Shown here piece by piece: positions 1 to 64,000 of a DNA stretch of 64,000 bases (the first letter of the stretch is position 1; the number at the start of each line of letters is the position of its first letter). The translations under genes were made by a program, and so were the position numbers. Under the pieces are notes generated by a model, which saw only the letters and a list, made by a program, of their open reading frames with translations, ran no database searches and was not told the origin of the DNA. The stretch lies in assembly GCF_019802125.1 (NCBI RefSeq), contig NZ_JAHVHT010000001.1, forward strand, positions 372,001 to 436,000, given 5' to 3'. The DNA comes from Tateyamaria omphalii. GTDB taxonomy: Bacteria > Pseudomonadota > Alphaproteobacteria > Rhodobacterales > Rhodobacteraceae.

Positions 1-194
1 CCGTCCGTGCTGCGGCCAACTTTGCCATCATGCTCGGCACCGACAACGTGATGCAGTGGTGGTTCCTGGGCACCGTGCCCATCGCATTTATTCTGCTGAC
101 CGCTCGCGTGTTCGAAAACCTCGTGAAAGACATCAACAAATACCGCAATGGCAACGAGATGATCGAAGCCGCTGTGATCGGAGGTGACGCATGA
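1..194 (+). CDS. TRAP transporter small permease (DctQ-type), 3' end only
   Basis: The reading frame is open from base 3 to the TGA at 192-194 and enters from outside the window. The visible part has a hydrophobic helix (around FLGTVPIAFILLTARVF) followed by a charged cytoplasmic tail ending in IGGDA, as expected for the last helix of a DctQ/YiaM-type subunit. Its stop overlaps the start of the large permease (ATGA), the usual coupling of small and large TRAP membrane subunits. The small subunit partners the large one in sodium- or proton-driven uptake of organic acids delivered by a periplasmic binding protein, which must lie outside the window. The call leans on context because only about 63 residues are visible. 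Confidence 0.75.
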   Translation, partial: VRAAANFAIMLGTDNVMQWWFLGTVPIAFILLTARVFENLVKDINKYRNGNEMIEAAVIGGDA

Positions 195-1549
195 GCGATC
201 CAACCCTCATCACGCTGATTTCCATCGGCGTTACCCTGTTCTTCATGATGGGCGTGCCGGTGTTCCTGGTCATCGCCTACTGGGTCATCGGCATGTCCTA
301 CGTTCTGGACCTGCAACTGCTGAACATGGGCGCAGCCCTGCAGGACGTGTTTACGGACGGCTTTGCGCTTCTGGCCATGCCGCTCTTCATCCTGACAGGT
401 GACTTGATCAACCGCTCGGGCATCGCCCGGCGACTGTCGGACTTTGCCTATGCCTGCCTCGGCTGGATCAGGGGCGGCCTCGCCATGGCCTCGCTGGGTG
501 CTTGCGGCCTCTTCGCCGCGATCTCCGGCTCGAACTCGGCCACGACGGCCACCATCGGTTCGATGCTGCACCCCGAAATGGTCAAGGGCGGCTATGACGA
601 ACGCTTCTCTGCCGCGACAGCGGCTGCGGGCGGCACCGTCGGCATCATCATCCCGCCGTCGATCATCTTCATCGTCTACGGCTTCCTGATGAACCTGCCC
701 ATCTCGGACCTGTTCGTTGCCGGTATCATCCCCGGCTCGCTCATGGTTCTGGGCATGATGCTCGCCTGCTTCATCATCTGCTGGCGCAACGGCTGGGGCT
801 ACCTGATTGCCCTGTCGCCCTTCCGGGTGTTCAAAACCGGTCTCGGCGCCTGGCTCGGCTTCTTCGCCATCGGCCTTGTGCTCTGGGGCATCTACACCGG
901 CAAGTTCTCTCCCACCGAAGCGGCGGGCGTGACCGTGGGCTTCGGCATCATCGCGGGCCTCGTGAGCTGGGTGATCTCCAAGACACTCAACATGGACCAG
1001 AGCAAGGATTGGTCGGAAAAATCCGCCGTCTCAATGCTGGTGGTCGAAGGGTTCACCATCCCGCAGATACCCGGCATCGTCATGCGCTCGGCCCAGATCA
1101 CGGGCATCCTCGCGCCGCTGATCGCCATCTCGGTTGTGATGCAGCAGATCCTGTCGCTTCTGGGCGCGCAGGAGGTGATCGGCAACTTCGTGACGTCGAT
1201 GGGCGGGTTCTACCCGGTCCTGTTCACGGCCATGGCCATCGTGTTCATCTTCGGCATGGTTCTGGAATCACTGCCTGTGACGATCATCCTCGCCCCGATC
1301 CTTGCGCCGATTGCGGCCAATATCGGCGTCGATCCGATCCACTTTGCCGTGATCTTTCTCGTGGGGGCCTCCATCGGCTTCATCACTCCGCCTTACGGCC
1401 TGAACCTATACGTTGCGTCAGGCGTGACAGGCGTTCCCTACTTCAAGCTCTTGCGCTATACGGTGCCCTATCTGTTTGCTCTGATTTCAGTGTGGATCCT
1501 GGTGTCGCTGGTCCCTGACCTAGCCCTGATCCTGCTGCCGGAAAGATAA
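191..1549 (+). CDS. TRAP transporter large permease (DctM family)
   Basis: A 452-residue polytopic inner-membrane protein of the normal DctM length. The conserved loop around SGSNSATTATIGSMLHPEM (about residues 112-131) and the C-terminal helical part with GFITPPYGLNLYV are typical of the family. It forms the translocation channel of a TRAP uptake system. GGAGG at 180-184 lies six bases before the ATG, and the start overlaps the stop of the small permease. The substrate cannot be read from the sequence. The neighbouring dehydrogenases and the IclR and GntR regulators suggest a hydroxy or sugar acid, which is an inference from context. Confidence 0.93.
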   Translation: MSDPTLITLISIGVTLFFMMGVPVFLVIAYWVIGMSYVLDLQLLNMGAALQDVFTDGFALLAMPLFILTGDLINRSGIARRLSDFAYACLGWIRGGLAMASLGACGLFAAISGSNSATTATIGSMLHPEMVKGGYDERFSAATAAAGGTVGIIIPPSIIFIVYGFLMNLPISDLFVAGIIPGSLMVLGMMLACFIICWRNGWGYLIALSPFRVFKTGLGAWLGFFAIGLVLWGIYTGKFSPTEAAGVTVGFGIIAGLVSWVISKTLNMDQSKDWSEKSAVSMLVVEGFTIPQIPGIVMRSAQITGILAPLIAISVVMQQILSLLGAQEVIGNFVTSMGGFYPVLFTAMAIVFIFGMVLESLPVTIILAPILAPIAANIGVDPIHFAVIFLVGASIGFITPPYGLNLYVASGVTGVPYFKLLRYTVPYLFALISVWILVSLVPDLALILLPER

Positions 1550-1561
1550 ACCGTACGCGCC

Positions 1562-2341
1562 ATGCCCGACGATCACCGCCCCCGCAAGGAAAGCCAAATC
1601 CCCACCAATCTGCGTCTGCTGATGGTGATGGAGGAGGTCGCCAAGCGCGGGGTGGCCGTCAAACCGACAGACCTGATCGATGCATTGGGTCTGCCGAAAC
1701 CCACCGTCCACCGTCTGCTACAGACGGCCGAGGCCGAGGGGTTCCTGCAACGCGACCTCGACGGTCGCAGCTACGGCCCCGGGCCCCGTCTGCGGGCCCT
1801 GGCCATCAGCACAGTGTCATCCGAGCATCTGCGCACCGCGCGCCTCACGATCCTGCGCAGCGTGGCCGAAGAGGTGGGCGAGACGTGCAACCTCGCCACT
1901 GCCGACCGCGAGGGGATGACCTATCTCGACCGTGTCGAAACCCAATGGCCGCTGCGCATCCAACTGCCCATCGGCAGCCAAGTCCCGTTCCACTGCACAG
2001 CATCGGGCAAGATGTACCTCTCGACCCTGCGCCCGCACATTCTGCGCACCGTCCTGACCGCCCGCCCGCTCGAGGCGCATACCGAGGGCACACTCACAGA
2101 CATCGACGCCATCAAGGCCGAGCTGGAAACGACCCGCATGCGGGGCTATTCCACCGATAATGAAGAGTTCATGCCGGGCATGGCTGCCGTCGCCGTTCCC
2201 ATCTGGGACGGGCAGGGCAAGCTGCTCGCAACGCTATCGGCCCACGCGCCCATCCAACGCCGCAGCCTCGTGGACCTGATCGACTTCCTGCCGGCCCTCC
2301 GGCGCGGGTCCGAAGAACTGACCAAGCTCCACACCTCCTAG
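1562..2341 (+). CDS. IclR-family transcriptional regulator
   Basis: A 259-residue protein. It has an N-terminal winged helix (about residues 15-75, with PTDLIDALGLPKPTVHRLL as recognition region) and a C-terminal effector domain (about 85-255) containing the family-typical CNLAT, HCTASGKMYLS and DNEEFMPGMAAVAVPI stretches. IclR proteins bind small aromatic or organic acids and repress or activate adjacent catabolic genes. The gene starts 12 bases after the TRAP permease stop on the same strand, so it may be cotranscribed with the transporter and control its uptake genes. Its 3' end overlaps the convergent GntR gene by four bases. No strong ribosome binding site is seen close to the ATG. Confidence 0.92.
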   Translation: MPDDHRPRKESQIPTNLRLLMVMEEVAKRGVAVKPTDLIDALGLPKPTVHRLLQTAEAEGFLQRDLDGRSYGPGPRLRALAISTVSSEHLRTARLTILRSVAEEVGETCNLATADREGMTYLDRVETQWPLRIQLPIGSQVPFHCTASGKMYLSTLRPHILRTVLTARPLEAHTEGTLTDIDAIKAELETTRMRGYSTDNEEFMPGMAAVAVPIWDGQGKLLATLSAHAPIQRRSLVDLIDFLPALRRGSEELTKLHTS

Positions 2342-3003
2342 AGCCCATGAAACTGGTGCTTCTCCAAAAGCGCCACCAACATATCCCGCGCCGCCTGCCG
2401 ATGCGCGTGGTGCGTGTCATGCGCCGTCTTCGCATCCCCCCGCGCGATGGCCTGATAGACCACCCGATGATCCTCGTTCGACTGTTTCGGCTTGGGCCGC
2501 ATGAATAGCGTTGTCGCCCGCGCCCGCCGCACCTGATCGCGCATCACCGACACCACCATGCTCAGCCGCGCATTGCGCCCCAGCCGCACCAACTCGCGAT
2601 GAAACCGGTCATCCGCCTCGGCCCAGGCGCGCAGATCATCGCGCGCAAGCGCCCCATCCATATCCCGAATGGCCGTCGCCAGATTGGCCAAATCCGCCTT
2701 CGAATACTGCGCCTCCGCCGCCCGTGCGGCTGCCAGGCTCTCCAATTCCGTCAGGATGTCGTAAATCTCCGCCATATCCGCCGCCGACACAGGGGTGATC
2801 CGAATACCCCGGCGCGGGCGCATCTCGACCAGCCCCTGCGCCTGCAACATCAACGCCGCCTCGCGCACCGGCGTGCGCGACATGCCCAGCTTCTCGGCCA
2901 ACTCCGTCTCAAGATGATCGGACCCCGGCGGCAACTCTCCGGCAAAGATCATCTGGCGCAGCGCCGACACGGCCCGTTCCACATTGCTCATGGCCCCCAT
3001 CAC
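2338..3003 (-). CDS. GntR-family regulator, FCD (FadR) subfamily
   Basis: A 221-residue protein with an N-terminal winged helix (about residues 8-75; MSRTPVREAALMLQAQGLVE is the recognition motif) and an FCD effector domain (about 80-215). In the FCD domain, DDRFHRELVRLGRN and HHAHRQAARDM supply candidate Asp/His ligands for a metal-bound carboxylate. It is the last gene of a three-gene leftward operon; its start overlaps the stop of the oxidoreductase by four bases. It probably represses this operon and the divergent monooxygenase/hydrolase pair through the TGTATACA site near 5150. The pairing of site and protein is inferred from family habit and position. Confidence 0.92.
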   Translation of the reverse strand: MMGAMSNVERAVSALRQMIFAGELPPGSDHLETELAEKLGMSRTPVREAALMLQAQGLVEMRPRRGIRITPVSAADMAEIYDILTELESLAAARAAEAQYSKADLANLATAIRDMDGALARDDLRAWAEADDRFHRELVRLGRNARLSMVVSVMRDQVRRARATTLFMRPKPKQSNEDHRVVYQAIARGDAKTAHDTHHAHRQAARDMLVALLEKHQFHGL

Positions 3004-4013
3004 GCCTCCTCCAGCACGATCTTCCGTCCCGCGTCAGCCGAGGCATAGATCGCATCCTTCACCGCAATCACCCGCAGATAGTCCCGCGCCTCATTCTCCA
3101 ACGCCGTGCCATCCACCATCGCGCGGATCACATGCGATTGCAGCGCATGCACGCAATCCCCGCCAAACCCGTCCCACGTATCGGGACCAAGCACCGTCTC
3201 AACCACATCCGAACCAAACCCGCGCCGCGTCACCGACCCATCCCCATGCAAGGACAACTCCCCGCGCGTCCCCTCGATCAACGCCTCACCCATCGTCCGG
3301 CGCAGATTGTCCGCCACATGATCCAGATGCCGGTTCCCGTCAAAGAGCGCCCGCACCGGCCCATGATCAAAGATCACATGCCCCGCATCCTCCCCCGCAA
3401 TCACAGGGTTGATCCGGCGCAAATCAGCATAAACAGCCTCCGCGGGCCCAAACAGATAGGCAAAGGTATCCACCCAATGCACCGCCGTCTCATGCACGAG
3501 AAAGCGGGGCATCTTCTGAAAATAGGGCTGCCGGTCCAGATAGGCCTCCGGCCCCTGACCATCGCCGGGGCGCAAACGAAAGGTCGCGTTCAGCACCTCG
3601 CCAATCGCCCCGGCCTCCAGTTCCGCCTTGATGGCGCGATACCACGGCTGAAACCGAAAATTCTCATGCACCACCAACCGCGCCCCGGCGGCGTACGCCT
3701 CGGCGACAATCCCGCGCGCTTCCTTCAGATCCATGCAAAACGGCTTCTGACAAATGATCCACTTCACGCCCGCCGTCAGTGCAGCCCGGATGGTCGCCGC
3801 ATGGGCGGGCGGCGGCAGGATCACATCCAGCAGATCAGGCGCGGCTTCGGTGAGCATCGCCCCCAGATCGTCAAAGGCAGGCGCACCCGTCGCCGCCGCC
3901 TTCTCGCGATCCAGATCGCAGGCCCCAACAACCTCAACGCCCTCCATCCGCGCCCAACTGCCATAGTGAAACTGGCTGAAATAGCCTGCCCCGACGCAGG
4001 CAACCCGTATCAT
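3000..4013 (-). CDS. Gfo/Idh/MocA-family NAD(P)-dependent oxidoreductase
   Basis: A 337-residue protein. The N-terminal Rossmann fold starts with VACVGAGYFSQFH. The usual EKP motif appears as QKPF at about residue 110, keeping the catalytic lysine but not the glutamate. A C-terminal alpha/beta substrate domain follows. Members oxidise or reduce sugars, inositols and related polyols or acids in the cytoplasm. The gene overlaps by four bases both the upstream dehydrogenase and the downstream GntR gene, so the three are translationally coupled. The substrate is unknown; with the TRAP transporter and the beta-decarboxylating-type dehydrogenase it probably acts on a sugar acid or hydroxy acid. Confidence 0.9.
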   Translation of the reverse strand: MIRVACVGAGYFSQFHYGSWARMEGVEVVGACDLDREKAAATGAPAFDDLGAMLTEAAPDLLDVILPPPAHAATIRAALTAGVKWIICQKPFCMDLKEARGIVAEAYAAGARLVVHENFRFQPWYRAIKAELEAGAIGEVLNATFRLRPGDGQGPEAYLDRQPYFQKMPRFLVHETAVHWVDTFAYLFGPAEAVYADLRRINPVIAGEDAGHVIFDHGPVRALFDGNRHLDHVADNLRRTMGEALIEGTRGELSLHGDGSVTRRGFGSDVVETVLGPDTWDGFGGDCVHALQSHVIRAMVDGTALENEARDYLRVIAVKDAIYASADAGRKIVLEEA

Positions 4014-5086
4014 GCCAGCGCCTCCTGAATGGCGGCCACTACCTGCGCCGTGTCTGCCGAGCCGCCCAAGTCTCTGGTCAGCATATGCCCCTCGGACACC
4101 ACGGAATCCACCGCATCGCGCAACCGCTTTGCATCGGCGGCCATGACAGGCACGTCATGCCGCCCGGCCAGCCACTCCAGCATCATCGCGCCAGACAGGA
4201 TCATCGCCATCGGGTTCGCAACACCTTGGCCCGCAATATCCGGGGCCGACCCATGGCAAGGCTGAAACACGGCATGATCGGTCCCGATGTCCGCCGAAGG
4301 TGCAAGGCCCAAGCCCCCCATCAATCCGGCCCCCAGATCAGACAAGATGTCACCAAACATGTTCTCCGTGACCATCACGTCGAACGACCAGGGCCGCTCG
4401 ACCATCCACAAGGCGGTCGCATCGACATAAGCATGATCCGCCTCGATCTCCGGATGCTTCGCAGCCTCCGCATCGAACATCTCACGAAAGAACGCGAAAG
4501 CGCGGAACACATTGGCCTTGTCCACGCAGGTCACCTTGCCCGGACCCTGACCCGACGCCTTGCGCGCCTGCGCCATGTCAAAGGCAAAGCGGAACAACGG
4601 TTCAGAAATCTCCCGCGTGATCCGCAAGGTCTCGCGCGCCTCATCCGCCTCAACCTCCCCGCAGCCTTGGGTGTAAAACAGCCCCTCCGTGCTCTCCCGG
4701 ATCAGCACGAAATCCACCGGCTTGTCCGTGGCCAGCGGCGTCGGCTGACCGGGCCGGATCGTAACGGGCCGCACCCCGGCAAACAGCGTCAACGCCTTGC
4801 GCAACTCAATCTGTGGCGCAATCTCGGTCCCGTCCTCATAGCGGATGCTGGGCAGACCCATCGCCGACAGCAGGATCGCGTCCGCCGCACGCGCACCGTC
4901 CATCGACGCCGCGGGCAGGCTCTCACCGGTCTTGGCATAATGCGCAGCCCCGGCAGGCAGGTGGTTCCAGTTCAGCGCATAGCCTGAGCCGGATGCCAAC
5001 TCATCCAGCAGTTTCACGGTCGGCGCCATGATCTCCGGCCCGATCCCATCCCCCTCGAACACGGCGATATCAAAGGTTTTGGTCAT
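4010..5086 (-). CDS. Isocitrate/isopropylmalate dehydrogenase family enzyme (tartrate dehydrogenase-like)
   Basis: A 358-residue NAD-dependent beta-decarboxylating-type dehydrogenase. It shows the N-terminal GDGIGPEIM motif, the substrate loop ESTEGLFY, the lysine region VDKANVFRAF and the cofactor signature HGSAPDIAGQGVANP. The length matches LeuB and tartrate dehydrogenases. The ATG at 5086 was chosen because AAAGGGA precedes it at good spacing and the protein then begins MTKTFDIAVFEGDGIGP; the open frame runs further upstream without family similarity. It is the first gene of the leftward operon with the oxidoreductase and GntR regulator. A role in tartrate, malate-like or other hydroxy-acid catabolism fits better than leucine synthesis, since no other leu genes are near. 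Confidence 0.87.
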   Translation of the reverse strand: MTKTFDIAVFEGDGIGPEIMAPTVKLLDELASGSGYALNWNHLPAGAAHYAKTGESLPAASMDGARAADAILLSAMGLPSIRYEDGTEIAPQIELRKALTLFAGVRPVTIRPGQPTPLATDKPVDFVLIRESTEGLFYTQGCGEVEADEARETLRITREISEPLFRFAFDMAQARKASGQGPGKVTCVDKANVFRAFAFFREMFDAEAAKHPEIEADHAYVDATALWMVERPWSFDVMVTENMFGDILSDLGAGLMGGLGLAPSADIGTDHAVFQPCHGSAPDIAGQGVANPMAMILSGAMMLEWLAGRHDVPVMAADAKRLRDAVDSVVSEGHMLTRDLGGSADTAQVVAAIQEALA

Positions 5087-5136
5087 GGCACGGGTCCCTT
5101 TCGGCATAGTCTGATGAAAAGCGACTCGCTTCTCGT

Positions 5137-5162
5137 ATGCATCTGTGTATACATTAACGCAT
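5137..5162. promoter_or_regulatory. Candidate GntR operator in divergent promoter
   Basis: The perfect palindrome TGTATACA at 5146-5153 lies between the leftward dehydrogenase operon and the rightward monooxygenase/hydrolase pair. A second symmetric pair, ATGC at 5137-5140 and GCAT at 5159-5162, shares the same centre, giving an imperfect 26-base dyad. TGTATACA-like cores are common for FadR-type GntR regulators, and such a regulator is encoded in the leftward operon. Confidence 0.6.
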
Positions 5163-5218
5163 GATTTATCAAATACTCTTCCGCATCCATTGCGCAAGGC
5201 CACCAGAAGGACCCCCTC

Positions 5219-5512
5219 ATGCCCTACGCCGTCACCGTGATCTTCGACCTCAAACCGGGCACGCAGGCGGCCTTCATGCCGCTGATCCTGAACAACGCCC
5301 GCTGTTCGGCGCGGGATGAGCCGGGATGCCAACAGTTCGATGTCTGCACGGACCCCAGCCAGCCCGACACCGTCTTCCTCTACGAACTCTACGACGATCT
5401 GGCGGCGTTCGAGGCGCACCAGCAGATGCCGCACTACCTCGAAACCGGACCCAAAATCAGTGACATGATCGCAAACAAGACGCTGAAAACATACGAAAAG
5501 GTCGACAGATGA
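5219..5512 (+). CDS. Small ABM-fold monooxygenase (antibiotic biosynthesis monooxygenase / YgiN-like)
   Basis: A 97-residue dimeric alpha/beta-barrel type protein. FDLKPGTQAAFMPLILNNA and the conserved DEPGCQQFDV and FLYELYDDLAAFEAHQQ stretches are typical of the ABM domain. Members act as cofactor-free quinol monooxygenases or as heme-degrading or isomerase-like enzymes, and the exact reaction cannot be predicted. The stop overlaps the start of the downstream hydrolase by four bases (5509-5512), so the two are coupled. The promoter is shared with the leftward dehydrogenase operon, suggesting these genes serve the same degradation pathway. Confidence 0.88.
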   Translation: MPYAVTVIFDLKPGTQAAFMPLILNNARCSARDEPGCQQFDVCTDPSQPDTVFLYELYDDLAAFEAHQQMPHYLETGPKISDMIANKTLKTYEKVDR

Positions 5513-6303
5513 CCTACGAGGTCTACGCCATCAAATATGCCGAACAGACGGCGCGGGTGCGTGGCGACAACTACATGTTCGACGACAATCACGACACGCC
5601 GGACCCGATCGACTTCTACATGTGGCTCATCCGGGGCGAGGGGCGGGTGATCCTCGTCGACACTGGCTTTGACGCCGCCGAAGGGCAGGCGCGCGGCCGC
5701 CCCATCCGCCTTGATCCGGGCGAGGCGCTGAAGCCCTTCGGCCTGCAACCCGATGACGTGACCGAGATCATTGTCACCCACCTCCACTTCGATCACGCAG
5801 GCGGTTTGCACCTCTTCCCCAACGCGCAACTGCACCTGCAAACGGCCGAGATGGCCTATGCCACCGGCCCCTGCATGTGCCACGACGCGCTGCGCTTTCC
5901 CTTCACCGTGGGCCACGTGGTTGAGGCGGTGCAGCGGCTTTATTCCGGCAAGGTCATCTTCCACGATGGCGACAGCGAGATTGCGGACGGCATCACTGTC
6001 CACCGGGTCGGCGGGCATACAAAGGGGATGCAGGCGGTGCGGGTGCGCACGCAGGCGGGTTGGCTCGTGCTGGCCTCGGATGCTGCGCATTTCTACGGCA
6101 ATTTCCTGCAAGGCGTGCCGTTCCCAATCGTCGTCGACATGCAGGACATGCTGGACGGATTTGCCACGATCCAGAGGCTTGCGAGCGCACCCAAGCTGGT
6201 GGTGCCGGGCCATGATCCGCTGGTGCGCCAGCATTTCCCCGCGGGGATGGCCGAGCATGTCACGCGGCTGGACGTTGGGCCGCTGACCGACCCGACGCTG
6301 TAA
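5509..6303 (+). CDS. Metallo-beta-lactamase-fold hydrolase (lactonase-like)
   Basis: A 264-residue protein with the HxHxDH zinc motif in VTHLHFDHAGG (about residue 87). Further ligand candidates are VGGHTKGM, LASDAAHF and VVPGHDP, in the order expected for a dinuclear-zinc MBL hydrolase of the N-acyl-homoserine-lactonase type. The likely activity is hydrolysis of a lactone or ester in the cytoplasm. Given the sugar-acid-like dehydrogenases across the shared promoter, opening a lactone made by the Gfo/Idh enzyme is a reasonable inference. Quorum quenching is an alternative that context does not favour. It is translationally coupled to the ABM gene. Confidence 0.88.
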   Translation: MTYEVYAIKYAEQTARVRGDNYMFDDNHDTPDPIDFYMWLIRGEGRVILVDTGFDAAEGQARGRPIRLDPGEALKPFGLQPDDVTEIIVTHLHFDHAGGLHLFPNAQLHLQTAEMAYATGPCMCHDALRFPFTVGHVVEAVQRLYSGKVIFHDGDSEIADGITVHRVGGHTKGMQAVRVRTQAGWLVLASDAAHFYGNFLQGVPFPIVVDMQDMLDGFATIQRLASAPKLVVPGHDPLVRQHFPAGMAEHVTRLDVGPLTDPTL

Positions 6304-6459
6304 CAAAACCGCTCGGAAAACAGGCGAAAATGCGCAGATTGCCCCAGCGATTTGCGCGTTTTCTCACGTGATCGAGAGAACACCGTCGCAAAGTTGTTGC
6401 GCGGAACTGGCATCCTTACCTGTGGTCCAACATGGGTCCGCATGAGAGGGAACGCCATC

Positions 6460-7554
6460 ATGTCCGCCACAAATGGCCGCGCCAAACGGCACGAGAAGTC
6501 CATCAACCTCGCCCTGCAGGGCGGAGGGTCGCACGGGGCCTTCACCTGGGGCGTGCTGGACCGAATGTTCGAAGAGGACCGGCTGTGGATCGAAGCCATT
6601 AGCGGTACCTCTGCCGGAGCCATGAACGCGGTAGTCGCGACACAAGGCATGTATGACGCGGGCGCTGCCGGCGCGCGACAGGCGCTGGAGGATTTTTGGC
6701 GCGCGGTCAGCCGCGCGGGCCAGGGCAGCCCGATCAAGCGCACGCCGCTCGACATGATGCTGGGGTCGTGGTCGCTTGATGCTTCGCCCGGCTATCTGAT
6801 GATGGATATGATGAGCCGGATGGCGTCGCCCTACGATCTGAACCCGCTGGGGTTCAATCCGCTGCGCGACGTCGTGGACGATTTCATCGACTTCGACAAG
6901 GTCGCGAAATGCGATGATATGGGGCTCTATATCTCGGCGACGAATGTCGAGACGGGTCGTGCGCGCGTGTTCCACCGGCACGAGGTGACGCTGGATGTGG
7001 TCATGGCTTCGGCCTGCCTGCCCAGCATGTTCAAGGCTGTGGAGATTGACGGGGTGCCCTATTGGGATGGCGGGTTCATGGGGAACCCGGTGCTCTTTCC
7101 CTTCATCGACCACTCGCCCTCGTCTGACATCGTGATCGTGCAGATCAACCCGCTGAAGCGCCCCGGCACGCCGCGACGGGCGCGGGACATTCAGAACCGG
7201 GTGAACGAGATCACGTTCAACGCCTCGCTTCTGCGGGACTTGCGCACCATCGACCTGATCCACCGACTGATCGAGGAGGGCGCGTTGTCGGACGAGGACT
7301 ACCGGGTGATGAACATGCACATGATCGACGGATGTGATGACATGCTGGCGCTGGATGCCTCGTCCAAGCTGAATTCGGAATGGGCGTTTCTGATCCATCT
7401 GCGCGACATGGGGCGAGACCATGCGGACCGCTGGCTGCGCACGCATTTCGACAAGATCGAGAAAGAAAGCACCCTGGATCTGCGCGAGATGTTTGACGAC
7501 TTCGGCGCGCCGCACGGGGCCAACGTGGTCGAGCTGAAATCGTGGCGGGGATGA
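6460..7554 (+). CDS. Patatin-like phospholipase
   Basis: A 364-residue cytoplasmic or peripheral lipase. It carries the oxyanion motif GGGSHGAFTWG at about residues 20-30, the nucleophile elbow GTSAGAM at about 51-56 and the dyad aspartate in WDGGFMGNP. These are the patatin Ser-Asp catalytic elements, so it should hydrolyse acyl esters of phospholipids or related lipids. The ATG at 6460 is preceded by GAGAGGGA at 6444-6451; the frame is open further upstream, but that part has no patatin similarity. It stands alone between the hydrolase and a transporter gene. Confidence 0.9.
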   Translation: MSATNGRAKRHEKSINLALQGGGSHGAFTWGVLDRMFEEDRLWIEAISGTSAGAMNAVVATQGMYDAGAAGARQALEDFWRAVSRAGQGSPIKRTPLDMMLGSWSLDASPGYLMMDMMSRMASPYDLNPLGFNPLRDVVDDFIDFDKVAKCDDMGLYISATNVETGRARVFHRHEVTLDVVMASACLPSMFKAVEIDGVPYWDGGFMGNPVLFPFIDHSPSSDIVIVQINPLKRPGTPRRARDIQNRVNEITFNASLLRDLRTIDLIHRLIEEGALSDEDYRVMNMHMIDGCDDMLALDASSKLNSEWAFLIHLRDMGRDHADRWLRTHFDKIEKESTLDLREMFDDFGAPHGANVVELKSWRG

Positions 7555-7556
7555 TC

Positions 7557-7572
7557 TGTCCCCGCGGGGACA
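7557..7572. repeat. 16-base perfect palindrome, copy 1 of 3
   Basis: TGTCCCCGCGGGGACA lies immediately after the patatin-gene stop, in noncoding DNA. The same 16-mer recurs at 34863-34878 and 54729-54744. Copies 1 and 3 also share the four preceding bases GATC. No poly-T follows, so it is not a convincing terminator. Confidence 0.7.
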
Positions 7573-7683
7573 AACAAGTGAAATCTTGCGTTCTCAATGG
7601 CTTGCGGGGCGCGTTAACCACTATTTAACCGTGGTGGCAGGCCCGCTGTGCCGCCCCGTTTTGAGCAATTGGAAGGTCGCGTC

Positions 7684-8898
7684 ATGGCTGTGACTGCCCG
7701 GATGACGGGGCTTGCCCCCGAGTTGGCCGAGAAAGCGCCGGAGGATCGGCGGATGGTGATCCGCCGCTCGACGATGATCGCACTTATTGCGTTTCTTACG
7801 TTGATCGATCTGTTTGGGGCGCAGGCCTTGCTGCCCACGCTGGTCGAGACCTATGGCGTGTCGCCGGCGGCGATGGGATTTGCGGTCAACGCTTCGACCA
7901 TCGGGATGGCGCTGGCGTCGCTGCTTGTGGCCGTCTTTGCCCGCCGCATTGATCGGAAAAGGGGTATCTGGATCTGTCTGGCGCTGTTGAGCGTGCCCAC
8001 CACGCTCTTGGCTTTTGCCGATGATCTGACGACCTTCACCCTGCTGAGGGTCGTGCAGGGCATGTTCATGTCCGCGGCCTTTACCCTGACGCTGACCTAT
8101 CTGAGCGAGGAGTGTTCGCTGACCGCCGTCGGTGGTGCGATGGCGGCCTATATCACCGGCAATGTGGCGTCGAACCTGTTCGGGCGGCTGATGGCGTCGG
8201 AGATTGCGGGGACGGTTGGCCTGGCCGAAAGCTTTTATGGTTTTGCGGCGTTGAACCTGATCGGAGCGCTGATCGCCTATTTCTATATCGGGGCGCGGGA
8301 CAAGCGTGATGCGGTCGCCGAAGGCGGCGCATCGGTGATCGATGCCTGGGCCGGGCATCTGAAGAATGCGCGGCTGGTGGCGATGGTGGGTGTCGGGTTC
8401 ATTTTGCTTTTCGTGTTCGTTTCGACCTTTACCTACGCAAATTTCGTGCTGGCACAGGCGCCCTTTGCCCTGCCGCAGGAGATGATTGGTGTAGTATATT
8501 TCGTCTTTGCCCCGGCCATTCTGACGACGCCGTTGGCGGCGGCCTCTGTCGCGCGTTTTGGACCGCGGATGAGTTTTCACGGGGCGATGGCGGTGTCACT
8601 GCTGGGGCTCTTGCTGTTGTTGGTACCCGTGTTGGCCATCTTCCTGACCGGGTTGGCGCTGGTTGGAGCGGGGTTGTTTTTTGCCCAGTCCGTGGCAACG
8701 GGCTATGTCGGGCGGACTGCGCGCAGCGATCCGGCGGCGGCCAATGGGCTGTATCTGGCGAGCTACTATCTGGGCGGGATTGTCGGTGCTTTTGTCATCG
8801 GGCAGCTTTTCGTGGCGGAGGGCTGGGCCGCGTCTGTCCTGGTGCTTGTGGGGTTGAGCGCTTTGGCCTGGGCACTGTCGCTGAAGATGGAGCGGTGA
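7684..8898 (+). CDS. MFS transporter
   Basis: A 404-residue protein with about twelve hydrophobic segments. Between helices 2 and 3 is the basic loop ARRIDRKRGIW, a version of the MFS DRxxRR motif A. The first helix contains LIDLFGAQALLPTL. The ATG at 7684 was chosen because GGAAGG lies at 7671-7676; an upstream ATG at 7648 lacks a ribosome binding site. It is a proton-coupled inner-membrane transporter of the drug- or solute-efflux type, with unknown substrate. No linked regulator is present. Confidence 0.87.
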   Translation: MAVTARMTGLAPELAEKAPEDRRMVIRRSTMIALIAFLTLIDLFGAQALLPTLVETYGVSPAAMGFAVNASTIGMALASLLVAVFARRIDRKRGIWICLALLSVPTTLLAFADDLTTFTLLRVVQGMFMSAAFTLTLTYLSEECSLTAVGGAMAAYITGNVASNLFGRLMASEIAGTVGLAESFYGFAALNLIGALIAYFYIGARDKRDAVAEGGASVIDAWAGHLKNARLVAMVGVGFILLFVFVSTFTYANFVLAQAPFALPQEMIGVVYFVFAPAILTTPLAAASVARFGPRMSFHGAMAVSLLGLLLLLVPVLAIFLTGLALVGAGLFFAQSVATGYVGRTARSDPAAANGLYLASYYLGGIVGAFVIGQLFVAEGWAASVLVLVGLSALAWALSLKMER

Positions 8899-8968
8899 TC
8901 CAAAGGACGCCTTGCGGGTTTCTACATTGCAGGCGCGCCTACGGCGCGACGCGATCCATTTTTGCTGA

Positions 8969-8991
8969 CGAGGGGGCTGTCTGCCCCCTCG
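8969..8991. terminator. GC-rich hairpin between convergent genes
   Basis: The nine-base arms CGAGGGGGC and GCCCCCTCG surround the loop TGTCT, between the MFS gene (rightward) and the peptide ABC ATPase (leftward), both of which end here. There is no U-run on either strand, so factor-independent termination is not certain. Position and stability suggest a bidirectional 3' end or a dispersed intergenic hairpin. Confidence 0.5.
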
Positions 8992-9027
8992 AGCTCCCCC
9001 GATCGTATTTTTCATCAGAAGAAGGGT

Positions 9028-10737
9028 TTAAGCGTTTTCGAGGCCTTCGGTGGAGAGCCCTTCGAGTTTGGGCATGAGGCGCAGGAGTTCCTTGGTGTAG
9101 TCGGCCTGCGGGTTCGCGAAGAGTGTTTCGGTGTCGGTGACTTCGACCATTCTGCCCTGCCGCATGACGCCGACGCGGTCACACATCTGGCGGACGACGG
9201 GCAGGTCGTGACTGATGAACAGCGTGGTGAGGCCGAGATGTTCCTGCAAGTCCTTGAGGATGTTGAGCACCTGCGCCTGGATCGAGACGTCGAGGGCGGA
9301 GGTGGGTTCATCGCAGATCAGGAAGCGCGGTTGTGTGGCCAGCGCGCGGGCGATGGAGATGCGTTGGCGCTGGCCACCGGAAAATTCGTGGGGGTATTTG
9401 CGACCCGCTTCGGCGCCGAGGCCGACGCGGTCGAGCAGTTCGTCGACACGGTCCTGGACGGCGGTGCCTTCGAGCAGTTTGTGGTGCAGGACGGGCTCGG
9501 CCACGATGGCGTCCACGCGCATACGCGGGTTGAGCGACGAAAACGGGTCCTGAAAGATCATCTGGATCTGGCGGCGGTAGGCATCGCGTTCGGCCCGCGA
9601 GCCCAATTGCGTGATGTCGGTGCCGTCGAAGTAGATGTGCCCGCCGTCGGTTTGGTAGAGCGTGGCGATCATGCGGGCGACGGTGGATTTGCCGGAGCCG
9701 CTTTCGCCAACGAGGCCGAACACTTCACCCTCGCGGATGTCGAAACTGACCTTGTCCACGGCGGTGAACATCTTGCGCCACGCGGGGATGATGGAGCTGC
9801 GCTGGACGAACTCCTTGGTGATGCTGTCCACCTGCACCAGCGTGCCGGTTTTGGATTTGGGTGGGGTGGGCCAGTTGCGCGCGAGGTCTTCGATCGCAAA
9901 GCGGGTGGAGCGGCCGCCATAGGAGAGTTGCGGGAAGCGGTGGACCTTGAGCGTGGCGCGGGGGACAGCGGCGATGAGCGATTTGGTGTATTCGTGCGCC
10001 GGGGCGCCCATGACCTGTTCGGTGGTGCCCGACTCAACGACTTCGCCCTGGTACATGACGGTGACGCGGTCGGTGGTGTCGGCGATCACGCCCATGTCGT
10101 GGGTGATGAGGATGACGCCGACCTGGCGCTCGCGGGCAAGCTCCTTGATGAGGTCCAGGATCTGGGCCTGGATCGACACGTCGAGTGCGGTGGTGGGCTC
10201 GTCCGCGATGATAACATCCGGCTCTGAGCAGAGGGCGAGGGCGATGACCACGCGTTGCCGCATGCCGCCCGAGAACTGGTGGGGGTATTGTTTGACCCGT
10301 TCTGCCGGGTCGGGAATGCCGACGCGGTCGAGCAGGTCGACGGCGCGGGCCTTGGCCGCCTTGTCGCCGAGTTTGAGGTGCGCTTCGATGGTTTCGGTCA
10401 GTTGGTCCTCGACCGTGAGCAGCGGGTTGAGAGACGTGAGCGGGTCCTGGAAGATCATCGAGATCTTGGCGCCCCGCAGTGCGCGCATGGCCGAAGCGTC
10501 ACGGCCCGAGATCGTGTCGCCCTGGAAGCTGACGGTCCCGCCCGCGATATGTCCCGGCGGGTCGATCAGGCCCATGACGGCGGCGCCTATGGTGGACTTG
10601 CCAGCGCCGGATTCGCCCACAAGCCCGTGGATTTCACCGGGGGCTACCGTGAGGTCGGCGCCGTTGACGGCGACGAAGGTGCCCTTGCGGGTCGGGTAGT
10701 GGACCGAGAGGTCGGAGATATCGAGGAGGGAGGTCAT
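9028..10737 (-). CDS. Dipeptide/oligopeptide ABC transporter, fused double ATPase
   Basis: A 569-residue protein with two complete ABC domains. The first has GESGAGKST, signature FSGGMRQRV and Walker B VIIADEPTTALD. The second has GESGSGKST, signature FSGGQRQRI and Walker B FLICDEPTSALD. It is equivalent to a DppD-DppF fusion and energises peptide uptake at the inner face of the membrane. The ATG at 10737 was chosen for AAGGAGAG upstream and the start MTSLLDISDLSVHYP. The two permeases lie further upstream on the same strand, separated by a 170-base gap plus two small genes on the opposite strand, so it may need its own promoter. Confidence 0.92.
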   Translation of the reverse strand: MTSLLDISDLSVHYPTRKGTFVAVNGADLTVAPGEIHGLVGESGAGKSTIGAAVMGLIDPPGHIAGGTVSFQGDTISGRDASAMRALRGAKISMIFQDPLTSLNPLLTVEDQLTETIEAHLKLGDKAAKARAVDLLDRVGIPDPAERVKQYPHQFSGGMRQRVVIALALCSEPDVIIADEPTTALDVSIQAQILDLIKELARERQVGVILITHDMGVIADTTDRVTVMYQGEVVESGTTEQVMGAPAHEYTKSLIAAVPRATLKVHRFPQLSYGGRSTRFAIEDLARNWPTPPKSKTGTLVQVDSITKEFVQRSSIIPAWRKMFTAVDKVSFDIREGEVFGLVGESGSGKSTVARMIATLYQTDGGHIYFDGTDITQLGSRAERDAYRRQIQMIFQDPFSSLNPRMRVDAIVAEPVLHHKLLEGTAVQDRVDELLDRVGLGAEAGRKYPHEFSGGQRQRISIARALATQPRFLICDEPTSALDVSIQAQVLNILKDLQEHLGLTTLFISHDLPVVRQMCDRVGVMRQGRMVEVTDTETLFANPQADYTKELLRLMPKLEGLSTEGLENA

Positions 10738-10907
10738 TTGTGGATGCTCTCCTTGCGGGCATTTGCCCAGGAAATGGGCGTTATTTCGCGTTCGCAGCAT
10801 TTTTGCTGCGCTGCGGCATCATTTTGATAGGTCATGGACGGGCGCCGTGCCAGCGTAGGGAAAAAGGACCACAGGGAGGACAACCGCGCACAGCGAGGAG
10901 ACCGCCC

Positions 10908-11123
10908 ATGTGCCTGCCGACCGAGGCCCTTGCGGCCTTTCTGAACATCCTGGGGATGGCGTTTGTCACGGGCGACGCCCATGTGATCACGGTTCACGCC
11001 ACGTCTGGGGACGTGCAGTGGCACTACGTGGTCAACGAATGGTGCACGGGTGCGCCACATGCCACGCCAGCGTCTTTCCTTGCGCAGATTGATCCCGAGT
11101 ACGGCACCGAAACGGGCCGCTGA
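10908..11123 (+). CDS. Small protein of unknown function, EWCTGA family member A
   Basis: A 71-residue protein starting MCLPTEALAAF. GAGGAG at 10895-10900 gives a good ribosome binding site. It has a short hydrophobic N-terminal part, then alternating beta-like residues and the motif GDVQWHYVVNEWCTGA. Its first 49 residues align without gaps to the next gene, with about 19 identities including MCL, VH, GDV, W and EWCTGA. There is no clear signal peptide or membrane helix. I do not recognise the family. It lies on the opposite strand inside the peptide ABC transporter locus. The shared cysteines 2 and 46 could bind metal or form a disulfide, which is speculative. Confidence 0.72.
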   Translation: MCLPTEALAAFLNILGMAFVTGDAHVITVHATSGDVQWHYVVNEWCTGAPHATPASFLAQIDPEYGTETGR

Positions 11124-11139
11124 GACAGGAGTATGTGAG

Positions 11140-11334
11140 ATGTGTTTGACAGCCCAGTCGTTCGGGTTGCTTCTGAGCCTTGTGTCCATGAACAACCTGA
11201 CCGTCGAGGAGGGCCGTGTGGTGGTGCATTTGCCGGATGGTGATGTGCATTGGCTGGCCGTGGGGGCCGAGTGGTGCACGGGCGCCGGGGCGGGCGAATT
11301 CGCCTTTGATGTGGAACCGGTGCGCGTCATCTGA
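11140..11334 (+). CDS. Small protein of unknown function, EWCTGA family member B
   Basis: A 64-residue protein starting MCLTAQSFGLLL, 16 bases after member A. AGGAG lies at 11127-11131. It repeats the pattern of member A (VVVH, GDVHW, EWCTGA at residues 44-49) and then diverges into a short acidic C-terminus ending EPVRVI. It is a tandem paralogue, probably cotranscribed with A. Its last eight bases overlap the 3' end of the convergent DppC-type permease. Function unknown; conservation of the pattern between the two copies is the main evidence that both are real genes. Confidence 0.72.
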   Translation: MCLTAQSFGLLLSLVSMNNLTVEEGRVVVHLPDGDVHWLAVGAEWCTGAGAGEFAFDVEPVRVI

Positions 11335-12280
11335 GCCTCGGGTTCAGTGCATCCCGCAACCAATCCCCCAGCAGGTTGACGCTGAGCGCGAGCGCCAAGA
11401 GCGTGCAGGCGGGGAAGAAGAGGATCCACCATTCGCCGGAGAAGAGGAACCCCTGGCCGATGCGGATAAGCGTGCCCAGCGACGGTTGCGTGGGTGGGGC
11501 TCCGACGCCGAGGAAGGAGAGTGTTGCTTCGGCGATGATGGCGAGGGCGAGCGAGATCGTGGCGATGACCAGCACGGGGCTCAGCACGTTGGGCAGAATG
11601 TGGCGGACCATGATGGCGGGGCCGCTGCGACCGATCAGGCGGGCGGCCTGGACGTATTCCTTGCTCTTTTCCACCAAAGTCGCACCACGGACGACGCGGG
11701 CGAATTGGACCCAGTCGGACAGGCCGATGGCGATGATCAGCACCCAGATGGCCATCTGGTCGCGGTATTCGACGGGGGTCACGCCCTTGGCGATGCCGAA
11801 GATCAGCATGGCGACGAGGATGCTGGGGAAGGTCAACTGCACGTCGGCGATGCGCATGATGATCGTCTCGGTCCAGCCGCCGACGTAACCTGCGACGAGA
11901 CCCAGTGTGATGCCGAGGACCATGGCGAAAAGGACGGCGGCGACGCCGACAAAGAGCGAGATACGCATGCCGTAGAGGATGGTGGAGAAGACATCGCGCC
12001 CTTGGTCGTCGGTGCCCAGCCAGAAGGTGTCACCAGTGAAAGCGTTGGGCTCCATCGGTTTGGAAAAGCCGTTCATCAGGTTCAGCGAGGCCGGGTCGAA
12101 CGGGTTGTAAGGGGCGATGAGCGGGGCGAAGACCGCGCCGAGGATCAGCAGGAGTGCGACGGCAAAGCTGATGATGGCGACGGGTGAGCGCTTGAACTGG
12201 TAGTAGAAGTCGCTGTCGGCCCAGCGTTGCAGCCGGGTGGGTGCCTTTGTTGTCGTCGGGGTTTGGGTGGCGTCGGTCAT
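11327..12280 (-). CDS. Peptide ABC transporter permease (DppC/OppC type)
   Basis: A 317-residue inner-membrane protein. After an N-terminal cytoplasmic stretch come six helices. The ATPase-coupling EAA-type loop is present around EYVQAARLIGRSGPAIMVRH, followed by LPNVLSPVLVIATISLALAI. The C-terminus GDWLRDALNPRLR is typical of DppC/OppC. The ATG at 12280 sits two bases after the stop of the DppB gene, with GGAGGAC overlapping that gene's end, so the two permeases are coupled. Together they form the channel used by the fused ATPase and one or both binding proteins nearby. Confidence 0.93.
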   Translation of the reverse strand: MTDATQTPTTTKAPTRLQRWADSDFYYQFKRSPVAIISFAVALLLILGAVFAPLIAPYNPFDPASLNLMNGFSKPMEPNAFTGDTFWLGTDDQGRDVFSTILYGMRISLFVGVAAVLFAMVLGITLGLVAGYVGGWTETIIMRIADVQLTFPSILVAMLIFGIAKGVTPVEYRDQMAIWVLIIAIGLSDWVQFARVVRGATLVEKSKEYVQAARLIGRSGPAIMVRHILPNVLSPVLVIATISLALAIIAEATLSFLGVGAPPTQPSLGTLIRIGQGFLFSGEWWILFFPACTLLALALSVNLLGDWLRDALNPRLR

Positions 12281-12281
12281 T

Positions 12282-13262
12282 TTAGTGTCCTCCCGCCCGG
12301 TCAACGCGCAGGCGCGGGTCGATGGCAAAGTAGAGCAGGTCCACGATCAGGTTGATGCCCACGAACATGACGGAAATCAGCATCAGATAGGCAGCCATAA
12401 CAGGGATATCGACGAACTGGATCGCGTTGATAAAGAGCAGGCCCACGCCCGGCCATTGGAACACCGTTTCTGTGATGATGGCGAAGGCGATGATGCTGCC
12501 CAATTGCAGGCCGGTGACCGTGATCACCGGCACGAGGGTGTTCTTGAGCGCGTGGCGGAAGTTGATGGCGCGTTCCTTGAGCCCACGGGCGCGGGCGAAG
12601 CGGATGTAGTCTTGGCGCAAGACCTCAAGCATCTCGGAACGGACGAGCCGCATGATGAGCGTCATCTGATATAGGCCGAGCGTGATCGCGGGCAGGATCA
12701 GGGCCTTGAGCCCGCTTTCGGTGAGGAACCCGGTGGTCCAGTTCCCTATCCTCACGGTCTCGCCCCGCCCGAAACTGGGCAGCCAGCCCAACTCGACCGA
12801 GAATAGGTAGATCAGCAGGATGCCGATCAGGAAGGTGGGCAGGGACACGCCGATGAGAGAGGCGGACATGATCACGTTAGCCCATAAGCCGTTTCGTCGG
12901 ATGGCCGTGAAGACGCCAAGGGCGATACCAAGGGCGATGGCGAGAAAACCTGAAACAGCGGCCAGTTCCAGGGTAGCAGGCGCGCGTTCCAGCAGGATGT
13001 CTGCCACCGGGCGGCCCTGGCGGTAGCTGACGCCGAAATTGCCCTGCACGGCCCCTTCGAGGAAGCGGTAGTATTGCACGACGAAGGGCTGATCGAGGCC
13101 AAGCTGCGCGCGGAGGCGCTCGACATCCTCGATGGTGCGTTCCTGTCCCAGCATGTTGTCGATGGGGTCGCCCACGAAGCGGAACATGGAGAAGGCGACG
13201 AGGCCTACGACCAGAAGAACGAGAAAGGATTGCGCAACGCGCTGGATGATGAAGGAGAGCAT
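12282..13262 (-). CDS. Peptide ABC transporter permease (DppB/OppB type)
   Basis: A 326-residue inner-membrane protein. It has the typical first helix (MLSFIIQRVAQSFLVLLVVG) and the periplasmic part with ERTIEDVERLRAQLGLDQPF. The coupling loop RFARARGLKERAINFRHALKN is followed by a C-terminal PRLR. The ATG at 13262 was preferred over an in-frame ATG nine codons upstream, because the protein then begins directly at the first helix and AGGG lies seven bases before it. Its binding protein is encoded upstream on the same strand beyond the OmpA-domain gene, which lies on the opposite strand. Confidence 0.92.
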   Translation of the reverse strand: MLSFIIQRVAQSFLVLLVVGLVAFSMFRFVGDPIDNMLGQERTIEDVERLRAQLGLDQPFVVQYYRFLEGAVQGNFGVSYRQGRPVADILLERAPATLELAAVSGFLAIALGIALGVFTAIRRNGLWANVIMSASLIGVSLPTFLIGILLIYLFSVELGWLPSFGRGETVRIGNWTTGFLTESGLKALILPAITLGLYQMTLIMRLVRSEMLEVLRQDYIRFARARGLKERAINFRHALKNTLVPVITVTGLQLGSIIAFAIITETVFQWPGVGLLFINAIQFVDIPVMAAYLMLISVMFVGINLIVDLLYFAIDPRLRVDRAGGH

Positions 13263-13407
13263 CAAGGACCCTGAGTTCGGATGATCCATCGGTTATCCGT
13301 GCAGGCATGAGCGGGGTCAAGCCGATAGCAGTGGCGCCCGCGTGCAGCGTATGGAACCCGCTTGCGGGGCACCGGGTTGATTGGGCGGACAGCACAGGAG
13401 GACTAAG

Positions 13408-15189
13408 ATGCTTTCCCGATTGATGCAGACGGTGTCCATCACCGCCCTTATGCTTGGTACGCCCCCGGTTTTTGCGCAGGACGCAGCAGCCTGTGCCGAA
13501 GGTGAAACGCAGGTTATCACGGACGGTGTGGCGTCTTGCGTGCCCACGGTTGAGGGCGACGCAGGCGTTGCTGTGGATGGAGAGGCGGGTGCGGATGCGC
13601 CCACCGACGAGACCGCAGAAACACCCGCTGAGGAGGCACCTGCGGATGGTGTTGCAGATGCCCCGGTCGAGGAAGCGCCTGCTGAAGAAATGACCGAAAC
13701 GCCTGCGGAGGAAGCGCCGACGGAAGACGTCGTGGAGACGCCAGCCGAAGACGTGCCTGCCGATGACGTTGCGGAAACGCCCGCTGAGGAGGCTCCGGCC
13801 GAGGCGGCGCCGACGGAAGATGTGGTCGAGACCCCGTCTGAGGAAGCGCCGGCTGAGGACGCGGCAGAGACACCTGCCGAAGAGGCGCCGACGGAAGAGA
13901 CTGCTGAAACGCCGGCTGAAGAAGCACCCGCCGAAGGTGTGGCGGAAACCCCTGCGGAAGAGGCGCCGACCGAGGAGGTTGTGGAAACGCCTGCTGAAGA
14001 GGCTCCGGCCGAGGAGGTTGTCGAGACGCCTGCCGAAGAGGCTCCGGCCGAAGAGGTTGTCGAGACGCCTGCCGAAGAGGCGACCGCCGAGGGTGACACG
14101 GAAACGGCAGAAGCTGAGCCCGAAGTTGTGCAGGATGACACAGCCGATACGACCGCTGCGGCCAACGCGCAGGTTGAAACCGAAGCTGCCGCCGCGCCTG
14201 TCACCACCGAGGCGGGCGAAGGTGCAGAGGTCGAGACGGTCACTGAGGAGAGCGCGCGGTCTTCGGACGAGGAGTTTTCCCGTGCGGAGGCGGTGACAGA
14301 AGACGATGACGGTCTGTCGAAGCTTGAGAAGTTTGCGCTCGGTGCCTTGGGTGTCGCTGCTGTCGCTACCATTCTGAACCAGGATGATGACGTGGTTGTG
14401 GCCTCGGACGACCGGGTTGTGCTGCAGGACGGGCAGGGCGGCTACCGCGTGCTCAAGAACGATGACGAGTTGCTGCGCCGCCCCGGCGCGCGCGTGACGA
14501 CCGAGCAGTTCGATGACGGATCGACCCGCACCATCGTCAATCGGGAGGACGGCTCGCGCGTGGTGACGATCCGCTCTGCGTCGGGTCAGACCTTGATGCG
14601 CACGCGCATTCTGCCCGACGGGCGCGAGGTCATGCTGTTCGATGATACACAGACCGTTCAGCCCGTGGATGTGGCGACGCTGCCCACGACCGAGGTGCGT
14701 CCTGCCCTGCGTGCGTCCGATAATGGTGAGTTGCGGGCGGCCCTTGCCGCCTTGGAGAACCCGACTGACCGGACCTATTCACTGCAGCAGGTGCGTCAGA
14801 TCCGGGCTGTACGGAACCTCGTGCCCGAGATCGACGTGGAGGCGGTGAATTTCGAGAGCGGTTCAGCCGTGATCCAGCCGGAAGAGGCGCGTGACCTGGC
14901 CGAGATCGGGCAGTTGATTGCCGATGAGATTGCCGTTGATCCGGGGGCCGTGTTCCTGATCGAAGGGCATACCGATGCTGTGGGTGGCGCGGCCATGAAC
15001 CTTGCCCTGTCGGACCGCCGCGCGGAATCGACTGCACTTGCGTTGACGGAGTATTTTGCCATTCCGCCGGAGAATTTGGTCGTGCAGGGCTATGGTGAGG
15101 CGAATTTGAAAGTGCGCACCAACGCAGCCGAGCGCATCAACCGCCGGGTGGCGGTGCGCAAGATCACACCGTTGCTGCGCGGTCAGTGA
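13408..15189 (+). CDS. OmpA-domain envelope protein with acidic repeat tract
   Basis: A 593-residue protein. Residues 1-24 are a signal peptide ending PPVFAQ. About residues 68-228 are a low-complexity tract built on repeats of the form ETPAEEAPAEEVV. A hydrophobic stretch (LGALGVAAVATIL) lies near residue 310. The C-terminus from about 475 is an OmpA/MotB peptidoglycan-binding domain with NFESGSAVIQPEEA, IEGHTDAVGGAAMNLALSDRRA and INRRVAV. It probably anchors the envelope to peptidoglycan, with the repeat acting as a periplasm-spanning spacer. AGGAGG at 13396-13401 supports the start. It is divergent from dppB and ends in its own terminator. Confidence 0.88.
   Translation: MLSRLMQTVSITALMLGTPPVFAQDAAACAEGETQVITDGVASCVPTVEGDAGVAVDGEAGADAPTDETAETPAEEAPADGVADAPVEEAPAEEMTETPAEEAPTEDVVETPAEDVPADDVAETPAEEAPAEAAPTEDVVETPSEEAPAEDAAETPAEEAPTEETAETPAEEAPAEGVAETPAEEAPTEEVVETPAEEAPAEEVVETPAEEAPAEEVVETPAEEATAEGDTETAEAEPEVVQDDTADTTAAANAQVETEAAAAPVTTEAGEGAEVETVTEESARSSDEEFSRAEAVTEDDDGLSKLEKFALGALGVAAVATILNQDDDVVVASDDRVVLQDGQGGYRVLKNDDELLRRPGARVTTEQFDDGSTRTIVNREDGSRVVTIRSASGQTLMRTRILPDGREVMLFDDTQTVQPVDVATLPTTEVRPALRASDNGELRAALAALENPTDRTYSLQQVRQIRAVRNLVPEIDVEAVNFESGSAVIQPEEARDLAEIGQLIADEIAVDPGAVFLIEGHTDAVGGAAMNLALSDRRAESTALALTEYFAIPPENLVVQGYGEANLKVRTNAAERINRRVAVRKITPLLRGQ
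13609..14091 (+). repeat. Tandem degenerate repeat coding for Glu/Ala/Pro/Thr units
   Basis: Repeated codon blocks encode about a dozen variants of the 13-14 residue unit ETPAEEAP(A/T)E(D/E)V(V/A). The last copies (about 13975-14085) are nearly identical at the DNA level while earlier ones are diverged, as expected from slippage or unequal recombination. Copy number is likely to vary between strains. Confidence 0.85.
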
Positions 15190-15199
15190 TCCGGGAAGG

Positions 15200-15226
15200 C
15201 GGGCGGGGGAGACCCCGCCCGTTTTC
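15200..15226. terminator. Rho-independent terminator of the OmpA-domain gene
   Basis: The nine-base arms CGGGCGGGG (15200-15208) and CCCCGCCCG (15213-15221) enclose the loop GAGA and are followed by TTTTCGTT. It stands 11 bases after the rightward stop and directly before the 3' end of the leftward binding-protein gene. Confidence 0.85.
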
Positions 15227-15228
15227 GT

Positions 15229-16791
15229 TCAGTTGATCGTGACCCAGCGCAGGATGAAGAAGTTGTCCGGGCGTTGGGTCAGCTCGATATTGGCCTTGGC
15301 ACCCCAGACGAGCGGTTGGACGTACATCGGCACGTAAGCCACTTCGTCCTGGAGGATGCCCGTGACCTCGTCGAGCATGGCCTGCCGCTTGGTGTCGTCA
15401 ATCTCGGACTGGATCATGGGCAGGAGTTCATCGACGCGGGCGTTCGAGAAGCCGCCGAAGTTCCAGCTGCCCAGCTTCTTTTTCTCGTTCGGGGTTGAGG
15501 CGAGGAAGCGGATCGGGTGTTCGGCGTCGAATGTGCCGGGGGACCAGCCCAGCAGGTACATGTCGTAATTGTCGGCGCGCAGTTCGGGCCAGTAGTTCTG
15601 GACCGGCATAGTGTCGAGCACGGCGGTGATGCCCACTTGCGCCAACATGCCCGTGACGGCCTGACAGACGGCTTCGTCGTTCAGGTAGCGGTCGTTGGGG
15701 CATTTGAGGCCGAAGGAGAAGCCGTTTTCATAGCCTGCTTCGGCCAGTAGCGCCTTTGCTTGCTCCGGGTCGTAGGCCGGGCGGTCGGCGAGGGCTGCCG
15801 AATAGCCGCGCATGGCCGGGCTGACGAGCTGGCTGGCAGGTTCGGCGTTGCCGCGCATGATGGTTTGCAGGATGGCGGGCACGTTGATGGCGTGGGCCAC
15901 GGCCTGCCGCACTCGGGCGTCGGCGAAGGGGTTGGTGTCTGATGTTTCACTGGAATACTTCAGCGCGTCCGCCTCATGCGGGAAGCCGAGCATGATGACG
16001 CGCGCCTCGATCCCCTGGATGACCTGCACGTTGCCTGCGGCGGCGAGGCGCTGCGCGTCCTGGATCGGGACGGGGTTGATCATGTCGACGTCGCCGGACA
16101 GGAGCGCCGCGACGGCGGTGGCGGGGTTCTGGATTGGTGTCAGTTCGGCGCGGGTGATGTTGTGTTCTGCGGTGTCCCACCAATCGGCATTCGGTTCCAG
16201 AACTGTCCGCAGGCCCGGCTCGCGGGCCGTGACCTTGAAGGCACCCGTCCCGTTCGTGTTCAGCGTAGCGTAGTTGCCGCTTTCCTTGTCGGGCAGTGTG
16301 GTATTGTTCGCCTCTGCCCAGCCGCTGTCCATCATCATCCAGTTGGCGATGCTGTCAGGGAAGATCGGGTTCGGGGCCGTAGTCATGATGTCGACGGTGT
16401 AGTCGTCGACCTTGATGACCTCCGACACCGGGGCGAACCAGCTGCGAGTGTCGGAGGCTTCATCGCTGGCGCGCTGGTAGGAGAAGATGACGTCGTCAGC
16501 GTTGAACTCCGCCCCGTCGTGGAAAGTGACGCCCTGGCGCAGCGTGAATCGCCAGCCTTCGCCCGCACCGATGGGTTCCCATGCGGTGGCAAGGGCCGGT
16601 TCGATGGTCATGTCCTTGCCGCGGCGGACGAGGCCTTCGTAGACGTTGTTGAGAAAGCCCAAGACGGCCGCGGAGTTGACCGCGTGCGGGTCCATGGTCT
16701 GCGGGTCGGTGGTTTCCGCCCAGTTGAACTCTTCGGCGAAGACCGGGGGCGCGGCGAGCGCGAGAGCAAGGGGGAGAGTGTAGCGAAACAT
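15229..16791 (-). CDS. Peptide ABC transporter substrate-binding protein (SBP family 5), first copy
   Basis: A 520-residue periplasmic protein. The signal peptide (residues 1-19, MFRYTLPLALALAAPPVFA) precedes EEFNWAETTDPQTMDPH, the usual start of family 5 binding proteins. Further family features are the WRFTLRQGVTFHDGAEFNADDV region and the C-terminal YVPMYVQPLVWGAK. The ATG at 16791 was chosen because AAAGGA lies six bases upstream; an ATG two codons earlier is too close to that site. It delivers peptides or similar solutes to the DppB/DppC channel encoded downstream beyond the opposite-strand OmpA gene. Confidence 0.92.
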   Translation of the reverse strand: MFRYTLPLALALAAPPVFAEEFNWAETTDPQTMDPHAVNSAAVLGFLNNVYEGLVRRGKDMTIEPALATAWEPIGAGEGWRFTLRQGVTFHDGAEFNADDVIFSYQRASDEASDTRSWFAPVSEVIKVDDYTVDIMTTAPNPIFPDSIANWMMMDSGWAEANNTTLPDKESGNYATLNTNGTGAFKVTAREPGLRTVLEPNADWWDTAEHNITRAELTPIQNPATAVAALLSGDVDMINPVPIQDAQRLAAAGNVQVIQGIEARVIMLGFPHEADALKYSSETSDTNPFADARVRQAVAHAINVPAILQTIMRGNAEPASQLVSPAMRGYSAALADRPAYDPEQAKALLAEAGYENGFSFGLKCPNDRYLNDEAVCQAVTGMLAQVGITAVLDTMPVQNYWPELRADNYDMYLLGWSPGTFDAEHPIRFLASTPNEKKKLGSWNFGGFSNARVDELLPMIQSEIDDTKRQAMLDEVTGILQDEVAYVPMYVQPLVWGAKANIELTQRPDNFFILRWVTIN

Positions 16792-17246
16792 GGGCATCCT
16801 TTCTTGGGGCACGAGACGGGCCTGTATGAAGGAGTAGACCCGAGCGAGGTGCAAAAGAGAAGGGTGTCTTCTTTTGTCGATGTTGAGGAAGGCCTGCTTT
16901 GAGCCAAAAGTGTCGTCTTGCTGCTACCGGCGATAGGCCAAATGGGATGGCCCAAAGCAGCTGCCGGTCAGTATCTCGCCTCACTACAGCGCAGCCCGCC
17001 ACAGTCGCTGGTTGCGGCTCTTGCTCGAAAAAATCCTGCGGCGCTTATTCCCCAAGCAGATACGGGACCGCGCACTGCCCGTCGTCTTTCCTGAGAGCTC
17101 GCGCCAAAGGCTGCGGGGCCTGTGTGTCTCTCGCGCCAGACACGAATTCTCGATTTTTCTTTGAACCGTTCGCTGCACTCTCACGACCCATGAGTAATCC
17201 GGCCTGCTGGTCGATCCGCAAACACCAACGCACGAGGCTTACGGAC
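16792..17246. other. 455-base intergenic region without recognised gene
   Basis: This lies between the divergent binding-protein gene and the DUF1214-like gene. It should hold both promoters. An open frame continues from the downstream gene to about 16899, but its translation is rich in Ser, Arg and Cys and unlike a conserved domain. No RNA gene, repeat or clear operator was seen. Confidence 0.5.
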
Positions 17247-18605
17247 ATGACAGAGATACCAAAAGTTACGATCCATGGCACAGGCAAGTCTGGCGACTTG
17301 TTCGCGCCGTTCACTCCGCACCAATCCCGCATGAAAAATGCACTGATAGATTGGCCACAAGATCCCGCCACGCCAGTTGGCTCGCAACGGTTTGCACTGG
17401 CTATCGAGCAAGCCAGGCACACCATGTCGATGGCACCATGGCTGCAGTACAGTGCCAATCCCGAATTGGAACAAGCAGCCGCCGAACGACAGCTCAAGCA
17501 TCAAATAGCCGCCGCTCTTGATCAGGGGTTTGTCCTGCACGACCCGTCTTTCCCCGAGTTTTCCCGGCTTGATAAGCACAATCAATTTGGGCTGGTGAAC
17601 CCTGACAATCTGTACTTCCTGGCCAGTATCGAAACGCCCGGAACCTATCTGATCCACGGCAAACGTGGAACGAGCGCCGATCTACAAATCCAGGTTGGCG
17701 CAGGCGATCCGGGTTTCAACGAAGATCTGACAAGCCCGATTCCCGTCAGCGAAATGGACCGGGGCGACTTGTCGGTCAAACGGAACGGCGAGTTTACAAT
17801 CCTTATCAGTGACACCGAGCCGTGCGACCTGAAGACCGGTGAAAACTGGCTGTGCAACACGAAATCCACTCCGAAAGGAAAGCTGTGCGCAAACAGTATC
17901 CTGATCAGGGAAAGCCTGATGGACTGGGACACGGAAACGGGCGGCACATGGCGTATCGAACGCCTGGACACTGTCGGGAAACCGAACCCGCTGCCCACTC
18001 CGGAGCTTGTGGACCTGCAATACGACCGGGCGGCGCGTTATTTGACCGGCTCCGTCAGAGGCTGGATCAAATTCGTCGAGCAACTCAGGGTCACTTTACC
18101 TGCAAATCATATCAGCCCGACGCGCAAAACCGGGCAGGGCCTGCCGGGGCAATTCAACTCTGCCGGTCATTTCCAGATGCGTGAAGACACGGCCATCCTC
18201 ATTACAGTGGACGCATCTGATGCAAGGTATCAGGGCATTCAACTTGGCGATCTGTGGTTCAACGCCCTTGATTTTCGTCGCCGGCAAACGAGCCTGACGA
18301 CCAAACAGGCGTATCAGAGTAAGGACGGCAAGTATCGCTTTGTGATCAGCGCGAAAGACCCCGGCTTTGAGAACTGGCTGGACCCGGCCGGCGCCTCGAC
18401 AGCTTTTGTTTTCATGCGCTGGCAAGGCATTCCGCACCGCCCCGGAGAAGAACCAAAAGCACCAAACAATCCTGAAAGGGAGATTCTGACGTTTGACCAG
18501 CTCGGGGAAAGGCTGAAATGCGAACCTGATTTTACGCCGGAGCAACGACAAGCCCAACTCGCCGCACGACACGCGAGTGCAATGAAAATTCCACGAGGCT
18601 TCTGA
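17247..18605 (+). CDS. DUF1214-like protein of unknown function
   Basis: A 452-residue soluble protein without signal peptide or membrane helix. The C-terminal part, with YRFVISAKDPGFENWLDPAG followed by FVFMRWQGIP, resembles the end of DUF1214/DUF1254 proteins, where a similar NPGVxNWLDxxG stretch precedes an aromatic beta strand. The middle part (residues about 130-230) is beta-rich. The ATG at 17247 has GAGG at 17234-17237; an ATG at 17190 is possible. Codon use is more AT-tolerant than in neighbouring genes (AAA, ATA, TTT codons are frequent), so recent acquisition is possible. Family assignment is by recall of motif style and is tentative. Confidence 0.5.
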   Translation: MTEIPKVTIHGTGKSGDLFAPFTPHQSRMKNALIDWPQDPATPVGSQRFALAIEQARHTMSMAPWLQYSANPELEQAAAERQLKHQIAAALDQGFVLHDPSFPEFSRLDKHNQFGLVNPDNLYFLASIETPGTYLIHGKRGTSADLQIQVGAGDPGFNEDLTSPIPVSEMDRGDLSVKRNGEFTILISDTEPCDLKTGENWLCNTKSTPKGKLCANSILIRESLMDWDTETGGTWRIERLDTVGKPNPLPTPELVDLQYDRAARYLTGSVRGWIKFVEQLRVTLPANHISPTRKTGQGLPGQFNSAGHFQMREDTAILITVDASDARYQGIQLGDLWFNALDFRRRQTSLTTKQAYQSKDGKYRFVISAKDPGFENWLDPAGASTAFVFMRWQGIPHRPGEEPKAPNNPEREILTFDQLGERLKCEPDFTPEQRQAQLAARHASAMKIPRGF

Positions 18606-18700
18606 TGATCCGGACGCTGCTGTTCAAGTGCCAGCATTATAATTGGGATGGGCCATTCATGGACAGTCGGTAGCGTCCGCAAAGCCCCGCACAGCAGACA

Positions 18701-18732
18701 AAAAAAGGCGGCACCTCTGGCGCCGCCTTTTC
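18701..18732. terminator. Bidirectional Rho-independent terminator
   Basis: AAAAGGCGGC and GCCGCCTTTT form a perfect ten-base stem around a nine-base loop. A-runs and U-runs lie on both sides, so it can stop the rightward DUF1214-like gene and the leftward second binding-protein gene. Confidence 0.88.
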
Positions 18733-18748
18733 TCATTCATCTCAACGC

Positions 18749-20326
18749 TTAGTTGACGCTGAAGTACTTCACCTTGGGCTGGTCTTCTGGATCCACCTCG
18801 ATCCCCATGCCGTCGGCCATGCCCCAGTTCAGCACCTGGTGGTGGATGGGGATGTAGAGCGCTTCGTCCTGCACGACCCGCCAGATGGCTGCGATGTCGG
18901 CGTTGCGTGCTTCGAGATCGGTGTTGGAGGCCAGCGATTTGATCTTGGCGTCCAGCTCGTCATTGTCGAAGCCTGTGCCGTTCCAGGTGCCGACGTCCGA
19001 CTCTCGTCCGTGGACGAGGAAGTTGAAGACATATTCCGAGTCGTAGGTCGGAACGCCCCAGCCGAGCATGTAGAAGTCGGTCTTGCCGTCGGTGATCAGC
19101 GGGAAGTGCTGTGCCTTGGGCTTGGCATCGAGGTTCACGGTGATGCCAATCTGGCCGAGCATACCCACGGCGGCCTGACAGATCGCTTCGTCGTTGATGT
19201 AGCGGTCGTTCGGGCAGTCGAGGCGGATCGAGAAGCCGTCTTCATACCCGGCCTCGGCCAGCAGCGCCTTGGCCGCGTCGAGGTCGGTCGAGGACTCGGC
19301 GTCCATTTCAGCCGTCCAGCCGTTGACGAAGGGCGGGGCGATCATGCCCGCCGGTTCGGACTGGCCGCGCATCACCACCTGGCGGATGGCGTCGCGGTTG
19401 ATGGCCTTGGACATCGCCTGGCGCACACGCACATCCGCGAGCGGGTTGGCCCCGTCGACGTTGTCGGCTTCGATGTCATCGGCGCCCTGGTTCATGCCGA
19501 AGAAGATCACACGGTTTTGCGGGGCTTGCTTGACCGTCAGACCATCGGCGGATTCAACGCGCTGCAGATCCTGAACGGGCATGTCCTGCAGGAAGTTGAT
19601 CTCACCCGACAGGATGGCAGCAACACGGGTCGCGGCGTTCTGGATCGGGGTGTAGACGATCTCGGTCACTTCGAGCGGGAACTGGTCGATGCCCCAGTAA
19701 TTTTCGTTCTTGGTCATCACCGTTTTGACGTCAGGCTCGCGGCTTTGCAGAACATACGGTCCCGTACCATTGGCGTTCGTTGTGGCGTAGGTGATCTCGC
19801 CGCCTTCGAAGTCCTGCACGTTCACGGTGTTGTTCGCCTCGGTCCAGCCTTTGTCCATGATGAACAGGTTGGTGAGGTTCGAGGGCAGGATCGGGTTCGG
19901 GCCATCGGTGACCATTTCGATCGTGTAGTCATCGACCGCACGCACTTCGGTGATCGAGCCGATCAGCTCTTTCATGTCCGAATTGGGCTGCATGGCGCGT
20001 TCGAAGCTGAACACGACGTCTTCTGCCGTGAACTCTTCGCCGCCGTGGAAGGTGACGCCTTCGCGTAGCTTGAAGACCCAGACATTCGGGTCGTCCGCCT
20101 TGGGCGCCCACTCGGTTGCCAGTGCGGGCTCGAACGCGCCGGTCACGTCGCGGATGATGAGCGGTTCGTACATCTGGTGACGAATCGTGTGGGTCGGTCC
20201 TTCGTTCTGCGAATGCGGATCGAGGGTCAGGGCGTCGCCTGCGCGGGCCCATTTCAGCGTTTCCGCGCTCACCAGTGCTGTGCTGGACAGCAGCAGGGCG
20301 GCGGACAGGAATGATGTGAGTTTCAT
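18749..20326 (-). CDS. Peptide ABC transporter substrate-binding protein (SBP family 5), second copy
   Basis: A 525-residue periplasmic protein with a clear signal peptide (MKLTSFLSAALLLSSTALVSA). The mature protein starts ETLKWARAGDALTLDPHSQN, typical of dipeptide/oligopeptide binding proteins. It shares the family layout with the first copy (VFKLREGVTFHGGEEFTAEDV; YEDGFSIRLDCPNDRYINDEA) but is clearly diverged. GGGGAG lies eight bases before the ATG. No permease is adjacent, so it may feed the same DppB/DppC/ATPase machine with a different substrate range, which is an inference. It ends in the shared terminator at about 18715. Confidence 0.92.
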   Translation of the reverse strand: MKLTSFLSAALLLSSTALVSAETLKWARAGDALTLDPHSQNEGPTHTIRHQMYEPLIIRDVTGAFEPALATEWAPKADDPNVWVFKLREGVTFHGGEEFTAEDVVFSFERAMQPNSDMKELIGSITEVRAVDDYTIEMVTDGPNPILPSNLTNLFIMDKGWTEANNTVNVQDFEGGEITYATTNANGTGPYVLQSREPDVKTVMTKNENYWGIDQFPLEVTEIVYTPIQNAATRVAAILSGEINFLQDMPVQDLQRVESADGLTVKQAPQNRVIFFGMNQGADDIEADNVDGANPLADVRVRQAMSKAINRDAIRQVVMRGQSEPAGMIAPPFVNGWTAEMDAESSTDLDAAKALLAEAGYEDGFSIRLDCPNDRYINDEAICQAAVGMLGQIGITVNLDAKPKAQHFPLITDGKTDFYMLGWGVPTYDSEYVFNFLVHGRESDVGTWNGTGFDNDELDAKIKSLASNTDLEARNADIAAIWRVVQDEALYIPIHHQVLNWGMADGMGIEVDPEDQPKVKYFSVN

Positions 20327-20449
20327 GGAAATCTCCCCGTGTTTGTTTTCTAGCCCTGAGTGTTGGTCACTCGGGCAGGATTGGCAAGCAGGTAGGAGAT
20401 GGGATGGCCCGGCTATTGCAGAACCATCCGATTTTTTGTGCGCCGCTGC

Positions 20450-23400
20450 CTACTCTGCCGCCTGGCTGAACGGCGGGTGCAGAACAAAAGGTGCGTCCTT
20501 GGCCTTGTCCTGTAGGGCGGGTGTGTCGGATGACCGGCGCACGCGGTGGATCAAGGCAAAGACCGGCGGTGTGAAGTAGAAGCTGACCACTGTTGAGAGC
20601 AGGACACCACCAGCCACCGACATGGCGAAGGGGGGCCAGAACCCGCCGCCTGCGAGGATCAGGGGGAGAAAGCCCCCGAAGGTCGTGATTGTGGTCGAGA
20701 CGATGTGGCGGCTTGAGCCCATGACGACGTCCACCATGGCGCTCTTGTCGCCGCTGGCAGCCAGGTCGTCTTCTTGAAGACCGGTCAGGATGATGATGGC
20801 CGCGTTGATCGATACACCGATGGAACCGATCACACCAATGATCGCGTTGATACCGAACGGGTACTGGAAAATCGCAAGTGCCAACAGGCTGAGACCGGCC
20901 GAGAGGCCCGAGACGACCAGAACCACTGCCGTCAGTCGGAAGCTGTTGAAGGTGAGTGCGATGGCGGCAATGGACAGCGTCACGATCAGACCGAGTGATG
21001 CGAGCAAGTCGCTGAGCGTGTCGGCGCGCGCGTCGCTGTCGCCGCCCAGTTCGAGCCGCATGCCAGCGGGCACGGCGAAACCGTTGGCCTCAAGTGCTGC
21101 CTGCACGTCGACCAACGCTTCCTCGGGCAGCACGTCGCGCAGGATGAATGCCTGCACCGTGTTCACCCTTTCCCCGTTGCGCCGCGTGATGCTGCTGGCC
21201 GCTGGTTCCAATTTGATAGTCGAGACGGCAGAGAGCGGCAGCGCGGGCCAGCGCCCTTGAGCCGAAAGCTGCGCCGCGTCGGGGCGGAGGATGGGCAGGT
21301 CGCGGATGGCTTGCATCGATCCGCGCGTCGTGTCGCCCAGACGGACCCGGATGGGCAATTCCTCGTCCCCTTCGACCATGGAGCCACCTGTGACGCCTTC
21401 GAGCCCGGCCTGTAGCTGGCCCGCGATCTGGCGCAGGTCGAGGCCAAGGAGTTGCGCTTGGGCTTCGTTTACTGTCACGACCGCCTTGGGGGCGCCGCTG
21501 CCGATGGTGCCGCGGGTGACCAGAACGCTGTCCACGCCGGACATGATGCGCCGCACCTCGTCGCCCGTTTCGCGCAGGCCTGCGAGGTCGGAGCCGACAA
21601 GGCGGATTTCGACAGGTGCGTTCACCGGTGGGCCTTGAACCAGACCACGAACCAGGATTTCGGCCTCGGGCGCCGTCAGCGACAGGGTCGCTTGCAGGTC
21701 GCGCAGTATCTCTTCGGTTGCTTCCGGCGATTGGGTGGTCAGCAGTGCCTGCGCGTGGCCCGGTGCGTTTTCGCGCGCGCCGACGATGTTGTAGTAGAAG
21801 GCTGGCGCGGAGCGGCCGACCGTCCACATCACCTGCTCGATGCGATCATCTGTTAGTAGCCGGTCGTTCAGCCGGGCGACCACCTCTTGAGTGTCCGTGA
21901 TGCCTGCGCCGGGCGCGAGGTCTACCTCGATATAGAACTGGTCGCGGTCCACGCCGGGGAAGAATTGTGCCGTGAGTGTTGGCATGGACAGGAAACCGGT
22001 AACGGGCAGAACCAGGGCCAGAGCGATGGAGCGAACCGGGTTGTTCACGGACCAGCGCAGCGACGCGGCAAAGGCGCGGCTTATGGCGCGGCCTTTGATC
22101 CCGCCTCGGGTGCCGTCCGCAGGCAGCAGGTGCCCTGCAATGGCCGGTGTCAGGGTAATTGCCACGATGAACGACCAGCCGAGCATGATGACGACGGCGA
22201 TGGCGATGGAGCCGACGAAGTCGCCTGCCGGGCCCGGCAGCAGGATCAGTGGCGTGAAAGACAGCGCCGTCGTGATGGTCGAAGCCAGAAGCGGGGCAAA
22301 GAGCCGCTTGACCGACTGGCCCGCCGCTTTCAGGCGGCTTATGCCCTTTTCGAGCCGTTGGCCGACCTCATCCGTCATGACTATACCTGCATCGACCAGC
22401 AGCCCAAGGGCCACGATCAGCCCTGTGACGCTCATCTGGTGGATGGCGAGGCCGATGAAATTCATCGTGAAGAGCGTCGCCAGTGTGACCACAGGCAGGA
22501 TCAGTGCCACAATCATGGCGGAGCGCAATCCAAGCGTCAGCAGCAGCACGCCGACCACAAGTCCGACCCCGATGGCCATGTTCAGCCCCACTTCCTGCAG
22601 GCGCTGTGCGGTGTAGCCGGATTGGTCAAATGTCAGGTCAAGCGAGACGCCGAGCGGAACGGTGGACTGATAGCTCTGGATTTCCTCGCGCACGAACGCG
22701 GCCCATTTGTCGACCTGCAGCCCGCTTTCCAGCTTGGCGCCCAGCAGCACAGCAGGTTTGCCGTTATAGATGGCGAGGTCTGCTTCGGGCATCTTCGGTC
22801 CGCGCGTGATTTCGGCAACCTGGGACAGATAGGTAACGGCGCCCGTGTCCGACCGCCGCACGACGATCTCGCCCAGCCGGTCAAGCGCCCGAACCTCACC
22901 CGCGACCGAGATCAGTAGGTCCGACCCTGCAGGACGCACCCGTCCCGCAGGGCCCTTGGCATCGGCCTGGGCAATGGCTTGGGAGATATCGCTTGCCGTG
23001 AGGCCGAGGGCGGCGGTGGCCACAGGGTCGAGCGTGACCAGCACCTCATCCTCGGGCGCGCCGAACAACTCGACAAGTTCGGTGCCGGGGATGTTGCGGA
23101 GGTCCTGGGCCAGATCGCGTGCGTAGCGGCCCAGGATTGTTGTGGGCGTGCCCGGTTCCGCAGAGAAGGCTGCGATGGTGGCAAAGGCGCTGCCGCCTTC
23201 GGTGTCGAACTCGGGCTCTTGCGCGTCGGCTGGCAGCGTGGGTGACAGCTCGGCCAGATCATCGCGGATCTCGGCCCAGACCTGTTCGATCCGGGCATCG
23301 GGCACGGTCACGCCCAGTTCGACCGACACGATGGAGATGCCGGTGGAGGACGTGCTTTGGATCACGTCGACTTCGGACACTTCTCGCAAGGCATCTTCGA

Positions 23401-23593
23401 TCGGTTGGGTGACGAGCGCCTCGACCCGTGCAGGATCAGCGCCGGGGACCACTGTTGTGACGGTGCCGAAAAGGTTGGTGATTGTCGGGTCTTCTTGCCG
23501 GCCGATGGCCAGCAGGGATGACAGGCCGGCGGCGATGATGACCAGCAGCGCGAGGGCCACGAGGCGGGGCTGGCGGAAGGTGAGGGTCTCCAT
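20450..23593 (-). CDS. RND-family efflux permease with altered proton-relay residues
   Basis: A 1047-residue inner-membrane protein with the RND layout: helix 1, a large periplasmic domain, helices 2-7, a second periplasmic domain and helices 8-12. In helix 4 the usual double aspartate (GLLVDDAIV in AcrB) reads GLLVDAGIV. In helix 10 the usual lysine (SAKNAI) aligns with an asparagine (SINAAI). Two of the residues needed for proton coupling in AcrB are therefore changed. The start overlaps the stop of the adaptor gene by one base (TGATG). It should export hydrophobic or amphiphilic compounds with the adaptor and an outer-membrane channel encoded elsewhere. The divergent TetR gene is the probable regulator. 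Confidence 0.9.
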   Translation of the reverse strand: METLTFRQPRLVALALLVIIAAGLSSLLAIGRQEDPTITNLFGTVTTVVPGADPARVEALVTQPIEDALREVSEVDVIQSTSSTGISIVSVELGVTVPDARIEQVWAEIRDDLAELSPTLPADAQEPEFDTEGGSAFATIAAFSAEPGTPTTILGRYARDLAQDLRNIPGTELVELFGAPEDEVLVTLDPVATAALGLTASDISQAIAQADAKGPAGRVRPAGSDLLISVAGEVRALDRLGEIVVRRSDTGAVTYLSQVAEITRGPKMPEADLAIYNGKPAVLLGAKLESGLQVDKWAAFVREEIQSYQSTVPLGVSLDLTFDQSGYTAQRLQEVGLNMAIGVGLVVGVLLLTLGLRSAMIVALILPVVTLATLFTMNFIGLAIHQMSVTGLIVALGLLVDAGIVMTDEVGQRLEKGISRLKAAGQSVKRLFAPLLASTITTALSFTPLILLPGPAGDFVGSIAIAVVIMLGWSFIVAITLTPAIAGHLLPADGTRGGIKGRAISRAFAASLRWSVNNPVRSIALALVLPVTGFLSMPTLTAQFFPGVDRDQFYIEVDLAPGAGITDTQEVVARLNDRLLTDDRIEQVMWTVGRSAPAFYYNIVGARENAPGHAQALLTTQSPEATEEILRDLQATLSLTAPEAEILVRGLVQGPPVNAPVEIRLVGSDLAGLRETGDEVRRIMSGVDSVLVTRGTIGSGAPKAVVTVNEAQAQLLGLDLRQIAGQLQAGLEGVTGGSMVEGDEELPIRVRLGDTTRGSMQAIRDLPILRPDAAQLSAQGRWPALPLSAVSTIKLEPAASSITRRNGERVNTVQAFILRDVLPEEALVDVQAALEANGFAVPAGMRLELGGDSDARADTLSDLLASLGLIVTLSIAAIALTFNSFRLTAVVLVVSGLSAGLSLLALAIFQYPFGINAIIGVIGSIGVSINAAIIILTGLQEDDLAASGDKSAMVDVVMGSSRHIVSTTITTFGGFLPLILAGGGFWPPFAMSVAGGVLLSTVVSFYFTPPVFALIHRVRRSSDTPALQDKAKDAPFVLHPPFSQAAE

Positions 23594-24759
23594 CAGTTCC
23601 CTCCGGTCACGCGGACCTGATCACCGGGAACCAGCCTGTGCGTGCCATCGGGCACGATCATCGCGTCCCCCTGCAATGTGCCACGGACAAAGGCGGTGTC
23701 GCCCTCGACCTGCAGCACTTCCACGGCGGCCGCTTGAGCGGAGTACAGATCATCCTCTTCCGCTTGCAGGACCGTGACCGTCCACAAACCGCGAACCCCG
23801 TTGCGCAGAGCGCGCAGGGGCACGGCATATCCGGCCTGCTCCAGCTGACCCTGCAACGTCAATGTGCCGGAGGAGAGGTAGACGGGGTCGGTCGTCTCGA
23901 TCTCGAAAAGGGCGGTGCGGGTGCGTGTCTGGGCATCTAGGTCTGCCCGGAAGCCTACGAATGTCGCGTCGTAACGGGTGCCGTCCAGCATGATGGTGGC
24001 GGTTTTTTCGCTGATTGTCGCGGCCAGCTTTGGGTCGATCCCCACGCGAAAGAGCGGCGCGCTGTCTTCGCGAATGTCGAGCACTGGCGCGCCGACGGAC
24101 AGAATCGCGCCCGGATCCACGTGGCGGACGCCGACGAGGCCATCGAAGGGGGCCAGCAATTCGGTTTGGCTGAGCTGCACCTCCACCTGCGTGATGGCAG
24201 CGTCCACTTCTGCGATCTGGGCTTGCAGGGCGGCGAGGTTGAGTGCGGTGTTGTCTACCGCCTGGTCCGAGGCGAAACCACGGTTGCGCAGCTCTTTTTG
24301 CCGGTCGGTGGTGCGGCGCGACAGCTCGGCTTGTGCATCGAGCGCATCGCGTGACGCCATCAGCCGCGCGCGTTCAGCCATCAGAATGCGGGTGTCGAGC
24401 CGGGCGAGAACTTGCCCGGCTTCGACGCGGTCGCCTTCGTCCACGTCAAGGACGTTCAGGCGACCGCTCTGCTCGAACCCCAGCGATACGGTCTGTGCTG
24501 CCTCGACCTGCCCGTGGAACGCGCGGGTGACGGTCATGGCGTTGCTTGGGCTGACCCGCATGGCAGCCACCGTGGTGATGGGGGCGGGCGGCGGCGCATC
24601 AACGGCGGCGGCGCGGGTGGCGAGCGTGGCGCTGCCGATCCAGACCGCGCCTGCCGCCATCGCGACAACGGACGCGGTGCCGGTGAGGGTCACGGCCCGG
24701 CGCAAGGCGCGCTTCCAAAGGGGCGGTTTCGGTGTATCCTTGACGCGGTCGTTGGGCAT
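23593..24759 (-). CDS. RND efflux periplasmic adaptor (membrane fusion protein)
   Basis: A 388-residue protein with an N-terminal membrane anchor (about residues 20-40, VTLTGTASVVAMAAGAVWIG). A lipoyl-like half-motif (GFEQSGRLNVLDVDEGDRVEAGQVLARLD) is followed by an alpha-helical hairpin (about 120-180), the second lipoyl half (LLAPFDGLVGVRHVDPG) and beta-barrel domains. It bridges the inner-membrane pump to an outer-membrane channel. The ATG at 24759 begins MPNDRVKDTPKPP just before the anchor; the frame remains open upstream across the operator. It is first in the pump operon and coupled to the permease gene. Confidence 0.9.
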   Translation of the reverse strand: MPNDRVKDTPKPPLWKRALRRAVTLTGTASVVAMAAGAVWIGSATLATRAAAVDAPPPAPITTVAAMRVSPSNAMTVTRAFHGQVEAAQTVSLGFEQSGRLNVLDVDEGDRVEAGQVLARLDTRILMAERARLMASRDALDAQAELSRRTTDRQKELRNRGFASDQAVDNTALNLAALQAQIAEVDAAITQVEVQLSQTELLAPFDGLVGVRHVDPGAILSVGAPVLDIREDSAPLFRVGIDPKLAATISEKTATIMLDGTRYDATFVGFRADLDAQTRTRTALFEIETTDPVYLSSGTLTLQGQLEQAGYAVPLRALRNGVRGLWTVTVLQAEEDDLYSAQAAAVEVLQVEGDTAFVRGTLQGDAMIVPDGTHRLVPGDQVRVTGGN

Positions 24760-24778
24760 TGTATCCGTCCTTGACAGA

Positions 24779-24797
24779 AAGTAAGGGGTGCTTACTT
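24779..24797. promoter_or_regulatory. Candidate TetR operator
   Basis: The perfect inverted repeat AAGTAAG-GGGTG-CTTACTT lies between the pump operon and the tetR gene. A further half-site-like ACTTACTTT follows at about 24823-24831. TTGACA at 24771-24776 abuts the repeat and could be a -35 element for the rightward gene. Position and symmetry suit autoregulation plus repression of the pump. Confidence 0.7.
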
Positions 24798-24855
24798 GTG
24801 TTTCGAGACATATGTAATAGCCACTTACTTTGGCAAGGGAACAAGGCAAAAAAAG

Positions 24856-25467
24856 TTGGAGCAGACCGGAAATACGCGCGCCCGCACCCAGTATCACCAT
24901 GGGGATCTGCGCGCGCATCTTATTGAAACTGTGCGCATTTTGGTCGAAGAGAAAGGCGCAGATGGTTTTTCGATTTCCGAGGCTGCGCGGCGTGCCGGTG
25001 TCAGCTCTGCCGCGCCTTACAAGCACTTCAGTGACCGGGCGGAGATCGTGCGCGAGGTGGCCTTGGCAGGAATCGACCGGATGCGCGACCACATGGACGC
25101 GGCAGCCAAAGAGGCGTCAGGCGACCCTTTGGCACCGATCACGGCGCTTGGATTGTGCTATGCCGAATTCGCCCGCACCGAACCCGGCGTGTTTCGGCTG
25201 ATGTTTGGCCTGACCAAGGGGCACGAACGTGATGACGAGATGCGGGCGCGCGGCGATGGGTGCCTGGCCGTCGTCAAGCGCGAGGTGCGCGCGGCCATGC
25301 CCGAGGGCACACCGGATGCAGAGATCGAGCGGCGCAGTCTGATGCTGCACATGTTCGTCCATGGCCATGCGTTTCTGGAAATCGACGGCAAGCATGAGCT
25401 GGATCTGACGGCCGAACAGGAGGCTGCGATCATGGCGGACATCTCGCACCGGGTGCTGCGCGACTAG
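24856..25467 (+). CDS. TetR/AcrR-family regulator of the RND pump
   Basis: A protein of about 203 residues. The N-terminal TetR helix-turn-helix is in HLIETVRILVEEKGADGFSI through SISEAARRAGVSSAAPYKHF, preceded by RTQYHHGDLR. The C-terminal ligand domain contains FARTEPGVFRLMFGL and MLHMFVHGHAFLEI, a WHG-type TetR ending. No ATG is available. A TTG at 24856, about nine bases after AAGG in the purine-rich stretch from 24835, is the best start; an upstream TTG at 24796 would lie inside the operator. The gene is divergent from the adaptor/permease operon and overlaps the convergent AbrB-family gene by four bases at its end. Confidence 0.87.
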   Translation: MEQTGNTRARTQYHHGDLRAHLIETVRILVEEKGADGFSISEAARRAGVSSAAPYKHFSDRAEIVREVALAGIDRMRDHMDAAAKEASGDPLAPITALGLCYAEFARTEPGVFRLMFGLTKGHERDDEMRARGDGCLAVVKREVRAAMPEGTPDAEIERRSLMLHMFVHGHAFLEIDGKHELDLTAEQEAAIMADISHRVLRD

Positions 25468-26477
25468 CGAAACAATCGCGCGAACAGTGGCGCGCCCAGG
25501 ATCACCACGAAGATGCGCAATACATGGTGCGCGATGACAAAGGCGACATCGGCCCCGACGATCAGCGCAAGCACGGTGAGTTCAGCCTGCCCACCGGGTG
25601 CGAAGGCGAGGAGTGTTTCCATGCCCGGGGCGAGGCCTGCGGTGTAGACCCCTTCGACGAAGATGACCGTCAGAACGATCAGTATGATGCAAAAGCCGAG
25701 CCCGGCGGCCAGATCGCGCCGGATCTCGGCCATGGTGATGCCGGTGTACTTTACGCCCACAGTCATCCCGATAAAGAACTGCGCGGCCCAGATTGCCTCC
25801 GCCGGTGGGCGGTTTTGCAGAAGACCGGCAAGGGCAAGTGCTGCCGCGATAATCAGGGGGCCAAGGATAGAGGCGCCGAACATGCCGATGGCCTTGGCCC
25901 CGCGCCAACCGATGAGTGCTGCCGCAACCATCAGTGCCAGTTGGTCGAAGCCGAGCGACACGGCAGGCACGCCGGGCGGGTTGCTGAGGTCGGCGTTCCA
26001 GACGCCTTGAAGGATGAAGGGCAGGGCGACGACGATAACCATCACCCGCGTGGCGTGGATCAGGGACAGGCTGCGCGGGTTGCCCCCGGCTTCCTCTCCG
26101 AAAACCAGCATGTCCTGCAGTCCGCCGGGCATGGCGCTGTAGTAGCTGGTCGCAAAGTCAAAGCCCCAGAGCCTGCGGAAATAGGGCACACCGATCAGCC
26201 CGATCACAATCGTCATCACGGGGATGAGCATCAATGTGGGCCACATGCCCAGCATCGATGCCAGGAGTACGGGTGTGAACGTGGCGCCCACGGCAACGCC
26301 CAGAACGGTGCGCATCCCTTCGTTCAGTAGCCGGATGCTTTGCATCCGCACCCCGAGCAGCGCGCTGATCAGACAGGCAAAGATTGGACCCAGCAGCCAT
26401 GGCAACGGCAGATCCAGCAAATGAAACAGGGCAACGCCTGCGGCAGCGATTGCAAAGGTCAGAGGGATCCGGATCAC
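25464..26477 (-). CDS. AbrB-family (PF05145) membrane protein
   Basis: A 337-residue protein with about ten hydrophobic segments arranged as two internal repeats, each with a Pro/Gly-rich LPLPWLLGPIFACLISALLG-like start. The central YYSAMPGGLQDMLVFGEE is characteristic of the AbrB family, often labelled ammonia monooxygenase-like although no enzymatic role is established. The protein is an inner-membrane, transporter-like component of unknown substrate. It is translationally coupled to the preceding GntR gene (26474-26477 overlap), so that regulator probably controls it. Confidence 0.85.
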   Translation of the reverse strand: MIRIPLTFAIAAAGVALFHLLDLPLPWLLGPIFACLISALLGVRMQSIRLLNEGMRTVLGVAVGATFTPVLLASMLGMWPTLMLIPVMTIVIGLIGVPYFRRLWGFDFATSYYSAMPGGLQDMLVFGEEAGGNPRSLSLIHATRVMVIVVALPFILQGVWNADLSNPPGVPAVSLGFDQLALMVAAALIGWRGAKAIGMFGASILGPLIIAAALALAGLLQNRPPAEAIWAAQFFIGMTVGVKYTGITMAEIRRDLAAGLGFCIILIVLTVIFVEGVYTAGLAPGMETLLAFAPGGQAELTVLALIVGADVAFVIAHHVLRIFVVILGAPLFARLFR

Positions 26478-27109
26478 CGGGCCAGCGCCCGGAGCCTGTA
26501 GCGGAGCGAGGTTTGCAAATGTGCCTCCGCCGCTTCTCCCGCCGCGGCGGCGTCGCCTGCGGCGATGGCCTTGAGGATATCATCATGCTGTGCCGTGACC
26601 ACATTGATCCGTTCCTGATCGGCGAGGGTGGTCGGCCCCATCAACATCAGCGCATTGTTCAACGCCCGCGCCGCATCCAGAAGGAAACGGTTGCGCGTGG
26701 CGAGGTAAATGCCCCGATGGAAGTCCTGGTTCAGCGCGGGCGCTTCTGCCGGCGCGCTTTTGGCAATGGCAGCGTTCAGGTCGCGTAGCGCGTCCACTTC
26801 CGCGGCGGCGGCGTGTTTGGCAGCCATCTCGGCTGCGGTGCGTTCCAGCACGATCCGCATTTCGTACAGCTCGACCAGTTCGGCGTGGCTGAGTTGGCGT
26901 ATGACTGCGCCGAGCCGGGGACGGTGTTCGACGATGCCGTCCGCTTCCAGTCGCCGCAAGGCCTCTCGCACAGGAGTGCGGGACAGGTTCAGCCGGTCGG
27001 CCACATCCGTTTCGCGCAGTCGGTCGCCGGGTGCGAATTCACCAGTGCGGATGGCCTTCAGAAGCTGGGCATAGGCGGCTTCGCCTTGCGACATGTCTCG
27101 ATCGGTCAT
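26474..27109 (-). CDS. GntR-family regulator, FCD subfamily
   Basis: A 211-residue protein with a GntR winged helix (about residues 5-72; LNLSRTPVREALRRLEADGI is the recognition part) and an FCD domain. The FCD domain carries the Asp/His metal-ligand pattern LNQDFHRGIYLATRN and a C-terminal AQHDDILKAIAAGDAAAA. The ATG at 27109 has AAAGG six bases upstream; a longer frame would run over the operator. It forms a two-gene operon with the AbrB-family membrane protein and probably autoregulates through the inverted repeat at 27125-27142. Confidence 0.9.
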   Translation of the reverse strand: MTDRDMSQGEAAYAQLLKAIRTGEFAPGDRLRETDVADRLNLSRTPVREALRRLEADGIVEHRPRLGAVIRQLSHAELVELYEMRIVLERTAAEMAAKHAAAAEVDALRDLNAAIAKSAPAEAPALNQDFHRGIYLATRNRFLLDAARALNNALMLMGPTTLADQERINVVTAQHDDILKAIAAGDAAAAGEAAEAHLQTSLRYRLRALAR

Positions 27110-27124
27110 ACTGCGCCTTTCTAT

Positions 27125-27142
27125 TGTATCCCGGTGGATACA
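27125..27142. promoter_or_regulatory. Candidate GntR operator
   Basis: The seven-base perfect arms TGTATCC and GGATACA are separated by CGGT, 16 bases upstream of the GntR start. The outer half TGTAT/ATACA is the same as in the site at 5146-5153, next to another FadR-type regulator gene. Confidence 0.65.
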
Positions 27143-27170
27143 GTATCGCGCACAAGATGAACAGTCCGGC

Positions 27171-30100
27171 CTAGTAGTCCCGTTCGATGAAGATGCCGAT
27201 GCCCGTATTGCCATCTCCGCTGACCGAGCCACGGGCGGTGATATTCGGCGTCAGATCAATGTTCAGCGACACTTCGGGCCCGTCAGCACCGCCCACGGTC
27301 ACATCGGTATAGACGTTTTCGGACAGGTAGCGCCCGGCGCGCACGGCGGTATTGCCTTCATCGTCTGACGCGACATCCAGGTCATCCAGTCCGAAAGAGC
27401 CGCGCAGTTGTGATACGATCCCTTCGCCGCCTGCGCCGGCAAGGCTGGCCACCGCACTGGCCAGCTGCAACGCCTGGAAAGCCGAAAGCTGGCTGATGTC
27501 GCGGCCAAATATGATCTGGGCCAGCACCTGGTCCTCAGGCGCCTCGGGTGTGGCTTCGAACCGGACATCGGGGTCGTCCGCTGGCCCGTCCACGATGATG
27601 CGCGCCGTGCCGGTCGAGGTATCGGTTTCCACGACAAACAGCAGGATCGGCTCGAAGCGACCTTGCAGGGTGATGCGGCCTTCATCCAGGGTGAAGCGCT
27701 GCGCAAGTATGCTGAGCCGTCCACGGATCAGGTCGAACTGCCCGGTTGAGATGATGTCGGCGGTCGTTCCGGACAGGCGTAGCTGGCCGCCGAGTTCCGC
27801 GTCCAGACCACGGCCCCGGATAAAGATGCGATTGGGTGCGTTGATTGTGAGGTCGAGCGGGTATGCCGCCCCTGTGCCGCTACCTGTGCTTTCGTCCTGC
27901 ACCAGCCCGGCGCGGGCCTGGGTGCGCATAACGGGGCGGGTGGCGCCGATATGTGTGATGTCGGGGATCGCGCCAAAGCTGGCGATACCAGTCGATGGCA
28001 CCTGAACGTTTGTCTCGCCCAGGTTCAGTTGCCCGGAAATGGCTGCGCCGCCGGTCAGAGGGCCGCTCAGATTGACTTGGCCATCGACAGTCGTGGAATA
28101 AAGTGTGGGATCCCGCAGCAAGACCGCGTTCAGCCCGACCGCCAGCTGTGCAGGATAGCTGCCATTCAGCGTGATGGGCCCGGAGATCGCGACCGACCCG
28201 CCCTCAGTGATGGCCGCCTTGAAGTCCAGAGCCGCCTGTCCACCGGACAGGCGGACGGTGCCCGAAAGATCGGAAATGGACACCGGTAGGTTGGGCGTGG
28301 CAACCCGAGCGCCCTGGGTCGTGATCTGACCCGAGACGGAGCTGAGCGCCGGTTGTCCGTTTACGGCCAGGTCAAAGCGTGCGGTGCCAAGGATTGTGCG
28401 TGGCGTAATGAACGGATTGACGAGGCCCAGTTGAAGCTGGCCCTGCGTGTTGATGTTCAACGTGCCGTCGGGCCGGATTTGGCCTGCAGCCTTGGCTGTC
28501 GTGCCGGAGGGCCCTGCGATCTGCGTGTCTATGTCAAAGGCGTCTCCGACCTGTTGCAGCGTGCCGTTGACCGACGCGCCGCCGTTCAAGCCGGGAACGA
28601 GCGGTGCGACGTTCGGCATGCTCAGCGCATAACGCGCGGCGGCTACCCCGTCGGTGAGCGAGGCCGACACCCGGCCTGTACTGCTGTAAGGACCTGCTAC
28701 ATCCGTCACGACGTCCCATCCGTCAGGCGTTTGGCTCAACGTGCCGTCGAGGTTCAGTGGTCCGCGCACGCCCGGTGCAATGGCCGCCACGTTCGGGATG
28801 GAAAGGTCGAAATCACTGACAAGCACGTCCTCGAACGTGCCCGAGAGTGTGCCGGTGCTGTCGTAGGGGCCGCTGAGATCTGTATCAAACGCCCAACCAT
28901 CCGCGGTTTGGCGGATGTCCCCATTCAGTGCACCACCACCCGGCACGCCGGGGGCAAAAGCTGACAGGTTCGGCGCAGAGACGTCATAGCGGGCTGACAG
29001 CCGCCCGCCATCGAACAGGCCAGTCACCGCGGCTTCTGCCTCTGCAGGGCCGTCAATGTTTGTTTCGAATTGCCACGCGCCATTCCTTTGCGCGGCTGTC
29101 GCGGTCAGGCGCACAGGCTCGGTGATTTGAGGCACAAGCCGTTCAAGGTCCTCTACCACCGCGTCGAGGGAGATATCGCTCTGATCGTCGGAGATACGCG
29201 CGGTGCCGGTGGCCGACGTGTCAAGCGGTCCGGTCAGACCACCAGAAACATCCCAGATCCCGCCAGACTGTGTGGCGGTTCCATCAACGGTGATCGGTCC
29301 CTCGACCGCGTCGGTGATGAGGCCAACATCTGCAAGTGATGCGTTGAAGCGGGCGGTGGACGCCCCGGTGCTCAGATCGGCGGATGCGGTGAGGTTAAGC
29401 GCGCTGTTCTCCAGCGTCAGCCGGTCGAGGACAGTGCCGGTCGTGTCGCGCCGCGCCGCAACCACCAGATCGGTCCGCCCTTCCAACAGCGCGTCGGCTT
29501 GTTCGATGCCCAGTCCAAGATCGCGTGTTTGACCTGTGATCGTAACATCGAAAAAGCCACCCAAGGCGGCTGTCCCGGAAGCGGAAAGATCTCCTGCGCC
29601 GGACAGGTCCAGCCCGGCAAGCTCTGCAAAGGCTGACAGATCCCGGGTCGACAGAGACGTTTCAAACGACGTTTCCAACGCTTCATCAAAACCGTCCATT
29701 TCAACGGACCCACCGAGTGCCCATGCGGCTCCGGTCAGGGCAAGATCAGTCAGGCGCAGTGGTGCGTCATCTGCATAGGCGATGTTGAGCCCGCCACGCA
29801 CTTCCTGTCCTACTGCGCGAGCCAGTCCGGTGTCCGAAAGCGCAATTCCGTTCGCCGAGAGGTTCAGACGACCGTCCAAGGCTCCAATGCTCCCCACCGC
29901 GCCAGTGAGCGTGCCATCAAAGAAGAGCGCCATGTCGTCGACTGCATTTCCATCTTGATCCAGTCCTGACGCCGTGATCCGTGCCTGCAGGGCGTCGCTT
30001 TGTCCGGCATCGAACGCGATGTCCAGTGCGGCTTCTGCCACGCGCGCACCACCGGCACCGGGGAGTGCTACAGCCGTTCCGTCGGGATCGCGCAGTCTCC

Positions 30101-31103
30101 CCTGGATATCCAGAAGCGTGGGCCAGCCATCGCTGTTCAGACCGACTTGACCCGCCAGTTGGATCGCGCGCGCCTCAAGCGCAAACGTATCGAGGGCAAG
30201 TGCGCCGTTTGCATCCGTGCTGCCCTGCGCCTCAAGCGCCACGTCGGTGCCAAAGAAGTCACGGTATTCCGGCAGCACCAGCGCCGAGATGTCGCCGTCA
30301 AGTGCTGCATCAAAAGCCATCGGCCCGCCCGCTTCGCTTTGAAGTGCCAGCGTGCCGGCCAGACGCGGTGTGTCGTCGGTGCGCAGATCAAGCGTTGCAT
30401 CGAAATCGCTCAGCGCGCCTGAACCGTCGACAACCAGATCGACGCTGGGACGGTCAGGCAGGTTCAGAACACCGGAGACAAGTCCATTCTCTGCCTCGCT
30501 CAGTCCCAGATCCAGCGTCAGATCGCGGGTGTCATTGGCATAGGCCGCAGTGACATCGAAGCTGCCGCGCGGGCCGTCTGTGCGTGTGGCGTTGAGTGTT
30601 GCATTGCCTGCACCCCCTGCAAGCTCTGCCGCGCCGGAGACCGACAGAACCGCAGCCTCTCCCAATATGGGGGCGCCAAGGGAAACCGAGCCGAGCTCAA
30701 GCTGCGCGATTCGGACGGCAGCGGGCAGGTCGGGCAGTGAAAAGGGCGCTGCCTCGGGCGCGGGCAGGTCGCTGTCCTGGGCCACCGGCAGGCGTGGCAG
30801 GTCGATGCGCGCCGCGCGCAGTTCCTGAATGTCGATCGTGGCGCGGAACAGGGCGGAGCGGTTCCACTGCATCGCAACGTCTTCGAGCGTCAGCCAGATG
30901 CCCTCGCTGTCGGCGATGGTGATGCGTTCGATGGTGGCGCGGCTGCTGAGCGCCCCGGCAAAGCCGTCGATGCGAACGATGCGACCTTCACCGCCAAGGC
31001 TGCTTTCCAAGAGGCCGACGAGGAACCCGCGATCCTCGTCGTCCTGTGCCGTGCCAGCCATTGGCCACATCAGTAGGAGCAGTATGCACAAAAGCCGCCG
31101 CAT
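27171..31103 (-). CDS. tamB: TamB, translocation and assembly module inner-membrane protein
   Basis: A 1310-residue protein with an N-terminal signal/anchor (MRRLLCILLLLMWPMAGTA) and a very long repetitive beta-rich body, in which strands like ALSVSGAAELAGG recur. This matches the beta-taco groove of AsmA-like proteins. The conserved C-terminal TamB domain contains LTINAPNRIFIRGRGLDAEL, DLIRGRLSILAQRF and DVRFEATPEAPEDQVLAQIIFG. It spans the periplasm between the membranes and works with TamA in phospholipid transport and/or outer-membrane protein assembly. Its start overlaps the tamA stop by one base (TGATG). Confidence 0.94.
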   Translation of the reverse strand: MRRLLCILLLLMWPMAGTAQDDEDRGFLVGLLESSLGGEGRIVRIDGFAGALSSRATIERITIADSEGIWLTLEDVAMQWNRSALFRATIDIQELRAARIDLPRLPVAQDSDLPAPEAAPFSLPDLPAAVRIAQLELGSVSLGAPILGEAAVLSVSGAAELAGGAGNATLNATRTDGPRGSFDVTAAYANDTRDLTLDLGLSEAENGLVSGVLNLPDRPSVDLVVDGSGALSDFDATLDLRTDDTPRLAGTLALQSEAGGPMAFDAALDGDISALVLPEYRDFFGTDVALEAQGSTDANGALALDTFALEARAIQLAGQVGLNSDGWPTLLDIQGRLRDPDGTAVALPGAGGARVAEAALDIAFDAGQSDALQARITASGLDQDGNAVDDMALFFDGTLTGAVGSIGALDGRLNLSANGIALSDTGLARAVGQEVRGGLNIAYADDAPLRLTDLALTGAAWALGGSVEMDGFDEALETSFETSLSTRDLSAFAELAGLDLSGAGDLSASGTAALGGFFDVTITGQTRDLGLGIEQADALLEGRTDLVVAARRDTTGTVLDRLTLENSALNLTASADLSTGASTARFNASLADVGLITDAVEGPITVDGTATQSGGIWDVSGGLTGPLDTSATGTARISDDQSDISLDAVVEDLERLVPQITEPVRLTATAAQRNGAWQFETNIDGPAEAEAAVTGLFDGGRLSARYDVSAPNLSAFAPGVPGGGALNGDIRQTADGWAFDTDLSGPYDSTGTLSGTFEDVLVSDFDLSIPNVAAIAPGVRGPLNLDGTLSQTPDGWDVVTDVAGPYSSTGRVSASLTDGVAAARYALSMPNVAPLVPGLNGGASVNGTLQQVGDAFDIDTQIAGPSGTTAKAAGQIRPDGTLNINTQGQLQLGLVNPFITPRTILGTARFDLAVNGQPALSSVSGQITTQGARVATPNLPVSISDLSGTVRLSGGQAALDFKAAITEGGSVAISGPITLNGSYPAQLAVGLNAVLLRDPTLYSTTVDGQVNLSGPLTGGAAISGQLNLGETNVQVPSTGIASFGAIPDITHIGATRPVMRTQARAGLVQDESTGSGTGAAYPLDLTINAPNRIFIRGRGLDAELGGQLRLSGTTADIISTGQFDLIRGRLSILAQRFTLDEGRITLQGRFEPILLFVVETDTSTGTARIIVDGPADDPDVRFEATPEAPEDQVLAQIIFGRDISQLSAFQALQLASAVASLAGAGGEGIVSQLRGSFGLDDLDVASDDEGNTAVRAGRYLSENVYTDVTVGGADGPEVSLNIDLTPNITARGSVSGDGNTGIGIFIERDY

Positions 31104-32887
31104 CAGAATGCCTGCCCGATACCGATATAGATCTCGACCCCGGAACTGTCGCCGGGCCCGGAGCCGGGCAGGGCGACATCAAAGCGGATGGGGCCGATGC
31201 CCGTGTCGTAGCGCACGCCAGCGCCAAAGCCTGTGTGCCACTCGCCGTCACCGTCAAAGAAGCTTTCGGCGCCAATATAGCCTGCATCGTAGAAACCCAC
31301 GACCGAGAACCGGTCGCCTGTCTTGACCCGCATCTCGCCCGACAGCCCAAGGAAGGACCGGCCACCGATGGTCACGCCGGGGCTCAACTCGACGCCCAAG
31401 GATTGGTAATCCTGGCCGCGTACTGTGCCGCTACCACCCGAAAAGAACAGGAAGTCTGCAGGCGCTTCTTCGATCGATGGCCCGGCAACGGAGCCTACTA
31501 GCCCCCGCACGGCCAGCACCACGCGGTCCCCCAGCTTGCGGTAGGTGCGCAGGTCAAGCGATGTGACCACGCCGTCGCTGGTGCCGTCGATGTTGATGAA
31601 GGGACGCAGTGATGCCTCGGCGTAGTAGCCGGACGTCGCGTTCAGGGCGTTGTCGCGCCGGTCGAACTTGGCGTTGAACGGGAAGGTCAGGATCGTGTAG
31701 TCCCGCTCGCCCAGATCGTCGCGGGTGCGCGCCTTCTGGAGGCCGATACCGTAGCTGTATTCGCGATCTTCACTAGCGAAATAGACGGTGCTGAATTCGA
31801 GCCGCCCGGTCCGGGAAAACAGGTTCGGGTCATCTCGCTGTTCGATCTCGGCCAGCAGCACGGCCTCTAGGTCGGTGCGCCAGGTGGCGGGGCGGGACAG
31901 CTGCGCGCCCAGGCGAAAGTCGACACCGTCGGTATCGCCACCGACACCCGAGATTTCGCCATCAATCTGCAAACGCTCCGCACCGCCGAAGATGTTGCGA
32001 TGCAGCCAGAGCGCGCTGACGCTGACGCCATCGGTGGTGCCGTATTCCGCGCCAAAGCGGTAGCGGCGGGGCAGTTGATCGGCAATTTGGGCGGTTACGT
32101 CGAGCGTGCCATCGGGATTGGGCGTTTCGGCTTCGGTCAGGCTGGCGCTGGCAAAGGTGCCGGTCCGTCGAAACCGCTGTTCGACCTGGTCCAGAGTGTC
32201 GGGGTCAAAGACCTCGCCGCTGGGCCAGCCCGCGATCTCGCGCAGGCGCTTTTCGCGCACGTTGCTTTCCCCTTCGATGTTCAGACGGCCGAGGCGCAGG
32301 CGCGGGCCCGGATCCAATCGAATGTCGGCGTTCAACTGGCCCGCCGGGTGGTTGGCGATGATCTGCTGTTCGGACACGGCGGCCTTGGCATGGCCCTGTT
32401 GTCGCCACCCTTCAATGCCCGCCTCCGTGGCGGTGCGCAGTGCGGAGACATTTGCAGTCTCTCCGGGTGCAACCTGGAAAACGCGTTCCGTGCCCTCTGC
32501 CGTGGGGCTGACGGTCACGGTGCCGAAGGTAAAGACCTTGCCCGGATCAACTGTCACCACGACGGAGTCGACGGCGGGCGGCGCCGAGACAGGCGACAGG
32601 CCAGCCGCTTCGCGACCATCCACGGTGATCGAAATGGTGGGGCCGAAATAACCTTTGTCATAGAGCAGCCCAATCAGACGGGCGTAGTCCGCCTGTGCGG
32701 CGCTGATGACGTCGATGGCGCGCGGTGCGGTTTCTTCGTCCGGCAGGCTGGCGGTCAGCGATGCTGCCCGCAATTCGTCAGCCAAGTCTCCGGGCGCGCG
32801 GACGTCCACTGTCAGGGCGATTGCAGCCCCCGCTGCGCCGAATGTGGCGCCAATCACTGCCACAACCTGGCAGACAGTCCGATACAT
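31103..32887 (-). CDS. tamA: TamA, outer-membrane BamA-family barrel protein
   Basis: A 594-residue outer-membrane protein. An N-terminal signal peptide is followed by POTRA domains (about residues 30-270, including LRLGRLNIEGESNVREKRL). The 16-strand barrel region (about 280-594) contains the BamA-family surface motif FFSGGSGTVRGQDYQSLG (VRGF/VRGQ-type lid loop) and a C-terminal strand ending GIGQAF. It partners TamB encoded immediately downstream in the same operon. The length fits TamA, which has three POTRA domains, better than BamA. Confidence 0.93.
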   Translation of the reverse strand: MYRTVCQVVAVIGATFGAAGAAIALTVDVRAPGDLADELRAASLTASLPDEETAPRAIDVISAAQADYARLIGLLYDKGYFGPTISITVDGREAAGLSPVSAPPAVDSVVVTVDPGKVFTFGTVTVSPTAEGTERVFQVAPGETANVSALRTATEAGIEGWRQQGHAKAAVSEQQIIANHPAGQLNADIRLDPGPRLRLGRLNIEGESNVREKRLREIAGWPSGEVFDPDTLDQVEQRFRRTGTFASASLTEAETPNPDGTLDVTAQIADQLPRRYRFGAEYGTTDGVSVSALWLHRNIFGGAERLQIDGEISGVGGDTDGVDFRLGAQLSRPATWRTDLEAVLLAEIEQRDDPNLFSRTGRLEFSTVYFASEDREYSYGIGLQKARTRDDLGERDYTILTFPFNAKFDRRDNALNATSGYYAEASLRPFINIDGTSDGVVTSLDLRTYRKLGDRVVLAVRGLVGSVAGPSIEEAPADFLFFSGGSGTVRGQDYQSLGVELSPGVTIGGRSFLGLSGEMRVKTGDRFSVVGFYDAGYIGAESFFDGDGEWHTGFGAGVRYDTGIGPIRFDVALPGSGPGDSSGVEIYIGIGQAF

Positions 32888-32990
32888 CGCAGCACTCCAC
32901 CGCGCGCAGCGCGCGGGCCTTCACTGTCATGTGAATGCCAAACTTGTGCGGAAGGTTCCAGCGCAGATGCTGTGGTGGGCGGGATCGTGA

Positions 32991-35939
32991 TCAGGTTTTG
33001 ACGTAGCCCGCCACCACTTGCAGCAATCGGAAGGCCGTTGCCGCGTCGTTCTCGACCACGGCCATGAACTCCTCTTCCCCGATGCGCAGACAGGTCAGAT
33101 CGGATTTGGCGCGCATGTCGAGCGCGCGGGGCTCGCTGCGGATCAGGCCCAATTCCCCGACCAGTGCCCCGGCACCGACCGTGGCGATCAGGGTGTCTTC
33201 GGCACTGTCCTGCGGCAGCAGGAGATCCGCCTCGCCTTCGGTGATCATGTAAGCGCCGTCGGTCGGGTCGTCGTTCTTGTGAAAGACGTATTCGCCCGGT
33301 TGTGCATTGTACCACCGCGCGCCAAAGGCCAGCAGACGAAGCTGGCGGCGTTTGAGACCGGCAAACATCGGGGCCTGTCGCAGCGCCTCGACCTTGCGCG
33401 CCAGATCGGCGCTGGCGTCGCTGCCGATGTCGGCCCGCTCACCTCCGGCGCCCTGCAGACGTCCCTGCACCACCTCGACATGCGTGTCGAAGACCTGTTC
33501 GCCTTCAAAGGAAGTACCGAGGAAAACCAGCGTTGCGTCAGGCAGAAGCTCACGCAGCTTTTCGATCAGCGATCCGCGTATCTCGTCCCCGTAGCTGGCC
33601 ATCGGTTCATCGAGGATCAGGATGTCGGGGCGCTTGATGCTGGCGCGGCTGATCGACAGGGGTTCTGCAAAAAGTGCGGGCAGGTTGGCACCACCCAGCG
33701 CGATCGGCACGTCAAAGACCAGTTCGAGGACAAGATGGCTCATGCCCGCTTCGGTCAGCACGTCCACGACGATGCCGCGCAGGTCATCCGCACGCGCGCC
33801 TGCGCTGTCGGCTACCTTGCCGAACAGGGCGTTTTCCAGAACGGACAGGCCATGCACGTGTTTGTCAGCCTCGATGGGGACAAAGATATCCTCCATCTGC
33901 TCCCGCAGTGTCGCCCCATGCGCAACCCGCATGTCCAGCACCCGCTCACGCACCTCGTCGGGGAAGGCGGCGGCCACCTGTTCGGCGGTGACGTTGGCGG
34001 GCACGCTCAAAAGCAACGCCAGTTCCTTGTCCGAGATGTCGGACCCTTGCGGCTTGCGCTCCACCACTTCCAGCGCCGCGTTGTAGACTTCGGCCTGCAA
34101 TCCGATGCGCTGGAACAGCGGGTGATCGGTGCCGTTTGGACCAAAGGTCTGGCGCAGCATCTCAAGGATGTTGCGCGCGAGCATTTCGAGATTTGACGCA
34201 AGCGAAAGGTCGTGTAGCAGGCGGAGGAAATCCAGTTTGGCCTCGATGACCTCCGGCGTGATCTCGACCTTCGGCGTCGCATAGAGCAGGTTTTGCGCAA
34301 TCGGCAGCGCCGGATTGTAGCTGTCGGGATGAAAGCTGTGTACATAGCGGTCAAGCCCGGCGTCGGCCACAGCGGCAGCGACCTTGGGGCGCAATGCGAC
34401 AAGCGTTCGGGCCAGTTCGGCGTTTCGTTCCGCGTCAAAGGTCTGGTCCATCGTGCGCCGGGTCAGGGCGTCGGCGCTGCCACTGCCCGCGATCAGCGTG
34501 TACCACCAGGCCCGCAGCGCGTCCTTGTCGGGCACGCCTGCGATGCTGGGGTCAAGCCATTTGGCCTCCAGCATGTCGGCACTGTTGCCCGCGCGCAGGG
34601 CCTCCCGGCTGAAATCGCTTTCGGCAGCCGCTTCGGTCGGGGCAAGCCGCATCGGCATCATCACGTTCTGCCCGTAGCTGCCCTGAAACATGATGGGGCG
34701 CGAGGTGGCGTGACCGATGCGCTTGGCAATCGCGGTCTGGTGCAGGGTACGGATGTCGTGACCTGCAAGCGTGACGGTTCCGGTGGTTGGCAGCGTTTCG
34801 CGGGTGAGCACTTCTGCCAACGCGCGCCGGTCTTCATCATTGGGGGCGGTGATCCCGATGCTTGTCCCCGCGGGGACAGTCAGCGAAATGTCTTCCAGCA
34901 CCGCGTTCCCGTCGCCGTCGCGCACCGTGACCTGATCCAAAACGATGTCCCCGGTCAATCGCGGGGCCTCAGGTGCAGGGCCATAGAACAGATCGTCGTC
35001 GATCATGCCGGCAGGCGCGAACCGTTCGGTGATCGTCTCCCACCGCAGGGACATGTCCGCGACCTGGTTGTAATAGGCCAGCAGCTCTTTCCACGGGCTC
35101 GACAGGTCCTTGTACGCCGCCAGGGCCGCCACGAGCGCGCCGATGGTGACGTCGCCTCGGATCACCAGGTAGCCGCCAACAGAGAAGAAAAAGAATGGCG
35201 TCAGCTGAGTGATGAAGTTGTTGAGGAACTTCATGAAGAATTTCTTCTGGTAGATCTCGAACCGGATGGCAAAGAGCGTACCGAGCCGGTTGCCGATCAT
35301 CGCCATACGGTAGCGCCAACCACCATTGACGCGCAGGGTGCCCGCACCAGCAGCGCCTTCGCCGATCTCGGCAGCCAGCGCACGGACCTGGATCACCCGG
35401 CTTTTGTTCAGCAGGTTGATCTGGCGTTGAAGCTTGGGGATCAGCCAGGCTTGCAGCGGGATCAAGGCGATGGCGGCAAGACCAAACGCCACCGACTGGA
35501 AAAAGAGAAAGCCAAGGATCGTCAACATCTGCCCGGCTTGCAGGACCGGCTGGGCAATCGCATCGCCCATCAACCCGCCCATCGGCTCGCTCTCGGCGGT
35601 GACCATGCTGACCAACTCGCCCTGGCTCGTGCGCTCGAAATAGGGCTGCGGAAAGCGCAGGATGCGGGCAATCAGGGTGTAGCGGAAGCGGCGCAGCAGC
35701 CGCTCGGCGAGCACGCCCTTCATCGTATTGATCCGCATCTTGAGCAGGCCATGGCACAGCACCGCGAAAAGAAACCCGCCGCAAAGGATCATCAGATATG
35801 TGATCTGATCGAACTCGAACCCATAGGCCGACACGGTCGGCGAGCCGGAACCGATCGCATCGTTGATGATCCGCTTGGGCAGCTCGAGCGTCAGGTAGAG
35901 CAGCGGAAACAGCATCAGCGTCACCGCCAGCAGGATCAA
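32991..35939 (-). CDS. ABC-exporter-like protein with degenerate ATPase domain, long insert and C-terminal cNMP-binding domain
   Basis: About 982 residues. Residues 1-310 form a type-I ABC exporter transmembrane domain (RFPQPYFERTSQGELVSMV is the usual coupling region). An NBD starts near 326, but Walker A is replaced by GITAPNDEDRRA (no P-loop lysine), the Q-loop glutamine aligns with serine (GHATSRPIMF), and the H-switch is absent (FLGTSFEGE). Walker B (DILILDEPMASYG) near 771 is intact. About 340 residues separate Q-loop and signature positions. A cyclic-nucleotide-binding domain fills about 851-982 (MITEGEADLL, GALVGELGLI). The start is uncertain: the listed TTG at 35939 is preceded in frame by family-like residues (ERSLFRFIWIYSKRDQL), open to 36063 without ATG, GTG or TTG. 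An ATA at 35988-35990 may be used. Confidence 0.85.
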   Translation of the reverse strand: MILLAVTLMLFPLLYLTLELPKRIINDAIGSGSPTVSAYGFEFDQITYLMILCGGFLFAVLCHGLLKMRINTMKGVLAERLLRRFRYTLIARILRFPQPYFERTSQGELVSMVTAESEPMGGLMGDAIAQPVLQAGQMLTILGFLFFQSVAFGLAAIALIPLQAWLIPKLQRQINLLNKSRVIQVRALAAEIGEGAAGAGTLRVNGGWRYRMAMIGNRLGTLFAIRFEIYQKKFFMKFLNNFITQLTPFFFFSVGGYLVIRGDVTIGALVAALAAYKDLSSPWKELLAYYNQVADMSLRWETITERFAPAGMIDDDLFYGPAPEAPRLTGDIVLDQVTVRDGDGNAVLEDISLTVPAGTSIGITAPNDEDRRALAEVLTRETLPTTGTVTLAGHDIRTLHQTAIAKRIGHATSRPIMFQGSYGQNVMMPMRLAPTEAAAESDFSREALRAGNSADMLEAKWLDPSIAGVPDKDALRAWWYTLIAGSGSADALTRRTMDQTFDAERNAELARTLVALRPKVAAAVADAGLDRYVHSFHPDSYNPALPIAQNLLYATPKVEITPEVIEAKLDFLRLLHDLSLASNLEMLARNILEMLRQTFGPNGTDHPLFQRIGLQAEVYNAALEVVERKPQGSDISDKELALLLSVPANVTAEQVAAAFPDEVRERVLDMRVAHGATLREQMEDIFVPIEADKHVHGLSVLENALFGKVADSAGARADDLRGIVVDVLTEAGMSHLVLELVFDVPIALGGANLPALFAEPLSISRASIKRPDILILDEPMASYGDEIRGSLIEKLRELLPDATLVFLGTSFEGEQVFDTHVEVVQGRLQGAGGERADIGSDASADLARKVEALRQAPMFAGLKRRQLRLLAFGARWYNAQPGEYVFHKNDDPTDGAYMITEGEADLLLPQDSAEDTLIATVGAGALVGELGLIRSEPRALDMRAKSDLTCLRIGEEEFMAVVENDAATAFRLLQVVAGYVKT
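34863..34878. repeat. 16-base perfect palindrome, copy 2 of 3
   Basis: TGTCCCCGCGGGGACA lies inside the ABC-exporter-like gene, where on the minus strand it encodes VPAGT just before the degenerate P-loop. VPAG is normal at this place in ABC proteins, so this copy may be a codon-choice coincidence. Confidence 0.6.
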
Positions 35940-36152
35940 CTGATCGCGTTTCGAATAGATCCAGATAAATCGAAAGAGGGAGCGTTCTATGGTGCCGGTC
36001 CACGTACTGAAAAGGGCGGGCAGGACGCCCGACGGTAGCCTATCAACGGGCTGAACCTGAAATCAATGGTCCGTCAGGGCCCGTGACAGGACGATTGCGA
36101 CGCAGCCCGGCCCGTCCTAGGGTGAGGGTGGAAGGTTCGCGAGAGGTACATT

Positions 36153-36536
36153 TTGACCGACCCAGTCACATTTGCCCTGGTCCTGCTGTTTTTGCTGCAG
36201 GTCAAGCATCTGTTCGCCGACTTCTATCTGCAGACACCTCGGATGCTCGCCAACCGCGGGGTCTACATGCATGTCGGGCGGCTCCAACACGCTGGCCTTC
36301 ATGCGGTTGGATCGCTGGTCGCCATGGTTCTGGTGGGGGTGCCTGTCTGGCTCGCGCTGGTGGTGGCCGTGGTGGAATGGGTCGCGCATTTTCATATCGA
36401 CTGGTGCAAGGGGTGGTGGTCCGAACACACCGGTCACGACCCCAGCCAGGGCGGGTTCTGGCGCGCATTCGGTCTGGATCAGGCGCTGCACCAATGGACC
36501 TATCTCGTGATGGCCTGGGTGGTCCTGCCGGGATGA
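36153..36536 (+). CDS. DUF3307-domain small membrane protein
   Basis: A 127-residue protein with three to four hydrophobic helices. The conserved start LLFLLQVKHLFADFYLQT and the motif EWVAHFHIDWCKGW match the DUF3307 family, which has His/Asp residues at membrane faces and unknown function. The start is TTG at 36153, with GAGAGG at 36141-36146 at good spacing; no ATG is available in that region. The gene is divergent from the ABC-exporter-like gene and followed by formaldehyde dehydrogenase. No functional link to either is apparent. Confidence 0.83.
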   Translation: MTDPVTFALVLLFLLQVKHLFADFYLQTPRMLANRGVYMHVGRLQHAGLHAVGSLVAMVLVGVPVWLALVVAVVEWVAHFHIDWCKGWWSEHTGHDPSQGGFWRAFGLDQALHQWTYLVMAWVVLPG

Positions 36537-36714
36537 TGCTGCGGCCAACGTCTGCATGGCACGCCTGCGTTTCCCGATGGAGCATATCGTAAACAAGGCA
36601 TCGCATTGCTCACGCTGGGTAGCGCCTCTGACCGCCTTGCATCGCATTCTCTGCATTGACAGACGGCCTATCCGCTGGCTCACATGACGAAAATATCACT
36701 TGGGAGGATACACC

Positions 36715-37830
<1,116 letters not shown>

Positions 37831-38175
37831 CTAGGATGCCGCGCCACACGTTCGGGGCGCGATACTTCAGTTTGAATATCCACGGCATGGTGGCTGCGCT
37901 TTGCAGCCACCATGCGCTTTTTTGGTTGGAACACTAAGTATTTACGGGTGCGCTTGAGGACATTTTCTCGGGTCATGCCCGGCTGAATATGAAGCGCGAT
38001 GTGGCAACGCACTTGCCCTTGATGTCGACATGTTCAGAAAAGTACGCGTTGCAATAAGCTGTCTTTTAGCAAGTGACGTCGCGATCTGTGACCGCGTTGG
38101 CGCGATCTGCAGGTTTCCCAACCGCCTCGTGTTGCCTAGCTTTATGGTCAAACGGGGATAGTTCAGGAGCGCGCG
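37831..38175. other. 345-base intergenic region (adhC terminator, then promoter region of iorA)
   Basis: It contains the adhC terminator at 37885-37923. The rest has no convincing gene. It should include the promoter for the molybdoenzyme pair, with GGAG at about 38166 serving as ribosome binding site. No clear operator was seen. Confidence 0.5.
37885..37923 (+). terminator. Strong Rho-independent terminator of adhC
   Basis: The thirteen-base perfect arms GCATGGTGGCTGC and GCAGCCACCATGC surround the loop GCTTT and are followed by GC and six T residues. Confidence 0.95.
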
Positions 38176-38634
38176 ATGAAACTCACGGTGAACGGTACAG
38201 AACACGAGGTGGATGTCGAAGATGACATGCCGCTTCTGTGGGTGCTGCGGGATGAACTGAACATCAAGGGCGTCAAATATGGCTGCGGTGTCGCGCAATG
38301 TGGCGCCTGCACAGTGCATATCGACGGCGAAGCTGTGCGGTCGTGCCAAACCGCTGCGGCAGATGTCTGGGGTGAGGTCACGACGATCGAGGGGCTGGGC
38401 ACACCGGACGCGCTGCACGCGGTGCAAGCGGCATGGGTCGAACACCAGGTCGCGCAATGCGGCTATTGCCAGTCCGGTCAGATGATGCAGGCCGCCGCCC
38501 TGCTGGCCACGAACCCGGCGCCGACGGATGCAGATATCGACGATGCGATGAACGGTAACCTGTGCCGCTGCGGCACCTATCCCCGCATCCGCGCCGCGGT
38601 CAAAACCGCCGCCACCAAGTTGCAGGAGGTGTGA
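38176..38634 (+). CDS. iorA: Isoquinoline 1-oxidoreductase-type small subunit ([2Fe-2S])
   Basis: A 152-residue protein of the xanthine-oxidase-family small-subunit type. The N-terminal plant-type [2Fe-2S] ligands are in [12 protein letters not shown] with a further cysteine in RSCQTA. The C-terminal [2Fe-2S] ligands are in [11 protein letters not shown] and [12 protein letters not shown]. It passes electrons from the molybdenum site of the large subunit, encoded two bases downstream. Together they hydroxylate an aromatic N-heterocycle or oxidise an aldehyde, usually with a cytochrome as acceptor. The symbol reflects family resemblance; isoquinoline as substrate is not shown. Confidence 0.9.
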
Positions 38635-38636
38635 GG

Positions 38637-40874
38637 ATGAGCCGCATCGGAAAAATCGCCCGCCGTACCTTCCTCGTCGGCTCTGCCGCTGTCGTGGGTG
38701 GCGTCGCCTTTGGCTACTACGCCTACAAGCGCCCCGTCTCGAACCCGCTGCTCGCCGATCTGGGCGAGGGCGAGGCAGCCCTGACGCCCTACGTGAAGAT
38801 CGACAGCACCGGCATCACCCTGATCACCCCGCGCGCCGACAGCGGGCAGGGGGCCTATCATGTGCAGGCCGCGCTGATTGCCGAGGAACTGGATGTCGAG
38901 CTGGATCAGGTGCGTGTCGATCCCGGCATGCCCGATCCCGCCTACTACAACACCGCACTGAGTGCGGAGGCTGCGCCGTTCCGGTCGACAGATGATGGCC
39001 TCGTCGCCGATACGACACGCGGGATCATGGATGCCATGATGAAGTTCATGGGCCTTCAGATCACTGGCGGCTCCACCACGGTCCCCGACAGCTTCGAAAA
39101 GCTGCGCCTCGCAGGTGCCGTCGCGCGCGAGACACTCAAGGCCGCCGCCGCACAGGAGACCGGCGCAAACATCGCCGATCTGAAAACCGAGAAAGGCACC
39201 GTGATCCTGCCCGGCGGCGGTACGCTCGCCTATACCGAGCTTGCGGCCACGGCGGCGACGCTCGACCCGGTCAATGATGTGACCCTGCGCGATCCGTCCA
39301 CCTGGCGTCTTGTCGGGAAAGAGATGGAGCGGATCGACATCCTCGCCAAATCCACCGGCACGCAGCGCTACGGTATCGACTTCGAGGTCGAGGGCATGGT
39401 CCACGCCTCCGTCCGCACCAGCCCGCGTCGCGGCGCGATGAACGGCTTTGACGCTACAACGGCTCGCGACATGCGTGGGGTGATCGACGTGGTCGAACTG
39501 TCCGACGGGGTCGCGGTTGTTGCTGACAACACATGGCGCGCCATGCAAGCCGTCAATGCCATCGACATCGACTGGGCTCCGGCCCTCTACCCACCAGAGC
39601 AGGCGGACCATTGGCAAGCGCTCTCCGACAGCTTCAACGCCGACCAGCAGGACAGCCGTGTCCGCGATGATGGCGACGTGGACGCAGCACTCGACGGCGC
39701 CGAAGTGATCGAGGCCGAATACCGTGCCCCATACCTCGCCCACGCCCCGCTGGAACCGATTTCGGCGGTCGTGCAGGTGACGGATGACCGCGCCGATGTC
39801 TGGACCGGCACCCAGATCCCGCGCTTCGTACAAAGCAATGTCGCCAAGCTGACGGGGCTCGATACCGATCAGGTCTTTGTCCACGTGCTGGTGATGGGCG
39901 GCAGCTTCGGCCACCGGCTCGAAGACCGTGTCGTGCGCGAGGCCACCCAGATCGCGATGCAGATCAAAGGAACGCCGGTCAAACTGACCTACAGCCGGGA
40001 AGAGGACACGCTGCAGAACGACACCCGCCAGATCGCCATGGCGCGCGGACGCGGGGCGGTGAAGGATGGCAAGGTCGAGGCCTATGACCTCGGCATCGCC
40101 ATGCCGTCAGTCGTGGCGAGCCAGATGGGACGGCAAGGGTTGCCCACACCAGGGCCCGACTTGCAGATCGTCGCAGGCGCATGGGAACAGCCCATGCAAA
40201 TCCCGAACTACCGCGTCACCGGCTACCGCGCGCCTGGGCTTGCGCCGGTCTCGAGTTGGCGGTCGGTGGGTGCGTCGACCAACGGTTTCTTCCACGACGT
40301 CTTTCTGGATGAGCTGATCCACACTGCGGGCGCCGATCCCATGGAAGAACGCCTGCGCCTTTGTTGGCACGATCCATCCCGCAAGACACTGGAGGCGGTG
40401 GCCGAGATGTCGGGCTGGGGCAGCGACCTTGGACCAAACAAAGGGCGTGGCGTCGCCTTCTGCCTGTCTTTTGGTGTGCCAACCGCTGAGGTCGTCGAGG
40501 TCAGCAACATCGACGGCGCCATCAAGATCGACAAGGTCTGGGTCGCCGCCGAAGTGGGCCGGGTCATCGACCCGATCAACTTCGAAAACATCGTGCAGGG
40601 CGGGATCAACTGGGCGCTCGGCCACGCCATGAACTCGGAAATCACCTACTCCGACGGGATGGCGGAACAGCGCAATTACTACGATTTTGAAGGGATGCGG
40701 ATGGCACAATCGCCCGAGATCTTCGTCCGCGGTCTGGAAAACGGCGACACCGTGCGCGGCATGGGCGAGCCGATGGTCCCGCCCGCCGCAGCCGCGCTGT
40801 CAAACGCGATCTTCGCCGCGACCGGCCAGCGGATCCGCGAAATGCCGATGGCTAAGCATATCGATTTCGTCTGA
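38637..40874 (+). CDS. iorB: Isoquinoline 1-oxidoreductase-type large subunit (molybdopterin, Tat-exported)
   Basis: A 745-residue molybdopterin-cytosine-dinucleotide enzyme subunit. The N-terminus ARRTFLVGSAAVVGGVAFG is a twin-arginine signal, so the folded heterodimer is probably exported or membrane-anchored in the periplasm. The cofactor-binding body contains PLEPISAVVQV, GGSFGHRLEDRVVREA and, near the C-terminus, VRGMGEPMVPPAAAALSNAI with the active-site glutamate (GxGE). The ATG at 38637 lies just after the iorA stop, with AGGAGG at 38623-38629. No FAD subunit is present, as expected for the IorAB type. An XdhC-like maturation factor is not adjacent. Confidence 0.9.
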   Translation: MSRIGKIARRTFLVGSAAVVGGVAFGYYAYKRPVSNPLLADLGEGEAALTPYVKIDSTGITLITPRADSGQGAYHVQAALIAEELDVELDQVRVDPGMPDPAYYNTALSAEAAPFRSTDDGLVADTTRGIMDAMMKFMGLQITGGSTTVPDSFEKLRLAGAVARETLKAAAAQETGANIADLKTEKGTVILPGGGTLAYTELAATAATLDPVNDVTLRDPSTWRLVGKEMERIDILAKSTGTQRYGIDFEVEGMVHASVRTSPRRGAMNGFDATTARDMRGVIDVVELSDGVAVVADNTWRAMQAVNAIDIDWAPALYPPEQADHWQALSDSFNADQQDSRVRDDGDVDAALDGAEVIEAEYRAPYLAHAPLEPISAVVQVTDDRADVWTGTQIPRFVQSNVAKLTGLDTDQVFVHVLVMGGSFGHRLEDRVVREATQIAMQIKGTPVKLTYSREEDTLQNDTRQIAMARGRGAVKDGKVEAYDLGIAMPSVVASQMGRQGLPTPGPDLQIVAGAWEQPMQIPNYRVTGYRAPGLAPVSSWRSVGASTNGFFHDVFLDELIHTAGADPMEERLRLCWHDPSRKTLEAVAEMSGWGSDLGPNKGRGVAFCLSFGVPTAEVVEVSNIDGAIKIDKVWVAAEVGRVIDPINFENIVQGGINWALGHAMNSEITYSDGMAEQRNYYDFEGMRMAQSPEIFVRGLENGDTVRGMGEPMVPPAAAALSNAIFAATGQRIREMPMAKHIDFV

Positions 40875-40886
40875 AGGTACGACCGT

Positions 40887-40909
40887 AAGGCGGAGGTGTC
40901 CTCCGCCTT
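40887..40909. terminator. Hairpin between convergent iorB and ureG
   Basis: The ten-base perfect arms AAGGCGGAGG and CCTCCGCCTT enclose the loop TGT. No long U-run follows on either strand, but the stem sits exactly between the two convergent stops and probably serves both. Confidence 0.7.
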
Positions 40910-40916
40910 CACGCGA

Positions 40917-41543
40917 TCAAGCAGGCGTCAGGCCCAGACCTGATAGCGCTCGAATGTGTCGGATGATCTCTTCCACGCCCTTGCCGTGGCGCAATGCGGC
41001 AAAGACAAAAGGCCGCGCGCCACGCATCCGTTTCGCATCCCGCTCCATCACCTCCAGCGACGCGCCCACATGCGGGGCGAGGTCGGTCTTGTTGATGATC
41101 AGCAGGTCTGACTTGGTGATCGCCGGGCCGCCCTTGCGTGGGATTTCCTCGCCCGCCGCCGTGTCGATGACATAGAGCGTGATGTCGGCCAGTTCGGGCG
41201 AGAAGGTGGCCGACAGGTTGTCGCCACCGCTCTCGATCAGGATGGCTTCCACATTCGGGTGCCGCTCCCGCATCTCTGCCACCGCAGCCAGGTTGATCGA
41301 CGCATCCTCGCGGATGGCGGTGTGCGGACAGCCCCCGGTCTCGACCCCGATGATCCGGTCCTGCGGCAGGATCTGACGGCGCATCAGCTCCTCCGCGTCT
41401 TCCTGCGTGTAGATGTCGTTGGTGATCACCCCGATGGAATGCTGGTCCTTCAGGGCAGCGGCCAGAGCGGCGGTGAGTGTCGTCTTGCCCGCGCCCACAG
41501 GGCCACCGATGCCGATGCGAAGCGGGCCGTTGAGCTGTGTCAT
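40917..41543 (-). CDS. ureG: Urease accessory GTPase UreG
   Basis: A 208-residue SIMIBI-class GTPase. It has the P-loop [11 protein letters not shown] near the N-terminus, the nickel-binding metal motif [24 protein letters not shown], and the guanine specificity motif [11 protein letters not shown]. It hydrolyses GTP to drive nickel insertion into apo-urease within the UreD-UreF-UreG-UreE complex. The ATG at 41543 overlaps the ureF stop by four bases. A longer frame upstream is only the shadow of ureF. Confidence 0.97.
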
Positions 41544-42169
41544 GTGCGAAAGATCCTCGGTTGCAGGGTTTCGTGGCGCATGGCTGCAATATCGGCAGCG
41601 AAGCTGGTGGATGAAAGGGCCGCGAGTGGAGTTTTCTCGGCCTCCTTCGCCGTTTTTGCGATGACGGAGGACAAGGTTGCCAGAACGGTCTGCCCATCCG
41701 TCTGCCCAAGGGGCAGGGCGCGCTGCGCCACGGACACCAGGTTCGATGCAAAGGCGTGCAGATAGAGCGGGAGCGTCTCGGCCAGCGGAATGCCCACCGC
41801 CCGCGCCGCGGCACCCACGGCCACGGGATAGGTCAGACCGGCAATCTCGATCCCCCACACAGCACGGGCGGTGTCGCAAAAAGCCGCGCCTTGCAGGTCG
41901 GTCTCCTTCAATCGCTCGGCCCCCGCGGCAAAGGCACGCGCCGTGGCGTCCACATCCGAAGGATCATCGGCGCGATAGGCAGCGGCAAGCAGAATGGCGT
42001 CTGCACGCCCAGACCCATGCCCAAGCAGATCACGCAACCACTCCCGCAGCGTCTTCGCATCCGCAACCACTCCATCCGCTATGGCCTGCTCCAACCCGTG
42101 CGAATAGGCGAACGCCCCGATGGGAAAGGCCGGGGACAGCCATTGCATCAGGGTCAGTGCGTGGCTCAT
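41540..42169 (-). CDS. ureF: Urease accessory protein UreF
   Basis: A 209-residue all-helical protein with the UreF N-terminal pattern [21 protein letters not shown]. The central [17 protein letters not shown] and C-terminal PRIFRT tail are typical of the family. It recruits UreG to the UreD-urease complex and gates GTPase activity. It is coupled by four-base overlaps to ureE upstream and ureG downstream. Confidence 0.96.
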
Positions 42170-42621
42170 GAGTGACTGTGCGAGTGATCGTGGCCGTGGG
42201 TGCGCCCGTGACCATAGGCGCCGCCCTCGGGGGTGAAGGGCTCGACCACCTCGCGTGTGGTAGCCCCGATTTTCGCCAGCATGTCGGCCATCACGTGATC
42301 GCGCTGGATCAGCAGGCGCGTGTCTTCGATCTGGCAGGGCGTGTGGCGGTTGCCGATATGCCAGGCGATGCGGTGCAGCTTGTCGCCGGTCACTTCCAAC
42401 AGCGGCTCGGGCGCGGCTTCGATCCGGATCTCGGCCTTGTCGGTGGTGATCAGCGCCCCGCCATGGTCCAGTGACGTGGTCTGCGGCAGGTCAACCAGCA
42501 ATTGCGCGCCAGAGGCGAGCGTCAGCACCTTGCGGCGCAGAAAACGGTCCTCATAGGTCAGCGACACGTAATCGCTGACGTCTCCGTGCGTGTGTTCGCG
42601 GTAGTGCTGGGCGGTCAGCAT
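42166..42621 (-). CDS. ureE: Urease accessory metallochaperone UreE
   Basis: A 151-residue protein. The N-terminal UreE domain has DRFLRRKVLTLASG and LPQTTSLDHGGAL. The metal-binding C-terminal domain has AWHIGNRHTPCQI and ends in a His-rich tail ([15 protein letters not shown]). It binds nickel as a dimer and passes it to UreG. It is followed directly by ureF (four-base overlap). Confidence 0.96.
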   Translation of the reverse strand: MLTAQHYREHTHGDVSDYVSLTYEDRFLRRKVLTLASGAQLLVDLPQTTSLDHGGALITTDKAEIRIEAAPEPLLEVTGDKLHRIAWHIGNRHTPCQIEDTRLLIQRDHVMADMLAKIGATTREVVEPFTPEGGAYGHGRTHGHDHSHSHS

Positions 42622-42637
42622 GGGATGGCCCCCGTGC

Positions 42638-42808
42638 TTACGACCAGTCCCCGTTGATCATGATCTGCCGTGCGGCCTCGCGCCGTTTCAATCCGCGCGC
42701 CTTCAACTCGGCATCTGTCAGAGCGTAAACTGCCTGCGTTTGCACCAGTGCGCCGTGCGGCAGGCTTATGCGGGACAGAAAAGCGGCGATCCGCTGGAAG
42801 AGGGTCAT
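42638..42808 (-). CDS. DUF1127-domain small protein
   Basis: A 56-residue basic protein. The C-terminal half (LTDAELKARGLKRREAARQI) matches the DUF1127/YjiS-like motif, in which a short Leu/Arg helix follows a helix such as LFQRIAAFLSRI. AGGTG lies shortly before the ATG at 42808. Such proteins are common in Alphaproteobacteria and some have RNA-related roles in phosphate or virulence regulation; no role in urease maturation is known. It sits 16 bases before ureE and is probably cotranscribed. Confidence 0.82.
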   Translation of the reverse strand: MTLFQRIAAFLSRISLPHGALVQTQAVYALTDAELKARGLKRREAARQIMINGDWS

Positions 42809-42985
42809 GGGACACCTGTTTTGTTTCTCCCTTGGTGATTTAAGCTTTGCCGTTGCTTTGGTCAGACGTGTAGGCGCATAGCAGGGTTTCTGCACACGCA
42901 TACCCAAATGCCTTGATGCAGGTATGCCAGTCCGCGTCTTGCATCACCTGATGTGAGGGCTGGATGTTGACCAAAAGGTAAGCAA

Positions 42986-43582
42986 TCATGGCTTCAACGC
43001 CTTGATCGAAACATAGTCATAGCGGTCGTCGTAGTCGTTGCCGCGAGACGCAGCCAGATAGCTGATGCCCAATTCTGGAAGGTAATGCAGTTCATCCGTC
43101 CCGGTCTCTTCCTCACCCTCAAGGCGGTAGCGATAGGTGATCGGGATCATCTCGTAAAAGCACGCGCCATAGCCCTGTCTGCGTGATGTGCCGAACGTGT
43201 AGCTCTGGACTTCCCGGTCGAGCCCACCCGACGATAGGAGGGTAGCCTCTACGTTCCAACCACCTCCACCGGCAGGATCGGGCATCTCGCCGGGGCGTAA
43301 AGGATAGGTGAAGGTTTCGCGCGTGCTGGGGACGAGCGCGTTACTCTCAACTTCGATTATGCTGAGAATATAGATCCCCTGGCTCAGCGAAACTTGCGTC
43401 GCCTCTCCAGGCTCATAGTAGAACGTCGCCTCGATGACTGCGTCAGAGATGCGGCGGAACGTCTCCCACTCGCCACTGGCGAGTTCGAACCGGACACCAG
43501 TATCCAGATCAGCCGAAGTGGGGCAGGCCATCGCTGTCCCCGGCAGCGCAAGCAAGCATGCGATGTGAGCGATCCGAGACAT
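42986..43582 (-). CDS. Secreted protein of unknown function within the urease operon
   Basis: A 198-residue protein with a signal peptide (MSRIAHIACLLALPGTAMA) and a mature part beginning CPTSADLDTGVRF. The mature part is beta-rich with many aromatic and acidic residues and few cysteines. No family is recognised. The first mature residue being Cys recalls a lipoprotein, but the preceding PGTAMA is only a weak lipobox. It lies eight bases after ureC on the same strand, so it is probably cotranscribed with the urease subunits. Confidence 0.65.
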   Translation of the reverse strand: MSRIAHIACLLALPGTAMACPTSADLDTGVRFELASGEWETFRRISDAVIEATFYYEPGEATQVSLSQGIYILSIIEVESNALVPSTRETFTYPLRPGEMPDPAGGGGWNVEATLLSSGGLDREVQSYTFGTSRRQGYGACFYEMIPITYRYRLEGEEETGTDELHYLPELGISYLAASRGNDYDDRYDYVSIKALKP

Positions 43583-43590
43583 GACAATCC

Positions 43591-45351
43591 TTAAAACAGA
43601 AAATACCGCTGCGCCATCGGCAGCACTTCAGCAGGCTGGCAGGTCAGCAACTCCCCATCCGCTCGCACCTCGTAGGTCTCGGGATGCACTTCAACCTCCG
43701 GCGTCGCGTCGTTCAGCTTCAGGTCCTTCTTCCCGATGTTCCGCGTGTTCTGCACAGCCACCGTGTCCTTCGCCAGCCCAAGCGCTGTGCCAACCCCTTC
43801 GGCCTGTGCCGCGGCGGATACAAAGGTCACGGCAGAGCGTTCGACCGACCGGCCATAGGCTCCGAACATGGGCCGGGTATAGACCGGCTGCGGCGTCGGA
43901 ATGGACGCATTCGGATCACCCATCTGCGCGCAGGCGATGGTTCCGCCCAGCAGCACCATCTCAGGCTTAACCCCGAAAAACGCCGTGTTCCAAAGGCAAA
44001 GGTCGGCCCGCTTGCCCACTTCGATGGACCCGATCTCGTGGCTGATCCCATGCGCAATCGCCGGGTTGATCGTGTACTTCGCGATGTATCGGCGCACGCG
44101 GGCATTGTCGTTGTCGCCGGTTTCCTCCGGCAGCGAACCGCGCTGCTTCTTCATCTTGTCCGCCGTCTGCCACGTCCGGATGATCACCTCACCCACACGG
44201 CCCATGGCCTGGCTGTCCGACGCGATGATCGAAAACGCGCCCATGTCGTGCAGGATGTCCTCGGCCGCGATGGTCTCGCGCCGGATGCGGCTTTCGGCAA
44301 AGGCCACGTCTTCCGGGATCGACTTGTCGAGGTGGTGACAGACCATGAGCATATCGAGATGCTCTTCCAGCGTGTTCACGGTGAAAGGCCGCGTTGGGTT
44401 GGTGGAGGAGGGCAGCACATGCTCCTCCCCGCAAATCTTGATGATATCCGGCGCGTGCCCGCCGCCTGCGCCCTCGGTGTGGAAGGCGTGGATGGTGCGG
44501 CCCTTCATGGCCGCCACCGTGTTCTCGACAAACCCACTTTCATTCAGCGTATCGGTGTGGATCATCACCTGCACGTCCATGTCGTCGGCTACGGACAAAC
44601 AGCAGTCGATGGCACCGGGGGTCGTTCCCCAATCCTCGTGCAACTTCATGGCGCAAGCGCCCGCCTTCACCTGCTCTTCCAAGGCGGCAGGCAAGGACGC
44701 ATTGCCCTTGCCCGCAAAGGCCAGGTTCATCGGAAAGGCATCGGCGGCCTGTAACATCCGCCCGATGTGCCAAGGCCCCGGCGTCACGGTCGTGGCCAAT
44801 GTTCCATGCGCAGGCCCCGTGCCGCCGCCGAGCATGGTGGTCAGGCCCGAATGCAACGCATCCTCGATCTGCTGCGGGCAGATGAAGTGGATGTGGCTGT
44901 CAAAGCCTCCAGCGGTCAGGATCTTGCCCTCGCCCGCGATGGCCTCGGTGCCCGGCCCGATGACGATGTTCACGCCGTGTTGTGTGTCCGGGTTGCCCGC
45001 CTTGCCGATGGCGGCGATGCGCCCGTCCTTCAGGCCAACATCTGCCTTGTAAATGCCCGTCCAGTCCACGATCAGCGCGTTGGTGATCACGGTGTCGACC
45101 GCGCCATCCGCCCGCGTGACCTGGGACTGCCCCATCCCGTCGCGAATGACCTTGCCGCCGCCGAACTTGACCTCTTCACCATAGAGCATGGCGTTGTCGC
45201 CACTGCCGCCCGTGGCCGCTTGGCCTGCCGCTTCGGCGGTCAGGTCACGCTCAACCTCGATGATCAGATCGGTATCGGCCAACCGCACCTTGTCGCCCAC
45301 AGTGGGGCCAAACATGGCGGCATAGTCGCGACGGGAAATGGATGTTGGCAT
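43591..45351 (-). CDS. ureC: Urease alpha subunit UreC
   Basis: A 586-residue catalytic subunit of the dinickel hydrolase that converts urea to ammonia and carbamate. The nickel ligand pair is in [14 protein letters not shown]. The carbamylated lysine is in [12 protein letters not shown]. Nickel ligands are in [12 protein letters not shown] and [14 protein letters not shown]. The mobile flap with the catalytic histidine is [13 protein letters not shown]. The C-terminus is the usual RYFLF. Unlike most clusters it is separated from ureB by three unrelated genes on the same strand. The length is slightly above the usual 567-570 residues. Confidence 0.97.
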
Positions 45352-45354
45352 GAT

Positions 45355-45708
45355 CTACCTTTTGACTTTGAACGCGCGCTTGCCCAAGCGGCGGGCGTTT
45401 GAGCGCGTTTTCACGCGCAAGGGACGCAGGCCTGCCGCCAGCACGGCGGAGGGACCGCCCAGACCAAGGCTTGCGCGCCACATGGCCCACTGTGCCTCGG
45501 TCATCGCCGACAGTTTCTCATCAAGCATGCGTTTGTTTTCCGAACGGGTGACGGGCCACAGCCCGGCCATACCCAGAATACGCATCGTCATCACCGCCTG
45601 CGTTTCCAGCGCAAGATAGGTCAGACTGTAGGCGTTGGTGACCATGGCAGTTGCCGCATTTGAGCCAGCGGATGGCCAGTGGTGTGACGTGTAAGCGTAT
45701 CGCATCAT
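45355..45708 (-). CDS. 117-residue protein of unknown function
   Basis: The protein has an N-terminal aromatic segment (YAYTSHHWPS), a central amphipathic Ala/Met-rich helix region (LALETQAVMTMRILGMAGLW) and a very basic C-terminus. AAAGGAG precedes two consecutive ATGs at 45708 and 45705. The overall look (helix with WxxM, EKxxAM, basic tail) recalls phasin-like or granule-associated small proteins, and similar genes in the order may be labelled antifreeze-like, but no function is established. It ends three bases before the ureC start and is probably cotranscribed with it. Confidence 0.6.
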   Translation of the reverse strand: MMRYAYTSHHWPSAGSNAATAMVTNAYSLTYLALETQAVMTMRILGMAGLWPVTRSENKRMLDEKLSAMTEAQWAMWRASLGLGGPSAVLAAGLRPLRVKTRSNARRLGKRAFKVKR

Positions 45709-45745
45709 TCGGGCTCCTTTGCCTGGGGGGTCCGGTGGAACCGGA

Positions 45746-46141
45746 TCAAGTCAGAAACGCCTCATCGACCGGCACCTGCATCGCAGTCACCAGTCCATTT
45801 GTCTGCATCGCCATACCGATGACACTCATCAACTCACCATGCTGCGCCAGGGTCATCCCCTTGGCATTGGCCGCGGCGGTGTGGGAGTGGATGCAGTATT
45901 CACATCCGTTCGCGACGGACACCGCGATATACAGCATCTCCTTCACCAACGGATCGAGCTCTCCCGGCCCCATCACCTCCTTCAACCGCCCCCAGGTCGC
46001 GGCCAGCAAAGCGGGGTCATTCGCCAAGGCCCGCCAGAAGTTGTTCACGTACTCCGTGCCACGCACCGCACGAATATCGTCAAAGACGGCCAGCACCTCG
46101 GCGTTGGCCTCCGCGTCAGATATGAGCGGCAGCGTCGCCAT
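45746..46141 (-). CDS. Carboxymuconolactone decarboxylase family protein (AhpD-like)
   Basis: A 131-residue helical protein of the CMD/AhpD family. It carries the peroxidase-like motif ExxCxxCxxxH in NGCEYCIHSHTAAA (about residues 79-90) and the preceding LVKEMLYIAVSVA. Members with this CxxC reduce peroxides or disulfides, or act as decarboxylases when the cysteines are absent. Here both cysteines are present, favouring redox activity. It overlaps the upstream cyclase gene by one base and is embedded between ureB and ureC. Confidence 0.85.
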   Translation of the reverse strand: MATLPLISDAEANAEVLAVFDDIRAVRGTEYVNNFWRALANDPALLAATWGRLKEVMGPGELDPLVKEMLYIAVSVANGCEYCIHSHTAAANAKGMTLAQHGELMSVIGMAMQTNGLVTAMQVPVDEAFLT

Positions 46142-46959
46142 CAGACCATCGCAAAGATGCGGGCCGGGCCACCGGTGCCGCCGCGATGCGTGGGTGCGCC
46201 CACAACAAGCGTCGCACCAGCTGCGGGCACCTGATCCAGACCGGCGAGATTTTCGATGCCGTAACGGTTCGTGGGCAGCCAGGCATAGTGGGTGTCAAAG
46301 GTCTCGGACGGTCCATGATCCAGCGACAGCGTATCGACAGCCATCGCAACGGCGCTGGTCTGTTCCAGCAGCATTTGCGCGGCTTCGACGTGGAAACCGG
46401 GGAAGTGCATCTTCTCGTCCGCTCCAACATTGCGATAACCATCGCCGCCGGTCTTGCCCGCCCAACCTGAATGCATGGCAATGCAAGCACCCTCCGGGAT
46501 GTCGCCATGATCGGCGATCCACGCCTTCAGGTCATCCGGCGTCACTTGCGCATCCGCATCGCCCGCCGCCCGTTCGGCAATGTCGATCACGCAGAGCGGG
46601 ACGACCAGGCTGCTGACCGGAATCTCCTCAACCGACATCCCGTCGGCAGAGAAGTGCAAGGGCGCGTCGATATGCGTGCCCGTGTGCTCGTTGACGGACA
46701 GCTCGAACAGGTTGAACCCGTGTTCGGCAAAGTTGAAGGGCTGCTCGGTCGTGATACCAGGCGCTCCGAAATAGGTGGGGAAATCGCCGTCATAGACATG
46801 GGTCATGTCCACAACTCCGTCATGCCCCGCCGCCATGGCCGCAGGCGCCGTCGCCATCCCGACCGTCGCCGCCGCACCGACAGCGGCACTGGCCTTGAAC
46901 AGGTCGCGTCGCGACAGCATCCGGTCCTTGACCGCGTTCATCACACATACATCACACAT
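46141..46959 (-). CDS. Cyclase-family metal hydrolase with Tat signal (kynurenine formamidase-like)
   Basis: A 272-residue protein. The metal site HTGTHIDAPLHFS (HxGTHxDxPxHF) near residue 92 and the late AVDTLSLDHG are those of cyclase/arylformamidase-fold enzymes. The N-terminus is unusual: MCDVCVMNAV, with a CxxC, precedes the twin-arginine signal SRRDLFKASAAVGAAATVG. The start is secure because GGAGGAG lies just before this ATG. It should be exported folded with a metal, and the substrate is unknown. Embedding in a urease operon suggests periplasmic amide or ring hydrolysis feeding nitrogen, but that is inference only. Confidence 0.85.
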   Translation of the reverse strand: MCDVCVMNAVKDRMLSRRDLFKASAAVGAAATVGMATAPAAMAAGHDGVVDMTHVYDGDFPTYFGAPGITTEQPFNFAEHGFNLFELSVNEHTGTHIDAPLHFSADGMSVEEIPVSSLVVPLCVIDIAERAAGDADAQVTPDDLKAWIADHGDIPEGACIAMHSGWAGKTGGDGYRNVGADEKMHFPGFHVEAAQMLLEQTSAVAMAVDTLSLDHGPSETFDTHYAWLPTNRYGIENLAGLDQVPAAGATLVVGAPTHRGGTGGPARIFAMV

Positions 46960-46989
46960 GGGTCTCTCCTCCGTTTGGAATTGCCCTGC

Positions 46990-47295
46990 TCAAAGGTTGC
47001 CCATCACCTGCTGATTGAAACCATACACCTTTCGCGCCCCACCGATGGGGATCAATTGCACGTCACGCGCCTGGCCCGGTTCAAATCGCACAGCCGTCCC
47101 TGCGGCAATGTCCAGGCGCATCCCACGCGCCGCGTCTCGGTCGAACTCCAGCGCCGCATTCGCCTCGCCAAAGTGATAGTGACTGCCCACCTGCACAGGC
47201 CGGTCGCCGGTATTGGCGACGTGCAGGGTGATCGCCTGCGCGTTTGTGTTCAGCTCTATGTTGCCCTCTGCGGGGATGATTTCGCCAGGGATCAT
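46990..47295 (-). CDS. ureB: Urease beta subunit UreB
   Basis: A 101-residue non-catalytic structural subunit. It shows [14 protein letters not shown] at the start and the conserved [20 protein letters not shown] and [19 protein letters not shown] blocks. The ATG at 47295 overlaps the stop of the small His-rich gene (ATGA). A longer frame upstream lacks UreB similarity. Confidence 0.96.
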
Positions 47296-47456
47296 TTGCG
47301 CCGCCACATGATCACCGCCGCGACGGCGATCAGCGCCAGGCCCATGGCAACGATCCATGGTTCTGAACCGTGCGGATGCGCGTGGGCACCCGGATGGGCC
47401 AAGGCCGGGGTGGCCATGGCCAGCAGCGGGGCGAGAGCGAAACGCGATGTTTTCAT
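47292..47456 (-). CDS. 54-residue His-rich signal/membrane protein between ureA and ureB
   Basis: The protein starts with a signal-like segment ([20 protein letters not shown]), followed by the His-rich [10 protein letters not shown], then one transmembrane helix ([18 protein letters not shown]) and a basic end RRK. GGAGAAAG-type purines precede the ATG at 47456. The layout predicts a mature peptide with an exported His cluster held at the inner membrane. Nickel sequestration or delivery for urease is a reasonable guess from the His cluster and from the four-base coupling to ureB; it is not a recognised urease accessory protein. Confidence 0.7.
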
Positions 47457-47485
47457 GGGGGCTTTCTCCTTGGGTTGGCCGCGGC

Positions 47486-47788
47486 TCAGCGGATTGGGTT
47501 GTGCACGGTCACCAGCTTGGTGCCGTCGGGAAAGGTTGCTTCGACCTGCACGTCGTGGATCATCTCGGGCACGCCCTCCATGCACTGGTCGCGGGTGATG
47601 ACCTGCGCGCCCGCCTCCATCATGTCTGCGACGGAACGACCATCCCGCGCGCCCTCGACCACGGCGTCGGTGATCAGCGCGATGGCCTCGGGGTGGTTCA
47701 GCTTGACGCCACGCGCGAGCCGCTTGCGCGCCACCTCGGCGGCCATGGCGACCAGCAGCTTGTCCTTTTCGCGGGGGGTGAGTTGCAT
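47486..47788 (-). CDS. ureA: Urease gamma subunit UreA
   Basis: A 100-residue subunit with the typical start [20 protein letters not shown], then [21 protein letters not shown] and the C-terminal [21 protein letters not shown]. It lies four bases after the ureD stop on the same strand and is separated from ureB by the 54-residue His-rich gene. Confidence 0.97.
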
Positions 47789-47791
47789 GGG

Positions 47792-48622
47792 CTAAAGTCT
47801 CCAGCAGATAGGCAGATGACCACCGGTCAGGTGATCCAGAATGGGCAAAAGCGTCTTGCGCAAGTGATAGCCGGACGGGGCGAGGGTGCGCACAACAAGC
47901 GTGTCATCGGTCAGCAGGCTGGCGCCACCTGTCTCGGGCAAAAGGGCGCGGACGGGATCAAGCTGCGCTTCCGCATCCGGTGATACATAGGTCAGGCTGA
48001 CCATGGCGGTGGCACCGCCACCGATGGCAGTACGTGCCATCTGCTCCGTCATATCACCGGACAAGGACCACGCATCCAGCACCAGCGGCGCACCCTCGCG
48101 CCTGATCTCGATCCGGTCCGAAAACTGGCCCTGCACCGCATCCTCGCCCATGGCAATTCGGCCCAGGCACATCGGCTCAACAATCAACGCGCTGGCAGTG
48201 GCTGCCAGATCGCAAGATAAGCGTCGTGTCATGGCGCAGCCGTCGAAGATCAGCGTTTCCTGTGGCAGCCACCACAGGGTCGCATCGTCTGCGACGGTAA
48301 GGCGGGTCTCGACCCGCCCGACCTCACCCGGCTGTGCGCGATAGGCGCGCTCGCAGGCTTGCGTGGTCATCGTCAGATGCGTGCCGGGACCGGCAGTGGC
48401 AGCGTAGTCAAACCGGTCACCGCCCGTTACGCCGCCCGATGTGTTCAGCAACACGGCCGTCATGCCGCGCGCAGCACGCGGAAACACCGCCTTGGCCGCG
48501 CCCTGCTGATGCAGCCCGTCAATGACCGTTGCGCCGCCGACCGGCTTGGTCGAAAGCCGCACAGCTCCGATGGCGCGCGGTTGCGCAGCGATGGCAGTTG
48601 CAAGTGGCAGATGGGCAGTCAT
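47792..48622 (-). CDS. ureD: Urease accessory protein UreD
   Basis: A 276-residue protein with the UreD hallmarks LLNTSGGVTGGDRFDY, TTQACERAYRA, WWLPQETLIFDGC and a C-terminal RKTLLPILDHLTGG. It binds apo-urease and is thought to form a tunnel for nickel with UreF and UreG. It is the first gene of the leftward urease operon. No strong ribosome binding site precedes the ATG at 48622. The upstream region carries an inverted repeat that could be the operon operator. Confidence 0.95.
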   Translation of the reverse strand: MTAHLPLATAIAAQPRAIGAVRLSTKPVGGATVIDGLHQQGAAKAVFPRAARGMTAVLLNTSGGVTGGDRFDYAATAGPGTHLTMTTQACERAYRAQPGEVGRVETRLTVADDATLWWLPQETLIFDGCAMTRRLSCDLAATASALIVEPMCLGRIAMGEDAVQGQFSDRIEIRREGAPLVLDAWSLSGDMTEQMARTAIGGGATAMVSLTYVSPDAEAQLDPVRALLPETGGASLLTDDTLVVRTLAPSGYHLRKTLLPILDHLTGGHLPICWRL

Positions 48623-48641
48623 TCAATTTCGCGGCAGCTCA

Positions 48642-48661
48642 AGTGGTCCGATATGACCACT
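48642..48661. promoter_or_regulatory. Inverted repeat upstream of the urease operon
   Basis: The perfect seven-base arms AGTGGTC and GACCACT are separated by CGATAT, 19 bases upstream of the ureD start. The symmetry and six-base spacer fit a dimeric regulator site; the regulator is unknown. The cobF gene ends just beyond it. Confidence 0.5.
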
Positions 48662-48719
48662 CTTCGGCGCATTCGGCTAGTCCCACGGCCAAATGCCTGA
48701 AAATTCGCCGAAATAGCGC

Positions 48720-49463
48720 CTATTTTTCGGGCAGTCGGCGGAGCAGGTAGGTGTCCATGATCCAGCCATGCGCCGCCCGCGCCTCTGCCCGGCGTGCAAC
48801 AATCCGCTCCGACACATCCGCAAGCCGCCCGTGATCCAGGATCTGCTCCGGCATCCCCAGATATGCGCCCCACCAGATGTCAAAGCGATTGCCGTCCAGC
48901 GTACGAAACGTGCAATCCCCATCCAGCATCACAACAAGTGTCTCGCACCCCGCCGGCCAACCATGATCCCGCAACCGCCGCCCGGTCGAGATCGTCACTG
49001 GCGCGTTTAGTGTGTTGAGGGGAATGGCATGGGCCGCCGTCAGCGCCTGAACCGATGTGATCCCGGCAACCACCCGTATCTCCGGCTTCGGCTCCAACCG
49101 GGCCGCGATGCGCAGGGTGCTGTCGTAAAGCGACGGGTCGCCCCACACGAGCAGTGCTACTTTTTGGGCCTCGGGATGCAGCGCCATCGTCTCGGTCCAT
49201 GTGCGCACAATCTCGTCATGCCACGCATCCACCCGGGCGATGTAGGGCAGGCTCTCATCCCGAACGGGCATATCAAACAGCGCAACCGTGGCATCGGTCC
49301 GCACGTCGGCGATGATCTGCGTGCGCAGATCGGCCAGGTCGGTTTTGCCCTCGCCCTTATGCGGCACAAGAAACAGATCCGCCTCCGCCATGACACGGCG
49401 GGCCTCTCCGGTCAGATGATCCGGGTTGCCAGTGCCGATGCCGATCAGGAACAGTTGGGTCAT
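48720..49463 (-). CDS. cobF: CobF, precorrin-6A synthase (deacetylating)
   Basis: A 247-residue SAM-dependent methyltransferase of the CobF type. It starts MTQLFLIGIGTGNPDHLTGEA and has LLVWGDPSLYDSTLRI, the SAM-binding VAGITSVQALTAAH, and the C-terminal WWGAYLGMPEQIL typical of CobF rather than other cobalamin methyltransferases. It methylates precorrin-5 at C1 and releases the C2 unit as acetate, yielding precorrin-6A in the aerobic pathway. The start is uncertain (49463 or an ATG at 49472), because a terminator-like hairpin directly abuts both candidates and no ribosome binding site is visible. Confidence 0.93.
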   Translation of the reverse strand: MTQLFLIGIGTGNPDHLTGEARRVMAEADLFLVPHKGEGKTDLADLRTQIIADVRTDATVALFDMPVRDESLPYIARVDAWHDEIVRTWTETMALHPEAQKVALLVWGDPSLYDSTLRIAARLEPKPEIRVVAGITSVQALTAAHAIPLNTLNAPVTISTGRRLRDHGWPAGCETLVVMLDGDCTFRTLDGNRFDIWWGAYLGMPEQILDHGRLADVSERIVARRAEARAAHGWIMDTYLLRRLPEK

Positions 49464-49471
49464 GTCATGCA

Positions 49472-49497
49472 AAAGGGCCGCGCGGTGACGGCCCTTT
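49472..49497 (-). terminator. Terminator-like hairpin between cbiM and cobF
   Basis: The nine-base arms AAAGGGCCG and CGGCCCTTT enclose an eight-base loop. Read on the minus strand the stem is followed by TTTTG and then directly by the cobF start. It could stop most cbiM transcripts or act as an attenuator for cobF. Confidence 0.75.
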
Positions 49498-49517
49498 CCT
49501 CGAATTTCATCAACGTC

Positions 49518-50195
49518 TTACGCCGCGTTGTGCAGGCGATGCGTAAATACGCCCGAACGGGTCCAACCCCGCAGGCCCTTGGCACCCGCCAGCACCGCCA
49601 GATCGGCAACAGGCTCAAGCAGGATCACCAGCATGTACGCCGCACCAAAGGTCAGCACGGCTTGCAGGTTCTCGGCCCCGACGCCCTGACCGTAGATCGC
49701 CCAGAACGCCACCCAGGCGACGACGCCGCCCTGATAGATGGCAGACATTTTCAACACCTGACCATAGCTCAAATCCACATAGGCCGTCGCCTGCGGTACA
49801 ATCCGGCTGGCAGCGGCATGAACGGCAAAGAGCGGGAACAGCAGCGTGGTCACGTTCACGAAATACATCGACAGGTCAGACGGGGCAAAGAACGTCCCCT
49901 GGATCAGCAAACCGGCCGCCAATCCCATTGCGGCAGCCGCAGGACCAAGCAGCAAGAACAGCGTCGTGCCCAGAATGAAATGCACCTCGGAAATGCCCAC
50001 GGCGAAGTGTGGCATCACCTCGAAGAATACGAATGTGCCGACGGTGGCGATCACAGTGCGCAAGATCAGCGACGCGATGTCGTGGCGCACCAGATCGTCT
50101 GCCGCCAGTTTCAACGTGTAGCCCGCGCCAGCGGCGGCAGTGCCATAGGCCAGTGCCATTTTCGCGCCGTCCACGACGCCCGGTTCGATGTGCAT
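49518..50195 (-). CDS. cbiM: CbiM-family cobalt transporter substrate component
   Basis: A 225-residue membrane protein of the CbiM (PF01891) family. It starts MHIEPGVVDGAK, the N-terminal His being a metal ligand in the family, and has the conserved SEVHFILGTTLFLLLGPAAAA and LIQGTFFAPSDLSMYFVNV segments. It is the substrate-specific part of cobalt ECF transporters. No cbiN, cbiQ or cbiO lies nearby, so it acts alone or uses components encoded elsewhere. It is preceded by a cobalamin riboswitch, which turns expression off when cobalamin is sufficient. The next gene in the same direction is cobF, beyond a terminator-like hairpin. Confidence 0.9.
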   Translation of the reverse strand: MHIEPGVVDGAKMALAYGTAAAGAGYTLKLAADDLVRHDIASLILRTVIATVGTFVFFEVMPHFAVGISEVHFILGTTLFLLLGPAAAAMGLAAGLLIQGTFFAPSDLSMYFVNVTTLLFPLFAVHAAASRIVPQATAYVDLSYGQVLKMSAIYQGGVVAWVAFWAIYGQGVGAENLQAVLTFGAAYMLVILLEPVADLAVLAGAKGLRGWTRSGVFTHRLHNAA

Positions 50196-50234
50196 GTCTG
50201 TGTCTCCTCGCCACCACCCCGGTGACATAGTGGC

Positions 50235-50455
50235 CGGTGCCCCGGCGGATTGCGTTGCGCGATGGCAGGTCTCCTGACTGCCGGGTCGTCGCGGTACCAG
50301 ACCTTCCCAGCGCATTGCGCCAGTGGTGTCTGCCGGCACCGCTCGCCGGTCACAGTTGCGGGGGCAGTCCGGGAGTCGCACCCGGTTCCCTTTTCAGACC
50401 CCTCTCGGGGTCACCATCACACTTTCGGGTTTACACCGATTCTGTCGGCTCACAA
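50235..50455 (-). promoter_or_regulatory. Cobalamin riboswitch upstream of cbiM
   Basis: Read on the minus strand, the segment contains in order GAAAAGGGAA, the core ACTGCCCCCGCAACTGT, and near its 3' end the B12 box AGTCAGGAGACCTGCC (50265-50280). These are the conserved elements of the adenosylcobalamin-class aptamer. It lies in the 329-base gap between cobA and cbiM; boundaries are approximate. Confidence 0.95.
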
Positions 50456-50524
50456 GCCTGGATGCGGCACATTACGGGGCGGAAAGACCAAGGTCGCATG
50501 GGATGTGCGGGCGGAATGCGCCGA

Positions 50525-51244
50525 TCACCCCTCAGCCAGCGCTCCGTAAAGGATCAAGGCAGGCGCATCGCTCACCCCGTCCCGCAGCTTGGCCGCCAGG
50601 TCCGCCACGCTCATCCGGTGCAGTGCCTGCGCCTCGGTCGACACGCCTTCTGCCAACAGGGCGGGTGTATCGCCGGGCAATCCGCCCTCGATCAACATCG
50701 CCGCAAGGTCCGGAAAGGTGCGCTGCCCCATGAATACCACGGTCGTTGCCTGCGGATCGGCAAGGGCGGCCATGTTCAGGTCCTCGGGCAATGCGCCCCG
50801 CACGTCGTGGCCGGTGATGAACTGCACGCGCCGCGCGGTCAGGCGCCGTGTCAACGGAATGCCCGCCGCCGCAGCTGCCGCGCAGGCCGACGGAACGCCG
50901 GGAATGATCTCGTAGGGAATGCCCGCCGCCTTCAGCGCATTGGTTTCCTCTTCCAGCCGACCAAAGGTTCCACCATCACCTGACTTGAGGCGTACAACCC
51001 GCTGATTTTCCTGCGCATAGTCCACAAGCAACTGGCTCACGTGGTGCTGCTTGGGCGACGGGCGACCGGCCCGCTTGCCCACTCCTACCAAGTCTGCACC
51101 GCTGCGCGCATGGGTCAGGATTGGACCGGAACTCAGATCATCGAAAAGTACCGCATCGGCCCGCTTCAACCGGTTCACGGCCTTCAGCGTCAGCAGCTCC
51201 GGATCACCGGGGCCGGAACCCACGAAACTGACAAAACCTGTCAT
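50525..51244 (-). CDS. cobA: CobA, uroporphyrinogen-III C-methyltransferase
   Basis: A 239-residue SAM-dependent methyltransferase. It has VGSGPGDPELLTLKAVNRL, LKSGDGGTFGRLEEE, IIPGVPSACAAAAAAGIPLT and the SUMT-type TVVFMGQRTFPDLAA. It adds two methyl groups to uroporphyrinogen III to give precorrin-2, the entry step to the corrin pathway. It lacks the dehydrogenase/chelatase domain of CysG. The start overlaps the cobB stop by four bases, and it is last in the unit that begins with cobL. Confidence 0.93.
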   Translation of the reverse strand: MTGFVSFVGSGPGDPELLTLKAVNRLKRADAVLFDDLSSGPILTHARSGADLVGVGKRAGRPSPKQHHVSQLLVDYAQENQRVVRLKSGDGGTFGRLEEETNALKAAGIPYEIIPGVPSACAAAAAAGIPLTRRLTARRVQFITGHDVRGALPEDLNMAALADPQATTVVFMGQRTFPDLAAMLIEGGLPGDTPALLAEGVSTEAQALHRMSVADLAAKLRDGVSDAPALILYGALAEG

Positions 51245-52548
51245 CCCGCCTCTCCGGTGATGAGGTGAAAGAACGTGCCGGTCACGTGACCCTTGCGTGA
51301 TCCGGTCTCGGGCACCGGATTGCCATCTGCATCCGCCACTCGGGCCAAGGGTTCATCCGGCTCATCCAGAATGGTCGTGTAGTGAAACTCATGCCCGCGC
51401 AGCGCCGCGCCGGCCTCAAACCCTGGCATCGGTGCATCCAGCACCGCGCGACGATAGCCCAGATGAAACTTCCGCTTTTCAAAGCTGGTCTCTAGCCCAA
51501 ACAGCCCCGTCATCTCGTGCCGCGTGCCGTCCTTGTCGGTCAGCCCCGCGCCCAGCACCATGTAGCCACCGCATTCTCCATGCACGGGCCGGGTCTCGGC
51601 ATGGGCGCGCAGCCCCGCCTTGAAGGTGGAGGCCGCCGCAAGCGTGCCGCCGTGCAATTCCGGATACCCACCCGGCAACCAGACCAGATCAGCGTCTTCG
51701 GCCGGTGCCTCATCCGCCAAAGGCGAGAAGGGCGCGATCTCGGCACCCGCTGCGCGCCAGCCCTCCAGAAGGTGCGGATAGGTAAATGAAAATGCCGCAT
51801 CTCGGGCCAGCGCGATCTTTTGCGCGGGCGGCGTCGGCAAGGGATGCGCGGTCAGTGCAGGCCCGGCCTGCGCCGCTGCCTTGATCGCCTCCAGATCAAC
51901 GTTCTCGCGCAGAAACTCCGCATAGCCCGCAATCGCGGCCTCCAGATCCGGATGCTCGACGGCCTGGATCAGCCCCAGATGCCGCTCTGGCAGCTTCAGG
52001 TCACCGCGCCGGGGCAGGCTGCCCAGCACCTTCACGCCCGCGCGCTCCATGCCCAGCCGGGTCAGCCGCTCGTGTCGGGGGCTCGCCACTCGGTTCAGGA
52101 TCACCCCGGCAAAGGGCAGGTCGGGATTGTAGCTCTTGAACCCCAGCGCCGTCGCCGCCGCCGATTGCGCCTGTCCACCCACATCGATGACCAGCACCAC
52201 GGGCCAACCCATGGTCAGCGCCGTCTCGGCGCTGGACCCGAACCCCGCTTGCCCGCGTGTGGCAACCCCATCGAACAGGCCCATGGACCCTTCGGCCACG
52301 CAAATATCGGCGCCGTCCATCTGGGCTGCAACCCCGCCCAGCAGCGCGTCATCCATTGCCCAGGTGTCCAGGTTGAACGACGCGCGGCCCGCGGCGGCAA
52401 GGTGAAAGGCCGGGTCGATATAGTCCGGCCCCGACTTGTAGGGCTGCACCACCAGCCCATCGTCCCGCAGCGCCCGCAAAAGCCCGAGCATGACAGTTGT
52501 CTTGCCTGTCCCCGATGCCGGGGCAGAGATCATCAGTCCCTTAATCAT
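51241..52548 (-). CDS. cobB: CobB, hydrogenobyrinic acid a,c-diamide synthase
   Basis: A 435-residue ATP- and glutamine-dependent amidotransferase. The N-terminal dethiobiotin-synthetase-like domain has the P-loop [19 protein letters not shown]. The C-terminal class I glutaminase domain has [13 protein letters not shown] with the catalytic Cys, and LRGHEFHYT with the partner His. It amidates side chains a and c of hydrogenobyrinic acid. The ATG at 52548 begins [12 protein letters not shown]; an ATG two codons upstream is equally possible. It overlaps cobM upstream by eight bases and cobA downstream by four. Confidence 0.95.
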
Positions 52549-53335
52549 CGCCATGGTTCCAGCTTGCCCAGGGGCTGTCCGCGCTTTGCGGACGGTAGCG
52601 CCGGTCGTAATCCGTTGAATATAGGCAGCTTTCGTCAAAACTCTCCGCCCCGATGGCCCGCCCCACAAGGATCAGCGCGGTGCGGCTGATGCCGTCGTGC
52701 ATGGTATCCTTGAGCGTGGACAGGGTGGCATGAATGATCTGCTCATCCGGCCAGCTTGCACGGTAGACAACCGCAACCGGACAATCCGCACCATACGCAG
52801 GCGTCAATTCGTCAATGACCTGATCCAGATTTCCTATGCTCAGGTGGATCGCCAATGTCGCGCCCGTGGCCGCAAAGTTGGTCAAGGTCTCACCATCCGG
52901 CATCGACGACGCCCGCCCCGGCGTCCGCGTCAGCACCACCGACTGCGCAACGCCCGGCAGCGTCAACTCCGCCCCCAGCGCCGCCGCCGCCGCCGAGAAA
53001 GACGGCACGCCCGGCGTCACTGTGAACGGAATGCCTGCTGCCTTGATCCGGCGCAGCTGCTCCCCCATGGCCGACCAGACCGACAGGTCACCCGAGTGCA
53101 GCCGTGCGATGTCATGGCCCGCCGTGTGGGCGGCTTCGATCTCCGCCATGATCTGATCGAGGTCCATGGACGCCGTGTTCACGATCTTCGCGCCCTCAGG
53201 GCAGTGGCCGAGAATGGCTTCGGGCACCAGCGACCCGGCATAAAGACAGACCGGGCACGCCGCGATCAGGTCGCGTCCACGCAGGGTTAGAAGGTCGGGC
53301 GCTCCGGGGCCTGCGCCGATGAAGTGAACGGTCAT
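52541..53335 (-). CDS. cobM: CobM, precorrin-4 C11-methyltransferase
   Basis: A 264-residue SAM-dependent methyltransferase. It has [21 protein letters not shown] at the start, [27 protein letters not shown] and [20 protein letters not shown], the CobM/CbiF pattern. It methylates precorrin-4 at C11 to precorrin-5. It is coupled by short overlaps to cobE upstream and cobB downstream. Confidence 0.95.
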
Positions 53336-53688
53336 GTCTCTGGTCCTTGAGCTATGGCGCAGGTTGCCATGCGATCATTTGAGATGGTTCGAGGTCCGAT
53401 CAGTGTCGCACCCGGTCCCGCAGCAGCCAAGGCCGTTGCCTCGGCCACGCTGGGCGTGCCTTTTTCCGCGGTGCTGCGTTTGGATCGGGTCACCGTGGTT
53501 TGCGCGGCGGCGACGTCGCGCGACACTGGCAGAACGGGCACGTCGAGGTCTTTGGCAAGCACACGCAGCGCGCCTGCCTTTTCCTCAAGTGTTGCAACAG
53601 CATCCGGCGTCACTGCGTGCTGCGCCAAGGCATCCGCGACACTCTCCGCTGAAGCTTGAGTATTGAAGCCAAACCCAGCCACGATCAT
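53332..53688 (-). CDS. cobE: CobE, cobalamin biosynthesis protein
   Basis: A 118-residue protein corresponding to the C-terminal domain of CbiG. It has [21 protein letters not shown] at the start and [20 protein letters not shown] and [15 protein letters not shown] towards the end. In the anaerobic pathway the CbiG domain opens the lactone ring; the role of stand-alone CobE in the aerobic pathway is less defined. The ATG at 53688 overlaps the cobL stop (ATGA) and begins directly at the conserved part; an ATG five codons upstream is possible. Confidence 0.9.
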
Positions 53689-54896
53689 CGCTGAAGGCCC
53701 CATTGCACAACGGGGTAAGCTGACGTCCATCCCCGCTTCTGTCCCAGCGGAGATGCATGGCTGAGCGCGATGCGCATCAGCTCTCCGCCATGTTCGGCCT
53801 GCGCAGCGGCCAGCAGCGCTTCGCCTTCCAGAGTGACCGCGTTCACGACGAGCCTTACTTTTGCATTAAGCACGGCGTTCAGAAGTTCCCACGATAGCCC
53901 GCCGCCGACAAAGATCGCATGTGCCGCCTGCAAACCCTCGAGTACATTCGGTGCCGCACCTTCGACAATGGTCAGTCGGTTTTCCACCCCAAGCTGCTCT
54001 GCATTTTTCCGGATGCGCGATGCCCGATCGGCCCGCGGTTCAATCGTCGTTGCTGTCGTTGTCGGATGCGCCAAAAGCCACTCCAACGCGATGGAGCCAG
54101 AGCCGCCACCGACGTCCCACAGATGCTCTCCGGGTTTGGGGGCGAGTGTAGATAGCGTGATGGCGCGGACGGGGCGCTTTGTGATCTGCCCGTCGCTTTG
54201 AAAAATGGCGTCGTCTTGACCGGTTGCCACGGTTAGGGACGTACCCTTGCCCGACAAGTTGATTGCCACGCAGACGGGGTGTTCAAAAGAGCCCGCCATC
54301 GCATCCGCACGGCAGGTTGTAAGGCGATCCTGTGGCCCGCCGAGATGCTCCATCACGTGCAGGGTGCTGTCGCCGAAACCCTGCGCGATCAGGTAGCCTG
54401 CAAGCTCGGACACAGCATCGCCATCGCGCAGCGTCACGATCAGCTGCGCGCCGGGTGCCAAGTGGCGGCGCAGGCGTGTCATGGGGGCGGCGTGCAGGCC
54501 GAGGCATGTGGTTTTCTCCAGTGCCCATCCCAATCGCGCGGCGGCGAGGGAGAAGCAGGACACGCCCGGTAGAGCGGTCCACTCGGAGGGGCCGAAGCTG
54601 CGGGCGATGACGGAGCCTGCGCCGAACCAGAAGGGATCTCCGGAGGCGAGCACCACGACCTTTTGTCCCCGCAGGGACGCGAGGATGGCGATGCCGTCGG
54701 CGAAGGGGACGGGCCAGGGGATGAGATCTGTCCCCGCGGGGACACTTGTGGTTAACGCGTCGTTAACCACAAGATCGAGATGCCGCTGTGGGGCCATGAT
54801 GACCTCGGCTGCGGCCAGAGTGTCTTGACTTGCCTGGCCCAGACCGGCAACTCCGTCCTCGCCTATGCCGATGATTGTAAGCCAGGGGTCAGACAT
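53685..54896 (-). CDS. cobL: CobL, precorrin-6Y C5,15-methyltransferase (decarboxylating)
   Basis: A 403-residue bifunctional enzyme. The N-terminal CbiE-type methyltransferase domain (1-200) has IIGIGEDGVAGLG, VVLASGDPFWFGAG and LPGVSCFSLAAARLGW. The C-terminal CbiT-type domain (about 215-400) has the SAM motif LWDVGGGSGSIALEW. It methylates precorrin-6B at C5 and C15 and decarboxylates the C12 acetate to precorrin-8. Residues 41-56 (DLVVNDALTTSVPAGT) look like extra sequence and are encoded by a palindromic DNA block. Its ATG overlaps that of divergent cobK, and the gene starts the unit cobL-E-M-B-A. Confidence 0.94.
   Translation of the reverse strand: MSDPWLTIIGIGEDGVAGLGQASQDTLAAAEVIMAPQRHLDLVVNDALTTSVPAGTDLIPWPVPFADGIAILASLRGQKVVVLASGDPFWFGAGSVIARSFGPSEWTALPGVSCFSLAAARLGWALEKTTCLGLHAAPMTRLRRHLAPGAQLIVTLRDGDAVSELAGYLIAQGFGDSTLHVMEHLGGPQDRLTTCRADAMAGSFEHPVCVAINLSGKGTSLTVATGQDDAIFQSDGQITKRPVRAITLSTLAPKPGEHLWDVGGGSGSIALEWLLAHPTTTATTIEPRADRASRIRKNAEQLGVENRLTIVEGAAPNVLEGLQAAHAIFVGGGLSWELLNAVLNAKVRLVVNAVTLEGEALLAAAQAEHGGELMRIALSHASPLGQKRGWTSAYPVVQWGLQR
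54729..54773. repeat. Palindromic block inside cobL (16-base palindrome copy 3 plus 29-base inverted repeat)
   Basis: TGTCCCCGCGGGGACA at 54729-54744 is followed without gap by a second dyad. Its 13-base perfect arms CTTGTGGTTAACG (54745-54757) and CGTTAACCACAAG (54761-54773) are separated by CGT. GATC flanks both sides (54725-54728 and 54773-54777 region). The block lies in frame in cobL and encodes about 15 residues. Confidence 0.85.
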
Positions 54897-55650
54897 GCGT
54901 GCCAACCTTTTGATCCTTGGCGGAACGACCGAAGCCACGGCTTTTGCCAATGCTGCCGCCGAGAAAGGCCTGACCGGGACGGTCAGTTTTGCAGGGCGCG
55001 TGGATCGGCCCAAGCGGCAGCCCTTGCCGCAGCGCATCGGCGGCTTCGGCGGTGTTTCTGGTCTGATTGAGTATCTCCATGCGCAGAAGATCACGCATGT
55101 GATTGATGCAACGCATCCCTTTGCGGCGCAGATGAGCCGGAATGCTGTCGCTGCTTGCGCGCAAGCTGATGTGCCGCTGCTTGCTTTGACCCGTGCGCCG
55201 TGGAGCGCTCAGCCGGGCGACGACTGGACCCATGTTCCGAACATCGCGAGCGCTGTCGCCGCGCTGGATCAACCGGCCAAGCGGGTCATGCTCGCAGTGG
55301 GGCGGATGCATCTGGCCGAGTTCGCGCCGAACCCGCAGCACTTCTACCTGCTGCGTCTGGTCGATCCGCCCAAGGACCCGCCGCCCTTTCCGGGCCATCA
55401 TGTGCTGGTGTCGCGCGGGCCATTTACCCAAGACGACGACAGGGCGCTGATGCAGGACCACCGGATTGATCTGGTTGTGTCCAAGAATGCGGGCGGGACC
55501 GGGGCCTATGCCAAGATCGCGGCGGCGCGCAGTCTTGGCCTGCCCGTTGTCATGATCGACCGGCCTGCCGTGCCCGAGCGACAGGAAGCGCATAGCGTGG
55601 CCGAGGTGATGGACTGGCTGCGTCATTCGGGTGTCGACCTTGGCGTGTAG
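54895..55650 (+). CDS. cobK: CobK, precorrin-6A reductase
   Basis: A 251-residue NADPH-dependent reductase. It shows LLILGGTTEATAFANAA at the start, the family block HVIDATHPFAAQMSRNA, and near the C-terminus VVSKNAGGTGAYAKIAAAR. It reduces precorrin-6A to precorrin-6B between the CobF and CobL steps. It is the only cob gene on the plus strand. Its ATG shares two bases with the cobL ATG (CATG), and its 3' end overlaps cobJ by 28 bases in convergent orientation. Confidence 0.95.
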   Translation: MRANLLILGGTTEATAFANAAAEKGLTGTVSFAGRVDRPKRQPLPQRIGGFGGVSGLIEYLHAQKITHVIDATHPFAAQMSRNAVAACAQADVPLLALTRAPWSAQPGDDWTHVPNIASAVAALDQPAKRVMLAVGRMHLAEFAPNPQHFYLLRLVDPPKDPPPFPGHHVLVSRGPFTQDDDRALMQDHRIDLVVSKNAGGTGAYAKIAAARSLGLPVVMIDRPAVPERQEAHSVAEVMDWLRHSGVDLGV

Positions 55651-56375
55651 ACGATCGGTGCCCCGTCGCGCGCGATGATCCTTGTGCGGGATGAGCCCAC
55701 GATGACCATCGTGCGCATGTCGGCCATGTCGGGGGTCGTGTCCGGCAGGGGGACGATCCTGATCTCTTCGTCGGGTCGTGTGACGTTGCGGGCGAAGATG
55801 ACGGGGCGGGTGTCGTTGCAGGCGTCTTTCAGAACGTCCAGCGTGCGCACGAACCCTTCGGGCCGCGATTTCGAGCGCGGGTTGTAGAAGGCCATGGCGA
55901 AGTCGGCCTCTGCCGCGAGGCGCAGGCGCTTTTCGATGAGCCTCCAGGGCTTTAGGTTGTCAGAGAGGTTGATCGCGCAGAAGTCATGGCCAAGAGGCGC
56001 GCCGCAGCGGGCCGAGGCGGCGAGCATCGCGGTGATGCCGGGCAGAACGGAGATGTCGAGATTGCGCCAGTGGTCGGGGCCTGCTTCGACAGCCTCAAAG
56101 ACGGCGGCGGCCATGGCGAAGACGCCGGGATCGCCGGACGAGACGACGACGACCTTGCGCCCTTCGGAGGCCATTTCGAGGGCGTGGCGGGAGCGGTCGA
56201 TTTCGACCCGGTTGTCGCTGGCGTGCAGCGTCAGGCCGGGGCGTTCGACGATGCGGGCGACGTAAGGAATGTAGCCCACGATGTCGGTGGCCTCGGCCAA
56301 TACATCTGACACTTCGGGCGTGATGAGCGCATCATCCCCTGGCCCGAGGCCTGCGATGCGCACCCAACCGGTCAT
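55623..56375 (-). CDS. cobJ: CobJ, precorrin-3B C17-methyltransferase
   Basis: A 250-residue SAM-dependent methyltransferase. It has IAGLGPGDDALITPEVSDVL at the start, VVSSGDPGVFAMAAAVFE, VLPGITAMLAASARCGAPLG and the CobJ-typical MAFYNPRSKSRP. It methylates C17 and drives ring contraction of precorrin-3B to precorrin-4. It is the last gene of the unit starting at the DUF1636 gene and is coupled to cobI by a four-base overlap. Confidence 0.95.
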   Translation of the reverse strand: MTGWVRIAGLGPGDDALITPEVSDVLAEATDIVGYIPYVARIVERPGLTLHASDNRVEIDRSRHALEMASEGRKVVVVSSGDPGVFAMAAAVFEAVEAGPDHWRNLDISVLPGITAMLAASARCGAPLGHDFCAINLSDNLKPWRLIEKRLRLAAEADFAMAFYNPRSKSRPEGFVRTLDVLKDACNDTRPVIFARNVTRPDEEIRIVPLPDTTPDMADMRTMVIVGSSRTRIIARDGAPIVYTPRSTPE

Positions 56376-57106
56376 GGGCGGCGGCCCTGTCCGTGAACGA
56401 CGATAATCGAGAAATAGGGTGTCACTTTCCCGTCAGCCTCGCACAGCTTCTGGACGTTCTGGTTTGGCATCGCGGCGTATTCGATCAGGTAGGCGTCTTC
56501 GAACTTGCCCGCGCGTTTCAGGGCGCTGCGCACCTTGTTGATGTTGCGCCCGATTTTCATCACCACCAGCGCGTCTGCCTGTCCCATGCGGTCCACGAGC
56601 GTGTCTTCGTCGAGCGTGCCCATGAGGATCGTCAGGATGTCGTCGCCCCAAGTGATGGGCGCACCCGTCGCTGTCCATGCGCCCGACATGCCGGTGATGG
56701 CGGGGACAACTTGCACCGGAACATGGGGTTCGAGTCGTGTGTAGAGGTGCATGAAGGAGCCGTAGAAGAACGGGTCCCCTTCGCACAGCACGACGATGTC
56801 TTCGCCTTCTTCCGCAAGGCCGCGCAGGTGGGCGGTGCAGTCGGCGTAGAAGGCCGACATGACTTCGTTGTAGCGCGGGTCGGTCAGCGGGATTTCGGTG
56901 GTAACGGGGTATTCCATGGGGAATTCGATGGCGTTCTCGGCCAGCATCCCGTCGACGATGCGGCGCGCCTGTCCGGGGCGGCCGGCCTTGCGGAAGAAGG
57001 CGACGTGTTTGGCGTTCCGCACCAGCCGGTCGGCGCGGACGCTCAGCAGATCCTGCGCGCCGGGGCCGAGGCCGACGCCGTGTATGGTGCCCGGTGCTTG
57101 CGCCAT
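56372..57106 (-). CDS. cobI: CobI, precorrin-2 C20-methyltransferase
   Basis: A 244-residue SAM-dependent methyltransferase. It has IHGVGLGPGAQDLLSVRADRL, VLCEGDPFFYGSFMHLY, VVPAITGMSGAWTATG and VMKIGRNINKVRSAL, the CobI/CbiL pattern. It converts precorrin-2 to precorrin-3A. The ATG at 57106 is chosen because it overlaps the cobH stop (TAATG) and begins at the conserved part. Confidence 0.95.
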   Translation of the reverse strand: MAQAPGTIHGVGLGPGAQDLLSVRADRLVRNAKHVAFFRKAGRPGQARRIVDGMLAENAIEFPMEYPVTTEIPLTDPRYNEVMSAFYADCTAHLRGLAEEGEDIVVLCEGDPFFYGSFMHLYTRLEPHVPVQVVPAITGMSGAWTATGAPITWGDDILTILMGTLDEDTLVDRMGQADALVVMKIGRNINKVRSALKRAGKFEDAYLIEYAAMPNQNVQKLCEADGKVTPYFSIIVVHGQGRRP

Positions 57107-57735
57107 TATTCTTTCCGGCTCGCGATGGCGTTGACCGCCGCCACCGTGATGGCGCTGCCGCCGAGCCGCCCTTGCACGATGCAGCACGGGACGGGTTGGT
57201 CGGCCCAGAGGGCGTCTTTGGATTCCACTGCGCCGACGAAGCCCACGGGGCAGCCGATGATGGCGGCGGGGCGGGGGCAGTCGGGGTCTTCCAGCATGTT
57301 TAAAAGGTGGAACAGCGCGGTGGGCGCGTTGCCGATGGCGACGACTGCGCCTTTAAGGTAGCGCCGCCAAAGCTCGAGCGCGGCGGCGGAGCGGGTGTTT
57401 TGCATCTCTGCTGCCAGTTCGCGGACGCCGTCGTTGTGAAGGGTGCAGATGACTTCGTTGTTTGCTGGTAGGCGGGGGCGCGTGATGCCTTCGCTAACCA
57501 TGCGGGCGTCGCAGAGGATTGGCGCGCCTGCTTCGAGCGCCGTGCGGGCGGCCTGGACGAAGCCAGGGGAGAAGCGGCAGTGCTGTTCCAGGCCCACGAG
57601 CCCTGCCGCGTGGATCATGCGGACGGCGACTTGCTCTTCGTCTGTGTCGAAGCGGGCGAGGTCGGCTTCGGCCCGGATGGTGGCGAAGCTTTGCAGGTAG
57701 ATCGCCGCGCCGTCGGTTTCGTATTCGTAGGGCAT
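57106..57735 (-). CDS. cobH: CobH, precorrin-8X methylmutase
   Basis: A 209-residue isomerase. It has VRMIHAAGLVGLEQHCRFSP with the catalytic histidine, PILCDARMVSEGITRPRLP and AIIGCPVGFVGAVESKDAL, all CobH/CbiC signatures. It moves the C11 methyl group to C12, turning precorrin-8 into hydrogenobyrinic acid. It follows cobG by one base and overlaps cobI by one. Confidence 0.96.
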   Translation of the reverse strand: MPYEYETDGAAIYLQSFATIRAEADLARFDTDEEQVAVRMIHAAGLVGLEQHCRFSPGFVQAARTALEAGAPILCDARMVSEGITRPRLPANNEVICTLHNDGVRELAAEMQNTRSAAALELWRRYLKGAVVAIGNAPTALFHLLNMLEDPDCPRPAAIIGCPVGFVGAVESKDALWADQPVPCCIVQGRLGGSAITVAAVNAIASRKE

Positions 57736-57736
57736 T

Positions 57737-58831
57737 TTAGCTCGCTGGCGTCAGGAGGTCTTTGGCCGTGAGGCCGGTTGCGCGCGGGGCATCCCATGGA
57801 TGGCCGTTTTCCACAAGGTCGAACGTGCCGTCGCGGCCCACGAGCGTGGTTGTCGCACGGCGGGGATGGGCGCAGCCCTTGTCGCAGCCGGAGACGTGGA
57901 GGCCGGGTGTGGCCATTTGGCGGGCGAGTTGCCGCGTGTCGACGGTGGCTGCTGCGCAGGCGGGGGCGCCGGGGCAGGCGTGGGTGTGCAGGAGCGGGTC
58001 GTTTGCGTCGGTGATGAAGCCGTGTGGGGCGCAGGGTGTCGCGTTTTCGAGGATGAAAAGCCGCCATGGGGTGACGCGGAGAGTGGTGGCTTGGCTGTCA
58101 TTGATTAGGGCGGCTAGGGCGGTCGCGTCGATGCTGCCGAAGGGCGCGCCGTAGGTGGTGCCGCCGGGTTGGAGTGGGGGTGCAGCGGCGGCGGGCGATG
58201 TGTCTTGCCAGTCGGCGGGCAGCGGTGTGGATTTCAGGTGTTTTGCCATGCGTCCGGAGGCTGGGCCGTTGGTGGAGACAAACCATTTGGCAAGGTCGAG
58301 GAGGGTTTGGGGCGCTTCGGCTTCGGTGATTGCTTTCCCGTTGGGAGCGCCGTCTGCACGAAGGACGAGGGTGTCTGCGCTGCGTTCGAAGCGGAAGTCG
58401 GCGGATGTGTTCGTGAGGATCGGCTGCGGGCCGGTGTCGATGGCGATGCCCATTTTTGCGGGCAGCGTCGGCATCTTCGGTAGCGTGTCGAGGATGGCGG
58501 TGTGGAGGCGGGTGGTGAGGTCTCCGTCCTGCCAGAGCGGGATGGTGACGATGTTGCGTTTGGCTTCGGCCTCGGGTGTCGCGTCGATGAGGTCTAGGGA
58601 TTGGAGTTGGGTGAGGACCGTCTGGTGGTCGTGTTCCTTGATGCCGCGCATCTGCAGGTTGGCGCGGCTGGTGAGATCGATGATGCCGTTGCCATGGCTT
58701 TGTGACAGGGTGCAGAGGCCGAGGATCTGGTCACGGGTGAGCCGTGCAAGACGGGGGCGGATGCGGACGATCAGCCCGTCGCCGGACATCATGGGGCGCC
58801 AGGCGCCGGGGCACCAGCCTTTGATACTCAT
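57737..58831 (-). CDS. cobG: CobG, precorrin-3B synthase
   Basis: A 364-residue oxygen-dependent monooxygenase of the nitrite/sulfite-reductase family. It has the ferredoxin-like repeat block LTSRANLQMRGIK near residue 60. The C-terminal iron-sulfur cysteines are in HACPGAPACAAAT and SGCDKGCAHPRR. It hydroxylates precorrin-3A and forms the gamma-lactone of precorrin-3B, the step that marks the aerobic pathway. It is coupled to cobN by a four-base overlap. Confidence 0.94.
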   Translation of the reverse strand: MSIKGWCPGAWRPMMSGDGLIVRIRPRLARLTRDQILGLCTLSQSHGNGIIDLTSRANLQMRGIKEHDHQTVLTQLQSLDLIDATPEAEAKRNIVTIPLWQDGDLTTRLHTAILDTLPKMPTLPAKMGIAIDTGPQPILTNTSADFRFERSADTLVLRADGAPNGKAITEAEAPQTLLDLAKWFVSTNGPASGRMAKHLKSTPLPADWQDTSPAAAAPPLQPGGTTYGAPFGSIDATALAALINDSQATTLRVTPWRLFILENATPCAPHGFITDANDPLLHTHACPGAPACAAATVDTRQLARQMATPGLHVSGCDKGCAHPRRATTTLVGRDGTFDLVENGHPWDAPRATGLTAKDLLTPAS

Positions 58832-61800
58832 TGCGCTGCTTCCAGGCTGGCGCGGATGGAGTTGCGGCGGGTGTGCCAGAGGCCCGCGGCATCAAGGGCG
58901 GCGAACTGGTCCTGCATTGCTTGATAGGCGCCGGGGTTCGCGTCCTGGAGGAAGGCCGTGACTTCAGGGTCGCCAAGGGTGGCGTCGTGGTAGGCGTCGA
59001 AGAGGTGCGGGCCGACGACGCCCGCGAGGTGGGCGAAGGCGGCCATGTGGTCGAGGGTGGCGGCGATTTCGGCCCCGCCGCGGAAGCCGTGGCGCATCAT
59101 GCCTGCGAGCCAGTCGGGTTGGGTGGCGCGGGCCTGGACGACGCGGGCGATCTCTTCGGGCAGGGTGCGGGCGCGGGGGCGGTCGGGTTGGGTTGTGTCG
59201 AGGTGGTAGAGCGCCGCCTCGCCGCCTGTGACCGCCTGGGCAGCGGCAAAGCCTGCTTCGTGGGCGGCGTAGTCGGAGGCGAGGAGGATGTCCGTTTCGG
59301 GGAGGTCCTGCAGGTGGACGAAGCTGTCGGCCTGCGCGACACGTTCTCGGATCCCGGCCTCATCCTTTACAGTTTTCGTCCCGTCAAGGGCGTAGGCGCT
59401 GGCGGCCAGCCAGGCGTTGCCTGCGGCGGTGCGGGCCTCGTCCGTGAAGGTTTCGATGTCGGCGCCCATGCCGAGGCCGAAGCTGCCGGGGGCGGGGCCA
59501 TAGACGCGGGCCGTGGCTGCGTGTCCTGCGTAGGGGTTCCAGTCTGGGGCCTCGTCGCGCGCAGCCAGCGCGCGGACGGCTTGGGAGAAAAGGGCAGAGA
59601 GCGTTGGGAACACATCGCGGAAGAGGCCAGACACGCGCAGGGTGACGTCGATGCGGGGGCGGTCGAGGTCGGTGATGGGCAGCACTTCGATGCCCGAGAC
59701 CCGTTCGGAGCCTTGGTCCCAGACAGGTTTGACGCCGAGCAGGTGGAGGGCCATCGCGAACTCCTCGCCCGCCGTGCGCATGGTGGCGGAGCCCCAGAGG
59801 TCGACGATCAGGCCCCGGGGCCAGTCGCCTTCTTCCTGCAGGTGGCGGCGGACGAGTTCTTCGGCCAGTTTCACGCCTTGAGCATAGGCCGCGCGGGTTG
59901 GCACAGAACGCGGATCGGTGGTGTAGAGGTTGCGGCCCGTGGGCAGCACGTCGCGCCGTCCACGATGGGGCGAGCCGGAGGGGCCGCCGGGGATGCGCTT
60001 GCCATTGAGCGCGTCGATCAGGGCGGTGCGTTCGGTTTCGGCCGAGATACCGTCACCGTAGGGTGTGCCTTGAGGCGCACCGCGGCCCCAGACATGCAGT
60101 CCATCGCCGAACTGGCTTTCCTTGATGTCGCAGACAAAACGGTCGATGCGGGTGATGGCCTCGGCCGAACAGGACGCGCGGTCGAGGCCGAGGTCGTTTT
60201 CGACGCCGATGGCCTGCGCCTCGGCCCGGATGTCCTCTTGCAGCCGGTCGCGGCGTTTGGGATCGAGGCCGTCGGCGTTTGAGAACTCATCGAGCAGGGT
60301 TTCTAGGCGGATGAAGCGGTCAGGTGTGGCGCTGTCCTTCATTGGCGGCGGTAGGTGGCCGAGGGTGACGGCGCCGATGCGGCGTTTGGCTTGGGCGGCC
60401 TCGCCGGGGTCATTGACGATGAAGGGATAGATGACGGGCATTGTGCCGGTGAGCGCTTCGGGCCAGCATTCGTCCGAGAGCGCCACGGATTTGCCGGGGA
60501 GCCATTCGAGCGTCCCATGGGCGCCGATATGGATCAGCGCCTCCGTTTGGCCTTGGAGCCAGAGGTAGAAGGCGACATAGGCATGGCGCGGGACGCGGGA
60601 GAGGTCGTGGTAGTCGTCGTCGCGTGCTTTGGGGTGTCCGCGTTCGGGTTGCAGGGCGATGAGCACGTTGCCTCGGCGCGTGGCGGGGAAGTGGAAGTGG
60701 CCCTCGTCGGTATCCTCCTCGGGGCTGCCCCACGCAGCGGCGAGGTCGTTTTGGAGGGACCGTGGCAGGTGCGCGAGGGCGGCTTGGTAATCTTTCAGCG
60801 CCCAGCGGATCGTTTCAGTTTCGAGAGCGGGCGCGATTGGAACGGCGTCTGTTCTGTGGCCTGAATCCTTGAGGTCGGACAAGATCGCTTCGGCAGAGGC
60901 CAGCGCGTCGAGGCCCACGGCGTGGGCCATGTTCCAATCCTTGCCCGGATAGGTGCTGAGCACCAGCGCGAGGCTGCGGTCCTGAGCCGGGGTGGCAGCG
61001 AGGTCGGTCCAAGCTTTCACCCGGTCGGCCACGGCGTCGATACGTTGCACATCTGCCGCATGGGCGTAGCGGGCGAATTGCAGGGCCTCATCGCGAACCT
61101 GCGGTTCCTTGAACGATGCGACGCCGCCAAACAGGCGCCCGTCCACTTCGGGCAACACCACATGCATGGCGAGGTCGGCGGGCGACAGGCCGCGTTCAGC
61201 CTCGGCCCATGCGTCGCGGGTGGAGGTGGCGAGCGCCATCTGGAACACAGGGACGTTGCCTGCGTCGAGCGGGGAGGTGCCGTTTGCGCCGATGCCGGAG
61301 AAGGCGGTGGCGTTTACGATGGCGGCGGGTTTCAGATGCGCGATCTGGCGAGCCATCCATGCCGCCGGTTCGGGGGCCTTCAATGACGGGGCAAAGAGGC
61401 CGAGGACGCGGAAGCCGCGTTTGCGCAGGGCTTTGAACGTGGCTTCGATGGGGGAGAGGTCGGCAGCGGCGAGGTAGGCGCGGTAGAAGGTGACGATGAC
61501 CAGGGGTTTGTCGTCTTCGATTTGGATCAGGGGGCAGGCGACGCCGTCTTCGGGGGTCCATGCGCCGACGGTCGGCAGGGCTTTGGAGCCTTTGACCGGG
61601 CCTGCGTATAGGCCGGAGGCGAGGGCCATTTGCGCGAGGGCTGCTTGGGCCGCGACCGCGCCGCCCGTGTCGCAAAGATGCGCAAGGCGGCGGAGGGTGG
61701 AGACAGGGAGGGTTGAGACCTCGTCCAGTCGTGGGTCGGGGCGGCCATCGGCGGGCAGGACGGCGAGGGCGATACCCTTCTGGCGGCAGAGCGCTTCGAC

Positions 61801-62097
61801 TTGGCTCAGACCATAGGCCCAGTAGGGCACACCGCCAATGAGGCGGATCAGGATGCCCTTGGCGCCTTCGAGGGTCTGTTCGATGTAAGTGTCGACGGAC
61901 AGCGGGTGTTTGAGGCCGACGAGGTTCGCGAGCCGAAGTGTCGGCAGCTTGCCCTCTGCCCGATGATACGCTGCCGCGAAGGCCCCAAGGTCGCTGTCCG
62001 AGAAGGACAGCACCACCAGATCTGCGGGCGTCTGCCCCAGATCGGTGGGTGTCTCGGTCTCTTCGAGCCCGTGGCTTTCGCGGAAGACGACGTGCAT
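58828..62097 (-). CDS. cobN: CobN, cobaltochelatase large subunit
   Basis: A 1089-residue subunit of the ATP-dependent aerobic cobaltochelatase, the porphyrin-binding CobN/BchH family. It shows IRLIGGVPYWAYGLSQVEAL early, the central QPERGHPKARDDDYHDL, HIGAHGTLEWLPGKSVALSD, and the C-terminal YHDATLGDPEVTAFL. It inserts cobalt into hydrogenobyrinic acid a,c-diamide together with the AAA/VWA subunits CobS and CobT, which are not in this window. The length is at the short end for CobN. It lies 12 bases after cobW and is coupled to cobG. Confidence 0.96.
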   Translation of the reverse strand: MHVVFRESHGLEETETPTDLGQTPADLVVLSFSDSDLGAFAAAYHRAEGKLPTLRLANLVGLKHPLSVDTYIEQTLEGAKGILIRLIGGVPYWAYGLSQVEALCRQKGIALAVLPADGRPDPRLDEVSTLPVSTLRRLAHLCDTGGAVAAQAALAQMALASGLYAGPVKGSKALPTVGAWTPEDGVACPLIQIEDDKPLVIVTFYRAYLAAADLSPIEATFKALRKRGFRVLGLFAPSLKAPEPAAWMARQIAHLKPAAIVNATAFSGIGANGTSPLDAGNVPVFQMALATSTRDAWAEAERGLSPADLAMHVVLPEVDGRLFGGVASFKEPQVRDEALQFARYAHAADVQRIDAVADRVKAWTDLAATPAQDRSLALVLSTYPGKDWNMAHAVGLDALASAEAILSDLKDSGHRTDAVPIAPALETETIRWALKDYQAALAHLPRSLQNDLAAAWGSPEEDTDEGHFHFPATRRGNVLIALQPERGHPKARDDDYHDLSRVPRHAYVAFYLWLQGQTEALIHIGAHGTLEWLPGKSVALSDECWPEALTGTMPVIYPFIVNDPGEAAQAKRRIGAVTLGHLPPPMKDSATPDRFIRLETLLDEFSNADGLDPKRRDRLQEDIRAEAQAIGVENDLGLDRASCSAEAITRIDRFVCDIKESQFGDGLHVWGRGAPQGTPYGDGISAETERTALIDALNGKRIPGGPSGSPHRGRRDVLPTGRNLYTTDPRSVPTRAAYAQGVKLAEELVRRHLQEEGDWPRGLIVDLWGSATMRTAGEEFAMALHLLGVKPVWDQGSERVSGIEVLPITDLDRPRIDVTLRVSGLFRDVFPTLSALFSQAVRALAARDEAPDWNPYAGHAATARVYGPAPGSFGLGMGADIETFTDEARTAAGNAWLAASAYALDGTKTVKDEAGIRERVAQADSFVHLQDLPETDILLASDYAAHEAGFAAAQAVTGGEAALYHLDTTQPDRPRARTLPEEIARVVQARATQPDWLAGMMRHGFRGGAEIAATLDHMAAFAHLAGVVGPHLFDAYHDATLGDPEVTAFLQDANPGAYQAMQDQFAALDAAGLWHTRRNSIRASLEAAQ

Positions 62098-62109
62098 CGG
62101 GGGCGGTTC

Positions 62110-63165
62110 CTACTCGGCGGCTGCCGGAACATCCGTCAATGCGGACCGGATCGCTGCCGCATTCACGTCGTCATGTTCGGCAATCACGACCAAACGGCCC
62201 TGCCGCGCTTCGTTCGGACCCCAGGGGCGGTCGAACTGGTGGCGGACGCGGGCGCCGACGGCCTGCACCAGCAGGCGCATGGGTTTGCCGGTGACGGCGG
62301 CGTAGCCTTTGACGCGCAGAATGTTTTGCGACTTTGCCATCGCTTCGATGCGGGCGACGAGTTGGGCGGGGTCGTCCACTTCGGGGATGTCGATGATGAC
62401 GCTTTCGAAGTCGTCATGTTCGTGGTCGTCATGGCCGTCGTGGTGGCTGGGGCGCGCGTCCATGTCGTCTTCGGCGGCGGCTTCGAGACCCAGTACGATG
62501 CGCGGGTCCACGGCGCCTTCGGCGACTTCGACGACAGGCAGGGGACGGGGGGCTTCGGCTTCGATCACGGCCTTGGCCTTGGCGATCCCGTCGGGGCCGG
62601 CGAGGTCGGGCTTGGTCAGCAGGATGATGTCGGCGCAGCTGATCTGGTCTTCGAACACCTCCGAGAGCGGCGTTTCGTGGTCGAGGCTGTCATCGGCTTC
62701 GCGCTGGGCATCGACGGCGGCCACATCGGGGGCGAAACGGCCCGCGGCAACGGCTTCGGCATCGGCCAGCGCGATCACGCCGTCCACGGTGATGCGGCTG
62801 CGGATATCGGGCCAGTCGAAGGCTTTGAGCAGGGGCTTGGGCAGGGCCAAACCGCTGGTTTCGATCAGGATGTGCTCGGGCTGCGGGTCGAGGGCCATGA
62901 GCGCTTCGATTGTCGGGATGAAATCGTCGGCCACGGTGCAGCAGATGCAGCCGTTCGCCAGTTCCATGATGTTTTCGGCGGGGCAATCGGGGATAGCGCA
63001 GGATTTGAGGATGTCGCCATCGACGCCGACGTCGCCAAACTCGTTGACGACCACGGCGAGGCGCTTGCCCTGCGGGTTCTGCATGAGGTGGCGGACAAGA
63101 GTGGTTTTGCCCGAGCCGAGAAAGCCGGTGATGACGGTGACGGGGACTTTGTTCAGGTTTGCCAT
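62110..63165 (-). CDS. cobW: CobW, metal-chaperone GTPase
   Basis: A 351-residue G3E GTPase. It has the P-loop GFLGSGKTTLVRHL, the metal-binding CxCC motif in NGCICCTVADDF, and a His/Asp-rich stretch (DARPSHHDGHDDHEHDDF) followed by the CobW C-terminal domain. It is thought to deliver cobalt to the chelatase under GTP control. The ATG at 63165 starts MANLNKVPVTVITG. It lies one base after the DUF1636 gene and 12 bases before cobN. Confidence 0.95.
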   Translation of the reverse strand: MANLNKVPVTVITGFLGSGKTTLVRHLMQNPQGKRLAVVVNEFGDVGVDGDILKSCAIPDCPAENIMELANGCICCTVADDFIPTIEALMALDPQPEHILIETSGLALPKPLLKAFDWPDIRSRITVDGVIALADAEAVAAGRFAPDVAAVDAQREADDSLDHETPLSEVFEDQISCADIILLTKPDLAGPDGIAKAKAVIEAEAPRPLPVVEVAEGAVDPRIVLGLEAAAEDDMDARPSHHDGHDDHEHDDFESVIIDIPEVDDPAQLVARIEAMAKSQNILRVKGYAAVTGKPMRLLVQAVGARVRHQFDRPWGPNEARQGRLVVIAEHDDVNAAAIRSALTDVPAAAE

Positions 63166-63166
63166 A

Positions 63167-63541
63167 TCAAAACTCCTGCGGGGGGATGCGGGCGATGCAA
63201 TTCTTGCGGAAATGTTCGGGACGTTCGCGCCAGGGGACGAGGCCATCGGGGGTAGCCGCGTATTTGGAGACCCCTTCGACCACCATGTCGGCGTCGCGGT
63301 CTTCCATCAGGTTGCCGTAGACGTATGTCCAGCGGTTTGCGCCACCGCGCACGGCGACGGAGCAGCCGGAGGAGCAGTTGGACAGGCATTCCACGGCCTT
63401 GAGTGTCACGCCCTCGGGCATGGTGCGGCTTGCCAGTTCGGCGTGGAGCGCTTCGCCGGGGCGGGTGCCGTCCTCGGGCACGTCAAGCTCGCGGCGGCAT
63501 TTCACGCAGACCAGCAGTTCCACGGGGGGCAGATCGGCCAT
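63167..63541 (-). CDS. DUF1636 thioredoxin-fold Cys-rich protein linked to cobalamin synthesis
   Basis: A 124-residue protein with a CxxC near the N-terminus (LLVCVKCRREL) and a cysteine cluster ECLSNCSSGCSVAV near residue 55. This matches DUF1636, a thioredoxin-like ferredoxin-fold family often found beside cobW and cobN. It may bind an iron-sulfur cluster or metal; its biochemical role is not established. It is the first gene behind the cobalamin riboswitch, with its stop one base before the cobW start. The frame continues upstream into the riboswitch, but that part is not coding. Confidence 0.88.
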   Translation of the reverse strand: MADLPPVELLVCVKCRRELDVPEDGTRPGEALHAELASRTMPEGVTLKAVECLSNCSSGCSVAVRGGANRWTYVYGNLMEDRDADMVVEGVSKYAATPDGLVPWRERPEHFRKNCIARIPPQEF

Positions 63542-63624
63542 GTTTCTTCCCTGTCGGGGGACGGCATGGCAGATGGCGGGCGGCGCATGGCCGTGGCGTC
63601 CCGACACCCGGCACACCCCGTCCG

Positions 63625-63840
63625 GTTTCGTCTTTCTCTGGCTGGCAGGTCTCCCGGCTTGCGGATCCCGAGGCTTTCGCCTCTGCGGCTGCCCTGCCTT
63701 CCCGGCCTTTGGCCAGTGGCGTGGAGCACCCTTTCCGGTCACGGTCGCGGGGGCGGCTGCGTTTGGACCCCAAGAGGCCCGCGGCATTCCCTTTTCACCC
63801 GCAGCGAACCGCGGGCACCAACACGACCGTAGTGCGGGGC
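63625..63840 (-). promoter_or_regulatory. Cobalamin riboswitch upstream of the DUF1636-cobW-cobN operon
   Basis: Read on the minus strand it contains GAAAAGGGAA, the core GCCGCCCCCGCGACCGTGA, GCCACTGGCC and, near the 3' end, the B12-box variant GCCGGGAGACCTGCC (63644-63658). It occupies most of the 377-base gap before the divergent HAD gene; boundaries are approximate. It should lower expression of the long cob operon when cobalamin is abundant. Confidence 0.95.
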
Positions 63841-63918
63841 GTGACACATAGAGTCAAGCGTGATCGGGATGGTGACGTGACAGCTTCCATTCTATTTTGG
63901 TCGACGAGGGAGCGCGTG

Positions 63919-64000
63919 ATGTCAGAGAAAATCATCGTCTGGGATTTCGACGGCGTGCTGAACGCCAACATCGTTGAGGGCCGGTTTGTCTGGGCCGATA
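63919..64000 (+). CDS. HAD-superfamily hydrolase, 5' end only
   Basis: The frame begins MSEKIIVWDFDGVLN and runs off the window after 27 codons. DFDGVLN is HAD motif I with the nucleophilic aspartate, so a phosphatase-type enzyme is likely. GAGGGA lies about nine bases before the ATG. It is divergent from the cobalamin operon, and no functional link can be judged from the fragment. Confidence 0.75.
   Translation, partial: MSEKIIVWDFDGVLNANIVEGRFVWAD

Follow-up and report, generated by a model that had tools for sequence, protein, structure and literature searches.

In TAP, CFTR, SUR and the heterodimeric exporters, one or more nucleotide sites have been lost with the ABC fold kept, and at least one competent site is retained. 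NHLM bacteriocin ABC exporters combine an exporter with a cNMP-binding domain and are regarded as actively exporting peptides. As for cyclic-nucleotide-binding (CNB) domains, those of CAP/Crp, PKA regulatory subunits and CNG/HCN-type channels have a phosphate-binding cassette (PBC) with Glu and Arg, and are attached to a module that binds DNA, inhibits a kinase or forms a channel.

The window analysed here, a stretch of 64,000 nucleotides from the marine bacterium Tateyamaria omphalii, contains a gene, termed A, whose protein carries the same two PBC residues, but with the CNB domain joined to an exporter-type membrane domain (TMD) and nucleotide-binding domain (NBD). The nearest systems by sequence and fold are the MsbA, TmrAB, PCAT1 and ABCB exporters, which share the TMD fold and the NBD core with A. 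On the other hand, A differs from them by a lost P-loop Lys, Q-loop Gln, LSGGQ and H-loop, by about 280 extra residues with a duplication, by its C-terminal CNB domain, and by the degeneration of both paralogues, A and B. In contrast to the TAP/CFTR/SUR type, the defining motifs are absent from all 75 A/B chains. The NCBIfam cut-offs of MsbA, NHLM and HlyB are not reached by the A-type protein (MsbA 103.6 bits against 602, among the best 25 of 88 families), and the NHLM model TIGR03797 falls far under its curated cut-off (70.5 against 709.4 bits). The overall best explanation, to which we give about even chances, is that A would be a pseudo-ATPase, CNB-controlled membrane protein of exporter fold, including an A/B dimer and the metering of A by a weak start codon.

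A lies on the reverse strand (32991..35990), with 999 codons counted from an ATA and then a stop. A sequence-only reading had given its extent as 32991-36063. The open frame is there, with 1023 open codons at 32994-36062 (-) and a stop after them, but the protein does not fill the whole stop-to-stop frame and most likely starts at the ATA at 35988-35990. Pfam found ABC_membrane and cNMP_binding, in line with the exporter-type membrane domain and cNMP-binding tail proposed earlier, together with ABC_tran, matched in two pieces. Domain and fold searches place an exporter-type TMD ahead of an ABC NBD core on a single polypeptide. The top fold matches are P-glycoprotein, TmrAB and PCAT1; their E values are 1e-13 to 1e-15, but relative to the query the TM-scores are just 0.22-0.37.

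Judging by sequence similarity, the A-type gene is a member of a class-wide alphaproteobacterial family for which our literature search found no description. Family matches occur in 131 of the 385 alphaproteobacterial genomes sampled, approximately one third, across the class. Among 40 wider-family loci, hand-picked from these class-wide matches and not random, 33 encode the CNB domain in a gene of its own, next downstream and in the same orientation, 5 have it fused, and in 2 it was not found. An example of the separate arrangement is R. johnstonii 3841, with the CNB gene RL_RS29990 beside the ABC gene RL_RS29995. The CNB partner noted in the window is thus long-standing, as a downstream gene or a fusion in 38 of the 40. 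Several independent fusions were considered and rejected, as a midpoint-rooted tree of 60 sequences groups the fused forms in a single 21-member clade (support 0.76). Searches on Roseobacter CNB-ABC proteins, Sinorhizobium CNB/ABC/cAMP, pseudo-ATPase ABC proteins and AUA/AUC starts returned nothing on a pseudo-ABC plus CNB family among open-licence papers, judged mostly by title.

Roseobacters have two fused paralogues, A (the gene in the window) and B, usually together. Within 120 family genomes, classed by reading match rows, an A-like protein (at least 55% identity) is present in 18, a B-like one (about 50%) in 16, and both in 14, with one matching genome assigned to neither. The pairing is not strict, since by identity A occurs without B in 4 genomes and a B-like protein without A in 2, and the tree does not place one of those two (G027) within B.

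The neighbours of A are tamA (POTRA plus Omp85; 31103..32887 (-)) and tamB (27171..31103 (-)) downstream, and a divergent DUF3307 gene (36153..36536 (+)). The comparison covered 80 named loci, with up to 6 kb of flanking sequence, and less where a contig ended early. In 5 Tateyamaria loci tamA and tamB are neighbours of A, against none of the 75 other named loci, and because the adjacency is seen in Tateyamaria only, we reject the TamAB partnership as a general one. DUF3307 beside A is also annotated in Ruegeria sp. TM1040, where A is TM1040_RS03855, and the arrangement is similar by eye in the inspected Ruegeria, Phaeobacter and Sulfitobacter loci. Overall, the sequence-only reading held for the degenerate NBD, the structured insertion and the CNB partner, and was not supported for a general functional link to TamAB. 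It missed paralogue B, the duplication inside the protein, the fact that the family extends beyond roseobacters, and the non-AUG start.

The inserted segment (residues 448-715; 33846..34649 (-)) is mainly helical and confidently predicted, and the structure model supports a structured insertion. From position 430 to 770 there are 340 residues, as had been estimated for the distance from Q-loop to signature; the excess over the ordinary exporter spacing is about 280 residues. The inserted segment is conserved in 131 of 385 genomes of the class, so it is not unique to one genome, and a frameshift or assembly artefact is ruled out. Inside the segment we found a tandem duplication of the Q-loop/helical region (E 4.6e-11), with copy 1 at residues 520-609 (34164..34433 (-)) and copy 2 at residues 674-762 (33705..33971 (-)), running into the signature region. 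In 40 random control pairs, the best three (60.1, 27.8 and 22.1) overlap both copies, and the other 37 score 18.8 or less, against 66.0 for the repeat. Three ENLLFG-like motifs seen by eye had suggested a triplication. This is unsupported, because the first copy (E 0.0022-0.014) does no better than an unrelated match of the same segment to the N-terminal part of the NBD (E 0.00099, 8 columns). A Foldseek search with the insert model gave no significant match to a PDB fold (best E 1.1). In the PDB sequence search, the stretches matched by the best 60 of 270 all lie in repeat copy 2 or beyond it, none beginning before profile position 266.

The losses in the NBD proposed earlier for the P-loop, the Q-loop and the H-switch were all recovered in the alignment of homologues. 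The Walker A region (residues 380-392, ITAPNDEDRRALA; 34815..34853 (-)) has Arg 388 at the Lys position, and the replacement of Lys by Arg is found in 49/49 A and 26/26 B rows, with Lys kept in 0 of 75. At the Q-loop position (residues 427-436; 34683..34712 (-)) Ser 430 replaces Gln, which is absent from position 430 in all 75 rows and appears elsewhere within 427-434 in 1 A row and 5 B rows. Thr 826 (33513..33515 (-)) replaces the H-loop His, again kept in 0/75. Furthermore, LSGGQ, which was not on the earlier list of losses, is gone from the signature region (residues 763-783, IALGGANLPALFAE...; 33642..33704 (-)) and from all 75 chains. The Walker B motif ILILDEP (residues 790-797, ILILDEPM; 33600..33623 (-)) is present as read, but its Glu is exceptional within the clade (3/49 A, 0/26 B), with Asp in 35/49 A and 25/26 B; the window protein has both. 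No chain out of 75 contains a Walker A motif GxxGxGK[ST], and a canonical P-loop (GxxxxGK[ST]) sought elsewhere along the same chains was found in none. The A-type NBD is degenerate and probably non-cycling, a condition shared by its orthologues and by the paralogue.

A rather unlikely alternative is that A still works as an ATP-driven exporter, in which Arg substitutes for Lys, nucleotide is bound in an unusual way and the CNB domain tunes the activity, with a glycolipid or polysaccharide precursor as a possible substrate. The window protein does retain Asp and Glu in Walker B. In the wider family, the P-loop Lys (22/40), the signature Gln (34/40) and the Walker B Glu (20/40) are retained in many loci, which may allow ATP binding, and even slow hydrolysis, in those proteins; function in the family may not hinge on the loss of ATPase activity. 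Three glycosyltransferase-type neighbour genes also have homologues in the sequence retrieved for 22-26 of the 40 wider-family loci, and annotated glycosyltransferases adjoin a family member in two Rhizobium plasmids. Against this, every roseobacter A or B chain of the alignment is without the P-loop Lys, LSGGQ and the H-loop His. Moreover, the residue after Lys/Arg is Glu (19/40) or Asp (15/40) in place of Ser/Thr, and the Walker B Asp is replaced by Asn (22/40) or Ser (8/40). Since both are replaced in most of the wider-family loci, the damage to the Mg site is older than the roseobacters.

The exporter-type TMD (residues 1-330; 35001..35990 (-)), recognised by Pfam and the structure model, is the best conserved part of A (0.77 in 47 rows, compared to 0.69 for the CNB and 0.53-0.58 for the NBD), with model pLDDT below 50 at residues 161-174 and 288-293. 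There are also short proteins that have the TMD but lack an NBD in their own chain. At the C-terminal, the CNB domain (residues 862-998; 32997..33407 (-)) scores 56 bits with Pfam cNMP_binding, against a cut-off of 27.5, and among the solved chains closest to it are PKA R subunits and a bacterial cyclic-nucleotide-binding protein. Its PBC lies around GELGLIRSEPRA (33120..33170 (-)), and Glu 946 and Arg 955 are invariant in 49/49 A rows. In the case of B, Arg is kept and Asp stands at 946 in 26/26, which may mean that B binds no cyclic nucleotide. As for the wider family, GE...R[TS]A is seen in 20 of the 22 rows caught by a PBC-shaped motif, which itself demands part of that pattern.

A second alternative, which we consider quite improbable, is a passive or structural role as a scaffold in the membrane to which glycosyltransferases or envelope-assembly factors are recruited, with the CNB domain binding protein and not nucleotide. 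The glycosyltransferase neighbours, the altered PBC of B, and the CPBP protease, accD and folC genes that follow B in the inspected loci are in its favour. However, the PBC residues are invariant in A and canonical in most of the motif-caught wider-family rows, and the conservation of the TMD above the other domains suggests a working membrane passage or gate.

Turning to the start codon, the A gene appears to be started from the very rare AUA codon, kept across many genera. The inferred ATA (35988..35990 (-)) aligns with an AUA, AUC or AUU in 51 of 54 named A loci, with AUG in the other 3. In the genome-set loci, whose assemblies are partly shared with the named ones, an AUH codon holds the initiator position in 20/21. 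A Shine-Dalgarno-like GGA at -11 to -9 (35999..36001 (-)) is the clearest conserved upstream feature, with G at -11 in 51/55, G at -10 in 47/55, and A or G at -9 in 52/55. There is no sign of a conserved 5' RNA element behind the A start, as the upstream sequence is near saturation except for this motif.

Initiation at an upstream or internal ATG, GTG or TTG, with AUA/AUC as an ordinary isoleucine codon, is very improbable. Such a codon occurs in frame somewhere upstream in 24 of the 51 non-AUG loci, including L097 with an upstream TTG, and the one annotated A-type record compared starts at a TTG, 17 codons too late. Nevertheless, 27/51 loci have no such codon between the upstream stop and the start, and an internal start at codon 18 would lose the conserved ERSLFAFIWKYSKRDQ. 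Upstream of the start the sequence is unconserved (approximately 0.75 pairwise diversity), with a coding pattern from codon 1 on. ATA makes up 34 of 50 non-AUG first codons, compared to 3.8% of internal Ile codons. In addition, the same position is ATG in 26/26 named non-A loci, and in the 40 wider-family loci it is Met in 31 and Val or Leu in 9.

Conserved AUU/AUA starts are present in infC, pcnB and S. aureus cvfC1 and ccpN. A start of the AUH class behind a Shine-Dalgarno lowers translation, to about 10% of AUG in poor medium and, in the case of ccpN, to as much as 30% in rich medium (PMC13009471). A shares the AUH start behind a Shine-Dalgarno with these genes, but it encodes a membrane protein, and its start is kept over many roseobacter genera, most often as AUA, with AUC having arisen several times. 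Beyond infC and pcnB, A thus looks like a clear example of a start codon long conserved as AUA/AUC. In this genome infC, too, has an apparent ATC start.

That A and B are decaying genes on their way to loss is barely credible: the catalytic motifs are gone, matches are patchy (only 21 of 120 family genomes) and the frame is interrupted in one metagenome-derived A (L070), but 53 of 54 named A loci are open with 997-1028 codons, and third codon positions are more diverse than first and second in every domain of A.

At the level of sequence, the comparisons demonstrate an exporter TMD, an NBD that has lost residues for binding and hydrolysing Mg-ATP, an insert with an internal duplication, a CNB domain in the next gene or fused, A/B paralogues and an AUH start. 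For the favoured pseudo-ATPase, CNB-controlled protein, we propose that A and B in roseobacters would form a heterodimer, or two homodimers, without a competent ATP site, with the NBDs acting as a regulated coupling scaffold. Ligand bound by the CNB domain would shift the arrangement of NBD and insert, and hence the conformation of the TMD, which would be a gate, a sensor or an ATP-independent passage for lipid or glycolipid, and not a pump. The weak start codon would hold translation of A low, perhaps tied to initiation factor IF3. The strongest form of this proposal is possible but tentative: an obligate pseudo-ATPase exporter serving as a cyclic-nucleotide-gated, ATP-independent gate with a CNB subunit across Alphaproteobacteria, where one of two paralogous roseobacter subunits is metered through a selected AUA/AUC start sensed by IF3.

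Lastly, the start codon, missed by the annotated record, is directly testable and independent of how the function is read. If the proposal is true, an ABC exporter fold would have turned, at the depth of a class, from an ATP motor into a membrane device controlled by a second messenger. The family would then be a natural test of what an exporter TMD is capable of when no ATP is hydrolysed, and rhizobia and marine roseobacters would have cyclic nucleotide signalling at their envelope.

The 1023-codon open frame at window positions 32994-36062 (minus strand) matches Pfam ABC_membrane, ABC_tran in split form and cNMP_binding. The nearest named subfamilies of the gene in it (A, 32991-35990, minus strand) are exporters such as MsbA, with scores far under the curated cut-offs among the matches listed. 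The window's own genome has a single paralogue of A, termed B, with 50% identity. Both are present in 20/20 genomes of the genus examined, own genome counted, and in genome G024 of a sister genus. Within Rhodobacteraceae, the family of the window, a tally by identity over 120 genomes found an A-like gene in 18, a B-like gene in 16 and both in 14; one genome (G484) was left unassigned, and the copy of G027 was tallied as B-like yet lies outside B in the tree. At the inspected loci, A adjoins a divergent DUF3307-like gene, and B sits upstream of a CPBP/Rce1-like protease gene, followed by accD and folC (L036:4710-9685, contig C2 of the own genome). Upstream of A, positions 36700-40874 hold putative alcohol-dehydrogenase-like and xanthine-dehydrogenase-like genes. 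The sequence-only reading had described an ABC-exporter-like protein with a degenerate ATPase domain (NBD), an insertion and a cyclic-nucleotide-binding (CNB) tail, and this protein is real, conserved and unusual. The part of that reading that concerned TamAB falls.

As for the NBD, the motifs were surveyed in roseobacter copies, in an alignment that includes 49 rows of A and 26 of B. The P-loop Lys position is Arg in every row (49/49 A, 26/26 B). No row of the 75 has the Q-loop Gln or the H-loop His at the aligned position, with 6/75 showing a Gln at another site within 427-434. Neither LSGGQ nor GxxxxGK[ST] occurs anywhere along the chain in any of the 75. The Walker B Asp is found in 35/49 A and 25/26 B, and the catalytic Glu after it in 3/49 A (window protein included) and 0/26 B.

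Motif loss is graded in the wider family, for which we surveyed 40 loci hand-picked from class-wide profile matches, 39 of them outside the window's family. Here, the P-loop Lys is present in 22/40 and replaced by Arg in 14/40. Working P-loops carry Ser or Thr directly after this Lys; the residue following this position is Glu in 19/40 and Asp in 15/40. The Walker B Asp is replaced by Asn in 22/40 and by Ser in 8/40, and the Glu after Walker B is retained in 20/40, the signature Gln in 34/40 and the H-loop His in 10/40. This gradient indicates, at the level of sequence, that the Mg site was already damaged before the roseobacters arose and that A and B degraded further. A fused copy at L183 has Cys at the P-loop Lys position, and its genome (G190) has three family members.

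The AlphaFold2 model of the chain is mostly confident (mean pLDDT 81.7, pTM 0.67), with weak spots at residues 161-174, 288-293 and 848-857. The insertion between Q-loop and signature is predicted to form an ordered, helical body (88.0 for the insert modelled alone), and Foldseek with this insert model found no resembling solved structure. Residues 520-609 and 674-762 form two copies of one unit (profile comparison over 89 columns, E 4.6e-11, score 66). Among 40 random segment pairs used as control, the three overlapping both copies scored 60.1, 27.8 and 22.1, and the others 18.8 or less. Since the second copy runs into the stretch matching the Q-loop-to-signature part of solved exporters, the alignments indicate that tandem duplication of this NBD stretch gave rise to at least part of the insert. 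Only inspection by eye suggests an older third copy at the original Q-loop; its comparisons were no better than an unrelated one.

Across the class, 131/385 genomes match the insert and signature profile (E 1e-15 or better), with open frames mostly around 900 codons among the matches listed. On pSymB of S. meliloti 1021 (L186:8001-11205) the family member matches in two pieces without a single spanning frame, and this copy may be broken or carry a sequence error. In 33 of the 40 loci the CNB is encoded by the next gene downstream on the same strand (including L162 and L171, whose stop-to-stop frames overlap widely); in 5 it is fused, and in 2 it was not found. The fused forms, A and B among them, make up one clade (21/60 sequences, support 0.76), so a single fusion is sufficient. 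In the wider family, a search for motifs shaped like the phosphate-binding cassette picked up 22 rows; 20 read GE...R[TS]A, the majority being of the GEIAILCDVPRTA type. The Glu and Arg of this cassette are kept in 49/49 A; B has Asp for Glu in 26/26.

The membrane domain (TMD) is the best conserved, at 0.77 in A (47 rows) and 0.81 in B (22 rows). In A, the values are 0.53-0.58 for the NBD parts, 0.47 for the insert and 0.69 for the CNB; in B, they are 0.69, 0.57 and 0.63. The third codon position is the most variable in each domain. Put most cautiously, preservation extends to the exporter TMD but not to the motor, and the CNB is a fixed partner.

Furthermore, short family TMD proteins exist without an NBD in the same chain. 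In 2 of the 17 TMD-only loci compared (L131:4436-6993, L203:4773-7043), a putative truncated-globin-like gene comes next after the TMD gene, and then a class III adenylate/guanylate cyclase. Histidine kinase sequence occupies the opposite strand. The L203 copy of the TMD-only relative has an internal stop. Beside the other TMD-only proteins (L132, L133, L134, L204-L215; Rhodobacteraceae genomes), a search for the L131 cyclase turned up no homologue. These neighbours offer an intriguing but thin link to cyclic nucleotides.

Three glycosyltransferase-type neighbours have homologues in 22-26 of the 40 loci, and annotated glycosyltransferases adjoin the ABC/CNB pair on plasmids of Rhizobium sp. 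WSM4643 and R. johnstonii 3841. Because of them, an envelope glycan or glycolipid is our first guess for the cargo, if any. The insert and the pseudo-NBD would relay the ligand state of the CNB to the TMD, which might serve as a gate or as an ATP-independent passage. Among several candidate interpretations, that of a CNB-controlled pseudo-ATPase is the strongest.

Lastly, A appears to begin at a non-AUG codon, in the window an ATA at 35988-35990 (minus strand). The conserved initiator codon of 54 named A loci is ATA in 35, ATC in 15, ATT in 1 and ATG in 3; in the 26 named non-A loci it is always ATG. In the genome set, whose assemblies are partly shared with the named loci, 20/21 A loci have a non-AUG start (15 ATA, 5 ATC). 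Of the 51 non-AUG loci, 27 lack any in-frame ATG, GTG or TTG between the start codon and the upstream stop, and 24 have one there. Diversity is nearly saturated 5' of the start codon; the exceptions are GG[A/G] at -11 to -9 and a weaker bias immediately ahead of the start. Onward from the start codon, codon positions 1 and 2 are conserved and third positions variable. ATA makes up 34/50 non-AUG first codons (53 rows used), whereas among internal Ile codons its share is 3.8%. G occupies 43% of fourfold third positions and ends the first codon in 3/53 rows, which indicates that it is avoided there; as the rows are related sequences, the p-values of these comparisons should not be read at face value. 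Parsimony with an ATA root gives around 10 A-to-C, 3 A-to-G and 1 A-to-T changes, and alternative root states have equal cost or one extra step. On the megaplasmid of Ruegeria sp. TM1040 (L188:5001-8021), the public annotation of A opens at a TTG, 17 codons after the AUA.

In the window's own genome, the one checked, infC (L190, C1 around 1576.3 kb) has ATC as its apparent start codon, preceded by an AAAGGA Shine-Dalgarno, with an in-frame TTG 8 codons upstream; AUA/AUC/AUU starts thus seem to be in use there. For Staphylococcus aureus, PMC13009471 reports non-canonical AUA/AUU starts for infC, cvfC1 and ccpN; in poor medium, reporters of such sites reached about 10% of the expression seen with AUG, and in rich medium up to 30% for ccpN. 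A is, by analogy, probably kept at a low level of translation. The non-AUG start of A is the new result most open to direct testing.
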